64,000 nucleotides of DNA from Dimargaris cristalligena. Lineage: Eukaryota > Kickxellomycota > Dimargaritomycetes > Dimargaritales > Dimargaritaceae. The notes below the pieces were generated by a model. That model searched no databases. It was not told where the DNA came from and saw nothing but the letters and a program-made list of their open reading frames with translations. The stretch is taken from contig JANBQC010000079.1 of assembly GCA_027576995.1 (NCBI GenBank), positions 1 to 64,000 on the forward strand. Direction: 5' to 3'. Numbering within the stretch: position 1 is the stretch's first letter; each line of letters begins with the position of its first letter. This document shows, piece by piece, positions 1-64,000 of the stretch. A program made the translations under genes and the position numbers.

Positions 1-1208
1 TTCCCCTGGGAGCGTCGTTATAGGCACGGCACACCGATTCATGAGGTGTGCGGTGTGTTGAAGAATGGTAATCCACCAGGCCCACTCTTAGGGCGGAAAC
101 CCGTCCCTGCCCACGGCAGTACAGGTAGCACCAGTTTATAAATTGAGGAGGAGGTGTCGATTGATGCGTCCGTCATTGTCTACCTGATTATTATTGCCAT
201 TGGTTATGAATGCCGCACTAGTGTCAAAAGGGTACCTGTAGATATATAATACGAAAAATTTAGGCCAAACTGGGGAGGGGAAAGTCCGGCGGATTCAGGG
301 CCCAATCCGAAAATAGCCCGTTTAGGGACTCCTTATATCGACGCAAGTCTCTCAAGAGTAGCCTAGAGGTTACACCGCCCGAGAGCTTCGAATCTTCGGA
401 CAACCACACTTGGGTGGCTAGAGGAGAGAAGTGTTGGTGGTGGCTGCCTACAGCCCATGCTTGTGAAACACTCGTGGGGAAGGACGGCAGCCGACGCGGA
501 AGACGACACTTTCGGATCTCTCTCTCTCTCTCTCCCTCTTATATGTCTATGTGAAAGTGGGCGAATGGCCCTCAAACTTGGGCTAGATTGTGGAAACCCC
601 CCCGTGCCATGGGCCACAGATATCACTGGCTAAAAATTTAGCCACCCCGTATCCTCTTCCTACACTTCCTCCCATTGACATTATGGACTATATTTTCAAA
701 ATATGATGCAGTAGTGTGGTATTTAGCCCATCAGCCCTATATTTTTCGCAGGCCCTTTACACCTTGGCATCTAATCCAGGGCGTGATACAATCGTTGCGC
801 CAGCTACTCACACAGGCCAGGATGTCGTTTAGAAAGGGCCCAGTGAACTAGCCCAAACCATTGCCCTCAATAAAGGGAATACTAAGTGCCGAGAGAAGAG
901 AAGAGAAGAGAATGTACCGTATAGCAAAAATAGGAAACTTGTGGCAGTATTTGGTCCATCTACGCCAGCTATATACCCAATGTCAGAAAAGCATCATGTA
1001 ATTAATTAGCCACACAGAGAAGATTTCCCCCCGCGTATATCCGCCCTATTCCTTAGGGGGAGAGACCCAAACTCTACAACCTTGTACTACTAAAGAACGC
1101 CCACCCACCAACACCACACGCCATTAGTCCCCCCCTCCCCCATTTAGCCAAATTGTACCAGCCTATTTACCATATTCCTCCATTTCCCCATCCGCATCCT
1201 CCGTCAAC
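1..1208. other. Intergenic, no supportable gene
   Basis: No ORF here looks like a protein; the one long minus-strand frame (363-626) is low-complexity and unlike any family. Simple repeats are visible: a (TC)n run at about 516-534 and an AGAGA/GAGAA run at about 891-911. The last 200 bases are C-rich and pyrimidine-rich and probably form the promoter and 5' leader of the ALKBH1-like gene that follows. Confidence 0.5.
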
Positions 1209-2880
1209 ATGGAGGACACTCACCCCCCACCGCTACCAGCCGACAAGTCCAAGCCTAATTTCGCCAACGCCGCATTCCAGCCCCACGTATCCCGGCGCCA
1301 GCAAAAGCAGCGCTTATTCCAAAAGACCGCTCGCCAAAAGGAGGGTTTTGCCAATGACACGGCGTTTCGGCGGATCGAACGCATTTACCGCTCCCGGATC
1401 CCGCCCCCCGACTTAACTCGGGTCCTCGATTTCCGGCCCGGGGCTACCAATGCCCCCGACCTCCAAGGGCGCATAGTTCCCGTGCGGCTGAATCCGGCGG
1501 CCCAGTCCCTTAATCATTATTCCATTTTCGGGGAGAAGGAGGAGGAGAAGGGCTCTACAGCATCCCCCGCCGGTCCGCCGGAGTCAACCCCGCTATCCTT
1601 CGGGTATATGCTAGCCGGATTTCCGGGCCTGGTGTTTATCCCCAACCCGTTCACTCCCGCGGCCCAGCGTCAACTGATCAAAGACTGCCTACGTACGCAT
1701 GCGGTGCCCCCGGCGAAGTCGAATCTGGACGCACTGTACGATTTACCCGCCCAAGGTCTTTGGCGGCTGCATGAACAAAGTATCTGCGAGGGCTGGGCAC
1801 CACCTCCCGCCCATCACGGTGACGCTGAAAATGGCAACATGGAGGATAAGGAGGGTGATTATAGAGGCCAAATCCCCCGAAAGGCCAAGACTCCAACGGT
1901 CCCTGCTCCTGATGCAAGGTATTCAGCAGAGTCCACTTCATCGACCGACACCCACCACCAGCTTGGCCCGCCACCACCGGCTTCCCAGTTAGCCGCGAAT
2001 GGGGGGGCTCCGGTAGGTCAATTGGTACCCAAGCTGCGGTGGGTCACTCTAGGCTATCAGTACAATTGGTCCAACAAGGAGTACTTTTTGGACGCCCCCC
2101 AGCCCTTTCCCGACGATATTGCCCGTTTGGCCCAGACGGTAGTAGCGGCTATTCACAACATCGGTTACGAATGTGTACCGCCCGCTTCTTCGTCTCCCGA
2201 AGCCCTGCCCGATTCGCCCGCCCAGCTCTCCACCGCCGGAGTGAATGGCAATAGCCAGTACACCCAGTACCATACGACCGATTCTGCCGACAAGGGCTAT
2301 ATTCACCAATACTCCCCGGAGTTGTTCAAACCCGAGGCCGGCGTGATTAATTACTACCAGGCCCGGGATTCGCTCATGGCCCACGTTGACCGAAGCGAGA
2401 TAAATATGACGGCACCGTTGGTGTCCCTCAGTCTCGGCAATACCGCCATTTTCGTGATTGGCGACGAATCCCGCGACACTGAACCCATTGCCCTGTATTT
2501 ACGAAGCGGCGATATCGTTTGTATGTGTGGTCCTCGCCGAAAGGCTTTTCACGGTAGGTTAGGTTGACCAGGTTGCTGGTGGCTTTTATCCTATTTATAT
2601 TGATGGAACATCTAATGAACTTGGGGTTGGGTAGGGGGGGGGGTTGGAATATACCAATGCCAATGCCGATTAACTAATATCCTCTATTTATCCCATTCAT
2701 TACAACACCTTGGTTCGTCCCGATTTTATATTTACAGGCATCCCTCGGATTATTGAAAATACGCTGCCGGATTACCTGGCTTCAAGTGAAACGGTGTTGG
2801 CCGAGGATCCCGACTGGTCTCTCTTCGGCGATTACATGCAAAATGCCCGTCTTAATGTCAACGTTCGCCAAGTGTTTTAA
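1209..2880 (+). CDS. ALKBH1: ALKBH1-type Fe(II)/2-oxoglutarate dioxygenase
   Basis: Predicted AlkB-family dioxygenase that oxidatively removes methyl groups from nucleic acids; ALKBH1 members act on tRNA and DNA in nucleus or mitochondrion. Two exons: 1209-2553 and 2738-2880, joined across a GTAGGT...TTACAG intron, giving 495 residues. The iron-binding HxD motif is His392-Val-Asp394 (HVDRSEIN). The distal iron ligand is His448, at the splice junction (AFHGIPR), and the 2-oxoglutarate-binding arginines lie in the last exon (NARLNVNVRQVF). The family-typical substrate-lid region WVTLGYQYNWSNKEYF is present, and the SLSLGNTAIFVIG strand precedes the second His. An insertion of about 80 low-complexity residues (roughly 210-285) interrupts the N-terminal half. 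The small last exon is essential, since without it the fold loses one iron ligand and the arginines. The family call is strong; the substrate is not determinable. Confidence 0.9.
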
Positions 2881-3540
2881 GTGCGCTCCTTATTCCTTTT
2901 CCCCTTTGCATCTCCACACTGGCCCATGCTGCTTGATTTAGTCATTACTTGGTGTAGTTTAATCGCCAACACCGTTGACAAGTGTATATAAATTCAGTTT
3001 TTATGGCAAGGATTAATACTGAATATCCCATTTCGAATTCATCCAAGTCAATGTTTATTGGGGTTAGCGTATGACTGGGTTTTCGAGGGTCTAGTTATTT
3101 TCCAGTGCTTGGTGGCTTGGTATGTGGTGATCTGACAACTGCAGGTATATATATCGCACCATCATTTCAGTTAGTTTATACTCCCGCTCTTAAGATTGGA
3201 TATGCGGAGCCGTAGTGTAAATTCTAAACCGGTTAAACTTAAGCAGTTGGACAACCCAGCATCCCTCCGTCAGCTTCTCTACTTCCACTTCTACTTCCAG
3301 TCTCACCATTTATGCCCCCGTTTGATTCCACCATTGGTTTAGTCATTCCGGGCTTTATAGTCCTTTGTATTTGTTCTCGTTGGAATTCATCGCCGTTGAA
3401 CACCGGCTGGGTTGACATTGTTAACCTTTTTACCCAATCACTCTTCCGAACCTACCACTTTGTTTCCACATTTGCCATCGTCTTGTAATCTTTTTTTGAA
3501 GTGTTCCAGTAGAGTACTTCCATTCTAAACGACTTTCGCC
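2881..3540. other. Intergenic spacer before MED16-like gene
   Basis: About 660 bases, AT-rich in the first half and pyrimidine-rich near the next start codon, as expected for a 3' end followed by a promoter. I see no ORF, repeat or RNA gene in it. Confidence 0.5.
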
Positions 3541-6500
3541 ATGCCCGGACCAATTGCCCATGGCGACCACTCTACCATTCCGAACGCGGAACAAGCCGCT
3601 TCTCTTCCGGCTTACTACCGACGACCTCCAGCAGCCGTCGTCTCCCCTCCAACCAGCAGCTTCAGTCGGTCAGACACGAACATCAGCCTGATTTCCAACT
3701 CCTCCACTGCAACGACTGCTACCGTTCCGGCTTCTAACTCTGCTATCCTCACGTCCCCAGCCCTATCCACTATCCATCCCCAAATTGGCAAAGCCCTGAG
3801 TAATCCGACGGACACATCCCCCCTACCCACCAGTCTAAAACGGTCAGCTAGTGGGGTTATTTCTTCGCCCTCCCCGCTACGTCCTCCACTACCCATCGGA
3901 GGGTCGACCACGGCTGCTGCTGCTGGCCTTCCCGAATCGAGTCGGTCTCGAAACACCTCCGACCTGGTCGGTGGCAGTGGCCGCCCAGGGTCAGCAGGGT
4001 TTCCGGGGCCGAACCCCCATTCAACCGGGTTTACCGCCACACGGTCCCCTCCATCGGGTTCAGCCGCCCCGCGGCTAAGTCGCGGGTGTCCGATTGAGGT
4101 GGCCCTAACGGAATCCTTTGCCCACCACTACCGGCACCCCAGCCGGCCGGTCACGGCCATAGTTGACCCATTAGGAACAATCCAGCTGCGGCGCCACGAC
4201 GAGTCGGTCGATCAGCGGAGCGCGAACGGCCTGCTCTACGAAACGCGCCTCCAGCAACCCATCGTGACCTTCCAATGGCTCCCTAGTGACCGAACTTATG
4301 GCATCCCTAGTGCGGAAACTCGGCTCGTGGCTACAATGACCACGTCGTCGGACGATACGGCCACCCCCGGTGGTGGTGGGGGCTATTCCCCCACGACCAC
4401 CGCTTTCCAACCCGAAGTGCCGCTGACCCGGCCCCCTTTCCACGGACCACGCAATACGTTTGGTACCCTGGCCTTTTTTGCCTTAACCGCCACCGGTGAA
4501 TTCTACTACTACTATCAATACGACGGGGCCCTGTTCGAATCGATTGTCTCGGCCTTACCCACCGCCGGATTGCCCTCCGATTCAACCCCCGTTCTAGCAC
4601 TGGCCAATCTATGTTTCGACGGTCAGGAACAGTATCTCCTCTTGACGGCCTATTACGGGCCCCAGCACTCCCTGGAGGTGGCGCTGTACGAAATAGCGCT
4701 TCACTTTTATACCACCGAGCCGACTTTGGACCCCCGTTCGCTCGGCCGTTTTACGCTCACCAGCGACCAGGTGTTACAATGCCTACCGGCTGCCTATACG
4801 AACACTAGACGCGGATTCACCATTCAACACCTGGAACTGCTGCCACCCCGTAGTCCCGAACCGGCCGGTCCTCCCTCGGCGGGACATAACATCCTGCTCA
4901 ATTTGACCGTGGAGTGTTCCGTTCCGGCGCCTCCGGTGGCCCACAATAGCGATCTAGGAGGTATCAGTTCGAACTCTACCACCACCACCACCGCCACTGT
5001 CGCTTCGGCGTCAGCGTCAGCGTCGGACTCGGTGTCGATGTCGGTGATCCAACGGTGGACCATAGTGGAAGAAGCAGCCACTTTACTCCCATCGGTCCCC
5101 GGGGACGACGAGCCTAGCGAAAGTACTGCTGCCGCCGCTGCCCCGCCGTCACTCACCCGCCTGATTGGCCACCAACGGGCGGTTACTCTGTTAGGTACCG
5201 ATTCCCCACTTATCTTCATTGGCCAAACCCGGGATTGCCACGGCCTCCCGGATAAACTGGTAGCCGTGAGCCGGAACGGCTCGATCCGGTGGTTGGATCG
5301 AATGACTTTGGCCGTAGCCGGGGGTTCGGATCGGCCGTGGACTTTGCCGGCTGCGTGGATGGATAGGTTCGGGCCACTGGAATACGCTCGACTGGCGCCT
5401 AATGGTGCGGTGCTGGCCGTTAGTCCAAAGGGAAGTCAGGAGGCGGCGATCATTGTGTTGACCGACTGGAAACAACTTGACTCAGGTAAGTCGAAATACT
5501 TAGTAAGAGGGTGGCTATATATTAATACACCTTCATAGCAGTGGTATGCTGCCGTGCTTTAGGAATCCCTATTTTATTGGATTATTTCAATATCGCTAAC
5601 TAACGACTATGCATATTTTTACCGGTCCCTTGTATTGTCATAAATAGCCGGGCCTATGAATTTCGTCGGAGGTACCGCTAACCAGCTGGCTTGTGCAATC
5701 TTAAACGACCAGGATTGTAGCGATACCCTCACTATACTCCGGACCATCCCCGACCCCTTAAATAAGCAGGAGTCGCTCACCAACGGTGTATTGGTCGCCG
5801 CCCTATACCGTCTGTTATCCACCCTGTCCCCCATCGGCGCCAACCCGCTGCAGTCGGACCTACTCGTTTTGCGCCGGGCCCTGGAATCCATGGACGGTTT
5901 ATTCCGTACGATTCCGGCGTGTAACGGAGTCCACATGAATACCCATACCATTCTGAATACCCTCACCATTTGGTCGGAGATTAACCACTCCTTCCCTCTA
6001 TGTGACCCTAAAAGCGTGTCCAGTAAGTAGAGACAAAACTGAAGACCAATAGCCACGGGTCTAGTCTATTCCTCCTGTAGCTGTGAATATACCATTTTGG
6101 AAGATTTAGGGATTGCGCAAGTAGAATTTAATAGCTAACCACTCTACATTATGATTTTATACTCACCGATATTACCAACTCCCCCCTCCCCCTCCCGGCA
6201 TTTCTCGACGATTTAGCTCCAGGTGAGCATTGGATTGCGGAGAGATTCTTAAAGGAGCTTCCCAATATCCTCACCCTACTCTACTCGGTGCGTCTCCTCG
6301 CCAACGTCCTAGCCCGCTACGGCTATGTCTATTTCAATTCCTACCAGGTAAATCCGAGTCACCGCAGCCTCCTGAACTACCAAAGCCTGGGTTCGGCAAC
6401 CGCGGGCCAACAGCGGCCACTTTCGGCCCGCTTTAACATCCTGTTCCTCCCCCTATTCCGTACGATCCTGGGCCAGCTGCTCAGTTTCGCCCGGCATTTG

Positions 6501-7256
6501 GCGACCACGGGCGAACCTCTGATTCGGGCCAAGGCGCCCCCGGCGACGGTACAGGCCCTCAACCGCTATTTGCAAACTACGGGAGTGCAGCGCTTACCGG
6601 TTCGCTTAGAACATATGGAGCGGTTCTTGGGGACCCTGGGTGGGGGGGACCCCGGCAGGAACAATAGCAATAATAATACTACCACCACCACCACCCAACT
6701 GACCGGTGAGAGTGAAGGCAAGGGCAAGGGCCAAACCGAGGGTGGTTCCCGACTTACTCAAGGGGGGGCTTCATGGGATACCCAATTAGCCCAACAGTGT
6801 CATATTTTGGCCACTGGGCAACTTTTGCTACCCTCCACCACGCTGGCGGGGTATATTCTCCTACCCGCCACCACCACCACCACCCATCAGCCCCTCCCAC
6901 TCCCCACGGCGGACCTATTGACCGGGATTCACCAACAGTTCCGGGAATGGATTCTCCAGCACTGCACGGCGAACCAACTGGTGTTCTTCCCGGATAAATG
7001 GTTAAATCCCGAGGCCGAAGCCATCCTGCGGCGCTCGGCCGGGGAACAGGGGCTCCTCCAGCCTGCACCATCATCATCCCCTTCGTATCATATAGCCGCC
7101 CCAGCCGACTCATCTTCAACCTCCGGGAAAACGGGCCCGCAATTGCCAGCCTCGGTTACGTTTAGTTTCTGGCCGGCGATTTTTGGCGTACCGTACGGTA
7201 GTGATCAGACCTTTGATCCCAGTGTCCAGAAATTAGTTGAACATGGTTCTACTTGA
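3541..7256 (+). CDS. MED16: Mediator subunit 16-like protein (putative)
   Basis: Probable Mediator tail-module subunit, which would act in the nucleus linking activators to RNA polymerase II. Three exons: 3541-5485, 5648-6022 and 6217-7256, with in-frame GTAAGT donors, giving 1119 residues. The first 190 residues are Ser/Thr/Pro-rich and disordered. A beta-propeller-like region follows, with strand patterns such as PIVTFQWLPSDRTYG, GTLAFFALTATGEFYYYYQY and KLVAVSRNGSIRWLD. The C-terminal half is helical (RLLANVLARYGYVYFNSYQ; FRTILGQLLSFARHLATTGE) and is interrupted by Asn/Thr- and Gly/Lys-rich inserts. The order of propeller then helices, and its length, fit MED16/Sin4, but the sequence is divergent and there is no single diagnostic motif. 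It lies in tandem with the upstream ALKBH1 gene, with no sign of co-transcription. Confidence 0.55.
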
Positions 7257-7680
7257 TCCTGAAAATTTACATGGTTGTAAATGGCCTATCGTCTAGTGCA
7301 TTGGTTTTCCCCGCAACCCGCCCCTCTTCCCCTTCCTTCTTTTTCCATTCTACCGAATTCTACCCCATCCCGAACTAGCCTCGATTTTCTCAAAGTTTTT
7401 TGTCGTTTTCTTGCGTATTTGGTATTGTAAAATTATATAAATTTATAGTTGGCTATATGATCTCATACTCACGCCGAGTTAATAAAATAGTCGTACTGGT
7501 TAATGCAATATAGGGGCATATAATTCCTAGGTTAAGTGGTTCATAGGGGGGTATTAAATCGGACCACAGGAAATGATTAGGGGGGTACTGATAAATGTAT
7601 AGGGTAAATCAAGAATACTGTATAGATGGTGATTAAAAATACAGGCTAAAGATAGGCAAGTGGTCTTCATAACGGGCTGA
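7257..7680. other. Convergent 3' spacer
   Basis: Tail-to-tail gap between the MED16-like gene and the PX-domain gene. It is AT-rich, with TTGTAAAATTATATAAATT-type sequence suited to 3'-end formation. No gene seen. Confidence 0.5.
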
Positions 7681-9964
7681 TCAAGAGGCCACGCGGTTGG
7701 GCAGGTTGAACCATTTTCTGATGATTGGACTGGTCCCAATAATGGGGTGAAGAACCACATAACTTAAGAAATATTGTAAACCGTGCTGGCGGTGCTCAAG
7801 AAATTCACGCTCGAAGTTACCTGGTATGGGGAACATGGGGGGGGGGAGGTTACATGTGGATTGATGAAGGGGGTGTGTGAAAGTAGTTAGTAGGCGAAGG
7901 AGAGGAACCAGGGACTTGGGTGAGTGCTGTCTAGCCGCCAGGCCCACACTGGTCGAAAGATAATATACAAGTAGAAATACTGAGGTAATATCTGATGTAA
8001 ACTTACCAATAACCTTCTTTTCGGGTAGCTTAGGAATCCCCTTGCGGAATGCCCGGAAGTATTTGGTCAGCACTTTGCGGAGGTTTTCAAAGTCCGTATA
8101 CCGTCGATGGACCACCGCCTCCGACCCCTATAGTTAGACGGTATTCCATCAGTAACACAAAGTGTATGCGGATGCTTAGATGAGTTATTCAGTGAATGAA
8201 TGGCGTGAATACTGTGGTATCGAGTTACCACCAAGTAATGGTGATATCAGGATCGAACAACGCAGCTCTATAGGCGATAATACAGGTGTTGGACCACTGT
8301 TAATTGGCAAAAATAATAACTCGCCTAGTTTTATATTTCATCCATAGCCCAATACAATGTCCGGCAAATAACTTACATCAGTTTTGATCGCCCGACACTT
8401 GTAAACTATGTATGAGTTGAGCCCGAAACCAATACGGACGGGGTTAGTGACGGTCACTTGGGTCGCAAATATCTGCTGGTCAGCACCCGGATCGGTAGAC
8501 ACTTCATATTCGGTGAGAGGAGTGAGGGACGGGGAGCCATCGTGGTCGTTATCCTCATCGAAGAAATCGGAACCATCGTCAGTAGGGTCGAGGCTGGGAT
8601 CAGTCCGGGATGGAGACACCATGGGATCGGGAGTAAACGCCTGCCGATTATCAAGGGGGGGTAGGAGGCTGGTACTTCCACTCATACCACGGCGACTGGG
8701 GCGCGAGCTTGGGCCGTGGGCCAGACGAAGAGAACTGGAAGAGACTCGCCGAGGGGTCGGTGAGCGGCGGCCAGTCCGGTCAGTGCAGGCGGCAGAGCCT
8801 AAGTAGTTACGGTCCAAATCATTTTGGGCCCATAGGAGTTCGTCGGCGGTTGCAGATGCTGTTTCGGAGGGAAGTAATGGGGTTGAGATGCTTCCGGGCG
8901 CCTGAGAACGGTCTTCTGGAGAGGCACGAAGACTGGCTAGACGGGCCTGGGCGCGATTTAGCATAGTGTTGGTTTCATAACGGGACGGCCCAGCGGAGAT
9001 GTCCGTTTTCGCGGGATAATCCTCGTACACGCTGTGGTAAATGCTTGGCGCCAAGTCGTCTTCAAGACGTGGGGATGTTGCGGGCGAGTCGGACAGGTCG
9101 TCCGACTGGTGATTAGGATTCTGAGAAAGTTTGTCCGAGGATAGAGGTGGCAACCCACTGGATGCTGTTGAGGCAGAAGACCCTAGAAATGACCGAACCG
9201 CGGTTGATTTCAGGAGGGTCTTAAATCCCAGGAGTTGCTCATGTGGTGGAATACGGGCGGATATTTGGGTGAATTGCTTTTTCAGGGCTTCAGTGAGTTG
9301 ATGGCCGTCGGATTCCAGGGCATGCTTGGAAGACGGGATTCGGGATGAATCTTTAGAGTCGCTGTAAAAGCAGATGAACTGGACTTTGGCCAACTTGGTA
9401 GTCAACTCCCGGATGGCGGCCCGGCTCTTAAGCACTGTAGAATAAGAGAAAAATCGTATTAAGTTTTAGGGTGGGATTTGATTAGACATATATAAAGGAC
9501 ACATTAGCAGCACTTAGCCTGAATTGCATAATCAGTTCTGTGGGTATATTAATGTAAATATGTAATAAATAGCCGGATATTAGGGGGAACACTTACCATC
9601 GGTGCATAGAGTTAGGTCGTCGATGTCGGCCTTCAAGACGTCGATTTCCTCGAGTTCGGGGGCATCGGGCTGGTGAAGGCGGTTGACTTTCCGTTCAAGG
9701 ATATTGTCCGAGATTTTCTTCAACTCGACTATGGGAGTACGGACATTATTAAGATATGGCGAGTAGCATAGGTAACTTTAGCGGTGGGGGGAGGGGGTCC
9801 AGTTATATGCGACAGACGGCGTCACGGACATGTGGCTAGGACAGGGCCTCCAATGAGGTCTTCTCATTATAGCCTAGAAAGGCAATGTTATTCAAGGTGA
9901 AGGACATACCGGCCAATTCGTAGCCCAAATTAAGGGCGGTTTGGAGTAGTTCGTGGGACAGCAT
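7681..9964 (-). CDS. PX-domain protein, YPT35-like membrane adaptor
   Basis: Phosphoinositide-binding PX protein, likely on endosomal or vacuolar membranes. Five exons on the minus strand: 9964-9910, 9728-9597, 9434-8377, 8127-8007 and 7820-7681, all GT-AG and frame-consistent, giving 501 residues. The N-terminus (MLSHELLQTALNLGYELAG then VELKKISDNILERKVNRL) is helical and probably coiled coil. A disordered Ser/Pro/Asp-rich middle of about 220 residues follows. The PX domain is C-terminal, about residues 384-495: NPVRIGFGLNSYIVYKC, then the phosphoinositide-contact RRYTDFENL, the Pro-rich loop IPKLPEKKVIGNF and the helix REFLEHRQHGLQYFL. PX at the extreme C-terminus with a disordered N-terminus resembles fungal Ypt35 more than sorting nexins with BAR domains. 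The splice GKF/GNF within the PX loop restores the conserved Asn-Phe. The PX call is firm; orthology to YPT35 is tentative. Confidence 0.75.
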
Positions 9965-11000
9965 AAGTAAGTTCTGTAGAATGGGCGACCAATGGGGGCG
10001 AAAAGGGTAAAGTAAACGCGCTGAGACAGGGCCACGGCGACCCCTGGAATGGATTCAAACCAAAGTAGCAGATGAGGTAAAGGAAAAGGTTATGGAGAAA
10101 CAAGAAACAGAGACAAAAGCAGGCGAGGATATGGCGGGAAAGGACAGAGGTAACGGCGGGCAATCATCGATAAATGCGCTGTATGACAGAGTTGGTGGAG
10201 GTCATGAGGGGTTTCTCAGCTGTTCTTGGCTGTTTGACAGCCGGAGTTGTTAAGTAGATCTGTGGGTAGTGTGCAGTGTGGCCAAGCCCTCGTCGGACCT
10301 TGCAGCCAATATATCGGAGGCCATGGCGGAGATGGGTGCTTGATTCGGCGGTAGGCTCGAACTGTTTGCATCTTCGGCACCTGCTCCTATGTCGCGTATC
10401 GGGTTATTATCCACTGTACAACTAACTATACAGGCTATATACTCGGATTTCTTAATGAGGTGATATTCCGCTGGTCCCTCATTATTTAAAACGGATTTAC
10501 AAGGAATGTCTTTACCGTGTTTAATAATCGACTTAATTATTAGTGAATAGCAGTCATGGCATTAAAGTGCGTTAGCATATTTTCCGGCTGGCCCTAATGC
10601 GTCGCACCAAATTTACTCCTTTATCTTTCCCTATCAATGTGAGTCCCAGCCACCCTCTATGACTGGGTCAGGCAACAAAATTGCTCTCACTACACCTAGC
10701 CAGTTTGGCTGGGGGAGGTTTCCCTATAGTGAATTCAAGCTCCCTTGTTTTCACTGCAGCAAACAAGGTATTTTGTGTATATTAGACAGAGCCGCCACCA
10801 AGAGCAACTTGAGGCAAGCTGCGTCTGATTGACTTGCATTCCCTTCAAGCCCATTCGCTTTACAAGAGAGATTATCCCATTCAGCTGGGCCTTAACCCCA
10901 TCGACTCCGCACCTTGCATTGCGTACCCTTCTCCTCTTTTTTACTCCCCAACACCTCGCCGATTAAGCTCGTTTTCCCGACCTCTAGGTCTAGGCACGCC
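9965..11000. promoter_or_regulatory. Divergent intergenic region, PX gene / MLH1
   Basis: About 1 kb between two head-to-head genes, so it should hold both promoters and 5' leaders. An in-frame upstream ATG for MLH1 exists at 10914, but the later ATG at 11001 gives the family-typical N-terminus. I could not identify a specific factor-binding site. Confidence 0.4.
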
Positions 11001-14000
11001 ATGGCCGACACCTCCCCCTCCGCGGACGCACCTCCTCCATCTACCCCGAAGCCCATTCGGCGCCTGGACCCCACCGTGGTCAATCGCATTGCCGCGGGCG
11101 AAATTATCCACCGGCCGGCCAACGCCCTCAAGGAACTCCTGGAGAATGCCCTCGACGCGGGGGCCCAGAGTATCCAAATCCTAGCCAAAGACGGCGGTCT
11201 CAAACAATTGCAAATCCAGGATTCCGGGCATGGCATTCGTTTGGCCGACCTACCTCTGGTATGCGAGCGGTTCACCACCAGTAAGCTTCAAACTTTCGAG
11301 GACCTCAGCTCGATTCAGACGTTCGGGTTCCGCGGGGAAGCGCTGGCCAGTATAAGTCACATTGCCCACGTTACCATCACGTCCCGTACGGCCGAGTCCA
11401 ACTGCGCGTACCGCGCTAAATATGCCGATGGCCAACTCGTGCCTGCCAAACCCGGCACGAGTACAGACCCTAAGCCGTGTGCCGGTAATGTGGGCACCCA
11501 GATCCTGGTGGAGGATCTCTTTTATAACGTTCCCTTCCGTCGCAAGGCGCTCAAGAATATCAATGATGAATATAATCGTATCTTGGAGGTCGTGAGCCGT
11601 TACGCTATTCATAACGCCGGCGTCAGTATGAGTTGCAAAAAGATCGGGACTACCGCCACGGATATTCATACCCCCGTGGGAGCCTCCATCGTGGATATCA
11701 TCAGTCAGACCCACGGAGGCAAGATTCGTTCCCAATTGCTGAAACTGGAATGCGCCCACGCAAACTTAGGGTTCACGGCCAAGGGTTATGTCACCAACGC
11801 CAATTTCAGTACCAAAAAGATGCAGTTTCTGCTATTCATTAACCACCGCCTGGTGGACAGTAGCTCGCTCAAAAAGGCCATCGAGAGCGTCTACACCACG
11901 GTACTACCCAAAGGCAGCCATCCCTTTGTCTATTTAAGCCTCTCCATTGATCCCCAGAATGTGGACGTGAATGTCCACCCCACCAAACGGGAGGTCCACT
12001 TTCTCCACGAGGACGAAATCACCATAGCCATTGCCGAGGCCTTGCAGTCCACCCTAGCCGGCTCGAGCGAATCCCGCACCTATCAGGTACAGACTCTCCT
12101 AGCCACGCCCATGGCGGAGGATAGAATCGATGTGCATCTCGACTTCCACCGCCCTACCCGGTGTGCGCCCCCCTCTACTCCCGCCCCCGCTCCTTCTACC
12201 CCTAGTACCTCTAATTCCCGGCCGTACGAACATAAGCTGGTTCGCACGGATACTCGGTCAAGAACCTTGGAGAGTTTTGCGTTTACTTCAACGCCCCGGT
12301 CTAAACCAGGTCCATCGAATAGGCTGGCCCAACGAAACCGGCCGCCCGATAGTTCGGTTCATCACTCGCCTCCAACCATGGTTCCCCCTCGAATACCAGT
12401 GGAGTTATCTTCCCGACCTCTAATACCACCAAACAACAGCTCAACTCTTTCATCAAACATCATTGATCCTGTACCACAACCTAACCATGGGCCAGAGCAG
12501 ACTGAGAAACCCCCAGCGTAAGTCCCTGTCATTAGATTGTCTATAACTTATACATTACCTTATATTGGGTACTCTTCCATAGTGTTCTAATTGCTAAAGA
12601 ATTGCCGACTAACAGCCACCAATCCCGGGTAATATAACCTCACTGGGCCCTACCAATTATTAGTCCGGAGGCCGAAACAGCGCCCACTCCAGATGGCACC
12701 TTTGCGATCCGACCCAAGGTTGAGGTTCGACTCACCAGTATCCTGGAGCTTCGTAACGAGGTGCAATCTAACCACCACCGAGGTATGTTGAATATGCGGT
12801 ACCTTGGTCAATCATTTTATAAAAATATTATTATCTGGTCAGCCAACTGAACTATCAAATTCTTGCCTAATCTGGCCCATTCGCCATATTTCTAATTGCA
12901 CCACACATACACATTTCCAGAGCTGACCCGTCTGTTAAATGGACACACGTTTGTGGGCCTGGTGGATTATAGCCGAGCTCTTATTCAACACGAAACCCGT
13001 TTATATATGATCAACTATATACGGGCGCTTGAGGAGTTATTTTACCAACGGACACTGCTCCAATTCTGTAACTTTGGGGCCATCCAGATTGACCCGCCCG
13101 TGTCGTTAACTGAGCTGTTCTTGATAGCGCTCCGCGAACAGCACGTGTCCAGAGGCCAGGATGAGAATGTCAATGGGGATAGTGACAGTGATTTCCAATC
13201 GGACGAAGACGCCAAATATCGGGTCCAGGCTAAGGTAATAGAAGGTTTGGAATGCTGATAAAATTGTTTAGTCATTGTTTATTTATAGCCATTACAAATT
13301 GAAGGCTCCCTGATTTTTAGATTTTTTTTACTTATTTGTGCATGTGTGTATCCCAACCGGTGGTGCCATTTTTTGAAAAATCATGATTATTGTAGGTCCT
13401 GACGAGCCTCATCGTGTCCCGGCGGGAGATGCTTGACGAGTATTTTTATTTGGTGGTTTCCGACCGGGGGGAACTCCAGTCGCTGCCGTTGATCATCCCC
13501 AACTACACTCCCAACCTTTTGAAATTGCCTCTATTTCTATTACGTATCACGACGGCGGTAAGACGGAATATTCATACCGCGAACGGCTCTCCATTAGCGG
13601 CTGGGCCTTATAATCCACTTCACCCTTATCCGGGTTATAGAACGGTCCGCCAGTTGCATTGTACTTTTTATTTTTGGTAACCCAGTCCCTAACGAAAATT
13701 CACTCCCCCTGTTGTTCGTGTTTATATCTTCACCGTATACCCCAATTCCCTTGCTCACCAATCGATTTAGGTAAACTGGGAGGAGGAAAAGCAGTGTTTC
13801 CGGGATTTTAGCCGCGAGTTGGCCCGCTTCTATAGTCCCGCACCCCCCTTGGTCCTCACTGACCCCTTTCCCGACAATCATCAGGGGGATTTTGATCCCG
13901 AGCAGGCCTGGGATACCGAAGAAATGCGGGAGTACCGGAATTGTATCCAACATACGCTTTTCCCAGCCTTTAAGTCCCACTTCTTTGCGCCACCGTCCTT

Positions 14001-14070
14001 GGCTGAAGCCCACTGTTTGCTTCAGCTCGCGGATTTACCCGACCTTTACAAGATCTTTGAACGTTGCTAA
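11001..14070 (+). CDS. MLH1: DNA mismatch repair protein MLH1
   Basis: MutL homologue that couples mismatch recognition by MutS-alpha/beta to excision, as a heterodimer with PMS-type partners in the nucleus. Five exons: 11001-12517, 12664-12782, 12921-13234, 13396-13557 and 13771-14070, encoding about 803 residues. The GHL ATPase motifs are intact: [32 protein letters not shown] with the catalytic Glu, DSGHGI and [14 protein letters not shown]. The lid and S5 region follow ([19 protein letters not shown]). A disordered linker of about 110 residues joins to the C-terminal dimerisation domain ([20 protein letters not shown]), and the protein ends in the eukaryotic MLH1-specific FERC. The preferred start is at 11001, since an extra 29 residues from 10914 are not family-like. 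It is divergent from the PX gene and convergent with the aminotransferase. Confidence 0.97.
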
Positions 14071-15525
14071 ATCATCTTTTAGAAGCTGACTTGTTTTCGT
14101 TGTTTCCAATATCCCACTATAATATATATATATTTATACATATTGGCCGGAGCTAGCCAACGGCCTCCAACAACCAACCCCTTACATATGCCAAGAAGCC
14201 TTGTCATTCTCGGGATGTTTCTTAACCAGTCGGAAGCGTATGTGTCCCTTTGCACTGTTCATAGACAAGTCTCGTTTATTGACCTGTACCGGGTTTATTC
14301 TAAAATAAAACTAAGAAGAGCCGACACTCGGCCGAGGCGGTGCCGATGCCAATGTCGATGCATTTAATCTATTCATGGGGATATTCCATAGGCTTGATAG
14401 CCATACCCATAGTAGGCGACCGGTAGAACTGTAAATCAATTTATAGCTCTATCATAATGTATCAATCGACTCAATAAATTAAATAGACGTTGGGTGACTG
14501 GGTGAATTGATCCGCAGTCATGGCGGAAATAAGGGTGATTAATAGTAGGGACCTTGTGGGCTTGCATAGTTCCTCTGATTGGGTCTGCACTTTTTTTAAA
14601 GCGTGAGTGACTGAATGGGTATGGTAAATCGACCAGGGAACTGTTGCTCAAAATTGACTACAATAGACTTGAGTGGTTGTTAATAGCAAGACTGCGGGAA
14701 AAATAACACATGAAGCCGGTCCAAATAATATTAAACTTGGACTGGATACCACTGGTCTATAAAATACTACTTCCAAATTTACATGTAGACCCTGTTCGAC
14801 ACCCTTTACAATTAAATTAAACTACTTGCGTGCTTTTAAGGGCTATGTACGGAGAAACATCAAAGGTTGAAATGAGTAATGCCTTACACTGAAACCAGTC
14901 TGCTTCAAGAAATTGTTGCTGTCGATGGTAATTCCAGCAACCGGCTGATATACTTAAAATAACATAACAGTTGGTGAAGACATGGGTGTAGTGAAACTAT
15001 GCATTATGGCCCTGTAACTGATATTTGATTCGGGTTTGATAATACAATTATTATTAGAGAATGGGCCAATTTAGCTGATTAGGTTTCTAAACAGTCTGCT
15101 ATAAATTACCCGGGTTTATCGCGCCTAGTTTAGTGGAGGGTGCAGTAGTTTCAGTAACAACTGCCTGTCTTGGAATATGTCTGGGAATAGCAATAGGGCT
15201 TGCTTCCGATACTTGCTGTATATACTATATTCAACCAATAAGTTGTATATTTACATTTCCCCGGGCATTTTAGTCCCATAAAAGTGGTTTTAACCCATAT
15301 TGTATTGTATATTTGGGATATTGGTATAGCTTTGTTGACGAAGCAAAAAGGGATGAGATGAAGTGTATGAAGTAATTCCAGTTTGGCCGAAAGTTATAAA
15401 GTGGTCAGAATATCTTTAATTATAATAGTAAAAAAACAAGGTGGGTACAGCCAATGGCAATAACCCGGGAAGTTGGCGAAAGCATCACCCTACAGGTTGG
15501 TTGGTGATTAAGCCAACCGAAATAT
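14071..15525. other. Convergent intergenic region, AT-rich
   Basis: About 1.45 kb between the 3' ends of MLH1 and the aminotransferase gene. It is AT-rich, with an (AT)n run near 14120-14135. The short ORFs here show no family resemblance. No gene supported. Confidence 0.5.
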
Positions 15526-17624
15526 TTAATAGTTGCGCACGACATCATCGATGGCCTGCGCCACATGTTGCACATTGTGAGTAGAAAGACCGGCCATGGA
15601 AATGCGGCCGTTTTTGGTCATATAAATATGGTGCTTCTTAACCATGTAGTTAACCTGTTCAGGATTCAAACCAGTGAAGGTAAACATGCCAATCTGGCTA
15701 GTAATATGGTCCCAGTTACCGGGGGTACCCTTCTCCAACATGAGCCGGCGCAGTTCGGCGCGCATGTCGAGGATTCGACCCGACATGAATCGCAAGCTGT
15801 CTTTCCACTCGGCCAGCAGGGTGGGAGAGTTCAACACGGTACTGGCCACGCGGGCACCGTACAGCGGAGGGTTGGAAATGATAGCCCGCGAGGCCCGGGC
15901 AATCTGGCTCCGTACTTGGTTAGCCACGGCGGCGTTGCGGGTAACCACATGGTAGCAGCCGACACGCTCGCCGTAAAGACCAAGGTTCTTGGCAAATGAC
16001 TGGGCAATGGAGCATTCGAAGCCGCGTTCGATAAAGTAGCGGATGGCAAAGGCGTCTCTATCCAAATCACCACTGGCAAAACCCTGGTAAGCACAGTCGA
16101 AGAAAGGGAAGTGGCCCTTGGCCTGCATCACATCGGCGATACGCTTCCACTGTTCCTGGGTAGGGTCCACGCCGGTGGGGTTGTGGGCGCAGGCGTGTAA
16201 TAAAACAATCGAGCCGCTGGGGGCATCCTGAAGCGAGGACAGCATGCCGGCCAAGTCCAAGCCCAGGGTGGCTGGGTCGTAGTATTTGTAGTCCTGGGTC
16301 TCAAGACTGGCCGAGTTGAAAATGTTCTTGTGGTTGGCCCAGGTAGGGTCAGACAGAAGCACCAAGGTGCCCTTGGGGTAGAATCGCGACAGGAAGGTAG
16401 CCCCCAGGAAATTGGCACCAGTGCCGGAGATGGTCTGGAAGCTCACAACCTAGTAAAATGAATAAGAGTGAATAGGTCAGGATGTGAGTAAGTAATTAGA
16501 TGGTTTCCAGTCTCCACGAATTGTTATACTGGGCTAGAATGCATACATATATATATGTTGAGGTATGTGTAAATCGAGAAGCAATAAAGTGCATATTTAT
16601 AATCAATAACACTTACCCGCTGGTCAACGATGGCTGGGTTATCGGATCCGAGTAAGAGAACGGCCGCGGCGTCAGTGAATGATTTGAGACCAGCGATAGG
16701 GAGGTACTCGTGTTCGAGTTGAGCGTCGGCGATCTGCTTCTCGGCCTATATCAAACGTAAAAGGAGAGGTGTCCCAGACGGAGAAATTAAATAAAGGGAT
16801 AATCAAGAGATGGTTAATATGCAATGGAAGAGAGAAGGTGGCGGAATGGTGTTGGTGAAACGAAAAAAGCACCGCCACTGTAGATCTAAAAGAGGGGGCC
16901 CCGTAAGCATATATTTAGTTGGCCAATAGATCAAACACAGGCAGGCACGAGCACATCACCCAGGAGGCCCGGCTTCCCGAGGGGGAGGGCCAAGGTACCC
17001 AAGTGTCCCCCCCCAGTACCCAGACTATTACAGCCAAAAGGACAGGGATTCCACAGTTGAATGAGCACGGCGGTACCCTTTGCTTGATGACTAAACCTGG
17101 TTTCGTAATACAGAGTATATTAAACCCATAAGAGACCCGTCTTGCAGACGCCGGTTCCCGATTATTTAATTTACAACCTGGGAGACAGAATACTTATGAC
17201 ATACCTTGCGAACCACGGGGAGCACCCAGGGCTTACCGTCATTATCACGGTAAGCGCCAACGCCCAGATCGACTTTCTGGTCGGAGGTGTCACTCTTGTA
17301 CATGGTAGAGAGATTCAGAATGGCATCCGGGGGAGCCAGGGGAACATCGGCGAAAGCGGAGACTAAAGCCAAGACGTATGCGGTGAGCCATGGGTGAAAA
17401 AGGGGGGGGAGTAAAAATGTTGTGGTTAACGAAGCGTAAGATTAGTCCGGAGAACAGTGCTCACATAGGTGTGTTTAGACAGGGTCTATAATGGGGGAAA
17501 GGGTAGTCACACCAAGTTTGCCGTTAATTCGGGGACGTGGAGGCAGGTTGCCCCCCGTTAACCGCCGAAGGGAGCGGATAGAATACAACAGGGTAAAGGT
17601 GAAGCCAACGGTACCTTCGGACAT
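15526..17624 (-). CDS. GOT1: Aspartate aminotransferase, cytosolic type
   Basis: PLP-dependent enzyme interconverting aspartate + 2-oxoglutarate and oxaloacetate + glutamate (malate-aspartate shuttle, amino-acid metabolism). Four exons on the minus strand: 17624-17615 (MSE plus one base), 17362-17205, 16745-16617 and 16449-15526, giving 406 residues, the normal family length. Visible signatures are VDLGVGAYRDNDGKPWVLP, the HNPTGVDP loop, DCAYQGFASGD, the PLP Schiff-base lysine in SFAKN (about Lys253) and the carboxylate-binding Arg in GRISMAGL. The N-terminal AFADVPLAPPDAI and HIYMTKNGRISMAGL fit fungal cytosolic enzymes. The first donor (GTACCG) is weak, so exon 1 is the least certain part. 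An in-frame ATG at 17714 would add 30 residues that are rich in basic and Pro residues and lack acids; see findings. Final residues are VVRNY. Confidence 0.95.
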
Positions 17625-17714
17625 GGTGGAGGGGGAGCGGAGGTGTTGGGCGACGAGGTGGAGACGGGCCAATGGGGAATGAGTAGGGCGGGGAGAGAGT
17701 TGAGGTGACGCCAT

Positions 17715-20700
17715 GGTTGGGAAGCCGAAGAAGTGCTCTATATACTACCTGCGAAGGGGGGTGGGTGGGGGAAGGAATGGGGGGGTGAGTCATGGACCCA
17801 CTGTGTATGGATGGAATAGGGGAGGGATGCATTGGATAGGCGGGTGGTGGTGGTGGGCAACGCAATAGACGAAGACGGGGGGGATTCGAGGGTAGGAAAT
17901 CAATCCCAAAGGGAATATTAATTAACCCATCGGGATGAAGTTTCGGCTCTATGCGTTCCCCCCGCGGTTAACCACATTGGGGAGGACATATGCATACAAA
18001 GAAGAACATACATGCAGAGAGCCAAGCTAAAGCAGGCCACCAGCAAGATCCATCACCATCACCGCCAGTTAGGGCGGGTGGCCTAAGCGGCTTTCTAGAA
18101 CCTTAGCCAATACTTGACACGCAAAGCCAAGTGCCCGGTCACACCAGCTGTTCCTTGAACAGAAAGTCAATAGGTCAACGGCAATTATTTCACCACCCCT
18201 ATAATCAGGGACGAGAGCCCCCGAGAAAGCACTGGAGAAAGAAGAGGGGAGGAGAAGAAAAACAGGGACGAAACAAGTCGGAAGAAGTCCTGGATAATCA
18301 CCCCACCACTAAATGCTAATGGTCTGTGGAACCTCCACTTACCTATCTGGGACAAAACGGCTAAATGAAAGTAAAAATAATCACACACGGATCCTGAAAG
18401 TGCAGAGGGAGAGGGAGTTTTCAACCGAGAGAGTAAGCGGGAGGGCCTAAAGAGTATCCCCAACCAATTATTGCCGTGAAAGTGCCGAGGATATTGGGAA
18501 TGTACGAGGGGAGACGGGTAGGCGAATACGTTTGTGTGTGTGTGTGTGTATATGCGGCGTTCGTTACGGCGGGTGGGGTTTCCTTTCCTTTCGGAGTATT
18601 TCGGGTGGACCAAGATGGGGTTAGAGGGTTGACTGCGGCAACGACTAGATTAATTGTGGATAGAATGGGCAGGTGAGCCGCGGAATATAGCTGGCTGTAT
18701 GGTTTCAACAAACTACCTTGAGAAAATCGACGGAATTATCTAAGTGTGGAACAAAGAACCCTAAAGGTACGTACGAGGTTGGCTGCGCTTTGGGGTATGA
18801 GTGGGTTGCAGCAGATGTGGAATACCAAAAATTAAACAATACTTGGTTAAATGGCGGGATTACAAACAACGAGATAGCCTTGGGACATCGACCAGCCAGC
18901 GGATGACATCCATTTTATATCAGTTGTTGAAGCACTGTTGGGCCCATGGCTGGCAGACACAATTGGGCATGGATAGTTAGTCCCGTGGTCGAGTCCAAGT
19001 GGGATCCACGACGTAATCTCTAACTGACTAACTCTATATGCGCAAAGTGAACGTGAAAATGGTCGGCAGCTGAAAGTCAAAGCCCTCCACAGGCTGACTA
19101 GGGAAATGGGCCCCTAATGGCCCTGTGTAATTAGAGGTGTAATGACCCCGTTGTTCCCTGCTTTCCTTTGCCCCCCAATTCACCTACGAACTAATCAGCG
19201 TTGGGATGAGGTTATTGGCATATCGGGCAATCGGTACTAAAGGAGAGAGAAGAGGCCAGTCACAATCCCCCGCCACCTACTCATGTGCCATCCAATCGTG
19301 GACTATTGCCATAGGCAAATCAGGTGAGAGTAGAGCATAAGCTATTCACTCCGCTGTTGTTGGGATGAAGGGGGGGAGGGTCCCTGAAGAATTCCTGCAA
19401 GCTATAGGGCTTTAATTGGTGGCTCTATGCATGATATCCATGAAACACTCGGCGACCCGAGATACCCTTTCAACCACAAATTAAGCCACCAGGGACAGAA
19501 CCCGTATCGAGCCATATCAGGTAGGTCAGTAGCGGGCATTTCCCAATACTATGCTTACCAAACTCCAAGGGTTCGTTTTTTATTGTAAATTAATCGCAAG
19601 CGGTTATGTATGTGGGTAAAAGTGTAGCTATAGGTAACTGTGAGTAAGCAATAAGCAACAGGTAAAGCAAATGGCTACTGTACCAATGATGTAATAGAAC
19701 ATGGTAGTAGTACCATAGGTATCCAACGGTCCAGTGAATAATTGATGACCAAGGGGTGGGTTCGATATAGTTGCCCTCCATATAAATATGGTGTCGGGGG
19801 CATCCAGATGGATGAATTGGGGCCCGCGGTAGGGGACTGAATAGTATAGTGGAAATCAACCAGAGTAAGAACTGATTTAAAAACGGAGGAGTCCCAGATG
19901 TATTGGATAGGATTCTCCCATCTATCAGGAACTACTGCCCTTCAGATCCCAGTAATCACTACTTCGGTAGATTAAATGGAATTCTAAAGGGCATAATGTG
20001 AAGAAATGGTGGGGAAACACAATGGTAAGCGCTTCTAATCCTAACCAGCGTATTTAGCCTGGATGCCTTTTATCCAGCAGAAGCAACTCCAAACCCGGTT
20101 TAGAAGGTCAGACCATCAAGTTAACATGGGCAATACTAGTGCGGCTGTGAAGCCCGGGGGGTGAGGGCTGTGGGGTGGGGATAAAGCGATTTAGAAATCA
20201 GATCAAGTGGATGATAATAATAAGGAAAAGGCTAACACAGCAAGTAATAAAATCACGGTTGAATCATGGGAATCAACGGTAGTTAAATGTAATAAGATAA
20301 AAATAAAAAGAGGTGAATTAATTAATTAATCAACGAACTGGGCCAAAGAAGGGAGGTAAGGCTCTGTGGGGGAAGGAAATGGGTGTGCGGGGGTGGAGTA
20401 GTGGATATAAATGGGAGGGAAGGGTGGTGCCAAAAAAAAATAAAGCTGAAATGAAATGAAAAGAGACAAGGGAGATGCGGAAGGAGTAATGGAACCGGAT
20501 CAATTAAAATCCGAAGACGCTTGGGTGCAACGACTGGTGGTGGCGGGAAATGGAACGACACACAGCAAGAAAGACTCGCTGAAAGAGAAATGTGGCAATG
20601 AAGGGGAGGGAGAGGTAGTAATAAAGTTCATCAAAGGATAAATGGACTTAAAGCCGAGTCAAGTAATAAAAAAGAGAAATAAGTAAATAAAGATGTCAAA

Positions 20701-20797
20701 TCATTGACCAAATCGAAAAGATAACTAAATAAAATGCATCAATGGGGAAATTGAAGGCGATACCCGAGTTGCTGGGAAAACAGAGAACAATCCTTAA
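17715..20797. other. Large intergenic region, no supportable gene
   Basis: About 3 kb with no ORF that looks like a protein on either strand. It holds the aminotransferase 5' region (near 17.7 kb, G-rich with GGTGGGTGGGGG-type runs). There is a (GT)n microsatellite at about 18533-18548 and an ATTA repeat at about 20318-20330. The purine-rich stretch just before 20797 is probably the 3' end of the RRM gene. Long non-coding transcripts cannot be excluded by eye. Confidence 0.45.
18533..18548. repeat. (GT)n microsatellite
   Basis: Uninterrupted GT dinucleotide run in the large intergenic region between the aminotransferase and the RRM gene. No coding role; useful only as a marker. Confidence 0.8.
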
Positions 20798-23328
20798 TTA
20801 CAGAGTTAGCTTAGTCTCGGTAATATGACTCAACTGGTCCTCCGGCGAGCTCAGGCTGGGATGCGATCCCGAAGCGACAGCAGCGGTGGATGAGGCTGCC
20901 GTCGATTTGCCAGTATGCCCGGTGCCGCTGCTACTGCCGCTGATACTAGCATCTAACGAATGCGGCGAAGTCGGGTGGTGCATGCGGGGATGTCCCATGG
21001 CCGCGGGATGGCCCCCACTGGTGAGCTGATCGATACTCGGCTGGTAGTGGGGATTGAGAGCCAAGCTCGAATAGATGGGCGCCACCGGGAAGTGGGGGAA
21101 AGGCGGAGGGTGTCCATGGGCGTGGGCATGTGCGTGAGCATGAGGGTGGGCATGGGCGTGCGGGTGGGGATGGGCCGCGTACATCGGGGGCAGCATCGCC
21201 GATGCTAGGCTGCCCGAGTGGGCGAGACCCGGGTAATACATGGCGGGGCCCAGTTCGGCCAAACCATCGCCCCCACTGCCACCGCTACTGCCCGCTCGTC
21301 CAGCCGAGTCCCGACCCGAGCGCGATGACTCCCCTTCACCGTCCCGGCCGGAACGCGACGGGCGACGCTTAACGGTCTGGCTCTTGAGTTTCTTCTGGGC
21401 GGCCGAGTCGGCAAAGCGCATCTGGAGGGGGGCCGTACCACCGGGCAAAGTCTTGCCATTGAATTTCTGGATCAGGTCGATCGCTGATTCACGGTCAGCC
21501 AGTCTGTGGGAATGCCGCGCAAAATAGCAAATTAATAGACCGTTAGATTAGCCCGTGGGTAGGATGGAAATATAATGGATCCGCGAGAATTCTAGGGTGA
21601 TTGATTAGGGCATATGCTCATAGGGGGGACACCGATGTACATAAATGCAACACGACAATTATGTATACACACCTACCCCCCACCCTTTTCGAAAAAAAAT
21701 ACATAGCAGGTAATAACCCAACCCGGCCGGTTACACTCCACATCAAACCTGTTGAATCGTTACAACTACCCGCATGGATCGGCACTTTACCTGACAAAAC
21801 CAACCCCGCGGCTAGCCTTCTCCTCGTCCTTGCGAAGGATACGCGGCGAAATGATGCTGTAGTTTTCGAACAGGGAAATCAGCTCGGCCTCGGTCATGTT
21901 AAGCGGCAGGTTGGAGATGTACACATTGGTGGAGGACTTGTCCTGCATGTTCTTAAGGCGGGTCTTGAACGAGTCCTTAGCCAAGGAGGCCTGGTAGCCC
22001 ATTTCGTTGAGCTTGATTATGGCGTGGTGGGTTTCATCAATGGACTCGTACATGACAAACCCGAAGCCCTTACAGGCCTGGGTGGTTTCGTCCAGAATGG
22101 CCTTAGAGGAGGTGATCTTCCCGAATCTGTGGGTATGGCATATGGTAAAATATACAAGGGGAATGATAAAGAATATATCAAGTAAGATCCCTGCTAATTA
22201 AAAGTCACCGCACTAATGATGGCAGTGGAAATATTAATATAAATACTATTACTACTACTAATAGTAATAATAATAAAGGAATAAACAGGTGTCATAAAAG
22301 GGAAGAAAACAATGCACTGGGGAGAAAGTGAATGGGGTGACTTAAAAGGACTATTGCAGGGCTCGGATGTTGGGGAAAAAGGTCCCACAGATTGCCCCAA
22401 AACAAGGGGGCATATAATCAATCATCCAAACCAAGGAATGTCTACCAACCATACCACCACTCCCCCCCCTTCATATAATATATACTACACATGTCCGCAA
22501 CACCGTCCTCCGCCTGATTATAAATAGATTGATGGGGGTGTGGGTGGGAAAAGTTGCCCACCCCTGGTTCCAGCCAGCAGGTAGATAAAGCAGATGGACT
22601 TACGCTGAACACATGCGATTCAAGGAATCATCGGTCATATCGTTGGGCAGATTACGGATATACACATTGGTGTTATCCCGGGCCAGTTCGTAGGCCGCCT
22701 GGCGACTCAGGGAGTCCGGGTGGCGACCGGGGGAGAGCAGAGCCGCGGATGGGTAACCGCGCACCAGACCCGCTGCGGCCATGGTGCCGCCGGGCGACAT
22801 CATGAGGGGGCTGGTGGCGGAATAGGGCGAGGTCAGGGTCATACCCCGGGGGGACCCCAAGGAGCCGGGGCTGGCCAGTCCCATCGCGGCGCTGGCGGGG
22901 GTGCCAGCAACAAGGCCATTCGGCGACCCGGGGTGGCGGGGATCGAAACTCTGGATGAAATGGCTGTAGTAAAAGTACGGCGAAGTAGGGGGGGATTGCA
23001 GGTGCATGTTACCCCCGACGCCCGCGCTGGACATGGGCGGCGGGCTGTGGGTCATGTAGGGGCTGGTGGGCCCGGGGGAAGCATAGGGCGAAGTGGGCGG
23101 TGATACGGCGGAAGCCGACTGGCCGATCTGCGGCGGCAGGCCGGCCCCCGAACCTCCCCCGGCGGTGGCGGCGGCTAGACTGGCAGGGTAGTAGCCGTAG
23201 GGCGGGGCGACGGGATGGGCGGGCAGTAGCGTGGACGGGTAAAGAGCGTGGTGGTGGGTGGGGGCGGAATGGTGCGACCCGGTGGGGTCGTCCTCGTGGT
23301 AGTTGACGGGCCCGTTGCGATCAGCCAT
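20798..23328 (-). CDS. RBMS/MSSP-like protein with two RRMs
   Basis: Predicted single-stranded nucleic-acid/RNA-binding regulator. Three exons on the minus strand: 23328-22604, 22126-21791 and 21503-20798, giving 588 residues. RRM1 (about 220-295) has RNP2 VYIRNL and RNP1 KGFGFVMY; RRM2 (about 307-378) has VYISNL and RGVGFVRL. Their closeness, the short linker, and NVYISNLPLNMTEAEL followed by RILRKDEEKASRGVGF match the animal RBMS (MSSP) family better than Pab1 or Nrd1 types. The N-terminal 215 residues are Pro/Ser/Gly-rich with repeated SPPTSPY-type units. The C-terminus has a basic stretch (KKLKSQTVKRRPSRSGRDG) and a long alternating His-Ala/Pro tract encoded at about 21109-21186. Both introns interrupt RRM coding regions. 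The RRM architecture is certain; RBMS orthology is likely but unproven. Confidence 0.85.
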
Positions 23329-25410
23329 TCGAGTTATAGGGGTAGTGTATGGTGGGTGTTAGCGAGTAATCCGCGTCAACGATGAGAGTTATATAGAGTT
23401 ATATATATGTATATATATGAAAGTATAAAAGTATATGATAAAGGAGAAAACCAGGGGGGCGGGAGTATCGATACTTGAACGGATAACGATAGACGAGCAG
23501 GCCTTAGCAAGGAAGCTCCAGGGGATAGAAAAGAGAAAAGTAAAGGAATGCAACCGAGGAAGCCCACAAGAAAAGAGAGAGTGAAGTAGAAGTAGAATCA
23601 ACAAGACCAAGTAGATGACCCAACCACCGGCTTATAGTGAGGGGCGCAGGGTGGGACGGGTGAAAGAAACCACTGTTATAATTCCAAACTCCGCCATGCG
23701 TGCAATGGGTGTGTACCCGTTTGTTTACCCCTTCCACCCAATCACCCTAGCCCAATCCCCTCTTTTTTTGTCCCGCCCCTCCACCCCCCGTTTCCTTCGT
23801 TACCGTCCCGATACAGATGCATTCGACTTGGTATGTTTAGACGGAGGAAATGAATGTAGATCAGCCTAGTAATTCACCAGACCCTTCCCCTCTTGTATCC
23901 AACGACACTCTTTCTCGTATTCTCTGCGGCTTAGAAATACAAAACGCTGCCAATGAAGACGGGGCATGGTTGTCAAGCAGCCAGAAAGGAGAAAAGGAGA
24001 GTAGAAAGGCGAGGGGTGAGGAGAGGGAGGCGCTCCTCCGCCGGCAGGTGCATAATGTGGAGTGCAGCCGGCACTCTTCTTCATCCCTCACTAAGCCTAC
24101 GCTGGATTGCCGGGATTACCCGCTGTCTCTCTCTTTCGCTCTCTATATTCCATATCATCACCGCCACTTCCACGCCCCGTTGTGCTTAGCGGGCCACCTC
24201 CTTTGGCACTTGGCAGGGCCGTAGGCCTTGGGCTCCATCCGCGTAACTCCTTTTAGGACCCCCACTTAGTTAGTTATTAGTTAATTAGTTAGTTATTTAG
24301 CTAGCTAGCTAATTGGCTAGTTCATTAATGAGCTACCCACCTCTCCGTGCTTACTCATCCGCCTTGTCCCACTGGCCGGAAACACATCCCGCCCAGTCCG
24401 CGATATACTCGGTCTGTTGTTCATATACTGGGCGACCTAGACGCCCTCACTCCATTTGGCCAAAGTGGTATATTATATACGCTGCATAGTTGACTGTGCC
24501 ACTGGCGCGATTGGATCCCCACAACGCCAGCTTCATGGTTCTGCTCACCTGATCCCCCCCTCCTCCATCCTTGGTATATCGGCCTCGAATTGGTTGTCCA
24601 AGTACCCTGGGCCATACACCACAAAGGTCACTCGATGTCTTTGTCCCATCGCCTATCAACTCATTCCATCGGCCCCGATTAAACGGCACGTGGGACAGTT
24701 CCTGTGTCACTGCAATTAGGTTCCAGCGGAAGACGGCTGCGTCTCCCTCTCGCCCCTCTTCTGCCATCGAGGATACTCAAATGAATAATGGTACTCCATA
24801 GAATAGGTGCGCTACATTATCGGACCAGCAAGCCCCTATATATACCAGCGACTACCTGCCGCCCGCCTCATCCCCCCGCAACTGAATCCTTGGAACCTTC
24901 AAGAAGTGCCCCGGTTAGGTTATTTACCGCTCGCCCCCTTCAGCATTACTGTATGCTTTAAACCACCATTATCCCAATTCCCTAATCTTGGTGTTTACCC
25001 ATCGAACGCGTCGTAATTCCCCTATTTCCACTATAATGATTTAAGATAGGACCAAGGGTTTATAGAGTATCCCCACTAAGCATATAAGGAAAATCAAGTC
25101 CCCAAACAGTCTTAGCGGATGCTTTGATTGAAGACCAGCCTGCTGGCCTTGACACAACAATACCGATATGGATATGAATATGAATATAGATATAGATATA
25201 AAAATTGGTATAGATATGCTCCTGTTTCAAGGCTATACGTCGAAATAAAAAACTAAATTAATACTAATAAATAATCCACCGAAGGGTCGGGGTGAAATAC
25301 AGGTGGGGCCGCTATGGCAAGAGAAACCAAAGTGAGCGGAGACAGGCCGACTGGCACATAAATATGGGGTAAGGTCGTAAATCGAAAGACGTGGCATGCT
25401 AACCTGGTAG
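23329..25410. other. Intergenic region with simple repeats
   Basis: About 2.1 kb. The part next to 23328 should contain the promoter and leader of the RRM gene. Repeats: TTAGT/GCTA-type units at about 24265-24330 and (GATATA)n at about 25165-25200. Short overlapping ORFs occur at 23850-24224 (+) and 24447-24767 (-); only the second is listed separately, at low confidence. Confidence 0.45.
24447..24767 (-). CDS. Hypothetical small protein, doubtful
   Basis: A 106-codon minus-strand ORF beginning MAEEGREGDAAVFRWN. I recognise no domain, signal peptide or membrane segment. A donor-like GTGAGC follows the codons for GGDQ inside the ORF, so it could instead be a first exon. Several plus-strand frames are open over the same bases, which argues against it. 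It may be chance. Confidence 0.18.
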   Translation of the reverse strand: MAEEGREGDAAVFRWNLIAVTQELSHVPFNRGRWNELIGDGTKTSSDLCGVWPRVLGQPIRGRYTKDGGGGDQVSRTMKLALWGSNRASGTVNYAAYIIYHFGQME

Positions 25411-26661
25411 TTATTCGTCGTCGTCGTCGTCGTGTCTCCGGCCCTTCCTTCCCCCTCTTCCCCCCCTTCCCTTGTGGTCGTCTTCGTCGTCGTCGCCGTC
25501 ATCATCATCATCACCATTGTCATCACCGTCGTCATCACCATCGTCATCATCATCGTCATCATCGCCGTCGTCGCCGTCTTCGTCTTCGTCCTCATCCTCA
25601 TCTCCATCCTCATCACCTTCGTCGTTATTGTAGCTGGTGGACGCGTCGGTCATTTCAGCACCACCGCTGACGTCGCCATCAGTAGTGGCATTGAGCTCGG
25701 TACTGTCGGTGGATTCTACCAGACTGGCCGGTGGAGGAAGGGCGGACCTAGTGCCACTAGTCGTCGTGATTGTAGTTTTAGCTGAGCCGGCCCCACCATC
25801 GCCAGTATTGTTAGGCAGGGCTGCAATGGTATCGCCAGACTTGATATATTTGCACGACCCGCCCGCAAGTTTGTCCCCTTTTGTAGCCTCGATGATGACG
25901 GGGAAAATATTGCCCTGGCCGCCGGTAACCGTCGCGCCGGTCGTAGTGACCGTCATGGTGATATCCGTACGGGAGGTGTAGTAAGTTACTAAAGGTTCCT
26001 TGTCCTTATCATCGGCAAACTCGGGTAACACGTAGGCCATCTTCTTACCCCCGTGCGTGAACACAAAATGGAAGAGCGCCACGGGAGGCCCCGTAATCGA
26101 CGTGGACGTACCACCCGTAATCTGGGCGCGGAAACAATTCCAATAAAATTCGCGGTGCCCTTCGCGATTCACCCAGGTCCACGATATGATGGCTTTACCC
26201 GCAGGCAACCCGGCCGGAAGTTTCAGGTTCATGTTGTAAAATTCGGCGTCATTAGCGGGCTCGGTGGAAGCATCCGTTAAACAATCCTTATTGAATTCAA
26301 AGGATACGAATGTTTTGCCATCGTTGTACGAAATAGACCATTCGCAGAACCCCCCTTTATGGTTGCCGTGGTTCATGAACTGAATCTTGTTGGTAGAGCC
26401 GGCGGCCCAAGTGGCGGCGACTTCCGTGCCCGGCATGGTACGGCAAACCCCGCCGTTGAGATTAGTCACACCCCCCTTGTCGTCGTACTGGAGGCCCTGG
26501 CCGGTAGGCGCCGCAGCATTATCGTCTTTAGCGCCGAACTTTGGTGCACATTTGGAATTTTCGGACTTCGGAATACAGGGGTCGTAGATGGTAAAGTGGG
26601 CCTGGACTAAGGTGAGTGGAAGGGCCAGAAGGCCGAACATAGTTAGGTAGGCAGCCACCAT
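25411..26661 (-). CDS. Secreted LPMO-like protein with acidic tail
   Basis: Likely secreted copper-dependent lytic polysaccharide monooxygenase or a related chitin-binding protein. Single exon, 416 residues. The signal peptide (1-21, ending LTLVQA) is followed exactly by His22, which would become the mature N-terminal histidine of a copper histidine brace. The second brace histidine is probably His101 in NHGNHKGGFCEWSIS. The motif SWTWVNREGHREFYWNC matches the conserved WxNRxGNREMYMNC block of AA11-like LPMOs and includes the axial aromatic residue. Cysteines near 29, 38, 73 and 106 suggest disulphides. After about residue 285 comes a Ser/Thr linker, then a tail dominated by Asp/Glu/Gly from a GAC/GAT repeat, ending in a small basic patch and HDDDDDE. 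It is a paralogue of the gene at 28960-30060. The LPMO family assignment is by motif only, and activity is unproven. Confidence 0.75.
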   Translation of the reverse strand: MVAAYLTMFGLLALPLTLVQAHFTIYDPCIPKSENSKCAPKFGAKDDNAAAPTGQGLQYDDKGGVTNLNGGVCRTMPGTEVAATWAAGSTNKIQFMNHGNHKGGFCEWSISYNDGKTFVSFEFNKDCLTDASTEPANDAEFYNMNLKLPAGLPAGKAIISWTWVNREGHREFYWNCFRAQITGGTSTSITGPPVALFHFVFTHGGKKMAYVLPEFADDKDKEPLVTYYTSRTDITMTVTTTGATVTGGQGNIFPVIIEATKGDKLAGGSCKYIKSGDTIAALPNNTGDGGAGSAKTTITTTSGTRSALPPPASLVESTDSTELNATTDGDVSGGAEMTDASTSYNNDEGDEDGDEDEDEDEDGDDGDDDDDDDDGDDDGDDNGDDDDDGDDDEDDHKGRGGRGGRKGRRHDDDDDE

Positions 26662-28959
26662 GGTGGGTGTAATAATGGTGCGCTGGGCGGAGAGAAGTTA
26701 AATAGGTAAATGTAGGTAACGGCAAAACAGTCAAGCCACGCCGTTGAATAGATGGAACCGAATTAAGCAAAAGAGGAGTAGATTAATCGTATATATCAAA
26801 ATTTTCTCGAAACATCAGCTGGTAGGAACAGGAAACGCAGAAATCCGTTCTTATAAAAAGCAAGCTACAAGTCGGTATTATACAAAACAGGACAAACACA
26901 GAGATGTGTGATGTAGAATTCAGCAGCTGATATAGAGAAAATCAAGAAAGGAGTTGGTTGGGAAACTGGCTTAATGAATGCTAGTTTGAGGGCGGGATGG
27001 CCCGTATTTAAGTTCGGCGAGGCGAAGGTGGGATACCTTCGGGCACTGTTTTACATTCGGCCTTAAGTACTTCGGATAAGTGGTGGTTGCAACTCTTTGA
27101 TGGAATTCATCCCCCTTCGAGTATCGCCAGCCGCCCCGACGCAGCGAAGAGGGGGAGGTAGATCCCATGGATGCGACTGTCGCCTGCGCAACAGCTACCC
27201 CCTTGTATATTGCTTCAGGCCAATTATCGGCGTAACTAACGATGTCCCGATCGGACTGGGTCACCCAGATGATCTTGGCCATTGTCAATTTCGACAGAGG
27301 GGCCTAAGCGTTCCAGACGAGAGCCATTGGGGGAAAAGGGAGCAACCCGTGCGGCTTTGGCGGGCCTCTTCTCACCTGCATTCGGCCATTTTATGCACCG
27401 GCAAAAGGGTCAAACTGTGCGAGTCTCCAGTCCATCCGGTATAGAGCCGAACATTTCATTATTTTACAAACTCAATCTTACTAAGAGTGTCCATGCTTTA
27501 TAACGAAATCTGCAGTAAAAAGGCTGTATTTTTATTTATATATTCTTCATCTCGATGCTTTTTTAAATTAAATTAACTATATACATGGGGTCGAAATCGG
27601 TTACCCGCGCAGTAGCTAGGTCCTTCCGCTCTACCGGCGGTGGTGGAGGGTGAGGGATACCCCCCTCCTCCTCCCTCCCTCCCTGACCAACCCACACCCT
27701 TTATTCCCGATCCATCTCCTTGGTTCTTCAACCCATCTGATTGTGAAGGCGAATAGTAAGGGATTGGACAAAGGCGGGTAAATCCCGAGACCTTCGGCTG
27801 TCCTATTACTATTCCACCGCCTTCTCCAACTGCTATACCACCCCTGCTTTATATTGCCCATGGGTTTTCAATATAAAAAATGTCGCATACTAATTAGGCA
27901 GGGTACCGCTATTAGATGAGGGGAGGGGGTGTATGGTTACCGAAAGTGTATGGGCCGGAGTATCTGTTTTCTTGGAAATCATAATCGGTCGGCCATTTAC
28001 CCTCGTGGGATGGCCTACCCGCCTAGATATCCCCTCACTGGTTTGGGGGTTACTCCCGCTTATTTCTTACCAACCCTCCCCGCCGTTGGCCTCAGCGTCA
28101 CCGTGCGGGGCCCGAGTTGGATCGGAGTCTACCTCTTTGGTCCATTACCCTCCCCCCCCGTTCGTTAGGATCAGCTTGCCGCCTCTACATCCTCCTTCCT
28201 ACCAAAGCCTACTCCATGACATGGTGGTGTGCCGATTGATCCCTGGCTATACACCGCCTCATCCCGTCGTATCCCAAGGCAAGACATGTGCCCCGTGATA
28301 AAAGAACATTAACCGTCTCTAAATTTACATTACCGGCAGATTTAATGGTAAAATAAACGAGTGATATCTTGGCCATACTGTAACCATTTACGGCTCAATG
28401 AGCAGGCTGGTAATTAATAGGTGGGCCAAAAGAGCGAGAGAGATATTTGAAATACAGGTGAATACACACTGTCTACTTTCTACATAGGGCTAAAGCACCG
28501 CACCGTAGGAGCCACGCGAATACCCGATAGAATGCCGGTATGGACCGGTTCCTGGTATTGGGCAAGTAAATGAAAAAAATCATATTGTCCAAAATTTATC
28601 CAAGTGATGTTCAACTTCAAATAATCCAGCACATAAATGGAGGGTCAAGACCATTTGGATTTGGCATAAAAAACGGGTATTTTTATTGGCGTATGCCGAG
28701 TTCCGTGGGGAACAATACCGATATCCGCTAGACTGACCAGCAGTCTAACACATAAATCGGAGGATATTGCACAGATAACGACAGTGGAGGCGAGAGTGGT
28801 GGGGAGAAGAATGCCAATGTATCCTTACATATTATACTGGGCGAGTGAACAGATATAGGTCGAGGAATATAAATCATAGGGAGGGGAAATGGAGAGTCCA
28901 TTCGGCGAAATTGTCCTTTTAATTACAGCGGGTCGGATAGTCGCGATCATCGGTGCTAG
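26662..28959. other. Spacer between LPMO-like paralogues
   Basis: About 2.3 kb separating the two paralogues. It contains the promoter side of the first gene (near 26.7 kb), one candidate small ORF listed separately (26971-27282), and otherwise overlapping chance ORFs such as 27933-28298. I saw no transposon ends or recognisable second copy of flanking sequence that would explain the duplication. Confidence 0.45.
26971..27282 (-). CDS. Hypothetical 103-residue protein
   Basis: Intronless ORF starting MAKIIWVTQSDRDIV in a good context (ACAATGG). The composition is protein-like and mixed, with a basic C-terminal half (YPKYLRPNVKQCPKVSHLRL) and no signal peptide or membrane helix. I do not recognise a family. 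It sits between two secreted LPMO-like genes on the same strand. It could be a genuine lineage-specific gene, one exon of a longer gene, or chance. Confidence 0.33.
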   Translation of the reverse strand: MAKIIWVTQSDRDIVSYADNWPEAIYKGVAVAQATVASMGSTSPSSLRRGGWRYSKGDEFHQRVATTTYPKYLRPNVKQCPKVSHLRLAELKYGPSRPQTSIH

Positions 28960-30060
28960 CTACATGGGCCTGCTCCTATTTCTGACCTTAGTTCTGGTCT
29001 TGTTCTTGCGGTGCTTCTTATTCTTCCTCTTTCTCTTCTTGTCCTTACTCTTTTTCCTATTTTTCTTGTTATCCTTGTCCCTATTCTCGTTTTTATCGTC
29101 GCCTTTAGGTTGGTCCTTCTGGTCGTCGTCCCTAGACAGGTCCTTGGTACCTTCCTTGGCCGGGGGTAGTACGACGGGTAGGGGTATAATGGCGGGAAGG
29201 GCAGCTACGGTGGCGGCCGCGGCAATTTTAGCGACACTTTCGACGCCGTTGTTGGTCAAAGCCACCGGCATCTTATCGGGAATGTACAGACAGTCCTCGT
29301 ACTTTACCTTGAGTCCCTTGGCCCCTTCCAGTTTCAGCGGGAAAATACTCCCTTCCCCACCGGTCACCGTCGTAGCCGATACTTCGATATCGGGGCGGTT
29401 GGTGTACAACTCCGTGTATTCCTTCTTATTCCTGAATTCGGGCAGTACGTAGGCCATGGCTTTGCCGTTGTGGACAAAGGCAAAATTAAAAATTGCCAGC
29501 GGTTTGCCCACGAACGACGTGGCCGTACTGCCCGTGATTTGCGCTCGGAAACAGCTCCAGTAGAACTCGCGGAATCCCTCCCGATTGACCCAAGTCCACG
29601 AAATAATCGCATTGCCATTGGGCAACCCCGCGGGCAACGTCAACTTCTCCGAGTATTTTTCGATGTCCTTGGCGTCTTTGAGACAGTTCAGGTCGGTGTT
29701 GAAAACGACAAATGTGACCCCTTCATTGTACGATACGGCCCACTCGCAAAAGCCGCCCTTATGGCTGCCGTGGTTGGCAAATGTGATGGTGTTGGTGCTG
29801 CCAGCGGCCCAAGTAACGGCGGTTTTTTCGTTCGGCATGGTACGGCAAACCCCGCCGTTGAGATTCTCCACACCATTCTTGTCGTCGTACTGGTGGGCCT
29901 GGCCAGTGGGTGACGCAATATCGTAGTCGACCTTACCGAAACCTTTGCATTTGTCGTTTCTGGTGTCCATAATACAAGGGTCATAGATGGCCATGTGGGC
30001 TTGCGCCAGGGCAAAGAGACAGGCCCCAAGGCCGACGACCAAAATGAGTCGAGCCACCAT
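28960..30060 (-). CDS. Secreted LPMO-like protein with basic tail
   Basis: Paralogue of the gene at 25411-26661, single exon, 366 residues. The signal peptide (1-21, ending FALAQA) is again followed by His22 at the predicted mature N-terminus, then MAIYDPCIM. Shared blocks are NLNGGVCRTMP, TWAAGSTN, NHGSHKGGFCEWAVSYN and SWTWVNREGFREFYWSCFRAQITG, so both putative copper histidines and the Tyr/Phe site are kept. The core ends near residue 270. The tail then becomes strongly Lys/Arg-rich (KKNRKKSKDKKRKRKNKK, ending NRSRPM), the reverse charge of its neighbour. The same core with contrasting tails suggests different electrostatic targeting in the wall or matrix; that is inference. Catalysis is not proven by sequence alone. 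Confidence 0.75.
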   Translation of the reverse strand: MVARLILVVGLGACLFALAQAHMAIYDPCIMDTRNDKCKGFGKVDYDIASPTGQAHQYDDKNGVENLNGGVCRTMPNEKTAVTWAAGSTNTITFANHGSHKGGFCEWAVSYNEGVTFVVFNTDLNCLKDAKDIEKYSEKLTLPAGLPNGNAIISWTWVNREGFREFYWSCFRAQITGSTATSFVGKPLAIFNFAFVHNGKAMAYVLPEFRNKKEYTELYTNRPDIEVSATTVTGGEGSIFPLKLEGAKGLKVKYEDCLYIPDKMPVALTNNGVESVAKIAAAATVAALPAIIPLPVVLPPAKEGTKDLSRDDDQKDQPKGDDKNENRDKDNKKNRKKSKDKKRKRKNKKHRKNKTRTKVRNRSRPM

Positions 30061-32412
30061 TATGAGAGGTTGGTATTACTTGAAAACTGCCTGATGGGTA
30101 AAGCAATGGCATAAGTGTCAATAGATACAGTGAGTGCAGTTACGGGAAACAAACAGGCTAACAAATGTGGCAATGTACAGTCAATAAATAAAAAACGAAT
30201 CCTTCATAATTCTCAACTGGGTGTATTTTAGCTAAAATAATTATATGGGAGGGGGGTGGCAGGTCAATTCACAGGCATGCAACTAATAGTGATATCCACG
30301 AGGTATACCCAGATGAAATAAACAAGATATCAGTTGGGTGGAGTGGATAACCTAAACTGTGACTGTCGAATGGCTGTGAATTAAATGTATGAAAAGCAGG
30401 GAGTCGGTGAGAAGCTATTCCCAGATGAGGAAGAGGTATGAAGTGATGCATTTTACGATAGTGTCCAAAGACACCATTTATATATCCAATGGATTAGTAG
30501 GGTGGATCATGTATAGAGATTCGATACAGTATGCCAAGGCAAGAATTTCGAGGAGTCTTCAATGTAAACGTAGGCTAGGGGATGTAGACTATACCCGACA
30601 AGACCCGCCTACCTCTGTGCCTTTAGCACCCCAATATTGGCTAACGCTCGAAAAGATCCCCGACCTCTAGGATAGTGGTGCCAAGTCTACTCTCGTTCGT
30701 GTACAATTGTCTTTGTGTTTGCACCGGAGAGCATACGGGGCTCGCTAACCCTATCGCCAACCTTTACCACCATTTCTTTGATATCAAATTTTCCGTTTGT
30801 CCCCTCGTCATTTCAATAATGGACTGGGTATGTTCCATCGAACATCGATGTTTCCAAGCTATTTTCCATAATGGCATCCTCGAGACTCACGATTGGGCAC
30901 CGGTCATTTAGTCGATCCCTTGGCTCGGGATATGTGAGCAGGAGACTAACAGAGAGAGGGATAGAGAGGAGAGAAAAATCTGCGACTGGCAGGAAAGTCA
31001 TTTCCCAAAAAGGTTGGTCGGATATTTATGACCCCCTTGAAATGAGGGGGTTTTACGAAGCGTCCCCCTTCAAACAAAAAAAAAAGACGCAAAGAGATCT
31101 CCATTGCAGTTTTGGCCTACAACCGACTAGTATTACCCATTGGCATACCCGCCATTATAATTTACTTTCCTTGATTGAAAAGTGGCTAGGTGAGAAATGC
31201 CAATTTCTTTCCAAGAAGCTATCCCTATAAAAGAGAGTCGAAAAGGTGGGCAATGTAACCCGTAGAAGCCAAGGTCCCGGCGGGAAAGGTGCGAAATTCG
31301 AGCTTCGGAAGAACGGTATAGATTGCGATATTTATTTAATAAGGGCCTGACCCTAATACCCGTCGTCGTTTATTCGGGTTACCGCCTGGGGTGTGGTTTA
31401 ATTAAGCGACTGCCGAGGTTGAGTGATAAATCTACTGAGCAGGTGAGACTATTGGGGAATAGAGTGATGCGGAAATGGGAAAGGACCATAGTTGTCGAGG
31501 CGGAATAGAAAGCCAAAATCATGTACAGTATAAAAGACCACTATAGAGGTCCACAGGTCGGCAGGGCCGTTGGCAAAATTCCAGCTAGGCCAACATTCCC
31601 TCACCTATCCGCCTCTTTAATTTCCGCAAGTGCGCCCGTCTGCACAAACGCAATCGGTGTAGGGACCTGCAAATTAATATGGGTATGTCCCCATATTTTC
31701 ATCGACGATCCTGGGCTCTCTTGCTGAAATTGCATGCTGAGAGAGGTGGCTGTTTGAATGATAGTGACCCTGGTGACCTCAAGGAGTGAAGTCGCTGACC
31801 ACTATCTATCCCCAAAAATGCCCGTGACAGTTGACTATAGCATCGCTAGATCCAATATTACCCTGAAGAGCTTGGGCCATTATCCTAAAATCTGACCGAT
31901 ACTGGCAAACTAATTTTGATAAAAAGTAAGGGCTAATTGCCACTGTTTTTATACTCGCCAAGCTACAGTGGGACAGCTCTTATAGAATTGGTAGTTTTAA
32001 AGTTGGCCATCGACTTTTTTTCTACTCCAACGGCCCTTTAAGTATGCGTACCTATTTGCGCTTTCGGGATATTCCAGAGTAAAGTTCATGCCCTCATTTT
32101 GGTAGAAATTACTACTCTTCCTACTTTTGGTATCGACGAATAAATTAAAGCTTTCCTAAAAAATATTGGTTTACAAAATGGACCAAAAAAGTTACATTGG
32201 AGTTGTCTCAAAGTTTATTCTTACAAAGTATATGGCAGAGAATGTTGGATTATATCTTATATTTGGGCGTTCTTCGTGGTTAGCTAAGGCAGCCATTTAA
32301 ATCCGGGGTCATTAAGAATCCCTTAGGTGGGATGTTCAATACCATTTGGTTACTGTAACCACCTCTGGCTGGTTTGTTGCCATGAACAACCCGGGCGGTA
32401 GAATCTTCCTGA
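30061..32412. other. Intergenic region, no supportable gene
   Basis: About 2.35 kb. It includes the upstream region of the basic-tailed LPMO-like gene and the 3' flank of ClpP. Only short chance ORFs are present. A small hairpin (CCCCCT/AGGGGG) lies near 31032-31051. The last 450 bases are AT-rich. Nothing further recognised. Confidence 0.45.
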
Positions 32413-33350
32413 TTAGGCCGGTCGCTTCTCCATAACTTCATCAATTAGGCCCAGTTTAAGTGCTTCGGCGGGTGTGAGGAAATAGTCCCGCTCCATCATT
32501 TTCTCTGAAATGGGGGGATAGGATGGACAGGTGGGGGTGGTTCGTCAGAGTATATAAAATGACACGTGTTAGAAGAAGGCCAGGCAAAATATTCAAGAGA
32601 TATCCGTCGGTAATGGGCAACCTTTAATTTTCCAGAAGTGGGAAATAATAAAAGATATCTATTAATGATCTTCTAAACTAAACACTTGTATTTACCTATG
32701 GTGCCCAGCTCCTGGTTAGTGTGCTTCTGGTAGATACGGTTCAATCGATCACGGGTCTTAAGAATCTCCCGAGCGTGGATGGCAATATCACTAGCCTGGC
32801 CTGAGGCGCCACCACTGGGCTGATGGATCATAATGCTCGCATTGGGCAGCGCAAAGCGTTGGCCCGGGGCCCCAGCGGCCAGAAGCAGGGAGCCCATCGA
32901 ACAGGCCTGACCCTGGCAGAGCGTCGACACGGGGGACTGGATGTACTGCATCGTATCATAAATAGCCAATCCGGCTGTCACACTACCCCCGGGACTGTTG
33001 ATGTATAGACTAATGGGCTTTTCGGGACTTTCGGCCTCCAAGAAAAGCAGCTGAGCAACAATGACGGAGGCCATGCTATCGTTCACTTGTCCATTGAGAC
33101 AAATAATACGCTCCCGCAACAAACGTGAAAAGATATCGTAGGAGCGTTCCCCGCCCGAGGTTCGTTCAACTACATAGGGGATGAGGGACTGCCCCCGCAT
33201 GTCGAGGTACCTCCATGGGGTGTTCGTTGAAAATGGCCGGGGCTGGAAGGTCGGGCGAACCGTCCCTGCCGCCTTGGTCGGGACCAGATGGGGGCGGGTT
33301 GAGAGGCCAAGGAGCCGGCATCCGAGCTGTCGGGGTAAGGCGGTGAGCAT
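32413..33350 (-). CDS. CLPP: ClpP protease subunit, mitochondrial
   Basis: Serine-protease subunit that forms the tetradecameric chamber working with ClpX in the mitochondrial matrix. Two exons on the minus strand: 33350-32696 and 32504-32413, giving 248 residues. The first about 45 residues are Arg/Ser/Thr-rich without acids (ending near [13 protein letters not shown]), as in a matrix presequence. The catalytic triad is complete: Ser151 in GQACSMGS, His176 in IMIHQPSGG and Asp225 in MMERDYFL. The Asp is encoded only in exon 2, so the splice GTIEKMMERD is needed for activity. [20 protein letters not shown] is the typical oxyanion and handle region. Its start faces SSL1, 660 bp away. ClpP is patchily retained in fungi and is missing from budding yeast, so its presence is informative about lineage. 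Confidence 0.95.
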
Positions 33351-34010
33351 GGTTAGCGCGGGTTGGGTTAAAGGGGAGATGTTAAAGTGTCCGGGAGTGG
33401 AAGGAAAGAGTCGGAGCTATCCCTTTATGAAAAAAGCAGGCAGTTATATATAATATGAAAGTCGGAAGTAATGGAGTGAAGGGAGGGTGGAGGGATTACA
33501 TGGGTAAAAGCAATGGGCCAGGCGTTGCTCAAGATGGGACTGCCAATATACTCCTACTTCACACCCCCTTCTCCGACTTTGTTGAGGGCACTCTTCCAAT
33601 GGGCTACTTAAAGATAAAGAACCGTTCCTACGTTAAACCCTGGATAACCTGCCTCAATGTCTGTGAGGCCTTCCGAATACCGCATGGGTGCTTACTGAAT
33701 TGTTCACCTTCCAAATTCGATTTTAACCGTTTGTAGAAACCTTCACTGTTTTGACGAAATCAATTTATTATTTCCATACCACTTCTCCATTAAGTTTTCC
33801 ACCCGTAGACTGTATTCGCATTAACTGATTCATCCTGTAAAATAGTTTATTTTCAACCCTGCCTTTTAGTAGAACAATGTTAAGCTGCTCGCATTCACAC
33901 CAGTAGTTACCAAATCTATACAACCAGCCTTATTATTTCTCCATTCACCCCAACCGGACCCCTCTAACCGATTCCCAGTCGATTGGGATAGCCATTTTCA
34001 ACGTTCCAGC
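33351..34010. promoter_or_regulatory. Divergent promoter region, ClpP / SSL1
   Basis: 660 bp between two head-to-head start codons, expected to carry both promoters. It is AT-rich and pyrimidine-rich toward SSL1 (CCATTCACCCC...). No discrete binding site could be identified by eye. Confidence 0.4.
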
Positions 34011-35662
34011 ATGAGTAAAGCCCCCGGCAATGCCAAACCACCCCAGCCCACGGAAGAGTTTATTGACATCGATGATACAGGCGAGGGCGAGCCCGAAGTG
34101 GGCGGCATCGCAGGGTCCGCGGGCGGGGGGTACGCCTGGGAGGAGGAGTACAAGCGGAGTTGGGATGGCATCCGCGAGGATGAGGGCGGCAGCCTCACCA
34201 GCATGGTCGCCAATCTCCAGCAACAAAAAAAACGCCGCCGCCGCCTGCGGGACACGGCCTCGGTCCAACGGGGTATTATCCGTCACGTCATTATCATTCT
34301 CGACATGTCGTCGGCCATGCTCGATAAAGACCTGCGCCCCAGCCGGTTGGAGCTAGTCCTGTCGAACCTGGAGGCCTACATCGCCGAGTACTTCGATCAG
34401 AACCCCCTCAGTCAACTCGGGATTATTGTGACGCGTGACGGGAAGGCCGAGAAAATCACGGAGTTGGGCGGTAATCCGATGGATCATATTAGGGCCCTGA
34501 AGAATAAACGGCATACGAATGCCCGCGGGGAACCGTCCCTGCAGAACGCCCTCGAGATTGCCATGAACACCCTGGGCCATGCCCCCGCCCACGGCACCCG
34601 CGAAATCCAACTCGTGTTCGGATCCCTCACGTCCTGCGACCCCGGCAATATTCAGTTGACCATTAAGGCGGCGGTGACGAAACATATGCGCTGTTCCATG
34701 GTGCATCTGGCCGCGGAGGTGCGCGTGTTCCGGGAGCTGTGCACCACCACGGGAGGTACATTTAACGTGGTCATGAACGAGGCCCACTTTAAGGACCTCC
34801 TGTTTGAATCTATTCCGCCCCCGCCATTGCATAGTGGGCGAACTAAGGCATCCGATTTGATTCAAATGGGATTCCCGAAGAAAATCGTGGATCGTATCCC
34901 CACAATTTGTGTCTGGTAAGTCGTGGAATTATACTATATGCATCAAACATAGCTATACATTATTTGGTTAAACGAGTAGGACAATTATAAAAATATTTAT
35001 TACCGCTTGTGTTCAAGTGGCCTAGGTTTCTTCCTTAGAATGATGGGTCGAACTTCTAACTAGGAATTATTGTCCACTCTCCTACATATGTCGCCCTTAT
35101 ATTCGACACCACCTCTTTGTAATGCAGCCATAACAAGCCCGTAGTGGGAGGTTATGTTTGCCCTCGCTGCAAGTGCAAAGTCTGTGAGCTTCCCACCGAT
35201 TGCCCGATATGCAACCTTACCCTAGTTTCCAGTCCCCATTTGGCCCGGTCCTACCACCATATTTTCCCCGTTCCCAACTTTAAGGAATTGGAATCAACTC
35301 CGTAAGTAGTACTTTAGTTTCGGTCTTATGATTTCGAGTCTTCGTTTTTTTATTCTGGAGTGTCTAATCCTGTATCTAAATAGCCTTGGCTGAGACATGC
35401 CTTTCACCATGATATATCTGGACTAACCCCAAAATCATACACCATACCACTTGGCCTTTGGCTTTTTTTTTTGCACCACAGTCCTCGTTCCTCCTACAGC
35501 TGTTTCGCGTGTCTACGATCATTCCCCCACCCCAACACTCTAATTGACAATAGCACAGGACGGTACGCCTGTCCAAAATGCAGTCACCAGTTTTGCATTG
35601 ACTGTGATTTATTTATCCATGAAATCCTTCGCAACTGCCCTGGCTGTTCAGCACTTATATGA
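34011..35662 (+). CDS. SSL1: TFIIH subunit SSL1 / p44
   Basis: Core TFIIH subunit that stimulates the XPD helicase in nucleotide excision repair and transcription initiation. Three exons: 34011-34915, 35128-35301 and 35482-35662, giving 419 residues. The vWA (Ssl1-like) domain begins about residue 85: [26 protein letters not shown] with the degenerate MIDAS DMSSAM, then [17 protein letters not shown] short Zn-ribbon follows in exon 2 ([18 protein letters not shown]). The C-terminal C4/RING-like zinc domain is in exon 3 ([10 protein letters not shown]...[15 protein letters not shown]...NCPGCSALI), with all metal ligands visible. Length and domain order match SSL1/p44. The N-terminal about 50 residues are acidic and Gly-rich. 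Confidence 0.97.
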
Positions 35663-35975
35663 GGGATCTCTATTATAATGTTTCTTATTAGGGGGCCTTA
35701 GTGGTGGGCACCACTCTCCGGTATATTAATATACATTATTTATATATATATATTTGAAAAAGAACGGCTCTCAAGCTAGAGATAAGCCTTTGTCCAATTT
35801 CTTAAAAGTCTTCTTCAAAGGGCGATTACTAATCACCCCTCTACTTAATAGTGATGTCTTCTTGGACCGATTCTTGGCTGTCTCTAATGGAATTAAATGC
35901 CTCTGGATAGATTGTGATAGGGTGTTAATCAATTGATACAACCTTATAGTAATATTCTCAAGAACCATGCCCGCT

Positions 35976-36604
35976 ATGTTGAGGGTTTGTGGTACACTCG
36001 AAGACGATGGTCTTTCCCGCTATGGTGATAACAGTCAGTTGAAGGACATACCCTTTCATTTGTCAGAACTCCGTCGGATGTACCACCCTATACATAGAGA
36101 AACGAGGGTATAGTAGACTGGAGAAGGAAATGAGTTGAAAAGGCGGGAAACCCAATTTACCCTTGCTTTCAACAAAATAGCACACCTCCTGTTGGCGTAT
36201 ACAGGCACCTGTCTTTGTGAGCTATTTGAGCATGACGCCCTAGCTCCACCCGCTTGTAACAATTATCAGATGTGAATTGGTGGTTAAGTAATGGAATGCC
36301 TCGACTCTTTAGCGTGACTCTGTCAAGTTTGACTATGCAGTTCAGCCATGTACCCTCGGTCTTCGTGATTATCGACTGTTAGTGACCGAATATTGTCGTA
36401 CCTATAGCATGGCCGACTGGGCCATATTGGCCCTGCCTATTGTCGAGGAAAATTCCTCTGATTTTTTAGGTGTTGATATCGACCAATCCCTTTCTTTGCC
36501 TTCGTGTAGCGTGGAAGTGTAGGGCAACTGGTGACTACAATGGGGCCAGTGCTCTTGTTTCATCGGTTAATGACGCGAAGCATTCCGGAGCCGACGACTC
36601 GTAG
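35976..36604 (+). pseudogene. Possible decayed gene or unassembled exons
   Basis: Three consecutive blocks read as plausible protein in changing frames. Block one (35976-36275) begins MLRVCGTLEDDGLSRYG and continues past two adjacent TAG codons into RRETQFTLAFNKIAHLLLAY. Block two (36313-36522) contains LRDYRLLVTEYCRTYSMADW. Block three (36521-36604) overlaps the stop of block two. I found no GT-AG pair that clearly joins them. No family is recognised. Chance is possible, since each block is under 100 codons. Confidence 0.25.
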
Positions 36605-36987
36605 ACGTCTCAGTACGGGTGGCGGTGGGTTAAACGATTAACCGTAACTATTTTCGACGCTACAGGTGACGTGTGCGAACGTATAGGAATAAAGGAGGGA
36701 GGTAGAGGTGGTTGGGAAGTAATTTTGTTTTGCCCTATCAATTCTGCATCGTATATTTCTATGCATGTAGCTCCGGCACATGCGAATTTTTCGACCCAGA
36801 TGGCCAGGACTGCCTAGTTCTTCAATGCAGTAGTTGAATACAAGTGAAAATGTACATATCCGTTGGATTCAAGGGAGGGGAGCAATTGCCTGCCCATTTC
36901 CCTGGCTCGAGAGGGTCACTGTTTGACAGCTGGACAAATACGTGTGGATAGAGTTCTCATGAGCCATTTCCGAACCTGGCCTGGAAA

Positions 36988-37282
36988 CTAGCTTGGTCGA
37001 ATAGCCGATGTACGGTAATGGAAGCATAAGCTATGCTCGTGAATGAGCTCGTCTCGGGTTTTTTGCCACTGCAGATCATCCGTATGAAACTATTTCAGTC
37101 CACCTTATCCGGCTAATCTCGTTATGAACGGCCCCGTCCCTATATTCCCCATCAATTAATTGCCGCAAGGTGTCTATAAGTATATAATAGGTTTGCTGGT
37201 CCAAAGAGGCAAGCGGACTTGCATTCATGGTGGTATTTCCTTTGTTAGTATGGTGCGGTTGACAGTACGAGACCTCATGCAA
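36988..37282 (-). pseudogene. Possible frameshifted Myb-like fragment
   Basis: Frame one (37282-37076) encodes MNASPLASLDQQTYYILIDT then EISRIRWTEIV before a TGA. In the adjacent frame the translation carries on as FHTDDLQWQKTRDELIHEHS until a TAG at 36990-36988. The spacing of W, RW and QW residues is loosely like a SANT/Myb helix-turn-helix, as in the gene at 50419. It is most simply a frameshifted remnant, or an intron was missed. The similarity is weak. Confidence 0.25.
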
Positions 37283-38669
37283 TTACTTCCCAAATGGAAC
37301 ATTCATCACAAGTGAACCTGATGAGGGGGTGGCTCTACCTACCGTGTCCTCTTCGCGAAGCCTTGCCACTCGCCGATGACCGCGAAACTGAACAAATGTG
37401 ACTTTATCGAACGAATCACAAATTGCCCTGTATTAGGGAAATACGTGGGCCTCCTATTGGAACACGGCACCGACATCATCCCGAGACCCCCTTTCTCCCC
37501 TTCATTTAGCGCTTCTGATATTCCCGCATCCACTCCGCCGACAAGTGACACGTAGCCCACACATACATTGGGTTAATCAAACCAGCGGCCTATATAGGGT
37601 GGGGATTGTGCAATGGTCATGAAGCGCTCCTCGTTTAGACCCTTTTTACTTATCTTTAATGTTGGGCGTTCTTTTTCTACCATCGGATGGAGAGAAATGA
37701 ATATTCCAACTTTGGGTGGTGTTATTTTTTATATCCGGTCGTTTATGTTGGACTATACCAACGAGCGGGAAAACGTCGGTGTACATTGTTCCAATGCCTC
37801 GCATCCCAAGCTTCCCCCGCCTCGACTGTACGACATTGAGGGTACACAGCGCTCCCACCCTCAGATGAAGAAACTGAGAGAAAAAAAACAGGACCTAGCC
37901 CGGGGACCAATAGGATGGCCAGTGGTATAAATAGCGGTCTATTAATCGGCTAATATAAAGAAGCGTAGGGAGATGGGAGGATATCAAAAGTCAAGTAAGC
38001 AGTCTTGACGGAGCCATTAGGACCACTTTGCCACCCAGGTTTAGTATGAAGACGCGTAAAATTGGTATATTATAATAGGAACTAGAATTCCTCTCCTGTT
38101 TGATACAAGACAAGCTATATTTCCTTTTCCTCCATTAATAAGCCTGTGGAACCGTCCGAATCAATAATAAACAGGGTAAAGGGTTTACACGGACAGTGGA
38201 GGAGACCCTTTGAAGTCATCGTCTTTGCCCGTCTGTTCCATTTTTAATCGGTGCTTTCACGGAGTATATTTTATCCAATCGAACGGTGATCGATAAAGTC
38301 TACTAAGTATACCCGAGTGCATATAAATATATATATTACCCAGAGTCCTTGCCCAGAGCAATTAGTTTCCTGGACCCTTGTCTAAAAAAAATAGCCGTAT
38401 ATAACCTCGACGGAATCGCCTTGTTTCACTTTCTATTGTAACCCCTCCCCTACGTTCCTCCGCACTCTTACTCACATTCTTATTCGGTTTCATTTGCCTG
38501 TGGCAAGCCCGCCGATTTTTGTTCCCATCGGAGATTTCTTCTTTCAAAAACTCACTTTACTCTCATTCATCCCTTTTTATATAATTTTTTTATTTAGTAA
38601 GTAAAGAGATAGCCTCGATTCGTCTAAGCAAAAATATTCCTTCGAAATTCATTGTCAACCATTTAAGCA

Positions 38670-41600
38670 ATGAAGCCGAATTCCATCCAGAAATCCCCAG
38701 GACTTGAGTTCCCCGGGGGAGGTCGCCCTACCCCCTTAATGGAAGGCAGTGGTATTTTGTCTCGCCTTACGTTTCACTGGATTCAGCCTATTATTCGCCG
38801 GGGTGGTCAACAAACGATCACCGACGAGAATCTCAACGAACTTAGCCCCGAGGACCGCTGTGCCGTTGTGGCAGGTCGACTACAGACGCTGTGGGAGGCC
38901 GAGGTTAGGGGTTGTCCCGATAACCCCCGTTTATGGCGCGTACTCTTACTCCTGAACCGATTCCATTTAATTCAAACAGCCATAATCGGGATGGTGGAGT
39001 CGATTTCGAAAATTTCCCAGGCCGTATTTTTAGGGTAAGTCATCCGCTTTAGATCTTTGTATACTTTGAACTTCGTAGCAGGTATCCTCAAGTATACGTT
39101 AGGCCATAGTGTCTCAAACCCAAGTACGAATACAAGGTTCTAATGTATGTTGTTCCCTCATTTGCAACTTTTGGCTATATATAGCTATATCATTGGCTTT
39201 TTCCAAGATCCGACCATGCCCATGTATAAGGTAAGTGTGGTCTATTATTGGTATCCTTAGCACGTGTCCGTTTTCGGCAAGGCAACCCCGCCTCCAAATT
39301 ATAATCCTCCGAGCAATTTGATTAAACTTACGTTCTTTACTCTTGTATAAATCACCACTACATTACCTCGTCCGTGCCATTAGGGTTATCTCTACGCCAT
39401 GGGCCTTTCGTTCGCCGTTCTCTTGCAAGCCTTTATGCACCACATTTTTTATTTCGGTTTGGCGCGTACTATTCTGAATACGCGAGTTGGATTATCAGGT
39501 GAGTGATAGTAGCAGCTAACATGCCTTATTTTCCCTCCCACCCCCAAAACTATCGAATTGGCCTGTCAATCCCCTTGACCACTGCTGCATGGACTAACTT
39601 TACAAACCAATGCATATCTACATGTGTATAATAATACTACCTTTGTACAGCCCTGATTTTTAGCAAGAGTTTGAGGCTACCCGCCGCTTCATCATTAGCC
39701 ACCGGAACCGTAGTTAACTTGATTTCAAACGACCTTATGCCTTTCGAAGTCCTGTCATCTTTCATACATTCATTCTGGCTGGGTCCCTTTGAAATTGCAC
39801 TGGCCTTTTATTTCCTATGGAGCTCACTACGGTTCAGCCTGTTTGTCGGTTTGGGCATCTTTGCCCTTATGATTCCGATGCAGCTGTGGTTCGCCCACAA
39901 CTTCTCCCGCATCCGGGAATTCGTGGTCAAGGCCCGCGACCAGCGCGTACGACTGCTTAGCGATACCTTCAGTGGAATGAGTCTCGTCAAGCTATCGGCT
40001 TGGGAGCGTATTTTGGGGGAGCGTATCCTTAGTTTACGCCGACTTGAACTCGGTTTTCTGAAGCGGGCCGCGAGATTTAAGTCGGTGAACGAGGGCATTT
40101 TCTTTTCGTCAGGTAGTTTAGTGTGTGCGGCTACTTTCATTACCCTACATTTTATTAGCACCTCCTTTCATTCTAGCCAAGTGTTCACCACGATGACGCT
40201 GTTTAATCATATCCGCTTGACGATGGCCTGCTTCGTGCCCAAGTTTCTGGAGTCCCTCGCTGAGGCCAAGGTATCATCCAGGCGTATCGTAGATTTCCTC
40301 ATGCTGTCCGAGTTACACGCTCTAGAATCCCCGTCGAAACCCACCCCCTCTCCCCTTCCTAATTCGGACTGTGATTCGGATGAAAAGTCTGTGGATATTG
40401 ATGTCTCTGCGCCGTTGGAAAAACTTGCCACCAATGGTAACGATAAGGGAAGATCGCGACTGCAATCCATTTCCTTCCAACATGCCTATTTTTCCTGGGG
40501 ACAATCGATGGAAACGACCTCAACGAAGGCTTTGCCGGCTACTACCGCCCATTCAGACTCTTCGAAGCCGGCTAAAGGGGTCGCTCAATTGGTGGATAGG
40601 ATTGCAGAACCCCTGGTCAATACGACTGGGAGTCAGTCATCTTCAAATGGTCCCAACGCAACTTTAAGTCTCACTGTACCCCACCTGCATAGCAATTCAG
40701 TGCTTAAAGATCTGACCCTAACACTAGGGTCCGATGAACTGTGTGCTGTAATCGGACCGGTTGGCAGGTAAGTTATTTTCCGGAGATGAAGGGCTGGTAG
40801 CCTATGTTTTAATGACTTTATTCTTATAATCAATTTGAAATGCCCCAACCACCTCGGCGTCCCTGCTTTGGCGTATGATACTAACCTGCAATCATGCCTC
40901 GATATACCCATCACTAAATTCGCCCAATCTTATCACCGTTCCCTCTTAGCGGCAAATCGTCATTCTGCATGTCCTTAATGGGCGAGTTGGCGGTCCTATC
41001 GGGCCAACTGCATTTCAAATACGGTGGTACTCCCAAGCAAAAGGATGAGAAAACCGCCCCTTTAACTTCCTCTCGCCAACCCCGTATTAGCTACTCGGCT
41101 CAGGTTCCCTGGATTATGGCGGGCTCCGTTCGGGAAAATATTATTTTCTACTCTGGGTATGAACCCATTCGGTACCAGTGGGTGATTGAATGCTGTGCCT
41201 TGGGTCGCGACCTGGCCCTGATGGAGGAGGGGGACGCTACACTGGTCGGAGAAAAAGGAACTAACCTCAGTGGTGGCCAACGGGCCCGCATTTCCCTCGC
41301 CCGGGCGGTCTACCATGACGCAGACCTCTACGTTCTAGACGATCCCTTATCCGCGGTCGATTCCCAAGTAGGTCGCCACCTATTCGAGCGGGCCATTCGC
41401 GGATTACTGCGTGATAAACCCGTCGTACTGGTAACCCACCAACTGCAGTTCATCAGTCAGTGTGATTCGGTGCTTATTCTGGATGAGGGGCGTGTGTTTA
41501 CCCACGGCGCGGTGGATACGGTGACGGCCCTTCTGCTGAACCATTTGGACCAGTATGGTGTCCTCGAGACCCCACCCGCCAGTTCGGTTTCGGTCACCCC

Positions 41601-43752
41601 TCCGATCGGCACCCTTGCCCCCAACCCCGCGGCACTACCCCTCCCGGGTGTACTCGACCGAATCGACAGTTCTACCTCTTTGCGTGGATTCCTGCGCCAT
41701 TACTGCGATTTTACGGTTGGTCCGACATCACCTACATCAGCGGAGATGCCCACCCAGGGAGTTGATTCGAAGACAATGTGGGCTACTCCGGGTGAGCACA
41801 CGTTAGTGGTGCCAAAGATTCCAAACCCCGAGAAGGCCATGCCTTCGGTTGATACCCCTAGTTCCCTAACCAAAAAGGCCAGTCCCGCTGAAAAGAACTC
41901 TACTGCCGACCCTCAGTCCCCCGATGTTGCTCGCCTTGGGGACCGCGAGCAGTCCGAAGAGGGAGTCACCCCACTCTCCACGTATTATCAATTTATGCGG
42001 TTCGGAGCCCCGGTTTTGGCTCTCATTGCCTTGGTGGTGCTCATGCTTTTGGGCCAGGTCTCTCTCCTGTTTACGGACTACTACTTGTCCCGCTGGTCCA
42101 TGATGCCGCCCGAGGAACAAAGCAAGCACTCCCATGTCACTCTTTACGCAGGCCTAGCAATCCTGACCCTGACCATTGCCATTTCACGGTCCATGTCATT
42201 TCTGTTGCTCACCCTTCGGGCCAGTGACCGAGCCTTCCGCCATATGTTGGATGCTGTGCTATCTAGTCCCATGCATTTCTTCAATGTCAACCCGCAGGGA
42301 CGTATCCTTAACCGGTTTACCAAGGACCAGTCGAGTGTTGATGAACAGCTGCCACTTAACTTTTACGATGCCACCCAAGCTTGCTTGATGGTGGTGGGCG
42401 CGATTGTGGTCATTTGTTTGGCCAACCCCTGGATTATCATTTCTGTACCCGTCATTTTGTTTGGATTCGGTCTACTTCGCCGATCCTATATGGCGGCTAA
42501 TCGGGTGATTAAGCGCATCGAAAGTGCATCCCGGAGCCCTGTCTATTCCATCCTGTCCGAAACCCTAGACGGCCTGGGCACCATTCGTACCTTCCGGACC
42601 GGTCCGAGCTTTATGGGGCGGTTCGCCGAAGCCTTGGACCAGAACGCCCGGGCCTTCTTCATTTTCATGGGCTGCAGCCGGTGGCTGGGGTTCCGATTGG
42701 ATTTCATGTCGGCCTTATTTGTGACCCTCTCATCCATGGTGACGGTGGCCAGTCGGGCAAACAGTGACCCAGGCATGGTCGGTCTGGGTCTGTGCTATAT
42801 TATCCAGCTGTTGGGTTTATTGCAGTGGATGGTGCGCCAAACAACGGAGGTGGAGATCCTGTTTGTGGCGGTGGAACGTATGATGGCTTATGTGCGCCTA
42901 CCATCTGAGCCCACCCCGGCTAACCCGCTGGACCCGCCACCCCAGTGGCCCCAGGAAGGTTGCATCGAATTCCGCGGCATGAACCTCACCTACCCCGGGA
43001 CCTCCCGGGCCGTGCTTCAGAACGTGAATCTCCAAACTCGCCAGGGGGAGAAAATTGGGGTGGTGGGCCGAACAGGCGCGGGTAAATCATCCCTTCTCAC
43101 TGCCCTGTTCCGATTGACTGAAGCCCACCCAGCGGGTAGTATTATCATTGACGGAGTGGATATCAGCCGACTCCCTCTGTCTGAATTACGCCAATGCCTG
43201 ACTATTATTCCCCAGGAGGCCTTTTTATTCCACGGCACGTTGCGGTTCAACTTGGATCCCTTTGACCAGTATACGGATGCCCAACTGTGGGACGCCCTTG
43301 AGGCCTGTGAACTCAAAACCAGTATTGAGAAATTACCGGAACGTCTCGAGAGCCCCGTCAGCGAAAACGGCAAGAACTTTTCAGTGGGTGAACGTCAACT
43401 CTTTTCGTTAAGTCGAGCGGTACTAAAGAATGCCCGAGTCATTATCATGGACGAGGCCACGGCCAATGTGGACCTACACACCGACAAACTCATCCAGAAA
43501 ACTATTCAAACACAATTTGCCCATGCCACTGTGTTGACCATCGCCCATCGGTTGCACACGGTGATTGGTGAATCTGACCGGATTCTAGTACTGGACCGTG
43601 GTGAGGTGAAGGAATTCGATGAACCATGGGTGCTCCTGCAGAAATCCGGGGGCTGGCTCTCTAATTTAGTAGCCCGGACGGGGCCTGAGACGGAACTAGA
43701 GCTTCGTGCAGCTGCGTCGGCTAAATGGCAGCGAGACCTTCCTAGACCTTAG
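38670..43752 (+). CDS. ABCC-type ABC transporter (MRP-like)
   Basis: Full-length ATP-driven exporter, probably for organic anions, conjugates or drugs, at the plasma or vacuolar membrane. Five exons: 38670-39034, 39185-39230, 39384-39498, 39651-40767 and 40950-43752, giving about 1481 residues. It begins with the L0-like region (LTFHWIQPIIRRGGQQTIT), with no extra TMD0 domain, so it is MRP4/5-like rather than Ycf1-like in length. NBD1 has Walker A VGSGKSS (split by the fourth intron), signature LSGGQ and Walker B LYVLDDP. NBD2 has GRTGAGKSS, a degenerate signature FSVGE, and IIMDEATANVD with H-loop AHRLHT. TMD2 lies between, about residues 650-950 (DYYLSRWS, FNVNPQGRILNRFTKDQ). The small exons 2 and 3 encode TMD1 helices. 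Substrate unknown. Confidence 0.93.
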
Positions 43753-44882
43753 AGGTTGATATTTACACGTACGTTAACTGGGACCCTTAAAAGCAATTTG
43801 CAGTACATATTTTAATTAAATAAACAAGACACTAGTGCTGAAAGCCAATAAATTTAATATGGCGATTTTTTACTTATTACAATCGCTGGGGAGCTAGGCA
43901 GGAGAACAGTTGCAGTGAACTATAGTTTTATAATAGGATTATGGTAGTGGATTAGGGCTAAATCCAAAGCGACTCCCCCATTTCTTATCACTAATTAGCC
44001 TTTCCACAGTCTACTCGCGATACCCTCATAGTTTTGGGCGTTGATCAGTAGAGTGTTCACTTAGGGCTAATGGGAAGAACACTGCCATTCGATGGATTGA
44101 ATCACTCATACTCACATAATTAAGCCTTGGCCCGATGTTATGTCTTAACTGGGTTGTCAGCTACAACTAACGCCCATGTCGATTTATATACTCCGATTAT
44201 CTATATAGTAAATTGATTCAAAAACAGCTCGCTACCAACAATATTAAGATGTATTAAACAACTTATATTCTCCAAAATTCCCTTGAAATTTTATTGAGGC
44301 AGATCCAAGAGGATTGTTGGTCATAAACCACAAAACTGAGCAGTCCGATTTGTCCAATATGCTGATAATAGATGCGGTTTTGCGCACCACTCATATTTCA
44401 AGTCACGCTCGCATGCGTTGAATGTGGCAAGGTACTCGCCCATTCGATTTCTATAGTAAGCTAATCCTCGTTGGGAATATACATTTAACACCCGGGGGTG
44501 CAAGCGAAGCTTCTCCATATCTACTACCTGTCTTTGACTCGAGAATACCTTCACAATCGCACTTAGCCCCAACAATAACTTCACCTCTATAATAACAGTG
44601 GGTATATGGGGTTTTGGGAGAAATTCGACCCAACTGTTTATGGTAAAATCAGTATGAGTGGGCCGATTTTCTCCCATTAGCTAAAGCTGCCGCTAAACCG
44701 ATGAGTTGGCATCACGTGATACCATTTTGGGTGGCATTGTCCATATACCACCCAAATTAATGATTAGATGTATAAAGTAAAAAGTAGCAAGGCAGCCTGT
44801 TGTAATCCCCCTCTTTCCAACTCACTTGTTGTTCGAACTTTCCCCGATTATCGAATACTTGGGATAGCCATATATAATCAAA
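43753..44882. other. Intergenic region with one candidate ORF
   Basis: AT-rich spacer downstream of the ABC transporter and upstream of RPS23. The only notable content is the minus-strand ORF at 44321-44677, listed separately. The bases just before 44883 (TATATAATCAAA) are a plausible leader for RPS23. Confidence 0.45.
44321..44677 (-). CDS. Small ORF with PD-(D/E)xK-like motif
   Basis: 118-residue ORF. It shows HTDFTI (Asp10) followed 21 residues later by TVIIEVK (Glu31, Lys33), the D...ExK arrangement of PD-(D/E)xK nuclease-fold proteins, with the ExK on a hydrophobic beta-strand as expected. The rest (YSQRGLAYYRNRMGEYLATF, LLSAYWTNRTAQFCGL) is mixed helical and aromatic. It is shorter than a complete nuclease domain, and a stop lies directly upstream, so it may be a fragment or one exon of a longer gene. 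No signal peptide. I do not assign a family beyond the motif. Confidence 0.35.
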   Translation of the reverse strand: MGENRPTHTDFTINSWVEFLPKPHIPTVIIEVKLLLGLSAIVKVFSSQRQVVDMEKLRLHPRVLNVYSQRGLAYYRNRMGEYLATFNACERDLKYEWCAKPHLLSAYWTNRTAQFCGL

Positions 44883-45933
44883 ATGGGTATGTCCGCCGCC
44901 TCAATCTCCAATTCTACGTCCCCCGCTCGAACCGCCTGACTCGTCCGATACCCCGCTCGTCGCCGAATCCATACTGTGCCCACTGACCATGGCAATTCCA
45001 GGTTTTCTGTGTCCTGTTGGTCAGATGGATGGATGGATGGATGGATAGTCGATGATACCGCTAGTTGGATTCAACAACCGACTACTAAGGTATCGTATTG
45101 ATATCGCCCGCCCGCCTCTTACGCGATACGGTGTCTATTACCATACCGACCATCTATCCATCCATCCATTCATCTGCGAACGAAGGCCGTAACCCGCTTG
45201 ATACTGTGTTCGACTATGTGCCTAAGTGAGACTACCACTAGTCGAACTGTGGTGTGCTTAACGGTCTAGCACTATCGGTTGCTACAAGCTTGTAGTTGGA
45301 GTCGTCGGCAGTGTGGTATCGGATAGTCCGGTCAGCGCATTCAGAATTTATAGCATTCCTATACCTTTGCTGTAGCGAGGCTCTTATCAACATTCCTGAC
45401 CACAGCGCCGGTGTTTGTTTACATTACAATTCCGTTAACCGATTACCCACACTAATGCCTTTTACTATCCCACTCCCAATTTCCTGGTCCATTCCCATTC
45501 CACAGGTAAACCTAAAGGTCTTCACGCCGCCCGCAAGCTCCGCGTCACCCGCCGTAACAACCGCTGGGCGGACAAGCAGTACAAGAAGCGCGCCCTCGGT
45601 ACTGCCTTCAAGTCCTCCCCCTTCGGTGGCTCCTCCCACGCTAAGGGTATTGTCCTGGAAAAGATTGGTGTGGAAGCCAAGCAGCCTAACTCTGCCATTC
45701 GTAAGTGTGTCCGTGTGCAGCTCATCAAGAACGGCAAGAAGATTACCGCTTTCGTGCCCAACGATGGTTGTCTGAACTACGTCGACGAAAACGACGAAGT
45801 CCTCATCTCCGGTTTCGGTCGTAAGGGCCGTGCTGTCGGTGATATCCCAGGTGTCCGCTTCAAGGTCGTCAAGGTGTCGGGTGTCTCCCTGCTGGCCCTG
45901 TACAAGGAAAAGAAGGAGAAGCCCAGATCTTAA
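44883..45933 (+). CDS. RPS23: 40S ribosomal protein uS12 (RPS23)
   Basis: Decoding-centre protein of the small cytosolic ribosomal subunit. Two exons: 44883-44886 (ATGG only) and 45506-45933, joined across a 619-bp intron with donor GTATGT and acceptor TTCCACAG. The product is 143 residues starting [20 protein letters not shown], the same length as the human protein. Hallmarks are [52 protein letters not shown], the conserved PND of the accuracy loop ([10 protein letters not shown]) with the hydroxylated-proline site, and the terminal KEKKEKPRS. The 4-base first exon is inferred: the coding frame at the acceptor lacks an ATG, and AAAATGG|GTATGT at 44883 is the only upstream ATG with a donor that yields MGK. 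Codon use in exon 2 is strongly biased (AAG, GGT, GTC), as for highly expressed genes. Confidence 0.93.
45022..45176 (+). repeat. Long imperfect hairpin inside RPS23 intron
   Basis: The left arm 45022-45048 (CAGATGGATGG repeat) is complementary to the right arm 45151-45176 (CCATCCATT...CATCTG). There are 6 bp, one mismatch, then 14 bp, enclosing a loop of about 102 nt. Inside the loop GTATCG at 45090-45095 can pair with CGATAC at 45124-45129. It lies wholly within the single large intron. It may be a slippage-derived repeat pair, a folding element for splicing, or an intron-hosted RNA; boxes diagnostic of a snoRNA were not clear. Confidence 0.6.
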
Positions 45934-46401
45934 GTGCTGATTTGCACTTACTTCCTCCCTTGTTCACCAGCTCACGGGCATCTTGCTCTTCTTTACTCTC
46001 CCCTTTACATTGTCTCGCCGATCACATCCCCTCCAATCTGTACCACAAACCTCGTCTTTCGGCGACGCTTGCGCGCGAGTTACCCTTTTTCTCTATCCCT
46101 GGCGATTTTAAGGGTGTGGTTGTTTTCGTAGGGTGTCCTTGAGTTTTTTATATTGAGAAGCGGTGGTTTACTTCCTTGGAATTTTGTCACCCGGGGTTAT
46201 TCCGTTTGCTTTTTCATTTCACATATCTTGGTCCATCTGGATCTCTTTTCCTCCCCCTAACCCCCTCCTCTTATTTCTTGTGTCGTCCATCCATCTTAAT
46301 AAATGGCCAACTGAGTGTATTCGGATGTAATAAGATATTATTTTTATATGATTGTTTGTTTTAGCTTCCAAGGCTAATTGTCACCAGTTAGATAATTATC
46401 T

Positions 46402-46462
46402 TTGTGAATTTCGTTAAATGAATGACTGTTACATCTAGTGTTTCATTTAACGAAATTCACAA
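46402..46462. repeat. Perfect 21-bp inverted repeat
   Basis: Arms at 46402-46422 and 46442-46462 are exact reverse complements (left arm begins TTGTGAATTTCG and ends AAATGAA) with a 19-nt loop. Neither the flanking bases nor the loop ends extend the pairing. The stem would be very stable in RNA or single-stranded DNA. It sits about 470 bp past the RPS23 stop codon. Confidence 0.9.
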
Positions 46463-46549
46463 TAGTCTTTGTCGATCAGAGCGTTTCTTGAAGGAATTCC
46501 AGACTATTTCCAATTACCCTGTTAAGTAGTCGAATAGTGTCGAAATCCT

Positions 46550-46569
46550 AGTGACTGCTTTCAGTCACT
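46550..46569. repeat. 8-bp hairpin AGTGACTG/CAGTCACT
   Basis: AGTGACTG (46550-46557), loop CTTT, CAGTCACT (46562-46569): a perfect 8-bp stem about 90 bp beyond the 21-bp inverted repeat. Two hairpins this close could form a structured transcript, but a stem of this size can also arise by chance. Confidence 0.5.
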
Positions 46570-47191
46570 TCATTCGCAACCTGTGGTTACGTTGAGCGTC
46601 CTCGTTTCCCTATTTAGTTCGTTTTCGCCGGATTTCAAAGAGATCGTCAGCACTATTGAGACCGTATCATTTTTTCATTACGCGTTCACTAAGAAGTTTC
46701 TTAACAAGCGTGAGCACTGGGGAATAAATGGATGATAGAGAGGGTATGAAGGCAGCAATACTGTATTTGTATAGATATGGCCTTTTGATACTGTTACCAA
46801 GAAATTCCAACACATTCTTGATCAAACCATCCTAACCAGGTAGGCCTTGGAATACCGATTGCTTAAAGAATGAATTTTGTACCCATGCATCCATAGATAT
46901 TCGCTTCGAGCATGGAATGTTATTCGGGATATTAAGCAATTCCCTTTATTTAATTGAATTTCTTTAAGTTCTGATCAAAATCTTCTAATCGACCGATTAT
47001 ACAGTTGACCATAGGGATCAGACATGGGTGTACTCGTATAACAAACGTCAAGCAAGGTGCGAAATTGGCTAGATTAGCCCTGGATAAAACAATATCTGAA
47101 TCAAGTGTACAAAGTGGCGGCTGTATGGGGGTTAAAAATAAATCACCGCAGTGGATCGCTCTCCAATTCACAGGAGTGGGGTTAAATGGTG

Positions 47192-49321
47192 TTAACGAGT
47201 GGCATCTCGTTCGCCTATATCTGAATCCGGGTTTAAGCGGAGTGTGGGGTCGACTTTGGCAGCCTGACTAAGACTACTGGTTGGTTGTGGCCTACTATTA
47301 TCCGGCGGGAATGTTGGTTTGCCCACAGTGGAGTGGGGGGACCGTTGAGGACTAGTTCCCTGGGGTGAATACCCTGTATTAATCGTAGTTGGAGATATCG
47401 ACTGGCCCATCACTTTGTAATTTAAGGGTGAGACCGGACTTATGGAGCGACGGCGCTGTTGAAGTCGGGTATTTGACGCTGGTGGGCCCACACCAGTCTC
47501 GGCAGACGTGCCGCTGGCAGTGTCTATGGGTAGTGGCTGCTGGTCTCCTAGATCAGCGGGATGCTGATACTCAACGGCACCATCCCCGGTTGAACGGGCA
47601 TTACCGTTAGTGTGGGAGTAGTGGTTGGGTTTACGCGGGGAACGTGGTGGTTTTCGGGACCAGGGGGATTTGAGCAGAGCAACATCATTCGGTGTAGGGG
47701 AAAGGAAATCGTGCGAGGTCGAAGGTGTGCTATTCATCTGTCCCAGACTCGTTTCCCCCGCGGTACCATTAGGGAAAGATCGGTGTGAGCAAAATTTAGA
47801 CCGGCACCGGGACCGTAAGAAATAGGGGGAATTGCCAGACTCTTTACTAGCGGATGTATGTGAAGGAGGTGCCGGAGAACAGTGACATGAAATTAAAGAA
47901 GAAGTGGAGACAGTTGATTCCATAGATAGTCGTCGGTTCAAAGTGCCACTGGGTGACGGGTCCAAGAGGGCCGAGCAATGTTTTTCTTCTTTTCGCGCAT
48001 CGGGAGTTGGGGCCGGCCAGGCTGTCCCCATAATTATGGATTCGACGATAGATGAACTTTCGCAAGAGTCAATGGTTTCTTGGGTTACAAAGGTCGCCGA
48101 CTGGAGAAAGGCAGTCGCAGCCACTTGGTCACCGTGGTTGGTAGTAATAGTTTCGGGGGCGGTTAGAGAGGACTCGTTGGGTAGAAGCCTCAAAGACCAG
48201 GGCCCTTCAAGTTGTTCGGATAACTCAGATGACTCGGAATCGTATGAGTCACTAGCTCCCTGGGTCAAAACTTCACGTTTGGTCGTCGACCAGGTATCAA
48301 AGATTGGTGAGTTGGGGACATCTGTCGCTGAAAGAGGGCTGTCGGATTCTTCAGATTCGGTGATTACATTGAATGCGACACTGTGTGTGGAGGCTGCGGA
48401 GGCACTGCTAGAGTATGAAGCCACATCCTCCTCATCGGAGTCGCTAAGATCAATGGTACTTTCGACATCCTGGTTTGCGGTATCATTTTGCTTAATGATA
48501 TATGAGGTTAGGCCATCCACCTCATCGGGCTCTACCCCATCGGAGTAGGAATCCAAATCGATAGCAGCCGCCTCCATATCGTCGGACTCGGCCTCCGACT
48601 CCACTTCATCATCTTCACTTTGACGGCTCAGACTGGTCTGATCGCTGTTTTCGTCCAAAATAACCAATTTCGGGGTTTTCGATAGGCTTAGCCGGCGGGA
48701 CGGGGTATCTGAATGAGTGGGTGAGGGGGAGAGGTCCGGGCGTTTAAGCGGTTTAGTCGGAGTGGAAGGAGTAGGGCTAAGTATCCGATGGGACGAATTT
48801 AGGGTTGGGGGCGTGGTGGTGCGGGGGAGGTCTATCGGCTGGATGGGAGTAGGTGGCGAGGGCCGAGCCAGGAGGGCCTCATTGACCCGCTCGCGAAGGC
48901 CCTTGACCCAATGGCTGAAATCGTCCTTCGGGTACCCTGCAGGCTGCCTGGTGGCACTTCCGGACGAGGCATTCGCACCTATGGGCTGACGGGAGGGGGT
49001 TGCAGGAGAAAGTGACCCGACAGCCCGATTGCTCCCGAAGGTTGGCGGCGGGGGCCTATCACCCACGCGACTATTCGATTGCGAAAAGGTCGAAGCGGGT
49101 AATAGGCGGGAAGTGGCTGTAGTAGTGCGAGGGGAAAGACCTAGGGAGAACCGGGGTATCGGAGGGCTCCCCCAGGGTTGGGGCCGCGATCGTTTGCTGG
49201 CGGGGGCGGCGGAGTAAGGGATAGCCCGTTTCCCTGGTGTCCGGTGACTAGGCAGGCGAAGGAGAGAAGGCGAATCGCTGGTGATGGAAACGATTGGGGG
49301 ACTCGATTCGTCGCTGTCCAT
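47192..49321 (-). CDS. Disordered Ser-rich protein with SIM-like motifs
   Basis: Single-exon 709-residue protein with no recognised globular domain. Composition is dominated by Ser, Pro, Thr and acidic clusters, and many SP/TP sites (TPGKR, SPRK, SPWSRK) look like CDK/MAPK targets. Several short hydrophobic motifs sit next to acids and serines, as in SUMO-interacting motifs: PIVSITSDS (about 9-17), KLVILDENSD (218-227), AIDLDSYSD (253-261) and TIDLSDSDEED (289-299). A small helical segment, FSHWVKGLRERVNEALLARP, lies near residues 135-154. A Cys/His-containing patch (ISCHCSPAPPSH...) follows around 470. It is probably a nuclear scaffold or regulator, but the function is not assigned. The long uninterrupted frame and its continuous biased composition make the gene itself credible. 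Confidence 0.75.
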   Translation of the reverse strand: MDSDESSPPIVSITSDSPSLLRLPSHRTPGKRAIPYSAAPASKRSRPQPWGSPPIPRFSLGLSPRTTTATSRLLPASTFSQSNSRVGDRPPPPTFGSNRAVGSLSPATPSRQPIGANASSGSATRQPAGYPKDDFSHWVKGLRERVNEALLARPSPPTPIQPIDLPRTTTPPTLNSSHRILSPTPSTPTKPLKRPDLSPSPTHSDTPSRRLSLSKTPKLVILDENSDQTSLSRQSEDDEVESEAESDDMEAAAIDLDSYSDGVEPDEVDGLTSYIIKQNDTANQDVESTIDLSDSDEEDVASYSSSASAASTHSVAFNVITESEESDSPLSATDVPNSPIFDTWSTTKREVLTQGASDSYDSESSELSEQLEGPWSLRLLPNESSLTAPETITTNHGDQVAATAFLQSATFVTQETIDSCESSSIVESIIMGTAWPAPTPDARKEEKHCSALLDPSPSGTLNRRLSMESTVSTSSLISCHCSPAPPSHTSASKESGNSPYFLRSRCRSKFCSHRSFPNGTAGETSLGQMNSTPSTSHDFLSPTPNDVALLKSPWSRKPPRSPRKPNHYSHTNGNARSTGDGAVEYQHPADLGDQQPLPIDTASGTSAETGVGPPASNTRLQQRRRSISPVSPLNYKVMGQSISPTTINTGYSPQGTSPQRSPHSTVGKPTFPPDNSRPQPTSSLSQAAKVDPTLRLNPDSDIGERDATR

Positions 49322-50418
49322 AGTTGGTTAAGCGCTGAGGAATTGGATATTGAATATACGGCAGAGAGAGAAGAATTGGGCTAGAAAGGAGAAATGAAAA
49401 AGAGCATGGGAATGTGGAAGGGGGGAGGGTGAAACGCTTGGCTAGAATAGAACAAGACCAGTTTAGACAAGTAGAACCCTTTGGAAATAATGCGACGCGT
49501 AGTGCATATAATGGGTACGTGGAAGCCTTTCCCTGGGCGCGGCAATAGGGCGCATCTGGACCGGGAAGATACCCGGGAAAAAAGAGGCAAGGAGCGATGG
49601 CATGGGGGACGGTTCCCATAGTAAAAGGCACGACTTATGCACTACTGTGGCCCAGGCCGCAGTTTCTTCAGCGTAAAGCAGAAAAGGGGGAAGGCTGCAT
49701 AGCACTCGACATGCCGCTGAATTATCGAGGATGACTCACTTTGGACTCATCACCCGGTGCGGGGTACTAATAAGCCTTATCACGTACTTCGCACAGCGGG
49801 ACTCGACTCCTTAACTGAACCTTAACGGCAAAGTTACCGAACGGGCTATAGTCATTTATCCAGGTGCGCCCCTGGTTCGAACTAGTGTGCTGTTGGGGGA
49901 GTTGGGTGGACTTCGTGGCATCAGATAGATAAACCACGCTACCTGGCGAGTCCGAAGAGGAGGGCAGCTTCCGATGGGATTTTGCACTTGATGTCCACCG
50001 GTTATTCCCAAGTAGGAACGATACATGGTGATCAAGTAGGTATTACCATCTCGAATCATATAGGATACAGCCATCACAAATAACCATATGGCAGAAGTTC
50101 ATCCAGGCTGTATAACGAATAATCCATTTGATGAGGTAAATATTACTGGTCAAAAGTTATTCTCCCACATATTATCCCATTCACATATTGTGTAAAATCT
50201 TATACAGTTGGGTTGAAGTTCACCCATATGCTGTTGTGGGCCATTGTTATTCGTTAATCCCACCCACTCACTCAAGGAAAGACTCTGAAGAACTTTAGAG
50301 GTTTTGCAAAACCACCTCCACCAGTGCACTAAAATTAAATCCCAGGTTCTAGCCTACCCTTTCTTTGCTAGCGCCCTTCAGTTTCTCTGGTGGATTCCCT
50401 TCCCGATCACGTTGAGCC
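49322..50418. promoter_or_regulatory. Divergent intergenic region, SIM-rich / Myb genes
   Basis: 1.1 kb between two divergent start codons. It contains a short hairpin CGTGG...CCACG near 49916-49940 and a TTCGAAC sequence at about 49876, which I tested and rejected as a tRNA. No other feature seen. Confidence 0.4.
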
Positions 50419-51837
50419 ATGAGCAGAATACCTCTAAGTTACCCTCGATTCACCGTCCCCATTGGTCGGCTCGCCTTCTTCCAGTCGAGTCGCTGCTGGT
50501 CGTTGACCCGAGCCAGTCACATCCAGACCCACACCCATTCCGGTCAAAACCGCGAACCCCCGGTTTCCTCTTCAGTGAGTCCCAAAACTCCCGCCAAACC
50601 ACCGACACCTGGTTCCCATACAACCCTCGCCCCTCCCGTCGTTTTCCCCCCTCGACTGAATTCGGAAACCATCCAAATATACCTCCTCGTTTTCAAACTG
50701 TTGAACAAGGGCTTGAAGTTAAACCGGATCACCCCTAAGCTCCTTAAACTCCTTTACCCCACTCTGGCCGAGACCCGGATCTGGTACCACCATACCCCTT
50801 TCTTGGCTAGCTTTCGGGAAGGCCGTAACCGACTCTCTTGGTTCCTAAACCTCGATCCCGAACTGACCACTGAGAATCTTGAGCAATTCGTGCAATGGGA
50901 ACATGCTTACCAAGACCGGATTATCCATAAGAAGAAGTGGTCACCCGAGGAGGACGCCCGTCTGCTCGACGCCCATGCGCAGTGGCGTTCCGCCGGCTGG
51001 AAGACAGTCGCTTCAGTATTCGGGGAAGGTCGAAGCATGTTTTCCTGTCAGTCCCGGTACTTCTATTTAACCCGGGAACGCAAAACCACCCAACCACCGA
51101 GTGCTGCATTTATTCGGCTGCTAACCATTCGGCTCAGAAAATACAAGCAGGACTGGTCCCAGGTCCACCAACACTATCCAGACTGGTCCATGGCCGAACT
51201 TCAATCGCTCCGGCTACCCGAGTTGCCCAAGCGTCAGAGCCACGGTAAGATATGGTCCGCATCGGAAATTGCCCAGTTACGCACTACCGTGGCCCAGCTC
51301 GGTCCCCGCAAATGGCATAAAATCGCCGCCCTGATGGACCACAAGTCTGCGACGCAATGCTCCAATAAATGGATCGAACTGAGTGGCGCGTTCGATTTGT
51401 CCCCTTGCTCCCCTGACGACATGGCCCATATTCTATTTTATCTGGCCGTCTATTATCCCCACATTATTCGGCCCCTTTGTCCTAGACTTGTCGAGGGTAT
51501 TCCCACCAAGTACCAGGAACATGCTCTGTCGCCAACTAACTGTATCTACTGGGGATTTATTGGCAGTCATTTTTCAACACCCCGGGCAACCCCCCACTAT
51601 GTACAGGCCTGGGTGATCATAAGGGTAATTATGAAACTTCTGAACCAGTTAAACCCAGAGCTTGAGAAGCGGTTGGACCACGTCCAGTCAGTCCATGGCG
51701 ACAAGAAGTCCTTTAGACAAGAATTAATTAAGCACCGCATCACCGGATCTTTGGCTACATTTATGCGTGGCCGGGAACTTGAGCGTCGTTTTTGGGAGTT
51801 GGTTAAAAGCCCTCCGCCCCTATCTAATACCTCTTGA
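50419..51837 (+). CDS. Two-repeat Myb/SANT domain protein
   Basis: 472-residue single-exon DNA-binding protein. The first Myb repeat (about 172-220) is KKKWSPEEDARLLDAHAQW...GWKTVASVF...CQSRYFYL. The second (about 275-322) is GKIWSASEIAQLRTTVAQLG...KWHKIAALMDHKSATQCSNKW. The repeats are separated by about 55 residues (QDWSQVHQHYPDWSMAEL), which may hold a weak middle repeat. The C-terminal about 145 residues are helical (HILFYLAVYYPHIIRPLCP) and unrecognised. The N-terminal 45 residues (MSRIPLSYPRFTVPIGRLAF...) contain Arg, Ser and hydrophobics and almost no acids, resembling a mitochondrial presequence. Plausible roles are transcription or telomere/mtDNA binding; none is proven. Confidence 0.82.
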   Translation: MSRIPLSYPRFTVPIGRLAFFQSSRCWSLTRASHIQTHTHSGQNREPPVSSSVSPKTPAKPPTPGSHTTLAPPVVFPPRLNSETIQIYLLVFKLLNKGLKLNRITPKLLKLLYPTLAETRIWYHHTPFLASFREGRNRLSWFLNLDPELTTENLEQFVQWEHAYQDRIIHKKKWSPEEDARLLDAHAQWRSAGWKTVASVFGEGRSMFSCQSRYFYLTRERKTTQPPSAAFIRLLTIRLRKYKQDWSQVHQHYPDWSMAELQSLRLPELPKRQSHGKIWSASEIAQLRTTVAQLGPRKWHKIAALMDHKSATQCSNKWIELSGAFDLSPCSPDDMAHILFYLAVYYPHIIRPLCPRLVEGIPTKYQEHALSPTNCIYWGFIGSHFSTPRATPHYVQAWVIIRVIMKLLNQLNPELEKRLDHVQSVHGDKKSFRQELIKHRITGSLATFMRGRELERRFWELVKSPPPLSNTS

Positions 51838-52126
51838 CCCGGCGGTTGGTTGCAGTCTACAGCCAGCCATGCGGCGGGGTGTGCTCCCTTCCAAATACCT
51901 GCCGTTCAGTGGGTAGGGCAGTATTGGGTCAGCGACAAGGCCCGTTAAGTACTAATTATAATAGTATACATTGAATTTTTTATTAAATTATTTAGCATTG
52001 TTTTTTTCTTTAAAGAAGTCCCTTGATTACCAGTATGCGGTTGTATATGGATGATAAGTGAATGGTCCCGTTTCCCGACCAGATTGGGGTGGCCAGCGCA
52101 GCAATTAACTCTAAGACGGGACGGTG

Positions 52127-53000
52127 CTACATAGTGGGCCGAGCCGACGTTACCGTGACTTCATTGACGTCTAAAGTATTAAAAACCGAAGGGGTCAGAG
52201 GAGTGGCCACGCCTGATGCGCGTTGAAGGGCACGCTGGAGCAGCTGGGCACAGTGGCGGGCTTCCAAGGCATCCTAGATAGAACCCACGGGTTAATCCGA
52301 AGGCAATGGGGATGGGTAGAGGATATCGGACAGTTGTGGGGTTGGTGGATTAGATTAAGCCATGGGACACATAGGATAAATAGGGTCGACTTTGCTTGGG
52401 AAGGCGATGTAATCAATGGCCGAAAGAAAAACCAAGGTTATTAGCGAATTACCTGAGTATTGACGTAAAATATAGGCAATTCCCCGAATTCATCTAAAGT
52501 CACTTCCAAATCGACCAGTTCGAACGCGTGCTGGGATTTCCGATCAACTGGTAGTATAAGTACATGGGATATAATGGTTTTATATGAGTTAAGCGCGGAT
52601 GGTATAGGTAGACAGCTAAGAATAGTCTGGCTAAAACCGGGTAGCCTTCGAAAGGGGAGTCGAACTTACAGAAAGTAGCGAGGATGGAGAGCCGGCCCAA
52701 GAAGTATTCGGGGGGCACTAGAAGCAACTGGCGTTTGAGGTCTCCCAAAGCCGCCAAGTCGGTGAGATTGACCAGCAGGACTACGAAGTCAACGTGTAGG
52801 GGCTGGTTGGTGGGCAGGGGGGTGGGCAAGTCGGAGCAGGTATGGACGACGAGGTCGTGCTTGGGTGAGCGGGGGTCAATCAGGTGCTGGGCCAGGGCTC
52901 GTTTGCCGCTGCCCTGTTTACCCACCAGCAGTAGGTGTAGTGGTAGGTTCGAGCCGGCGGCTTCGCTGGGATTAAAGCCGAAGCCAGCCTCTTGTGACAT
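52127..53000 (-). CDS. CENPM: CENP-M-like kinetochore protein (GTPase fold)
   Basis: Predicted inner-kinetochore (CCAN, CENP-H/I/K/M group) subunit with a small-GTPase fold. Three exons on the minus strand: 53000-52670, 52547-52453 and 52273-52127, giving 190 residues (human CENP-M has 180). The order matches CENP-M: beta-1 LPLHLLLVGKQGSGK, a segment ending SDLPTPLPTNQPLHVDFVV, then LLVNLTDLAALGDL, EYFLGRLSILATF, a Cys-poor strand LPIFYVN and a C-terminal helix HCAQLLQRALQRASGV. A near-Walker A is visible, Gly27-x4-Gly32-Lys33, but the Ser/Thr that should bind Mg is Arg34, and there is no NKxD. It therefore looks like a pseudo-GTPase, as reported for human CENP-M. Alternative: a divergent small GTPase. 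The three-exon model keeps the frame throughout. Confidence 0.7.
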
Positions 53001-53629
53001 GATGGCGTGGGGTAAATAGGGACGGTTTACTTCACGGTCGTTGTTGCCCTCTTTCCCGTTTTATCGCGTGCCGTTCGGAATAATGAAGCCAAAGGGAGGA
53101 TTATAATGAGGTGGTGGAGGTGGAAATGAAGCCCCGCGGGTAACAACCAGGCGCCTGGAAAACGTGTGCCTTGCGCAGAAATACCAGGGCTCCGGAAAGG
53201 GTGACTCTCTTGTGCGGGAACGGGGGTCAATTACCCAGGTGGAAGTGGTTTATTACACTATTTCAGTTACCCGCAGCCTTTATGCGCATATACACACTCC
53301 ATAGTGCTGAGCTACGTATAAAACCCCCACTGATACCACCATTGGATTATATGCGACCTGGGGTAACTCATATATACAATCGCCCTCTCCAATCCCACTG
53401 CCCCATTTTTTTCTATATAGCCCTTTCCTTTCCTTTTTTTCCGCCCTGCTTGTAAGCATAACCAGCCGCTGGTTAGTTCTTTAGTTACCCAGTTCAGCCA
53501 TTTTTGAGCAGCTTGGGCCACTGGTTGAATACTCCCTTTTTAGCGACCATTCTTCCAGAAACCTGCATACTATACCCGCTACCTCTTCGTCTTATTGTTC
53601 CTATTTTACTATATTTTCTTTTTTGCCTC
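53001..53629. promoter_or_regulatory. Divergent promoter, CENP-M / Red1-like
   Basis: 629 bp between head-to-head genes. The side next to the Red1-like gene is strongly pyrimidine-rich (CTATATTTTCTTTTTTGCCTC just before the ATG). An upstream ATG at 53504 is in frame with the gene at 53630 and would add 42 hydrophobic residues; I treat it as leader. Confidence 0.4.
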
Positions 53630-56600
53630 ATGACCCCCTCTTCTTTTGCCCTTGCGGCCGGATCGCCGGCCGCCGCTGCCACGACGGCCCTTTCACAGAA
53701 TACCCCCGCTCCAGCTAGTCAACCAACTACCATAAATTCACGTACCCTCGAACTCAACAAGAAACTCGTAAATAAATTAGTCGACCTTAACTGGTCCGAC
53801 GAGGCTATCCTACGCTCCAATTCCAGCCCTACTTTGGCGGAGGCCCTGCGCCAAGTCCGCGCTGCCCGCGCCTCCACTATCACGGCCCCGGCGTTCCCAC
53901 AGCCGCCTTCCGCCCACAGCCGCTCGGGGTTGGCCTCACTTAACCCCGAGGAGGTTGAAGATGGTGAATTGTCGTCCTCGACTCCGGAGCCGCTTGATTT
54001 TCCCACTGCCCGGGCCACTTCAGTGATCGCGATTCTCTCGTCTCCAAACTCAACCCCCGCTATCGAAGGCGACCCAGAGCCAAATCGAGAACCTTCGTTG
54101 GCGCTGGAAGACGAACCTAACCCATTCGTGTTATCCCCCCCGCCCCAGGTGACCCAAATATCCGATGATTCTGAGGAAGAGGAGGGCATTTTGACCGTCT
54201 ATAATGGATCCACCCCCGAACTGCAGCCGACAGGTAATGGTGATGGTGACGTTCCCGCCACTAGCCAACACGCCTCTGACAGTGAAATGGACTTGTCGTC
54301 CGATGACAATGCGGTCGACCACCACGATTGGTCCTATCCGGCTACCTTGGCCTACGGCCCATTCCACGGCTCGTTCGCTGGCCATTCAGGAGGCTGGTGG
54401 CCGGCGATGTCCCAGCCCGGCTACCCAATGAACAACCCTCTCCGTTTAAGCTATCCCTACAACCATAATGGTCAAATATACCCTTCCTCGGGTTACCCGG
54501 TAAATGGTGCCCCCGGGGCATATCACCCGTGGACCTCCAACCACCAACCCGACTCTGAGTCCGAGGAATCCACCTCGGCCACAACGACCTACTCCGAACG
54601 TGGCCCCCAATTTAGTCAGGCGTTTGGGTTATTACAACATCAACTTGGCGATGGTATGAGTCCCGGGGCCTCTCGCGGCTCGGTAAGGCCCCCCGCAGGC
54701 TCACAGTTCACCGATCCTCACGAACCTTATACGAGCTCGTTCAGCCGCAAGGCGTGGTCCAGTTTTAAGTCCGACCTAGTCAATCAGCAGTTTTCCTCAC
54801 GGCCACCCTCCTTTGTCGCTCTTCAAGCCAGCTTGGGCAATATCGAGTTAAGCGATTCGGAATCCGACATGGAAACCGATGGTCCCCAGCGTTTGGAAAC
54901 CAGTTTGAATCGCTCGTGCATGGACCAGTACCTAGAGGAGCGACAAACACGGTCCAGTGACCATCGTTACGGCGCCCCCCAGCGGAGAGGCTTCCCTGAC
55001 TCAACGGAGTTGAGTAGGACAGCCAGCCAAAATGGATTCGGGGCTCAGTCAAATACCAAGACGCTCCTGCAGCAGCAGGAGGAAAAAATCGCCCAAATGA
55101 AGCGGCTCATCGAGCAAATGGAGAAAAATAAGCGCGACACGGCGACCAGTAAGCCATCGGGTGGCTCAGCACTCGAAACACCCGCCAGTGCCCCCCAGCC
55201 GGAAGGCAGTGATAGGCGTCCCGCCTTGGAAAGAATTACCCCAACCAGCTCCGTCGCATCCGCAACGATAAATCCGCCTGGGTCGCATTCAATTTTGGAG
55301 GCATCGCCTGATTCTGATCCAACTTGTATCGACATCCTGGTTCCCAAGCCGCAGGCCCTTAAACAACCCAACCTCGACTCCGAATCATCCGAGAGTTCCG
55401 AGAATTCCGAGGATTGCGAGGATTCCAACGCGTTACCTCCACCACTCTCCAGCCCCCCCGCCACAGACCTATATCCCCCCGAGCCCGCTACGGACTGGCA
55501 GGCGATTCAATCCGAAATTGACCGTCTCGAGTCCCAGACTCAGGAGGAGGAAGCCCGTGCCCACGAACATTTTAGCCAATATCAGCAGCAACTGAAAACA
55601 TCCTTGAACCTCAAGGCAATGTTACAGCGGATCCAGGATCAAATGGCTACGAGTCGTCGGGCTTATAATAGGACCAGCCATGTCGCCACCAAGCTCCGGA
55701 GTCAAATACAGGAAAAACGTGCCTTGTTTCTTGGCCAAGATGAATCGGTCATACCTCCTAGCCTTTGTCAGCCAGACCATTCGACTGTAGTACCCGTAGT
55801 GGCAACGCCAGCGCCTTCTATTCCCATCAAGTCTACGGTTGCTGCCGATACCGTCAAACAATTGAAGCGCAAATTGGATAGCATTCAACAGGAGCATAAT
55901 GCCCTCGTGTTAAAGCAAACGGCGATCCTACCCCAAGCGAAGAAACGGCCCCCCACTCCCCCGACCGCGAGGCTGCCGACGCATGATTCACTGACCCGCT
56001 TCATGGATCGGATCATGACTTGGGCTAAAGATCACCCAATCACCCGTTATCAGCCGGCCCCCGAAATTGTTTCAACGCCAATGCCTTCGGAATGTACCGT
56101 CATTCCGAGTCCGGAAGACAAGGAAGAGCTCCCTGCTCTGGATGCCAAACTAGCGACCCGTCTCCGTTCCTTCCGTGTATCCTGTTTCCAAAGTGTTCTA
56201 GACCGATTTTTCCGCCCCGATGACATCAAATCGCTGGCCTACGCTCCGAAAATAGACCCTAACGTCCCCTTATGTCTATACGAGACCTTGGGAGGGGAGT
56301 GTCATGATACGAGCTGTCAGTCTACTCATTTTCGGGACCTAGAAATCACCGTCGACGAATTTCTCTGTACCCTACTTGATTATTACCCCGATTCTGCTGA
56401 GTCAGAGAAGGCGGGTTACTGCGCTTCCCTTATGCACACCCTCTTTAAGATCACTGATCAGGGTCAGACCATTTCCCCTGCCGAGTTGTTTGCCTGTATA
56501 CTGAATCATCGGTCCAACTATATCATGGGTCGAGACCTAGATCGACGAGCCCATACCTCCGAGTCTCTGCCGGTGGATATTCATGTACCTGAGCAATCGA

Positions 56601-58114
56601 CTGCCCCGCCTACTCGCCTGCATCTGCCCCTGCCTCAATTAGGTACGACACGGGCCGACCTGGATGGCTATTTTACCAAGTTGGTCCCGGTCCAGGTGGC
56701 TTGGATTGATGGCCTTGCCCAGAAGGCCCCTCACGCACGCAACAGGACCTCGTCAAATGTAGCTGTCGAACTAAAAACTACGTCCGGCCAGATTGATAGC
56801 ACTTCGACTGAGCCCGGTTTGTTGGCTAATAGTCCACTCCCCGCGGATATCGAAAATGCCGGGAACAATGTCACATCGGGCGCCACCCTGGCCACCTTTT
56901 TAAATATGAACTCATCAGCACTCCCCGCAGAGGTCTCGGATAAGGTATTGGACTACCTGGGTCAAGGCGCCTGGGATTTGAAATGTACTCTTTACTCTTT
57001 AACTAATTCTAATGCGATTCTGGACCGCTTATGTTTAACCGTCTTTAGCATACCCCATAAGTCCGCGAGTAAAGCCCTTAAATTAGTGCCATTGGTGCGA
57101 TTGGCCATGTCCAATTTCCCCCAGCGGGCCGATATGCCATGGCTTATTAATATGGCTACTATCAGTAGTGCCCTCATCTCGGGCGCCAGCGTGACCCCTC
57201 TTTGGATGGCTTTACTCGACTTGCTGATATACATTTTTGAACCAAATGACGGCGATTTAGCAAGCCCAGGCAACGCCGAAATCCTGGCTGTATTTCAATA
57301 TCTTATGAATGTCCATGGTACCGACCCGAACGTTTGGTGGCGGTTTTTCTCGTGGCAATTGAACCACGAGCGGCGGGTAAAGCATCTCCAAACGATGGTT
57401 ATCATATTTTTGGAGCACACCGGTAAACCATTTGATACTAAGCGGGTCGCCTTCGGAGCCAACGTGACCAACGCCTTAGTGGTATTACTTCAACTGTACC
57501 TCGACAAGTACCGCGGCACCCCTACGGTGGAGTTAGTTCTCGATTGGTTTTATTATCTACTGACCTCTCCCCTTGACGGTGCCTTCGTTACGGTTCTTTT
57601 CACCGAACCCAAAGGCATGGCGAATCGCCTCGGCGATGAATTTACTTGGCGCAAGCCTGACTACTTGGGGAAAAGTATTCTATTTTCCCGACTCTGTCCG
57701 GAACAATACGCTTATTTGTGCCTAAGTTACCTCCACGCCCTCGCCAATGGTTCATTAGGGCCAGATCAATTCGTTGGCACTGGCTTGTTTTCATTTCTTC
57801 CCCGTGACCACCGCGCTTTCGTGATTAACTGGCAGGCCGCCACAGATCCAGACCATCGAAATTCTGAGTCGAGGCACACCATAACCCATGCCGCAAATGT
57901 TACGCACCAACTATGTCTTATGTTTGTACCGATGCCTTCTGAGCGTGAGCTATATCTTACCATGATTAATAATTTTATTGCCGCCCATAGGGCCGGTGGT
58001 TCTACCCTTGCCACAATCTATGATGGCGTAAAACTTTTGGGCAGTCTTGAACACCAACTCCCGTCTCCCGAAATGGCAGACATTTTATCCCGGCTCTCGG
58101 TCAAGCGAGACTAG
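53630..58114 (+). CDS. ZFC3H1/Red1-like zinc-finger RNA-surveillance protein
   Basis: 1494-residue single-exon protein. The key feature is one zf-C3H1-type finger at about 882-900, CLYETLGGECHDTSCQSTH (C-x8-C-x4-C-x3-H), characteristic of human ZFC3H1 and fission-yeast Red1, scaffolds that link nuclear RNAs to the exosome through Mtr4-type helicases. Before it lie about 500 disordered residues with acidic-Ser clusters (ISDDSEEEEG, SDSESDMETDG, SSESSENSEDCEDS). Coiled coils follow (QQQEEKIAQMKRLIEQMEK; QSEIDRLESQTQEEEARAHE). After the finger comes a long helical repeat region reminiscent of HAT/TPR repeats (DPNVWWRFFSWQLNHERRVK; YAYLCLSYLHALANG). I start at the second in-frame ATG (53630), because the upstream 42 residues are hydrophobic and atypical. 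Orthology to Red1 is likely by architecture. Confidence 0.75.
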   Translation: MTPSSFALAAGSPAAAATTALSQNTPAPASQPTTINSRTLELNKKLVNKLVDLNWSDEAILRSNSSPTLAEALRQVRAARASTITAPAFPQPPSAHSRSGLASLNPEEVEDGELSSSTPEPLDFPTARATSVIAILSSPNSTPAIEGDPEPNREPSLALEDEPNPFVLSPPPQVTQISDDSEEEEGILTVYNGSTPELQPTGNGDGDVPATSQHASDSEMDLSSDDNAVDHHDWSYPATLAYGPFHGSFAGHSGGWWPAMSQPGYPMNNPLRLSYPYNHNGQIYPSSGYPVNGAPGAYHPWTSNHQPDSESEESTSATTTYSERGPQFSQAFGLLQHQLGDGMSPGASRGSVRPPAGSQFTDPHEPYTSSFSRKAWSSFKSDLVNQQFSSRPPSFVALQASLGNIELSDSESDMETDGPQRLETSLNRSCMDQYLEERQTRSSDHRYGAPQRRGFPDSTELSRTASQNGFGAQSNTKTLLQQQEEKIAQMKRLIEQMEKNKRDTATSKPSGGSALETPASAPQPEGSDRRPALERITPTSSVASATINPPGSHSILEASPDSDPTCIDILVPKPQALKQPNLDSESSESSENSEDCEDSNALPPPLSSPPATDLYPPEPATDWQAIQSEIDRLESQTQEEEARAHEHFSQYQQQLKTSLNLKAMLQRIQDQMATSRRAYNRTSHVATKLRSQIQEKRALFLGQDESVIPPSLCQPDHSTVVPVVATPAPSIPIKSTVAADTVKQLKRKLDSIQQEHNALVLKQTAILPQAKKRPPTPPTARLPTHDSLTRFMDRIMTWAKDHPITRYQPAPEIVSTPMPSECTVIPSPEDKEELPALDAKLATRLRSFRVSCFQSVLDRFFRPDDIKSLAYAPKIDPNVPLCLYETLGGECHDTSCQSTHFRDLEITVDEFLCTLLDYYPDSAESEKAGYCASLMHTLFKITDQGQTISPAELFACILNHRSNYIMGRDLDRRAHTSESLPVDIHVPEQSTAPPTRLHLPLPQLGTTRADLDGYFTKLVPVQVAWIDGLAQKAPHARNRTSSNVAVELKTTSGQIDSTSTEPGLLANSPLPADIENAGNNVTSGATLATFLNMNSSALPAEVSDKVLDYLGQGAWDLKCTLYSLTNSNAILDRLCLTVFSIPHKSASKALKLVPLVRLAMSNFPQRADMPWLINMATISSALISGASVTPLWMALLDLLIYIFEPNDGDLASPGNAEILAVFQYLMNVHGTDPNVWWRFFSWQLNHERRVKHLQTMVIIFLEHTGKPFDTKRVAFGANVTNALVVLLQLYLDKYRGTPTVELVLDWFYYLLTSPLDGAFVTVLFTEPKGMANRLGDEFTWRKPDYLGKSILFSRLCPEQYAYLCLSYLHALANGSLGPDQFVGTGLFSFLPRDHRAFVINWQAATDPDHRNSESRHTITHAANVTHQLCLMFVPMPSERELYLTMINNFIAAHRAGGSTLATIYDGVKLLGSLEHQLPSPEMADILSRLSVKRD

Positions 58115-58804
58115 CTTCTGACTGGCTTGGGCGCGTAGTATTGTAATAATAAATCAAAGAGTTCACGCAAGGTCTTTTTGATGCAACTTAACATAATATT
58201 AGATGAGAGAAAGGGCCGCAAGTGGTATTGCGAGATTCCCGCACTTAGCTTTACTGGTTTAGATAAAATAAATCGTCAATTTAGATTGGCGTCCAGAGTA
58301 TGGGTGCTATAGCCAAAGATATATTATTGACGGGTCTGGATAAACGATTTGCTAATATTTCCCAATAATTGATGATTAGCGTATGCAGCTGCTGAGGGGT
58401 GAGGGGCGATTCGATGAACACCACACCCCGGCCCCTTTTCCTTCCTCCGGTTTCTTTATTTTGAAAAACCAGGCGCTATTTAATAAGAGGATGTCAATCA
58501 GTAATCATTTCCCGCTCCCTTCGTCTCATTCGTCAGAATGATTAAATCATATCCCTCACCCTGGTGATCTTTCACCTAGAACCGGTAATCTTCTCTCTGA
58601 AAAATGGAGTGTCTGGTCATCATTTGACTATGATATAAATGGCGTCAGCCTGGCCCACATAGTTTAGGCCCAACTCCCTCACCCCCATCTTCTCGTAATA
58701 GCTATAATTATTAACCGAATTATCTCGAAACCTCTTTACTTCACCTCGTATTTTAGTTTTATTTTTTTGAATACCTAATATTGCTAGTGCCTCGTACTAT
58801 AACT
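58115..58804. other. Intergenic spacer before first I9 gene
   Basis: About 690 bp, AT-rich near 58.2-58.4 kb. Pyrimidine-rich stretches follow just before the secreted-protein gene (TTTTAGTTTTATTTTTTTG). Nothing else recognised. Confidence 0.45.
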
Positions 58805-59374
58805 ATGAAGTTCGGTTATTTCATTTTTGCCGCGCTAGTCGCCCAGGGTTTCGCCCGCAATTTCCCCCGGGGTCATAAAACTGACAATACTAGTGCGACC
58901 ACCACTTCTTGTGTCGCCACCACGACTGAGACCATCACCACTACCGTCACTTTGGCAGCCATTCAAACGGTTATATCGACGATGACTAAAACTGTAACTA
59001 ATGTGATAACTGCGACCACGCACACTGTCTCAGGTAGCGCTACTATGCCCGCCATCACCACCCCCACTGCCAGTGTTACTCATACCGCTACCACCAGTTC
59101 TTCGGCTGCCCCCAGCCCGACGGGTTTCACTGACGCTCACCAAGTCTATATTGTCCTATTCCAAGGCGAGTACAATACCACCGAGGGCCAAACGTCACGC
59201 AACGCTTTCTTTAACAAGTTGAAGAGTTGGGATATTTACTACATTGTCCAATTTAACTACACGGAGATAATCAACGGCATAGCCATTGACATGTCCGATA
59301 ATTACGCCTACTTAACCAGTCGGCTTCCGGGAGTTGTTAGTGTTACTCTCAGCACGCCCATCGGGGCTGTCTAA
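58805..59374 (+). CDS. Secreted Thr-rich protein with I9-like domain
   Basis: 189 residues, single exon. The start is the ATG at 58805, since the open frame upstream to 58781 has only TTG. The signal peptide is MKFGYFIFAALVAQGFA. A Thr/Ser-rich region of about 85 residues (TTTETITTTVTLAAIQTVIS) is probably O-glycosylated. The C-terminal 75 residues (HQVYIVLFQGEYNTTEGQTS ... FFNKLKSWDIYYIVQFNYTE ... PGVVSVTLS) have the beta-alpha-beta-beta-alpha-beta pattern of Inhibitor_I9, the subtilisin propeptide/Pbi2 fold. No peptidase S8 catalytic domain follows. It may be a stand-alone subtilase inhibitor or chaperone, or an adhesin-like wall protein. It is a paralogue of the gene at 61215. Confidence 0.72.
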   Translation: MKFGYFIFAALVAQGFARNFPRGHKTDNTSATTTSCVATTTETITTTVTLAAIQTVISTMTKTVTNVITATTHTVSGSATMPAITTPTASVTHTATTSSSAAPSPTGFTDAHQVYIVLFQGEYNTTEGQTSRNAFFNKLKSWDIYYIVQFNYTEIINGIAIDMSDNYAYLTSRLPGVVSVTLSTPIGAV

Positions 59375-61214
59375 TTTACCAATTTGGTGTGGCATAGACT
59401 TGCGGGGGGATGGTGGGGTTAATGTGCTTGTGGAACGAACCGTCGTCTACTGTTACTAGTTCTAAATAGCGGTATATTCCCCAGTAACAACAGTGCTTTG
59501 TTTGGCGTCCAATTTTATTTTGACTCACTCCTCCAGCCTCACGTGTACAATACATGTTTTGGCTTGTTATATTGCCTTGTTTGTTATTTCGATTTGGTTA
59601 TCGGTACCTCTTTATATTCTTCCATTTCCACCAGTTGCCTCGTTTTGGAAGACTGTGCGCTCCTGCTCGTAATACCAGTAAAGAAACTAGCCTGGTAAAT
59701 CCCTTTAGCGGGTGTATTGCTATGGGAAGAGTGCAACCTCGTTTGTAGTGTAGGTGTATTCTCTTCGTTGCCAGTATAATACTCATATGCAGGCGTTTTC
59801 ATGGTATGCTTACTCTTCATACAAAATCCTGGTGGGAATTATGGTTATAGTAGATAAATTCATTGGTTTCTGAACTATGCAGATGATCAAAGGATAATGA
59901 TCGCTTATTAGAAACCCTGCCTGAGAAAAGCCAAATGTCATGGATGTGCGCGCGCGGGGAGGGGGTCACAGGTGCTACTTAGAGTAATAACTGAAGACTG
60001 CGCTATGGCCCTGGTCGGCTAATGTGATGCGTACCCCTTGTTCTGTTGCCACGAGATTTTGCTAAGAGGAGCTGTAGTGATTACGGGGCCTAATGTTAGT
60101 ATTATAATCTATTTTGATTATAACGAGGTGTCATTGCAATTTCCCATGAGTACTCTAGTCTTGGGCGGTTTCCTTAGGAGATACACCATTGCACTTGGCC
60201 CTAACTCCAGGTGTAGAAGTGCTGTAGGGAACTTATAGAATGGTGTCGCTGTCCCCGTAATCCCCAACGTCGATCGTTCTCGTGTGAGGGGGTCTCACTG
60301 ATGTTGATTGCAACGGCGACCAGGGCCTTTAATAAGGGATCACCCCCATCCTGATTTAGTTTTGCCTCCGAGAGTGGCGAGGTGTAATTTTAAGGGCTAT
60401 ACAGTGACCCAAATTCCCTACCCGACTGAAAAAAATTAAATATCAACATATATATATATATTTCTTAGCAAGTGGGATATACACTTAAGAAAATATAAAA
60501 CATATCATTCATTCGTTCCAATTGGCCAAGTGATGGGAATTTAGGGATGTACCCGTTTCTACCGTCTCGTTGCGTCACCGTTATCACCGACTGCATGGCC
60601 AACCATATGGCCCACTGAAACTATTACCCGAACCAATAAAACTAATTTCACCCCTTTCTTTCCAAATACAAGGTGCAATTAAATCGTTCCGTGATATCTT
60701 TAATTTTTTTGCTTCCGAAAGTCTTCAATAGGTGATATTGTGTTTGAGAATTGGGTGGATCGCTTCATCCAAGATTTCTTGCCGGTTGTGTACCAAAGCG
60801 GGCCATTTATTAGATTAGGACCGGAAAGAGCAGCTTAGTTGGAGGGTCCTTGTCTACACCTACTGTACCGTGGGTGTTCAAGGCCTCAGTTCAGGAACAT
60901 CTAGCAGCCTATGGTCCCTATTTAGGCACGGAGATCATAATTCCTGGAGGATCTGTGAATTTGAAACTTACGGAGTGTTGGAATTGAAAGTCCCCTTTGC
61001 CCACTATACTAGCTTGCCCTGGCTGGCGACATTCACTGCGATTAGATGAATCAGGTGAAAGTACTGGGATAAAGATATATAAAAATGTCTACCGGGCCTT
61101 TGTCCAATTTGATCCATCGACTAGCCCTTTCTATATATTCGCTTCCATATAATCATTAATACTATTATCGCGATTCCCAACCCTCGATAAGCTCCATATC
61201 TACCCACCGTCAGC
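59375..61214. other. Spacer between the two I9 genes
   Basis: About 1.8 kb with no supported gene. A CG-rich run (GCGCGCGCGG) lies near 59949-59958, and an (AT)n run lies at about 60449-60460. Short ORFs at 59.5-59.8 and 60.0-60.2 kb look like chance. Confidence 0.45.
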
Positions 61215-61961
61215 ATGCGCGTCTCCTCTCTTGTCGCTATTGTGGCCATCGGTTTCAAGGCTGTTGCGGCCCTCACCACCCCCACCTCCACCTCGGCCAC
61301 TACTTCTCCCTGTACCACCCTAACTGCCAGCTTCACCGTTCCCCAATCGACTCCGTCATCCCCCGGCATTCACCACTTCCATCCGGTTGACTTCTCCAAG
61401 GTCAAGCTCAAAGATGCTGCTCATAGAAACAGAGAGTGCGAGAGGTTGGGCTACGCTAATTGCTGGACCAAACCTAGTCGAACCCGTCCACCCCCCATTG
61501 TTGCCACCACATCGTATGATCTTCCCAATGGTGATTTGACCACCACCACTACTTCGAGTGCTTCGGAGTCCGTAGTTTACTCGGGACCGGTGGAGAGTAT
61601 CCCTGAGACTACGACCACCACCAAGACCCACGGTACTAGCCACTCCACTTCGGCCCACAGCAGCAGTCTCACCACGACTACCAAAAGCAGTGCATATATT
61701 CCCCAGCCCACCGACCTTAGCGACCCCAAGTCTTACATCGTTTTCTTCAAGGGAGCCACGGATGAGGCGTCTGCCCAGGCTACCCAGGACGCCTTTTTGG
61801 CCGCCTTGCGTGCGAACAAAGTACCCTTTGAGTTTCAGTATTCCCTGCGTCCCCAGCTCAACGCTGGTGTGATGATTATCGACAGTGCCTATATTATGTT
61901 GATCCAGAACTATCCGCAGGTTCAAAAAATCTCGGAAAATCAAATTTTGGGCGCCAGCTAA
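61215..61961 (+). CDS. Secreted Ser/Thr-rich protein with I9-like domain
   Basis: 248 residues, single exon. Signal peptide MRVSSLVAIVAIGFKAVA is followed by a Thr/Ser/Pro-rich stretch and a short non-repetitive segment (DFSKVKLKDAAHRNRECERL) containing two cysteines. A second Thr/Ser region with TTTTTKTHGTSHSTSAHSS follows. The C-terminal 80 residues (KSYIVFFKGATDEASAQATQ ... FLAALRANKVPFEFQYSLRP ... YPQVQKISENQIL) form an Inhibitor_I9-like propeptide domain, better matching the family than its neighbour at 58805. No protease domain is fused. It is longer than its paralogue because of the inserted Cys-containing segment. Secretion is well supported; inhibition of a subtilase is inferred from the fold. 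Confidence 0.75.
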   Translation: MRVSSLVAIVAIGFKAVAALTTPTSTSATTSPCTTLTASFTVPQSTPSSPGIHHFHPVDFSKVKLKDAAHRNRECERLGYANCWTKPSRTRPPPIVATTSYDLPNGDLTTTTTSSASESVVYSGPVESIPETTTTTKTHGTSHSTSAHSSSLTTTTKSSAYIPQPTDLSDPKSYIVFFKGATDEASAQATQDAFLAALRANKVPFEFQYSLRPQLNAGVMIIDSAYIMLIQNYPQVQKISENQILGAS

Positions 61962-63380
61962 TCGTCGGGTAACTTGATATTGGTATTCATCTTTCCAGTT
62001 TTCGGTTGACTAATTGGTTGCTTAAACCAACGGTCGTCGGAGCTTGGTTATCCTTAATTTACAAAACTGACTTAGCAATTTACTATTACATCCGAAACTC
62101 CTGGTGTTAAATATAGTCACAATTGATGACACTTCAATGCTACAGCTCCCTTTAATAAAGTCCGCCGTCTATTTAGGGCCAATAATATTAATTAATTGAC
62201 TTTTTTTTGATTTTATATGTAGTATTCGGTAATACCACTTATAAATTGAGCTTTTCATAGTGATCCATTTACCTGCATTATTCTACCGGTCAGTTCGACC
62301 ACGCTTCCACATAAATGATTGTCCTCATATTTAGTATAAATTAACCCCAGAGGTGATATAGCAGATGGCAGTTACTTGTGTCTACCAGGCTATTCTTTAG
62401 AGCGAATGAAAAAAGCCATGCAGCCATATAATTCCTAGTTTTGTATGTAGCGTTTCCGCCCCCATATACCGTCCGATAGGGCCAATCGAACAATATTGGT
62501 CTAGTCAAGAAAATATTACCCAGCGGATAGATGATAAAAAAAATCGTTAGTAATTGAACAAAAACATCAGGATTATAGTGCGAATCGTCCAGTTCACCAT
62601 GTCCTAGTCACAGTCATCTATATTCTGTTTTTATAAGGTCCATTAAATGGGGTGGTAGTGGGGTTATCTTTGGTAAATTTCACCGGGAATATGATATAGC
62701 CGATAACCTTGCGGTACAGGATCGTCTGCACTATTGCGACCAGGCCCTTGCCTTAGGCATATCTAATTGGGCAACGGCTCTGCTATAGCACCTTTACCAT
62801 GCTGGCATTCAATAGACTTTTAGTTACGTGCACGACAGCATCAGAAAACACCACCTGGTGTCCTCGATCAAATAGCCGGCTCTAGGATATGTTTTATTAC
62901 ACCTTAAGCTATCCTCGATGTTCACCCTCAGCCTTTTATCCGTTAACGCTTTATCAGTACCCCCCGTTTCAATATGTTTTTCACTTTACCACTCCTTTTT
63001 TTCTAACAATACTCCGTAGTTCGTGACCATTTGTGGTATATTAGGGTATTAGTTAATAAACCCGAGTGTTGCACTTAAGTGCCCAACCATTGTAACATAC
63101 CCTGATTCGCTAATAAGTCGCTAGCCAGACGAGTCACCTGGCCGACATTAATCCTCATAAATTTGGCGATAAGCTGGATGGACTTGGATAGATGTATTGG
63201 TAGGTGTCCATTAAAAGCTTTATTGATAATTGCAAAAAATATATAATCTGCATCGGGGTGGTTTCTAGTACTTAATAAGAGGTAACGGGCAAATCCTAGG
63301 TTAATATTAATTGGCCAAGTATAGTTTCCAGCCATCGGTCAATTAGGGCGAATTCCCTCTTGGGTAAGTTCGCCACAGGC
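61962..63380. other. Intergenic region, one weak ORF
   Basis: About 1.4 kb, AT-rich. The minus-strand ORF at 63075-63335 is the only candidate. No repeats or RNA genes recognised. Confidence 0.45.
63075..63335 (-). CDS. Weak ORF or exon, function unknown
   Basis: 86-residue ORF (MAGNYTWPININLGFARYLL ... MRINVGQVTRLASDLLANQG) with helix-like heptads. The overlapping frame just upstream on the same strand also looks protein-like (LPKREFALIDRWLETILGQ), which could mean a frameshifted remnant or a missed intron. The 137-codon frame at 63296-63709 is otherwise explained as a shadow of the Cys-rich gene. No family recognised. Confidence 0.28.
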   Translation of the reverse strand: MAGNYTWPININLGFARYLLLSTRNHPDADYIFFAIINKAFNGHLPIHLSKSIQLIAKFMRINVGQVTRLASDLLANQGMLQWLGT

Positions 63381-63926
63381 TCAAGAATGGCAACAGCTAC
63401 AACAGCTCTCCTTCGCTCCATCACACATTGTGGAGCAGCAAAACCCAATGCATCTGAATGGAGACGTGAGTATGTCACTGAAGAAATTACACATAGACTC
63501 GCAGATAGTTGCCATACAGTCGCAGTCTTCTGCACCGTCGCGGCGGTAAAGTTGCTGAAGAGCCTGGGATGGGTCTGCCTCGCTATTATCCAAAAGCCGG
63601 GCTTGGGTGGCCAGATTGGCTCGAAGGTAGCTAAGCAGCGCGTTACTCCTGTGCGTATACGTTGCCTCATCGGTTCTCGGACTAGTAGTTTGGACGTTTT
63701 CCTTGGCAAATTTTTCCAGGGTTGATTGTACTAGTTTGCAGTCGGCGTTGGTTTCTTTCATGATTTTAGAGATGGCTTGGATCAAAGGTTTATGACTCTC
63801 GCAGGTCATGCGGGGGCAGGCTTCGGGGGAACCGGAGGAAAATTCGACGCCCGGAACGCCGCCGAGGCTGGCGGTTAATACAGCGGGCACGGCCAAGGTC
63901 AGGAGGGCGATGCTGAACAGCTTCAT
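63381..63926 (-). CDS. Small secreted Cys-rich protein
   Basis: 181 residues, single exon. Signal peptide MKLFSIALLTLAVPAVLTAS. The middle is helical (HKPLIQAISKIMKETNADCK; NALLSYLRANLATQARLLDN) with few cysteines. The last about 50 residues hold fourteen cysteines arranged as CDCMATICESMC ... CIGFCCSTMC ... CCSCCHS, suggesting several disulphides or a metal-binding tail. A KR-like site (YRRDG) precedes the Cys-rich part and could be a processing site. It resembles small secreted effector-type proteins in build, but I recognise no family. Confidence 0.7.
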   Translation of the reverse strand: MKLFSIALLTLAVPAVLTASLGGVPGVEFSSGSPEACPRMTCESHKPLIQAISKIMKETNADCKLVQSTLEKFAKENVQTTSPRTDEATYTHRSNALLSYLRANLATQARLLDNSEADPSQALQQLYRRDGAEDCDCMATICESMCNFFSDILTSPFRCIGFCCSTMCDGAKESCCSCCHS

Positions 63927-64000
63927 GATGAGTATATGTTGGTGAGAAGTATTGGGGACAACGGCGAGAATTGTAGCAGTGCTAGATTCAAATACAAAGA

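Follow-up and report, generated by a model that had tools for sequence, protein, structure and literature searches.

To our knowledge, the route by which a GTPase became a fixed part of the kinetochore is known in outline only, and CENP-M, the protein that illustrates it, is missing from the well-studied yeasts. Does a gene of the fungus Dimargaris cristalligena (Kickxellomycotina, Dimargaritales) encode a CENP-M, and what can its P-loop-like segment tell about that route? The gene lies at 52127..53000 of the window, by which we mean the whole 64,000-nucleotide stretch of DNA that was analysed. Our analysis indicates that it is very probably the CENP-M of this fungus, with a structural role. 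Its features are as follows.

52670..53000, minus strand: exon 1 of the CENP-M gene, with the ATG at 53000, encoding the N-terminus, strand 1 and the P-loop-like segment, up to LATF (the protein is identical to P0001)
52548..52669, minus strand: intron 1, 122 bases, GTAAGT...CAG
52453..52547, minus strand: exon 2 of the CENP-M gene
52274..52452, minus strand: intron 2, 179 bases, GTAATT...TAG
52127..52273, minus strand: exon 3 of the CENP-M gene, encoding the C-terminal helix and the tail with L176; stop TAG at 52127-52129
52899..52922, minus strand: codons of residues 27-34, GKQGSGKR, counted from the ATG at 53000; P-loop position, with Arg34 for Ser/Thr

The spliced coding sequence comprises 573 bases including the stop, and the protein of 190 residues is identical (100% over 190 aa) to H4R33_001843 of D. 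cristalligena (P0001), which is present on two contigs and carries the name Centromere protein M in UniRef. The exon structure therefore agrees with the existing annotation, and the three exons and 190 residues that a preliminary description of this DNA had proposed were correct. Neither the gene model nor its assignment to CENP-M originates with the present analysis. A profile search of the Dimargaris assembly found a single CENP-M locus.

To place the protein, we compared it with family profiles and with proteins of solved structure. The Pfam CENP-M family (PF11111) matched with 54.4 bits, against a cut-off of 25 (E 1.2e-14), over residues 23-176 and profile positions 18-170 of 174, L176 being the final matched residue; the match persisted, at 47.6 bits, when residues 27-34 were masked. 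Five further Pfam families (AAA_16, two Sigma54 models, AAA_5 and nSTAND3) all stayed under their own cut-offs, with 21 bits for AAA_16 and 20.2 bits for Sigma54_activ_2, and all five disappeared from the list upon the same masking. The NCBIfam search gave two weak matches only, to DNA polymerase III delta' models at residues 17-47, far under the cut-off. Among the 177,635 distinct sequences of the PDB, two matched at E up to 10 and both are human CENP-M (phmmer E 1.5e-8 over residues 22-165); the exon-1 frame alone found the same two at about 3e-6. A comparison with 31 mammalian CENP-M proteins by hhalign gave a probability of 94 (E 1.1e-7), and one of 95 (E 4.2e-8) with the loop masked. The block order that had been likened to human CENP-M is evident in the alignment, where LLVNL and FLG...LATF of the Dimargaris protein face human FVVNL and FLG...LATG. 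Sequence and model both point to CENP-M as the nearest protein of solved structure, and the Pfam score together with PDB matches solely to human CENP-M bear out the identity first proposed.

The likeness to human CENP-M (PDB 4p0t, 4wau and 7qoo; PF11111) extends to the family score, the order of strands and helices, the equivalents of L52 and L94 and probably of L163, the absence of G2-G5 motifs by our reading, and the occurrence in the Dimargaris genome of genes for CENP-I and -K, with -H a probable third partner. The two proteins differ in that they share 31% identity in the pair alignment, with small indels mostly at the N-terminus and in the C-terminal half, and in that the human protein reads GTEDALLQ at the P-loop site where the Dimargaris protein reads GKQGSGKR.

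A conventional Rab- or Arf-like small GTPase, misread as CENP-M, would have the same fold, and Rab chains do come next after CENP-M in the structure lists, but we give this explanation hardly any credence. When the protein was compared with three proteins of Ras/Rab type that the fungus itself encodes, hhalign returned a probability of 18% (E 1.3e-3), which fell to 0.3% (E 0.18) once the loop was masked; the sequence likeness to working GTPases rests on the loop in these comparisons. The three proteins were taken from 12 Ras loci retrieved, out of 45 genome matches; L018 and L020, which had stops in the stretch used, L022, which aligned poorly, and six others were left out. In addition, no Ras, Arf or Roc family appeared in the Pfam list at E up to 10, from which the HMMER filters discard most matches above about 0.1. 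An ordinary GTPase family is not the better profile match (probability 18 versus 94 for CENP-M); a better match of that kind is what the preliminary description had named as refuting its proposal.

Small GTPases carry the P-loop signature GxxxxGK[S/T], the Ser/Thr of which normally holds Mg2+. Residues 27-34 of the Dimargaris protein, GKQGSGKR, stand at the position of this signature and, as had been noticed from the sequence, keep three of its four positions (Gly, Gly and Lys), with Arg34 replacing the Ser/Thr. Both phmmer and MAFFT align the segment gap-free with human GTEDALLQ; hhalign, unlike them, opens a gap of four residues within it, which makes this register likely but not certain. 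Our alignment A3 included 32 mammals out of the 121 other proteins among the matches listed by two protein searches. Its Gly27 column holds Gly in 22 of the 32 mammals, Ser in nine and a gap in one, and in none of the 32 is there a Gly at 32, a Lys at 33 or a Ser/Thr at 34.

An AlphaFold2 model places the loop between a strand at 21-27 and a helix at 33-41, with the next strand starting at 50. Only eight residues separate helix 1 from that strand in the model, which leaves no room for switch I, and this fits the deletion described for human CENP-M in PMC4080450. The confidence of the model is modest (mean pLDDT 54.1, pTM 0.53), and its input alignment was built from CENP-M sequences and so favours the CENP-M fold. 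A model from the Dimargaris protein alone (pLDDT 34.9) was too poor to use. Reading the sequence for the G2-G5 motifs, we found none (no DxxG, NKxD or SAK). The place of G3 reads TCSD under the equivalence of L52 with Q61 adopted in PMC4080450, and strand 5 ends in ILATFFDR where NKxD was sought, in agreement with the lack of NKxD first reported.

Since Arg replaces the Ser/Thr and no G2-G5 motif was read, nucleotide binding by the Dimargaris CENP-M appears unlikely from its sequence. The protein could still bind nucleotide as a class ii pseudo-GTPase, in which Lys33 and the backbone would hold the phosphate and Arg34 would take the place of Mg2+; the signature glycines and lysine are retained, and the weak sub-cut-off matches to AAA_16 and Sigma54_activ_2, lost on loop masking, are in line with it. 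We regard such binding as quite improbable, given the missing residue for Mg2+, the absence of DxxG, NKxD and SAK by our reading, the short connection without switch I in a model of modest confidence, and the report that human CENP-M binds neither MANT-GTP nor MANT-ATP (PMC4080450). A non-binding CENP-M would resemble the class i pseudo-GTPases, whose GTPase fold is judged unable to bind nucleotide in Table 2 of PMC5593906. The class includes p190RhoGAP pG1/pG2 and the fungal dynein LIC, which share the GTPase fold with the Dimargaris CENP-M and differ from it in family and partners; for the Dimargaris protein the lack of binding is predicted from motifs. With it, a defined protein is available on which nucleotide binding could be assayed.

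The residues that contact CENP-I in human CENP-M were also compared. According to PMC4080450, the human double mutant L94A-L163E loses CENP-I binding, and Leu52 is invariant. In the MAFFT pair alignment, human L52, L94 and L163 correspond to L58, L101 and L176 of the Dimargaris protein. L58 (human L52, Gln61 of Ras) and L101 (human L94) also lie within the phmmer alignment. L176 was placed by MAFFT and closes the Pfam match, but phmmer and hhalign align the protein no further than residues 164-165, and for this reason L176 is only probably the equivalent of human L163. Among the A3 mammals, Leu occupies the L58 and L101 columns in all 32 and the L176 column in 29, the other three having Met.

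The Dimargaris genome was searched with profiles of CENP-C, H, I, K, L, M, N and T, eight families in all. Of the three partners that the preliminary description had proposed to look for, CENP-I (178.5 bits) and CENP-K (39.5 bits) were found above their cut-offs, and a 771-residue frame of CENP-I matched human CENP-I in the PDB with E 8.3e-41 over residues 18-429. The third, CENP-H, is represented by two neighbouring exon-piece matches on one contig (region L029; 25.6 and 25.3 bits, E 1.3e-4 and 2.3e-4), both below the cut-off of 29.9 and one with a stop inside, and the genome probably encodes it, judging from these pieces. CENP-L was found with 58 bits and CENP-T with 54.8 bits. The CENP-T search gave six weaker matches elsewhere in the genome and sub-cut-off matches in 3 of 14 prokaryote control genomes; the profile therefore reaches histone-like folds. 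Four weaker CENP-T_C matches, of 30.5, 30.5, 26.6 and 26.1 bits, two of them above the cut-off, lie on contig C25 (L010-L013) and are possibly core histone genes instead of CENP-T. The best CENP-C match reached 23 bits, under a cut-off of 29, in a search that also gave matches in 8 of the 14 control genomes, and CENP-N had no match in the own-genome profile search; neither result is evidence of absence.

With the gene, its family, the conserved residues and the partner genes established, we infer for the product the small-GTPase fold and a role as a structural, non-switching subunit. It would bind the C-terminal half of CENP-I through a surface with L101, probably also L176, and would complete the CENP-H/I/K/M (HIKM) unit of the inner kinetochore. 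Nucleotide binding would have been lost, and part of the ancestral phosphate-binding loop kept as GKQGSGKR.

Other CENP-M sequences were sought with several searches. In one protein search, 433 candidates yielded the Dimargaris protein alone at E up to 10. Two further searches (best 120 of 510 and best 120 of 468, each with 10 rows without a name) listed, among the named matches, Dimargaris and mammals only, with no other fungal or invertebrate CENP-M. These matches included a hamster CENP-M-like record of 332 residues (P0104), perhaps a read-through of neighbouring genes, which also carries PF09256, presumably the BAFF-receptor domain. A profile of the Dimargaris protein and 32 mammals found chain J of PDB 9okb, a solved divergent CENP-M, only at E 0.035; the readable N-terminal piece of this chain has no P-loop.

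We lean towards the view that GKQGSGKR is a relic of the ancestral P-loop. The segment may instead have been regained, or have arisen by chance, after the CENP-M lineage had lost the loop, in which case it would be uninformative on the origin of the pseudo-GTPase; this contests the relic alone, and we consider it a real though less than even possibility. It agrees with the facts that a single fungal sequence was seen, that the second Gly and the Lys are missing in all 32 mammals compared and that the N-terminal stretch of 9okb has no such loop. GxxxxGK occurred somewhere in 1173 of 100,000 shuffles of the Dimargaris protein (about 1.2%), but the probability of a Gly at +5 together with a Lys at +6 of one given Gly is 0.0014 from its own composition. 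In the model the segment also follows strand 1 and precedes helix 1, where a P-loop is expected, and Basilico et al. (PMC4080450) derive the CENP-M family from P-loop GTPases, both of which argue for the relic.

The preliminary description had suggested that this copy preserves an intermediate state. Part of this is supported, as the protein is a CENP-M with three of the four P-loop positions; an evolutionary intermediate is not established, because a single sequence cannot separate a kept from a regained loop, and the idea is not new. We tentatively propose that the common ancestor of fungi and animals had a nearly whole P-loop in a CENP-M that already served the kinetochore by binding CENP-I and lacked switch I, G3 and NKxD, and that Dimargaris keeps this state with a single Ser/Thr-to-Arg change, though we would not count on it. 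If true, the switch regions were lost first and the P-loop last, separately in each lineage.

Basilico et al. 2014 (PMC4080450) had already described a canonical P-loop in distant relatives of CENP-M and had drawn the same inference. Among the four sequences that they retrieved by iterated profile search are one GTP-binding protein, SAS1, and one Ras-related protein, and some of these P-loop-bearing relatives may be true GTPases. What they share with the Dimargaris protein is assignment to the CENP-M family together with a P-loop, partial in the latter; in our tests, however, the Dimargaris protein agreed with CENP-M and not with Ras. For the GTPase-to-kinetochore route, an unambiguous fungal CENP-M that retains part of the P-loop may be cleaner evidence than those previously cited distant relatives.

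CENP-M has been recorded in another early-diverging fungus, Mucor circinelloides (PMC7729030 Table 1; PMC9252888 section 21), where CENP-H, -I, -K, -L and -T accompany it and, according to those papers, CENP-A and -C are missing; the likeness to Dimargaris is taken from these reports. Despite the Mucor entry in its section 21, PMC9252888 describes CENP-M in its Discussion as having been lost in fungi. Among the literature matches listed, a search with most subscription journals outside its scope, we found no paper on a CENP-M of Dimargaris or any zoopagomycete. A fungal CENP-M, the P-loop idea and the annotation of this gene as CENP-M are not new. Because the family is known and the gene was already annotated as CENP-M, the Dimargaris protein comes as no surprise but is a useful data point: it adds to an established family a member with one informative feature in its sequence.

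The surroundings of the gene in the window were also inspected. An open frame on the plus strand at 40918-43749 has ABC transporter membrane and ATPase domains, and one of 711 residues on the minus strand at 47195-49327 had no match in Pfam at E up to 0.01. Tail to tail with the CENP-M gene lies a plus-strand open frame of 472 residues (50419-51834) with two Myb-like DNA-binding stretches (74.4 bits). On the other side, a 1494-residue open frame at 53630-58111, plus strand, is divergent from the CENP-M gene and matches zf-C3H1, a putative zinc finger, with 27.3 bits against a cut-off of 20.9; about 630 bases separate the start codons of the two, and the promoter region may be common to both genes.
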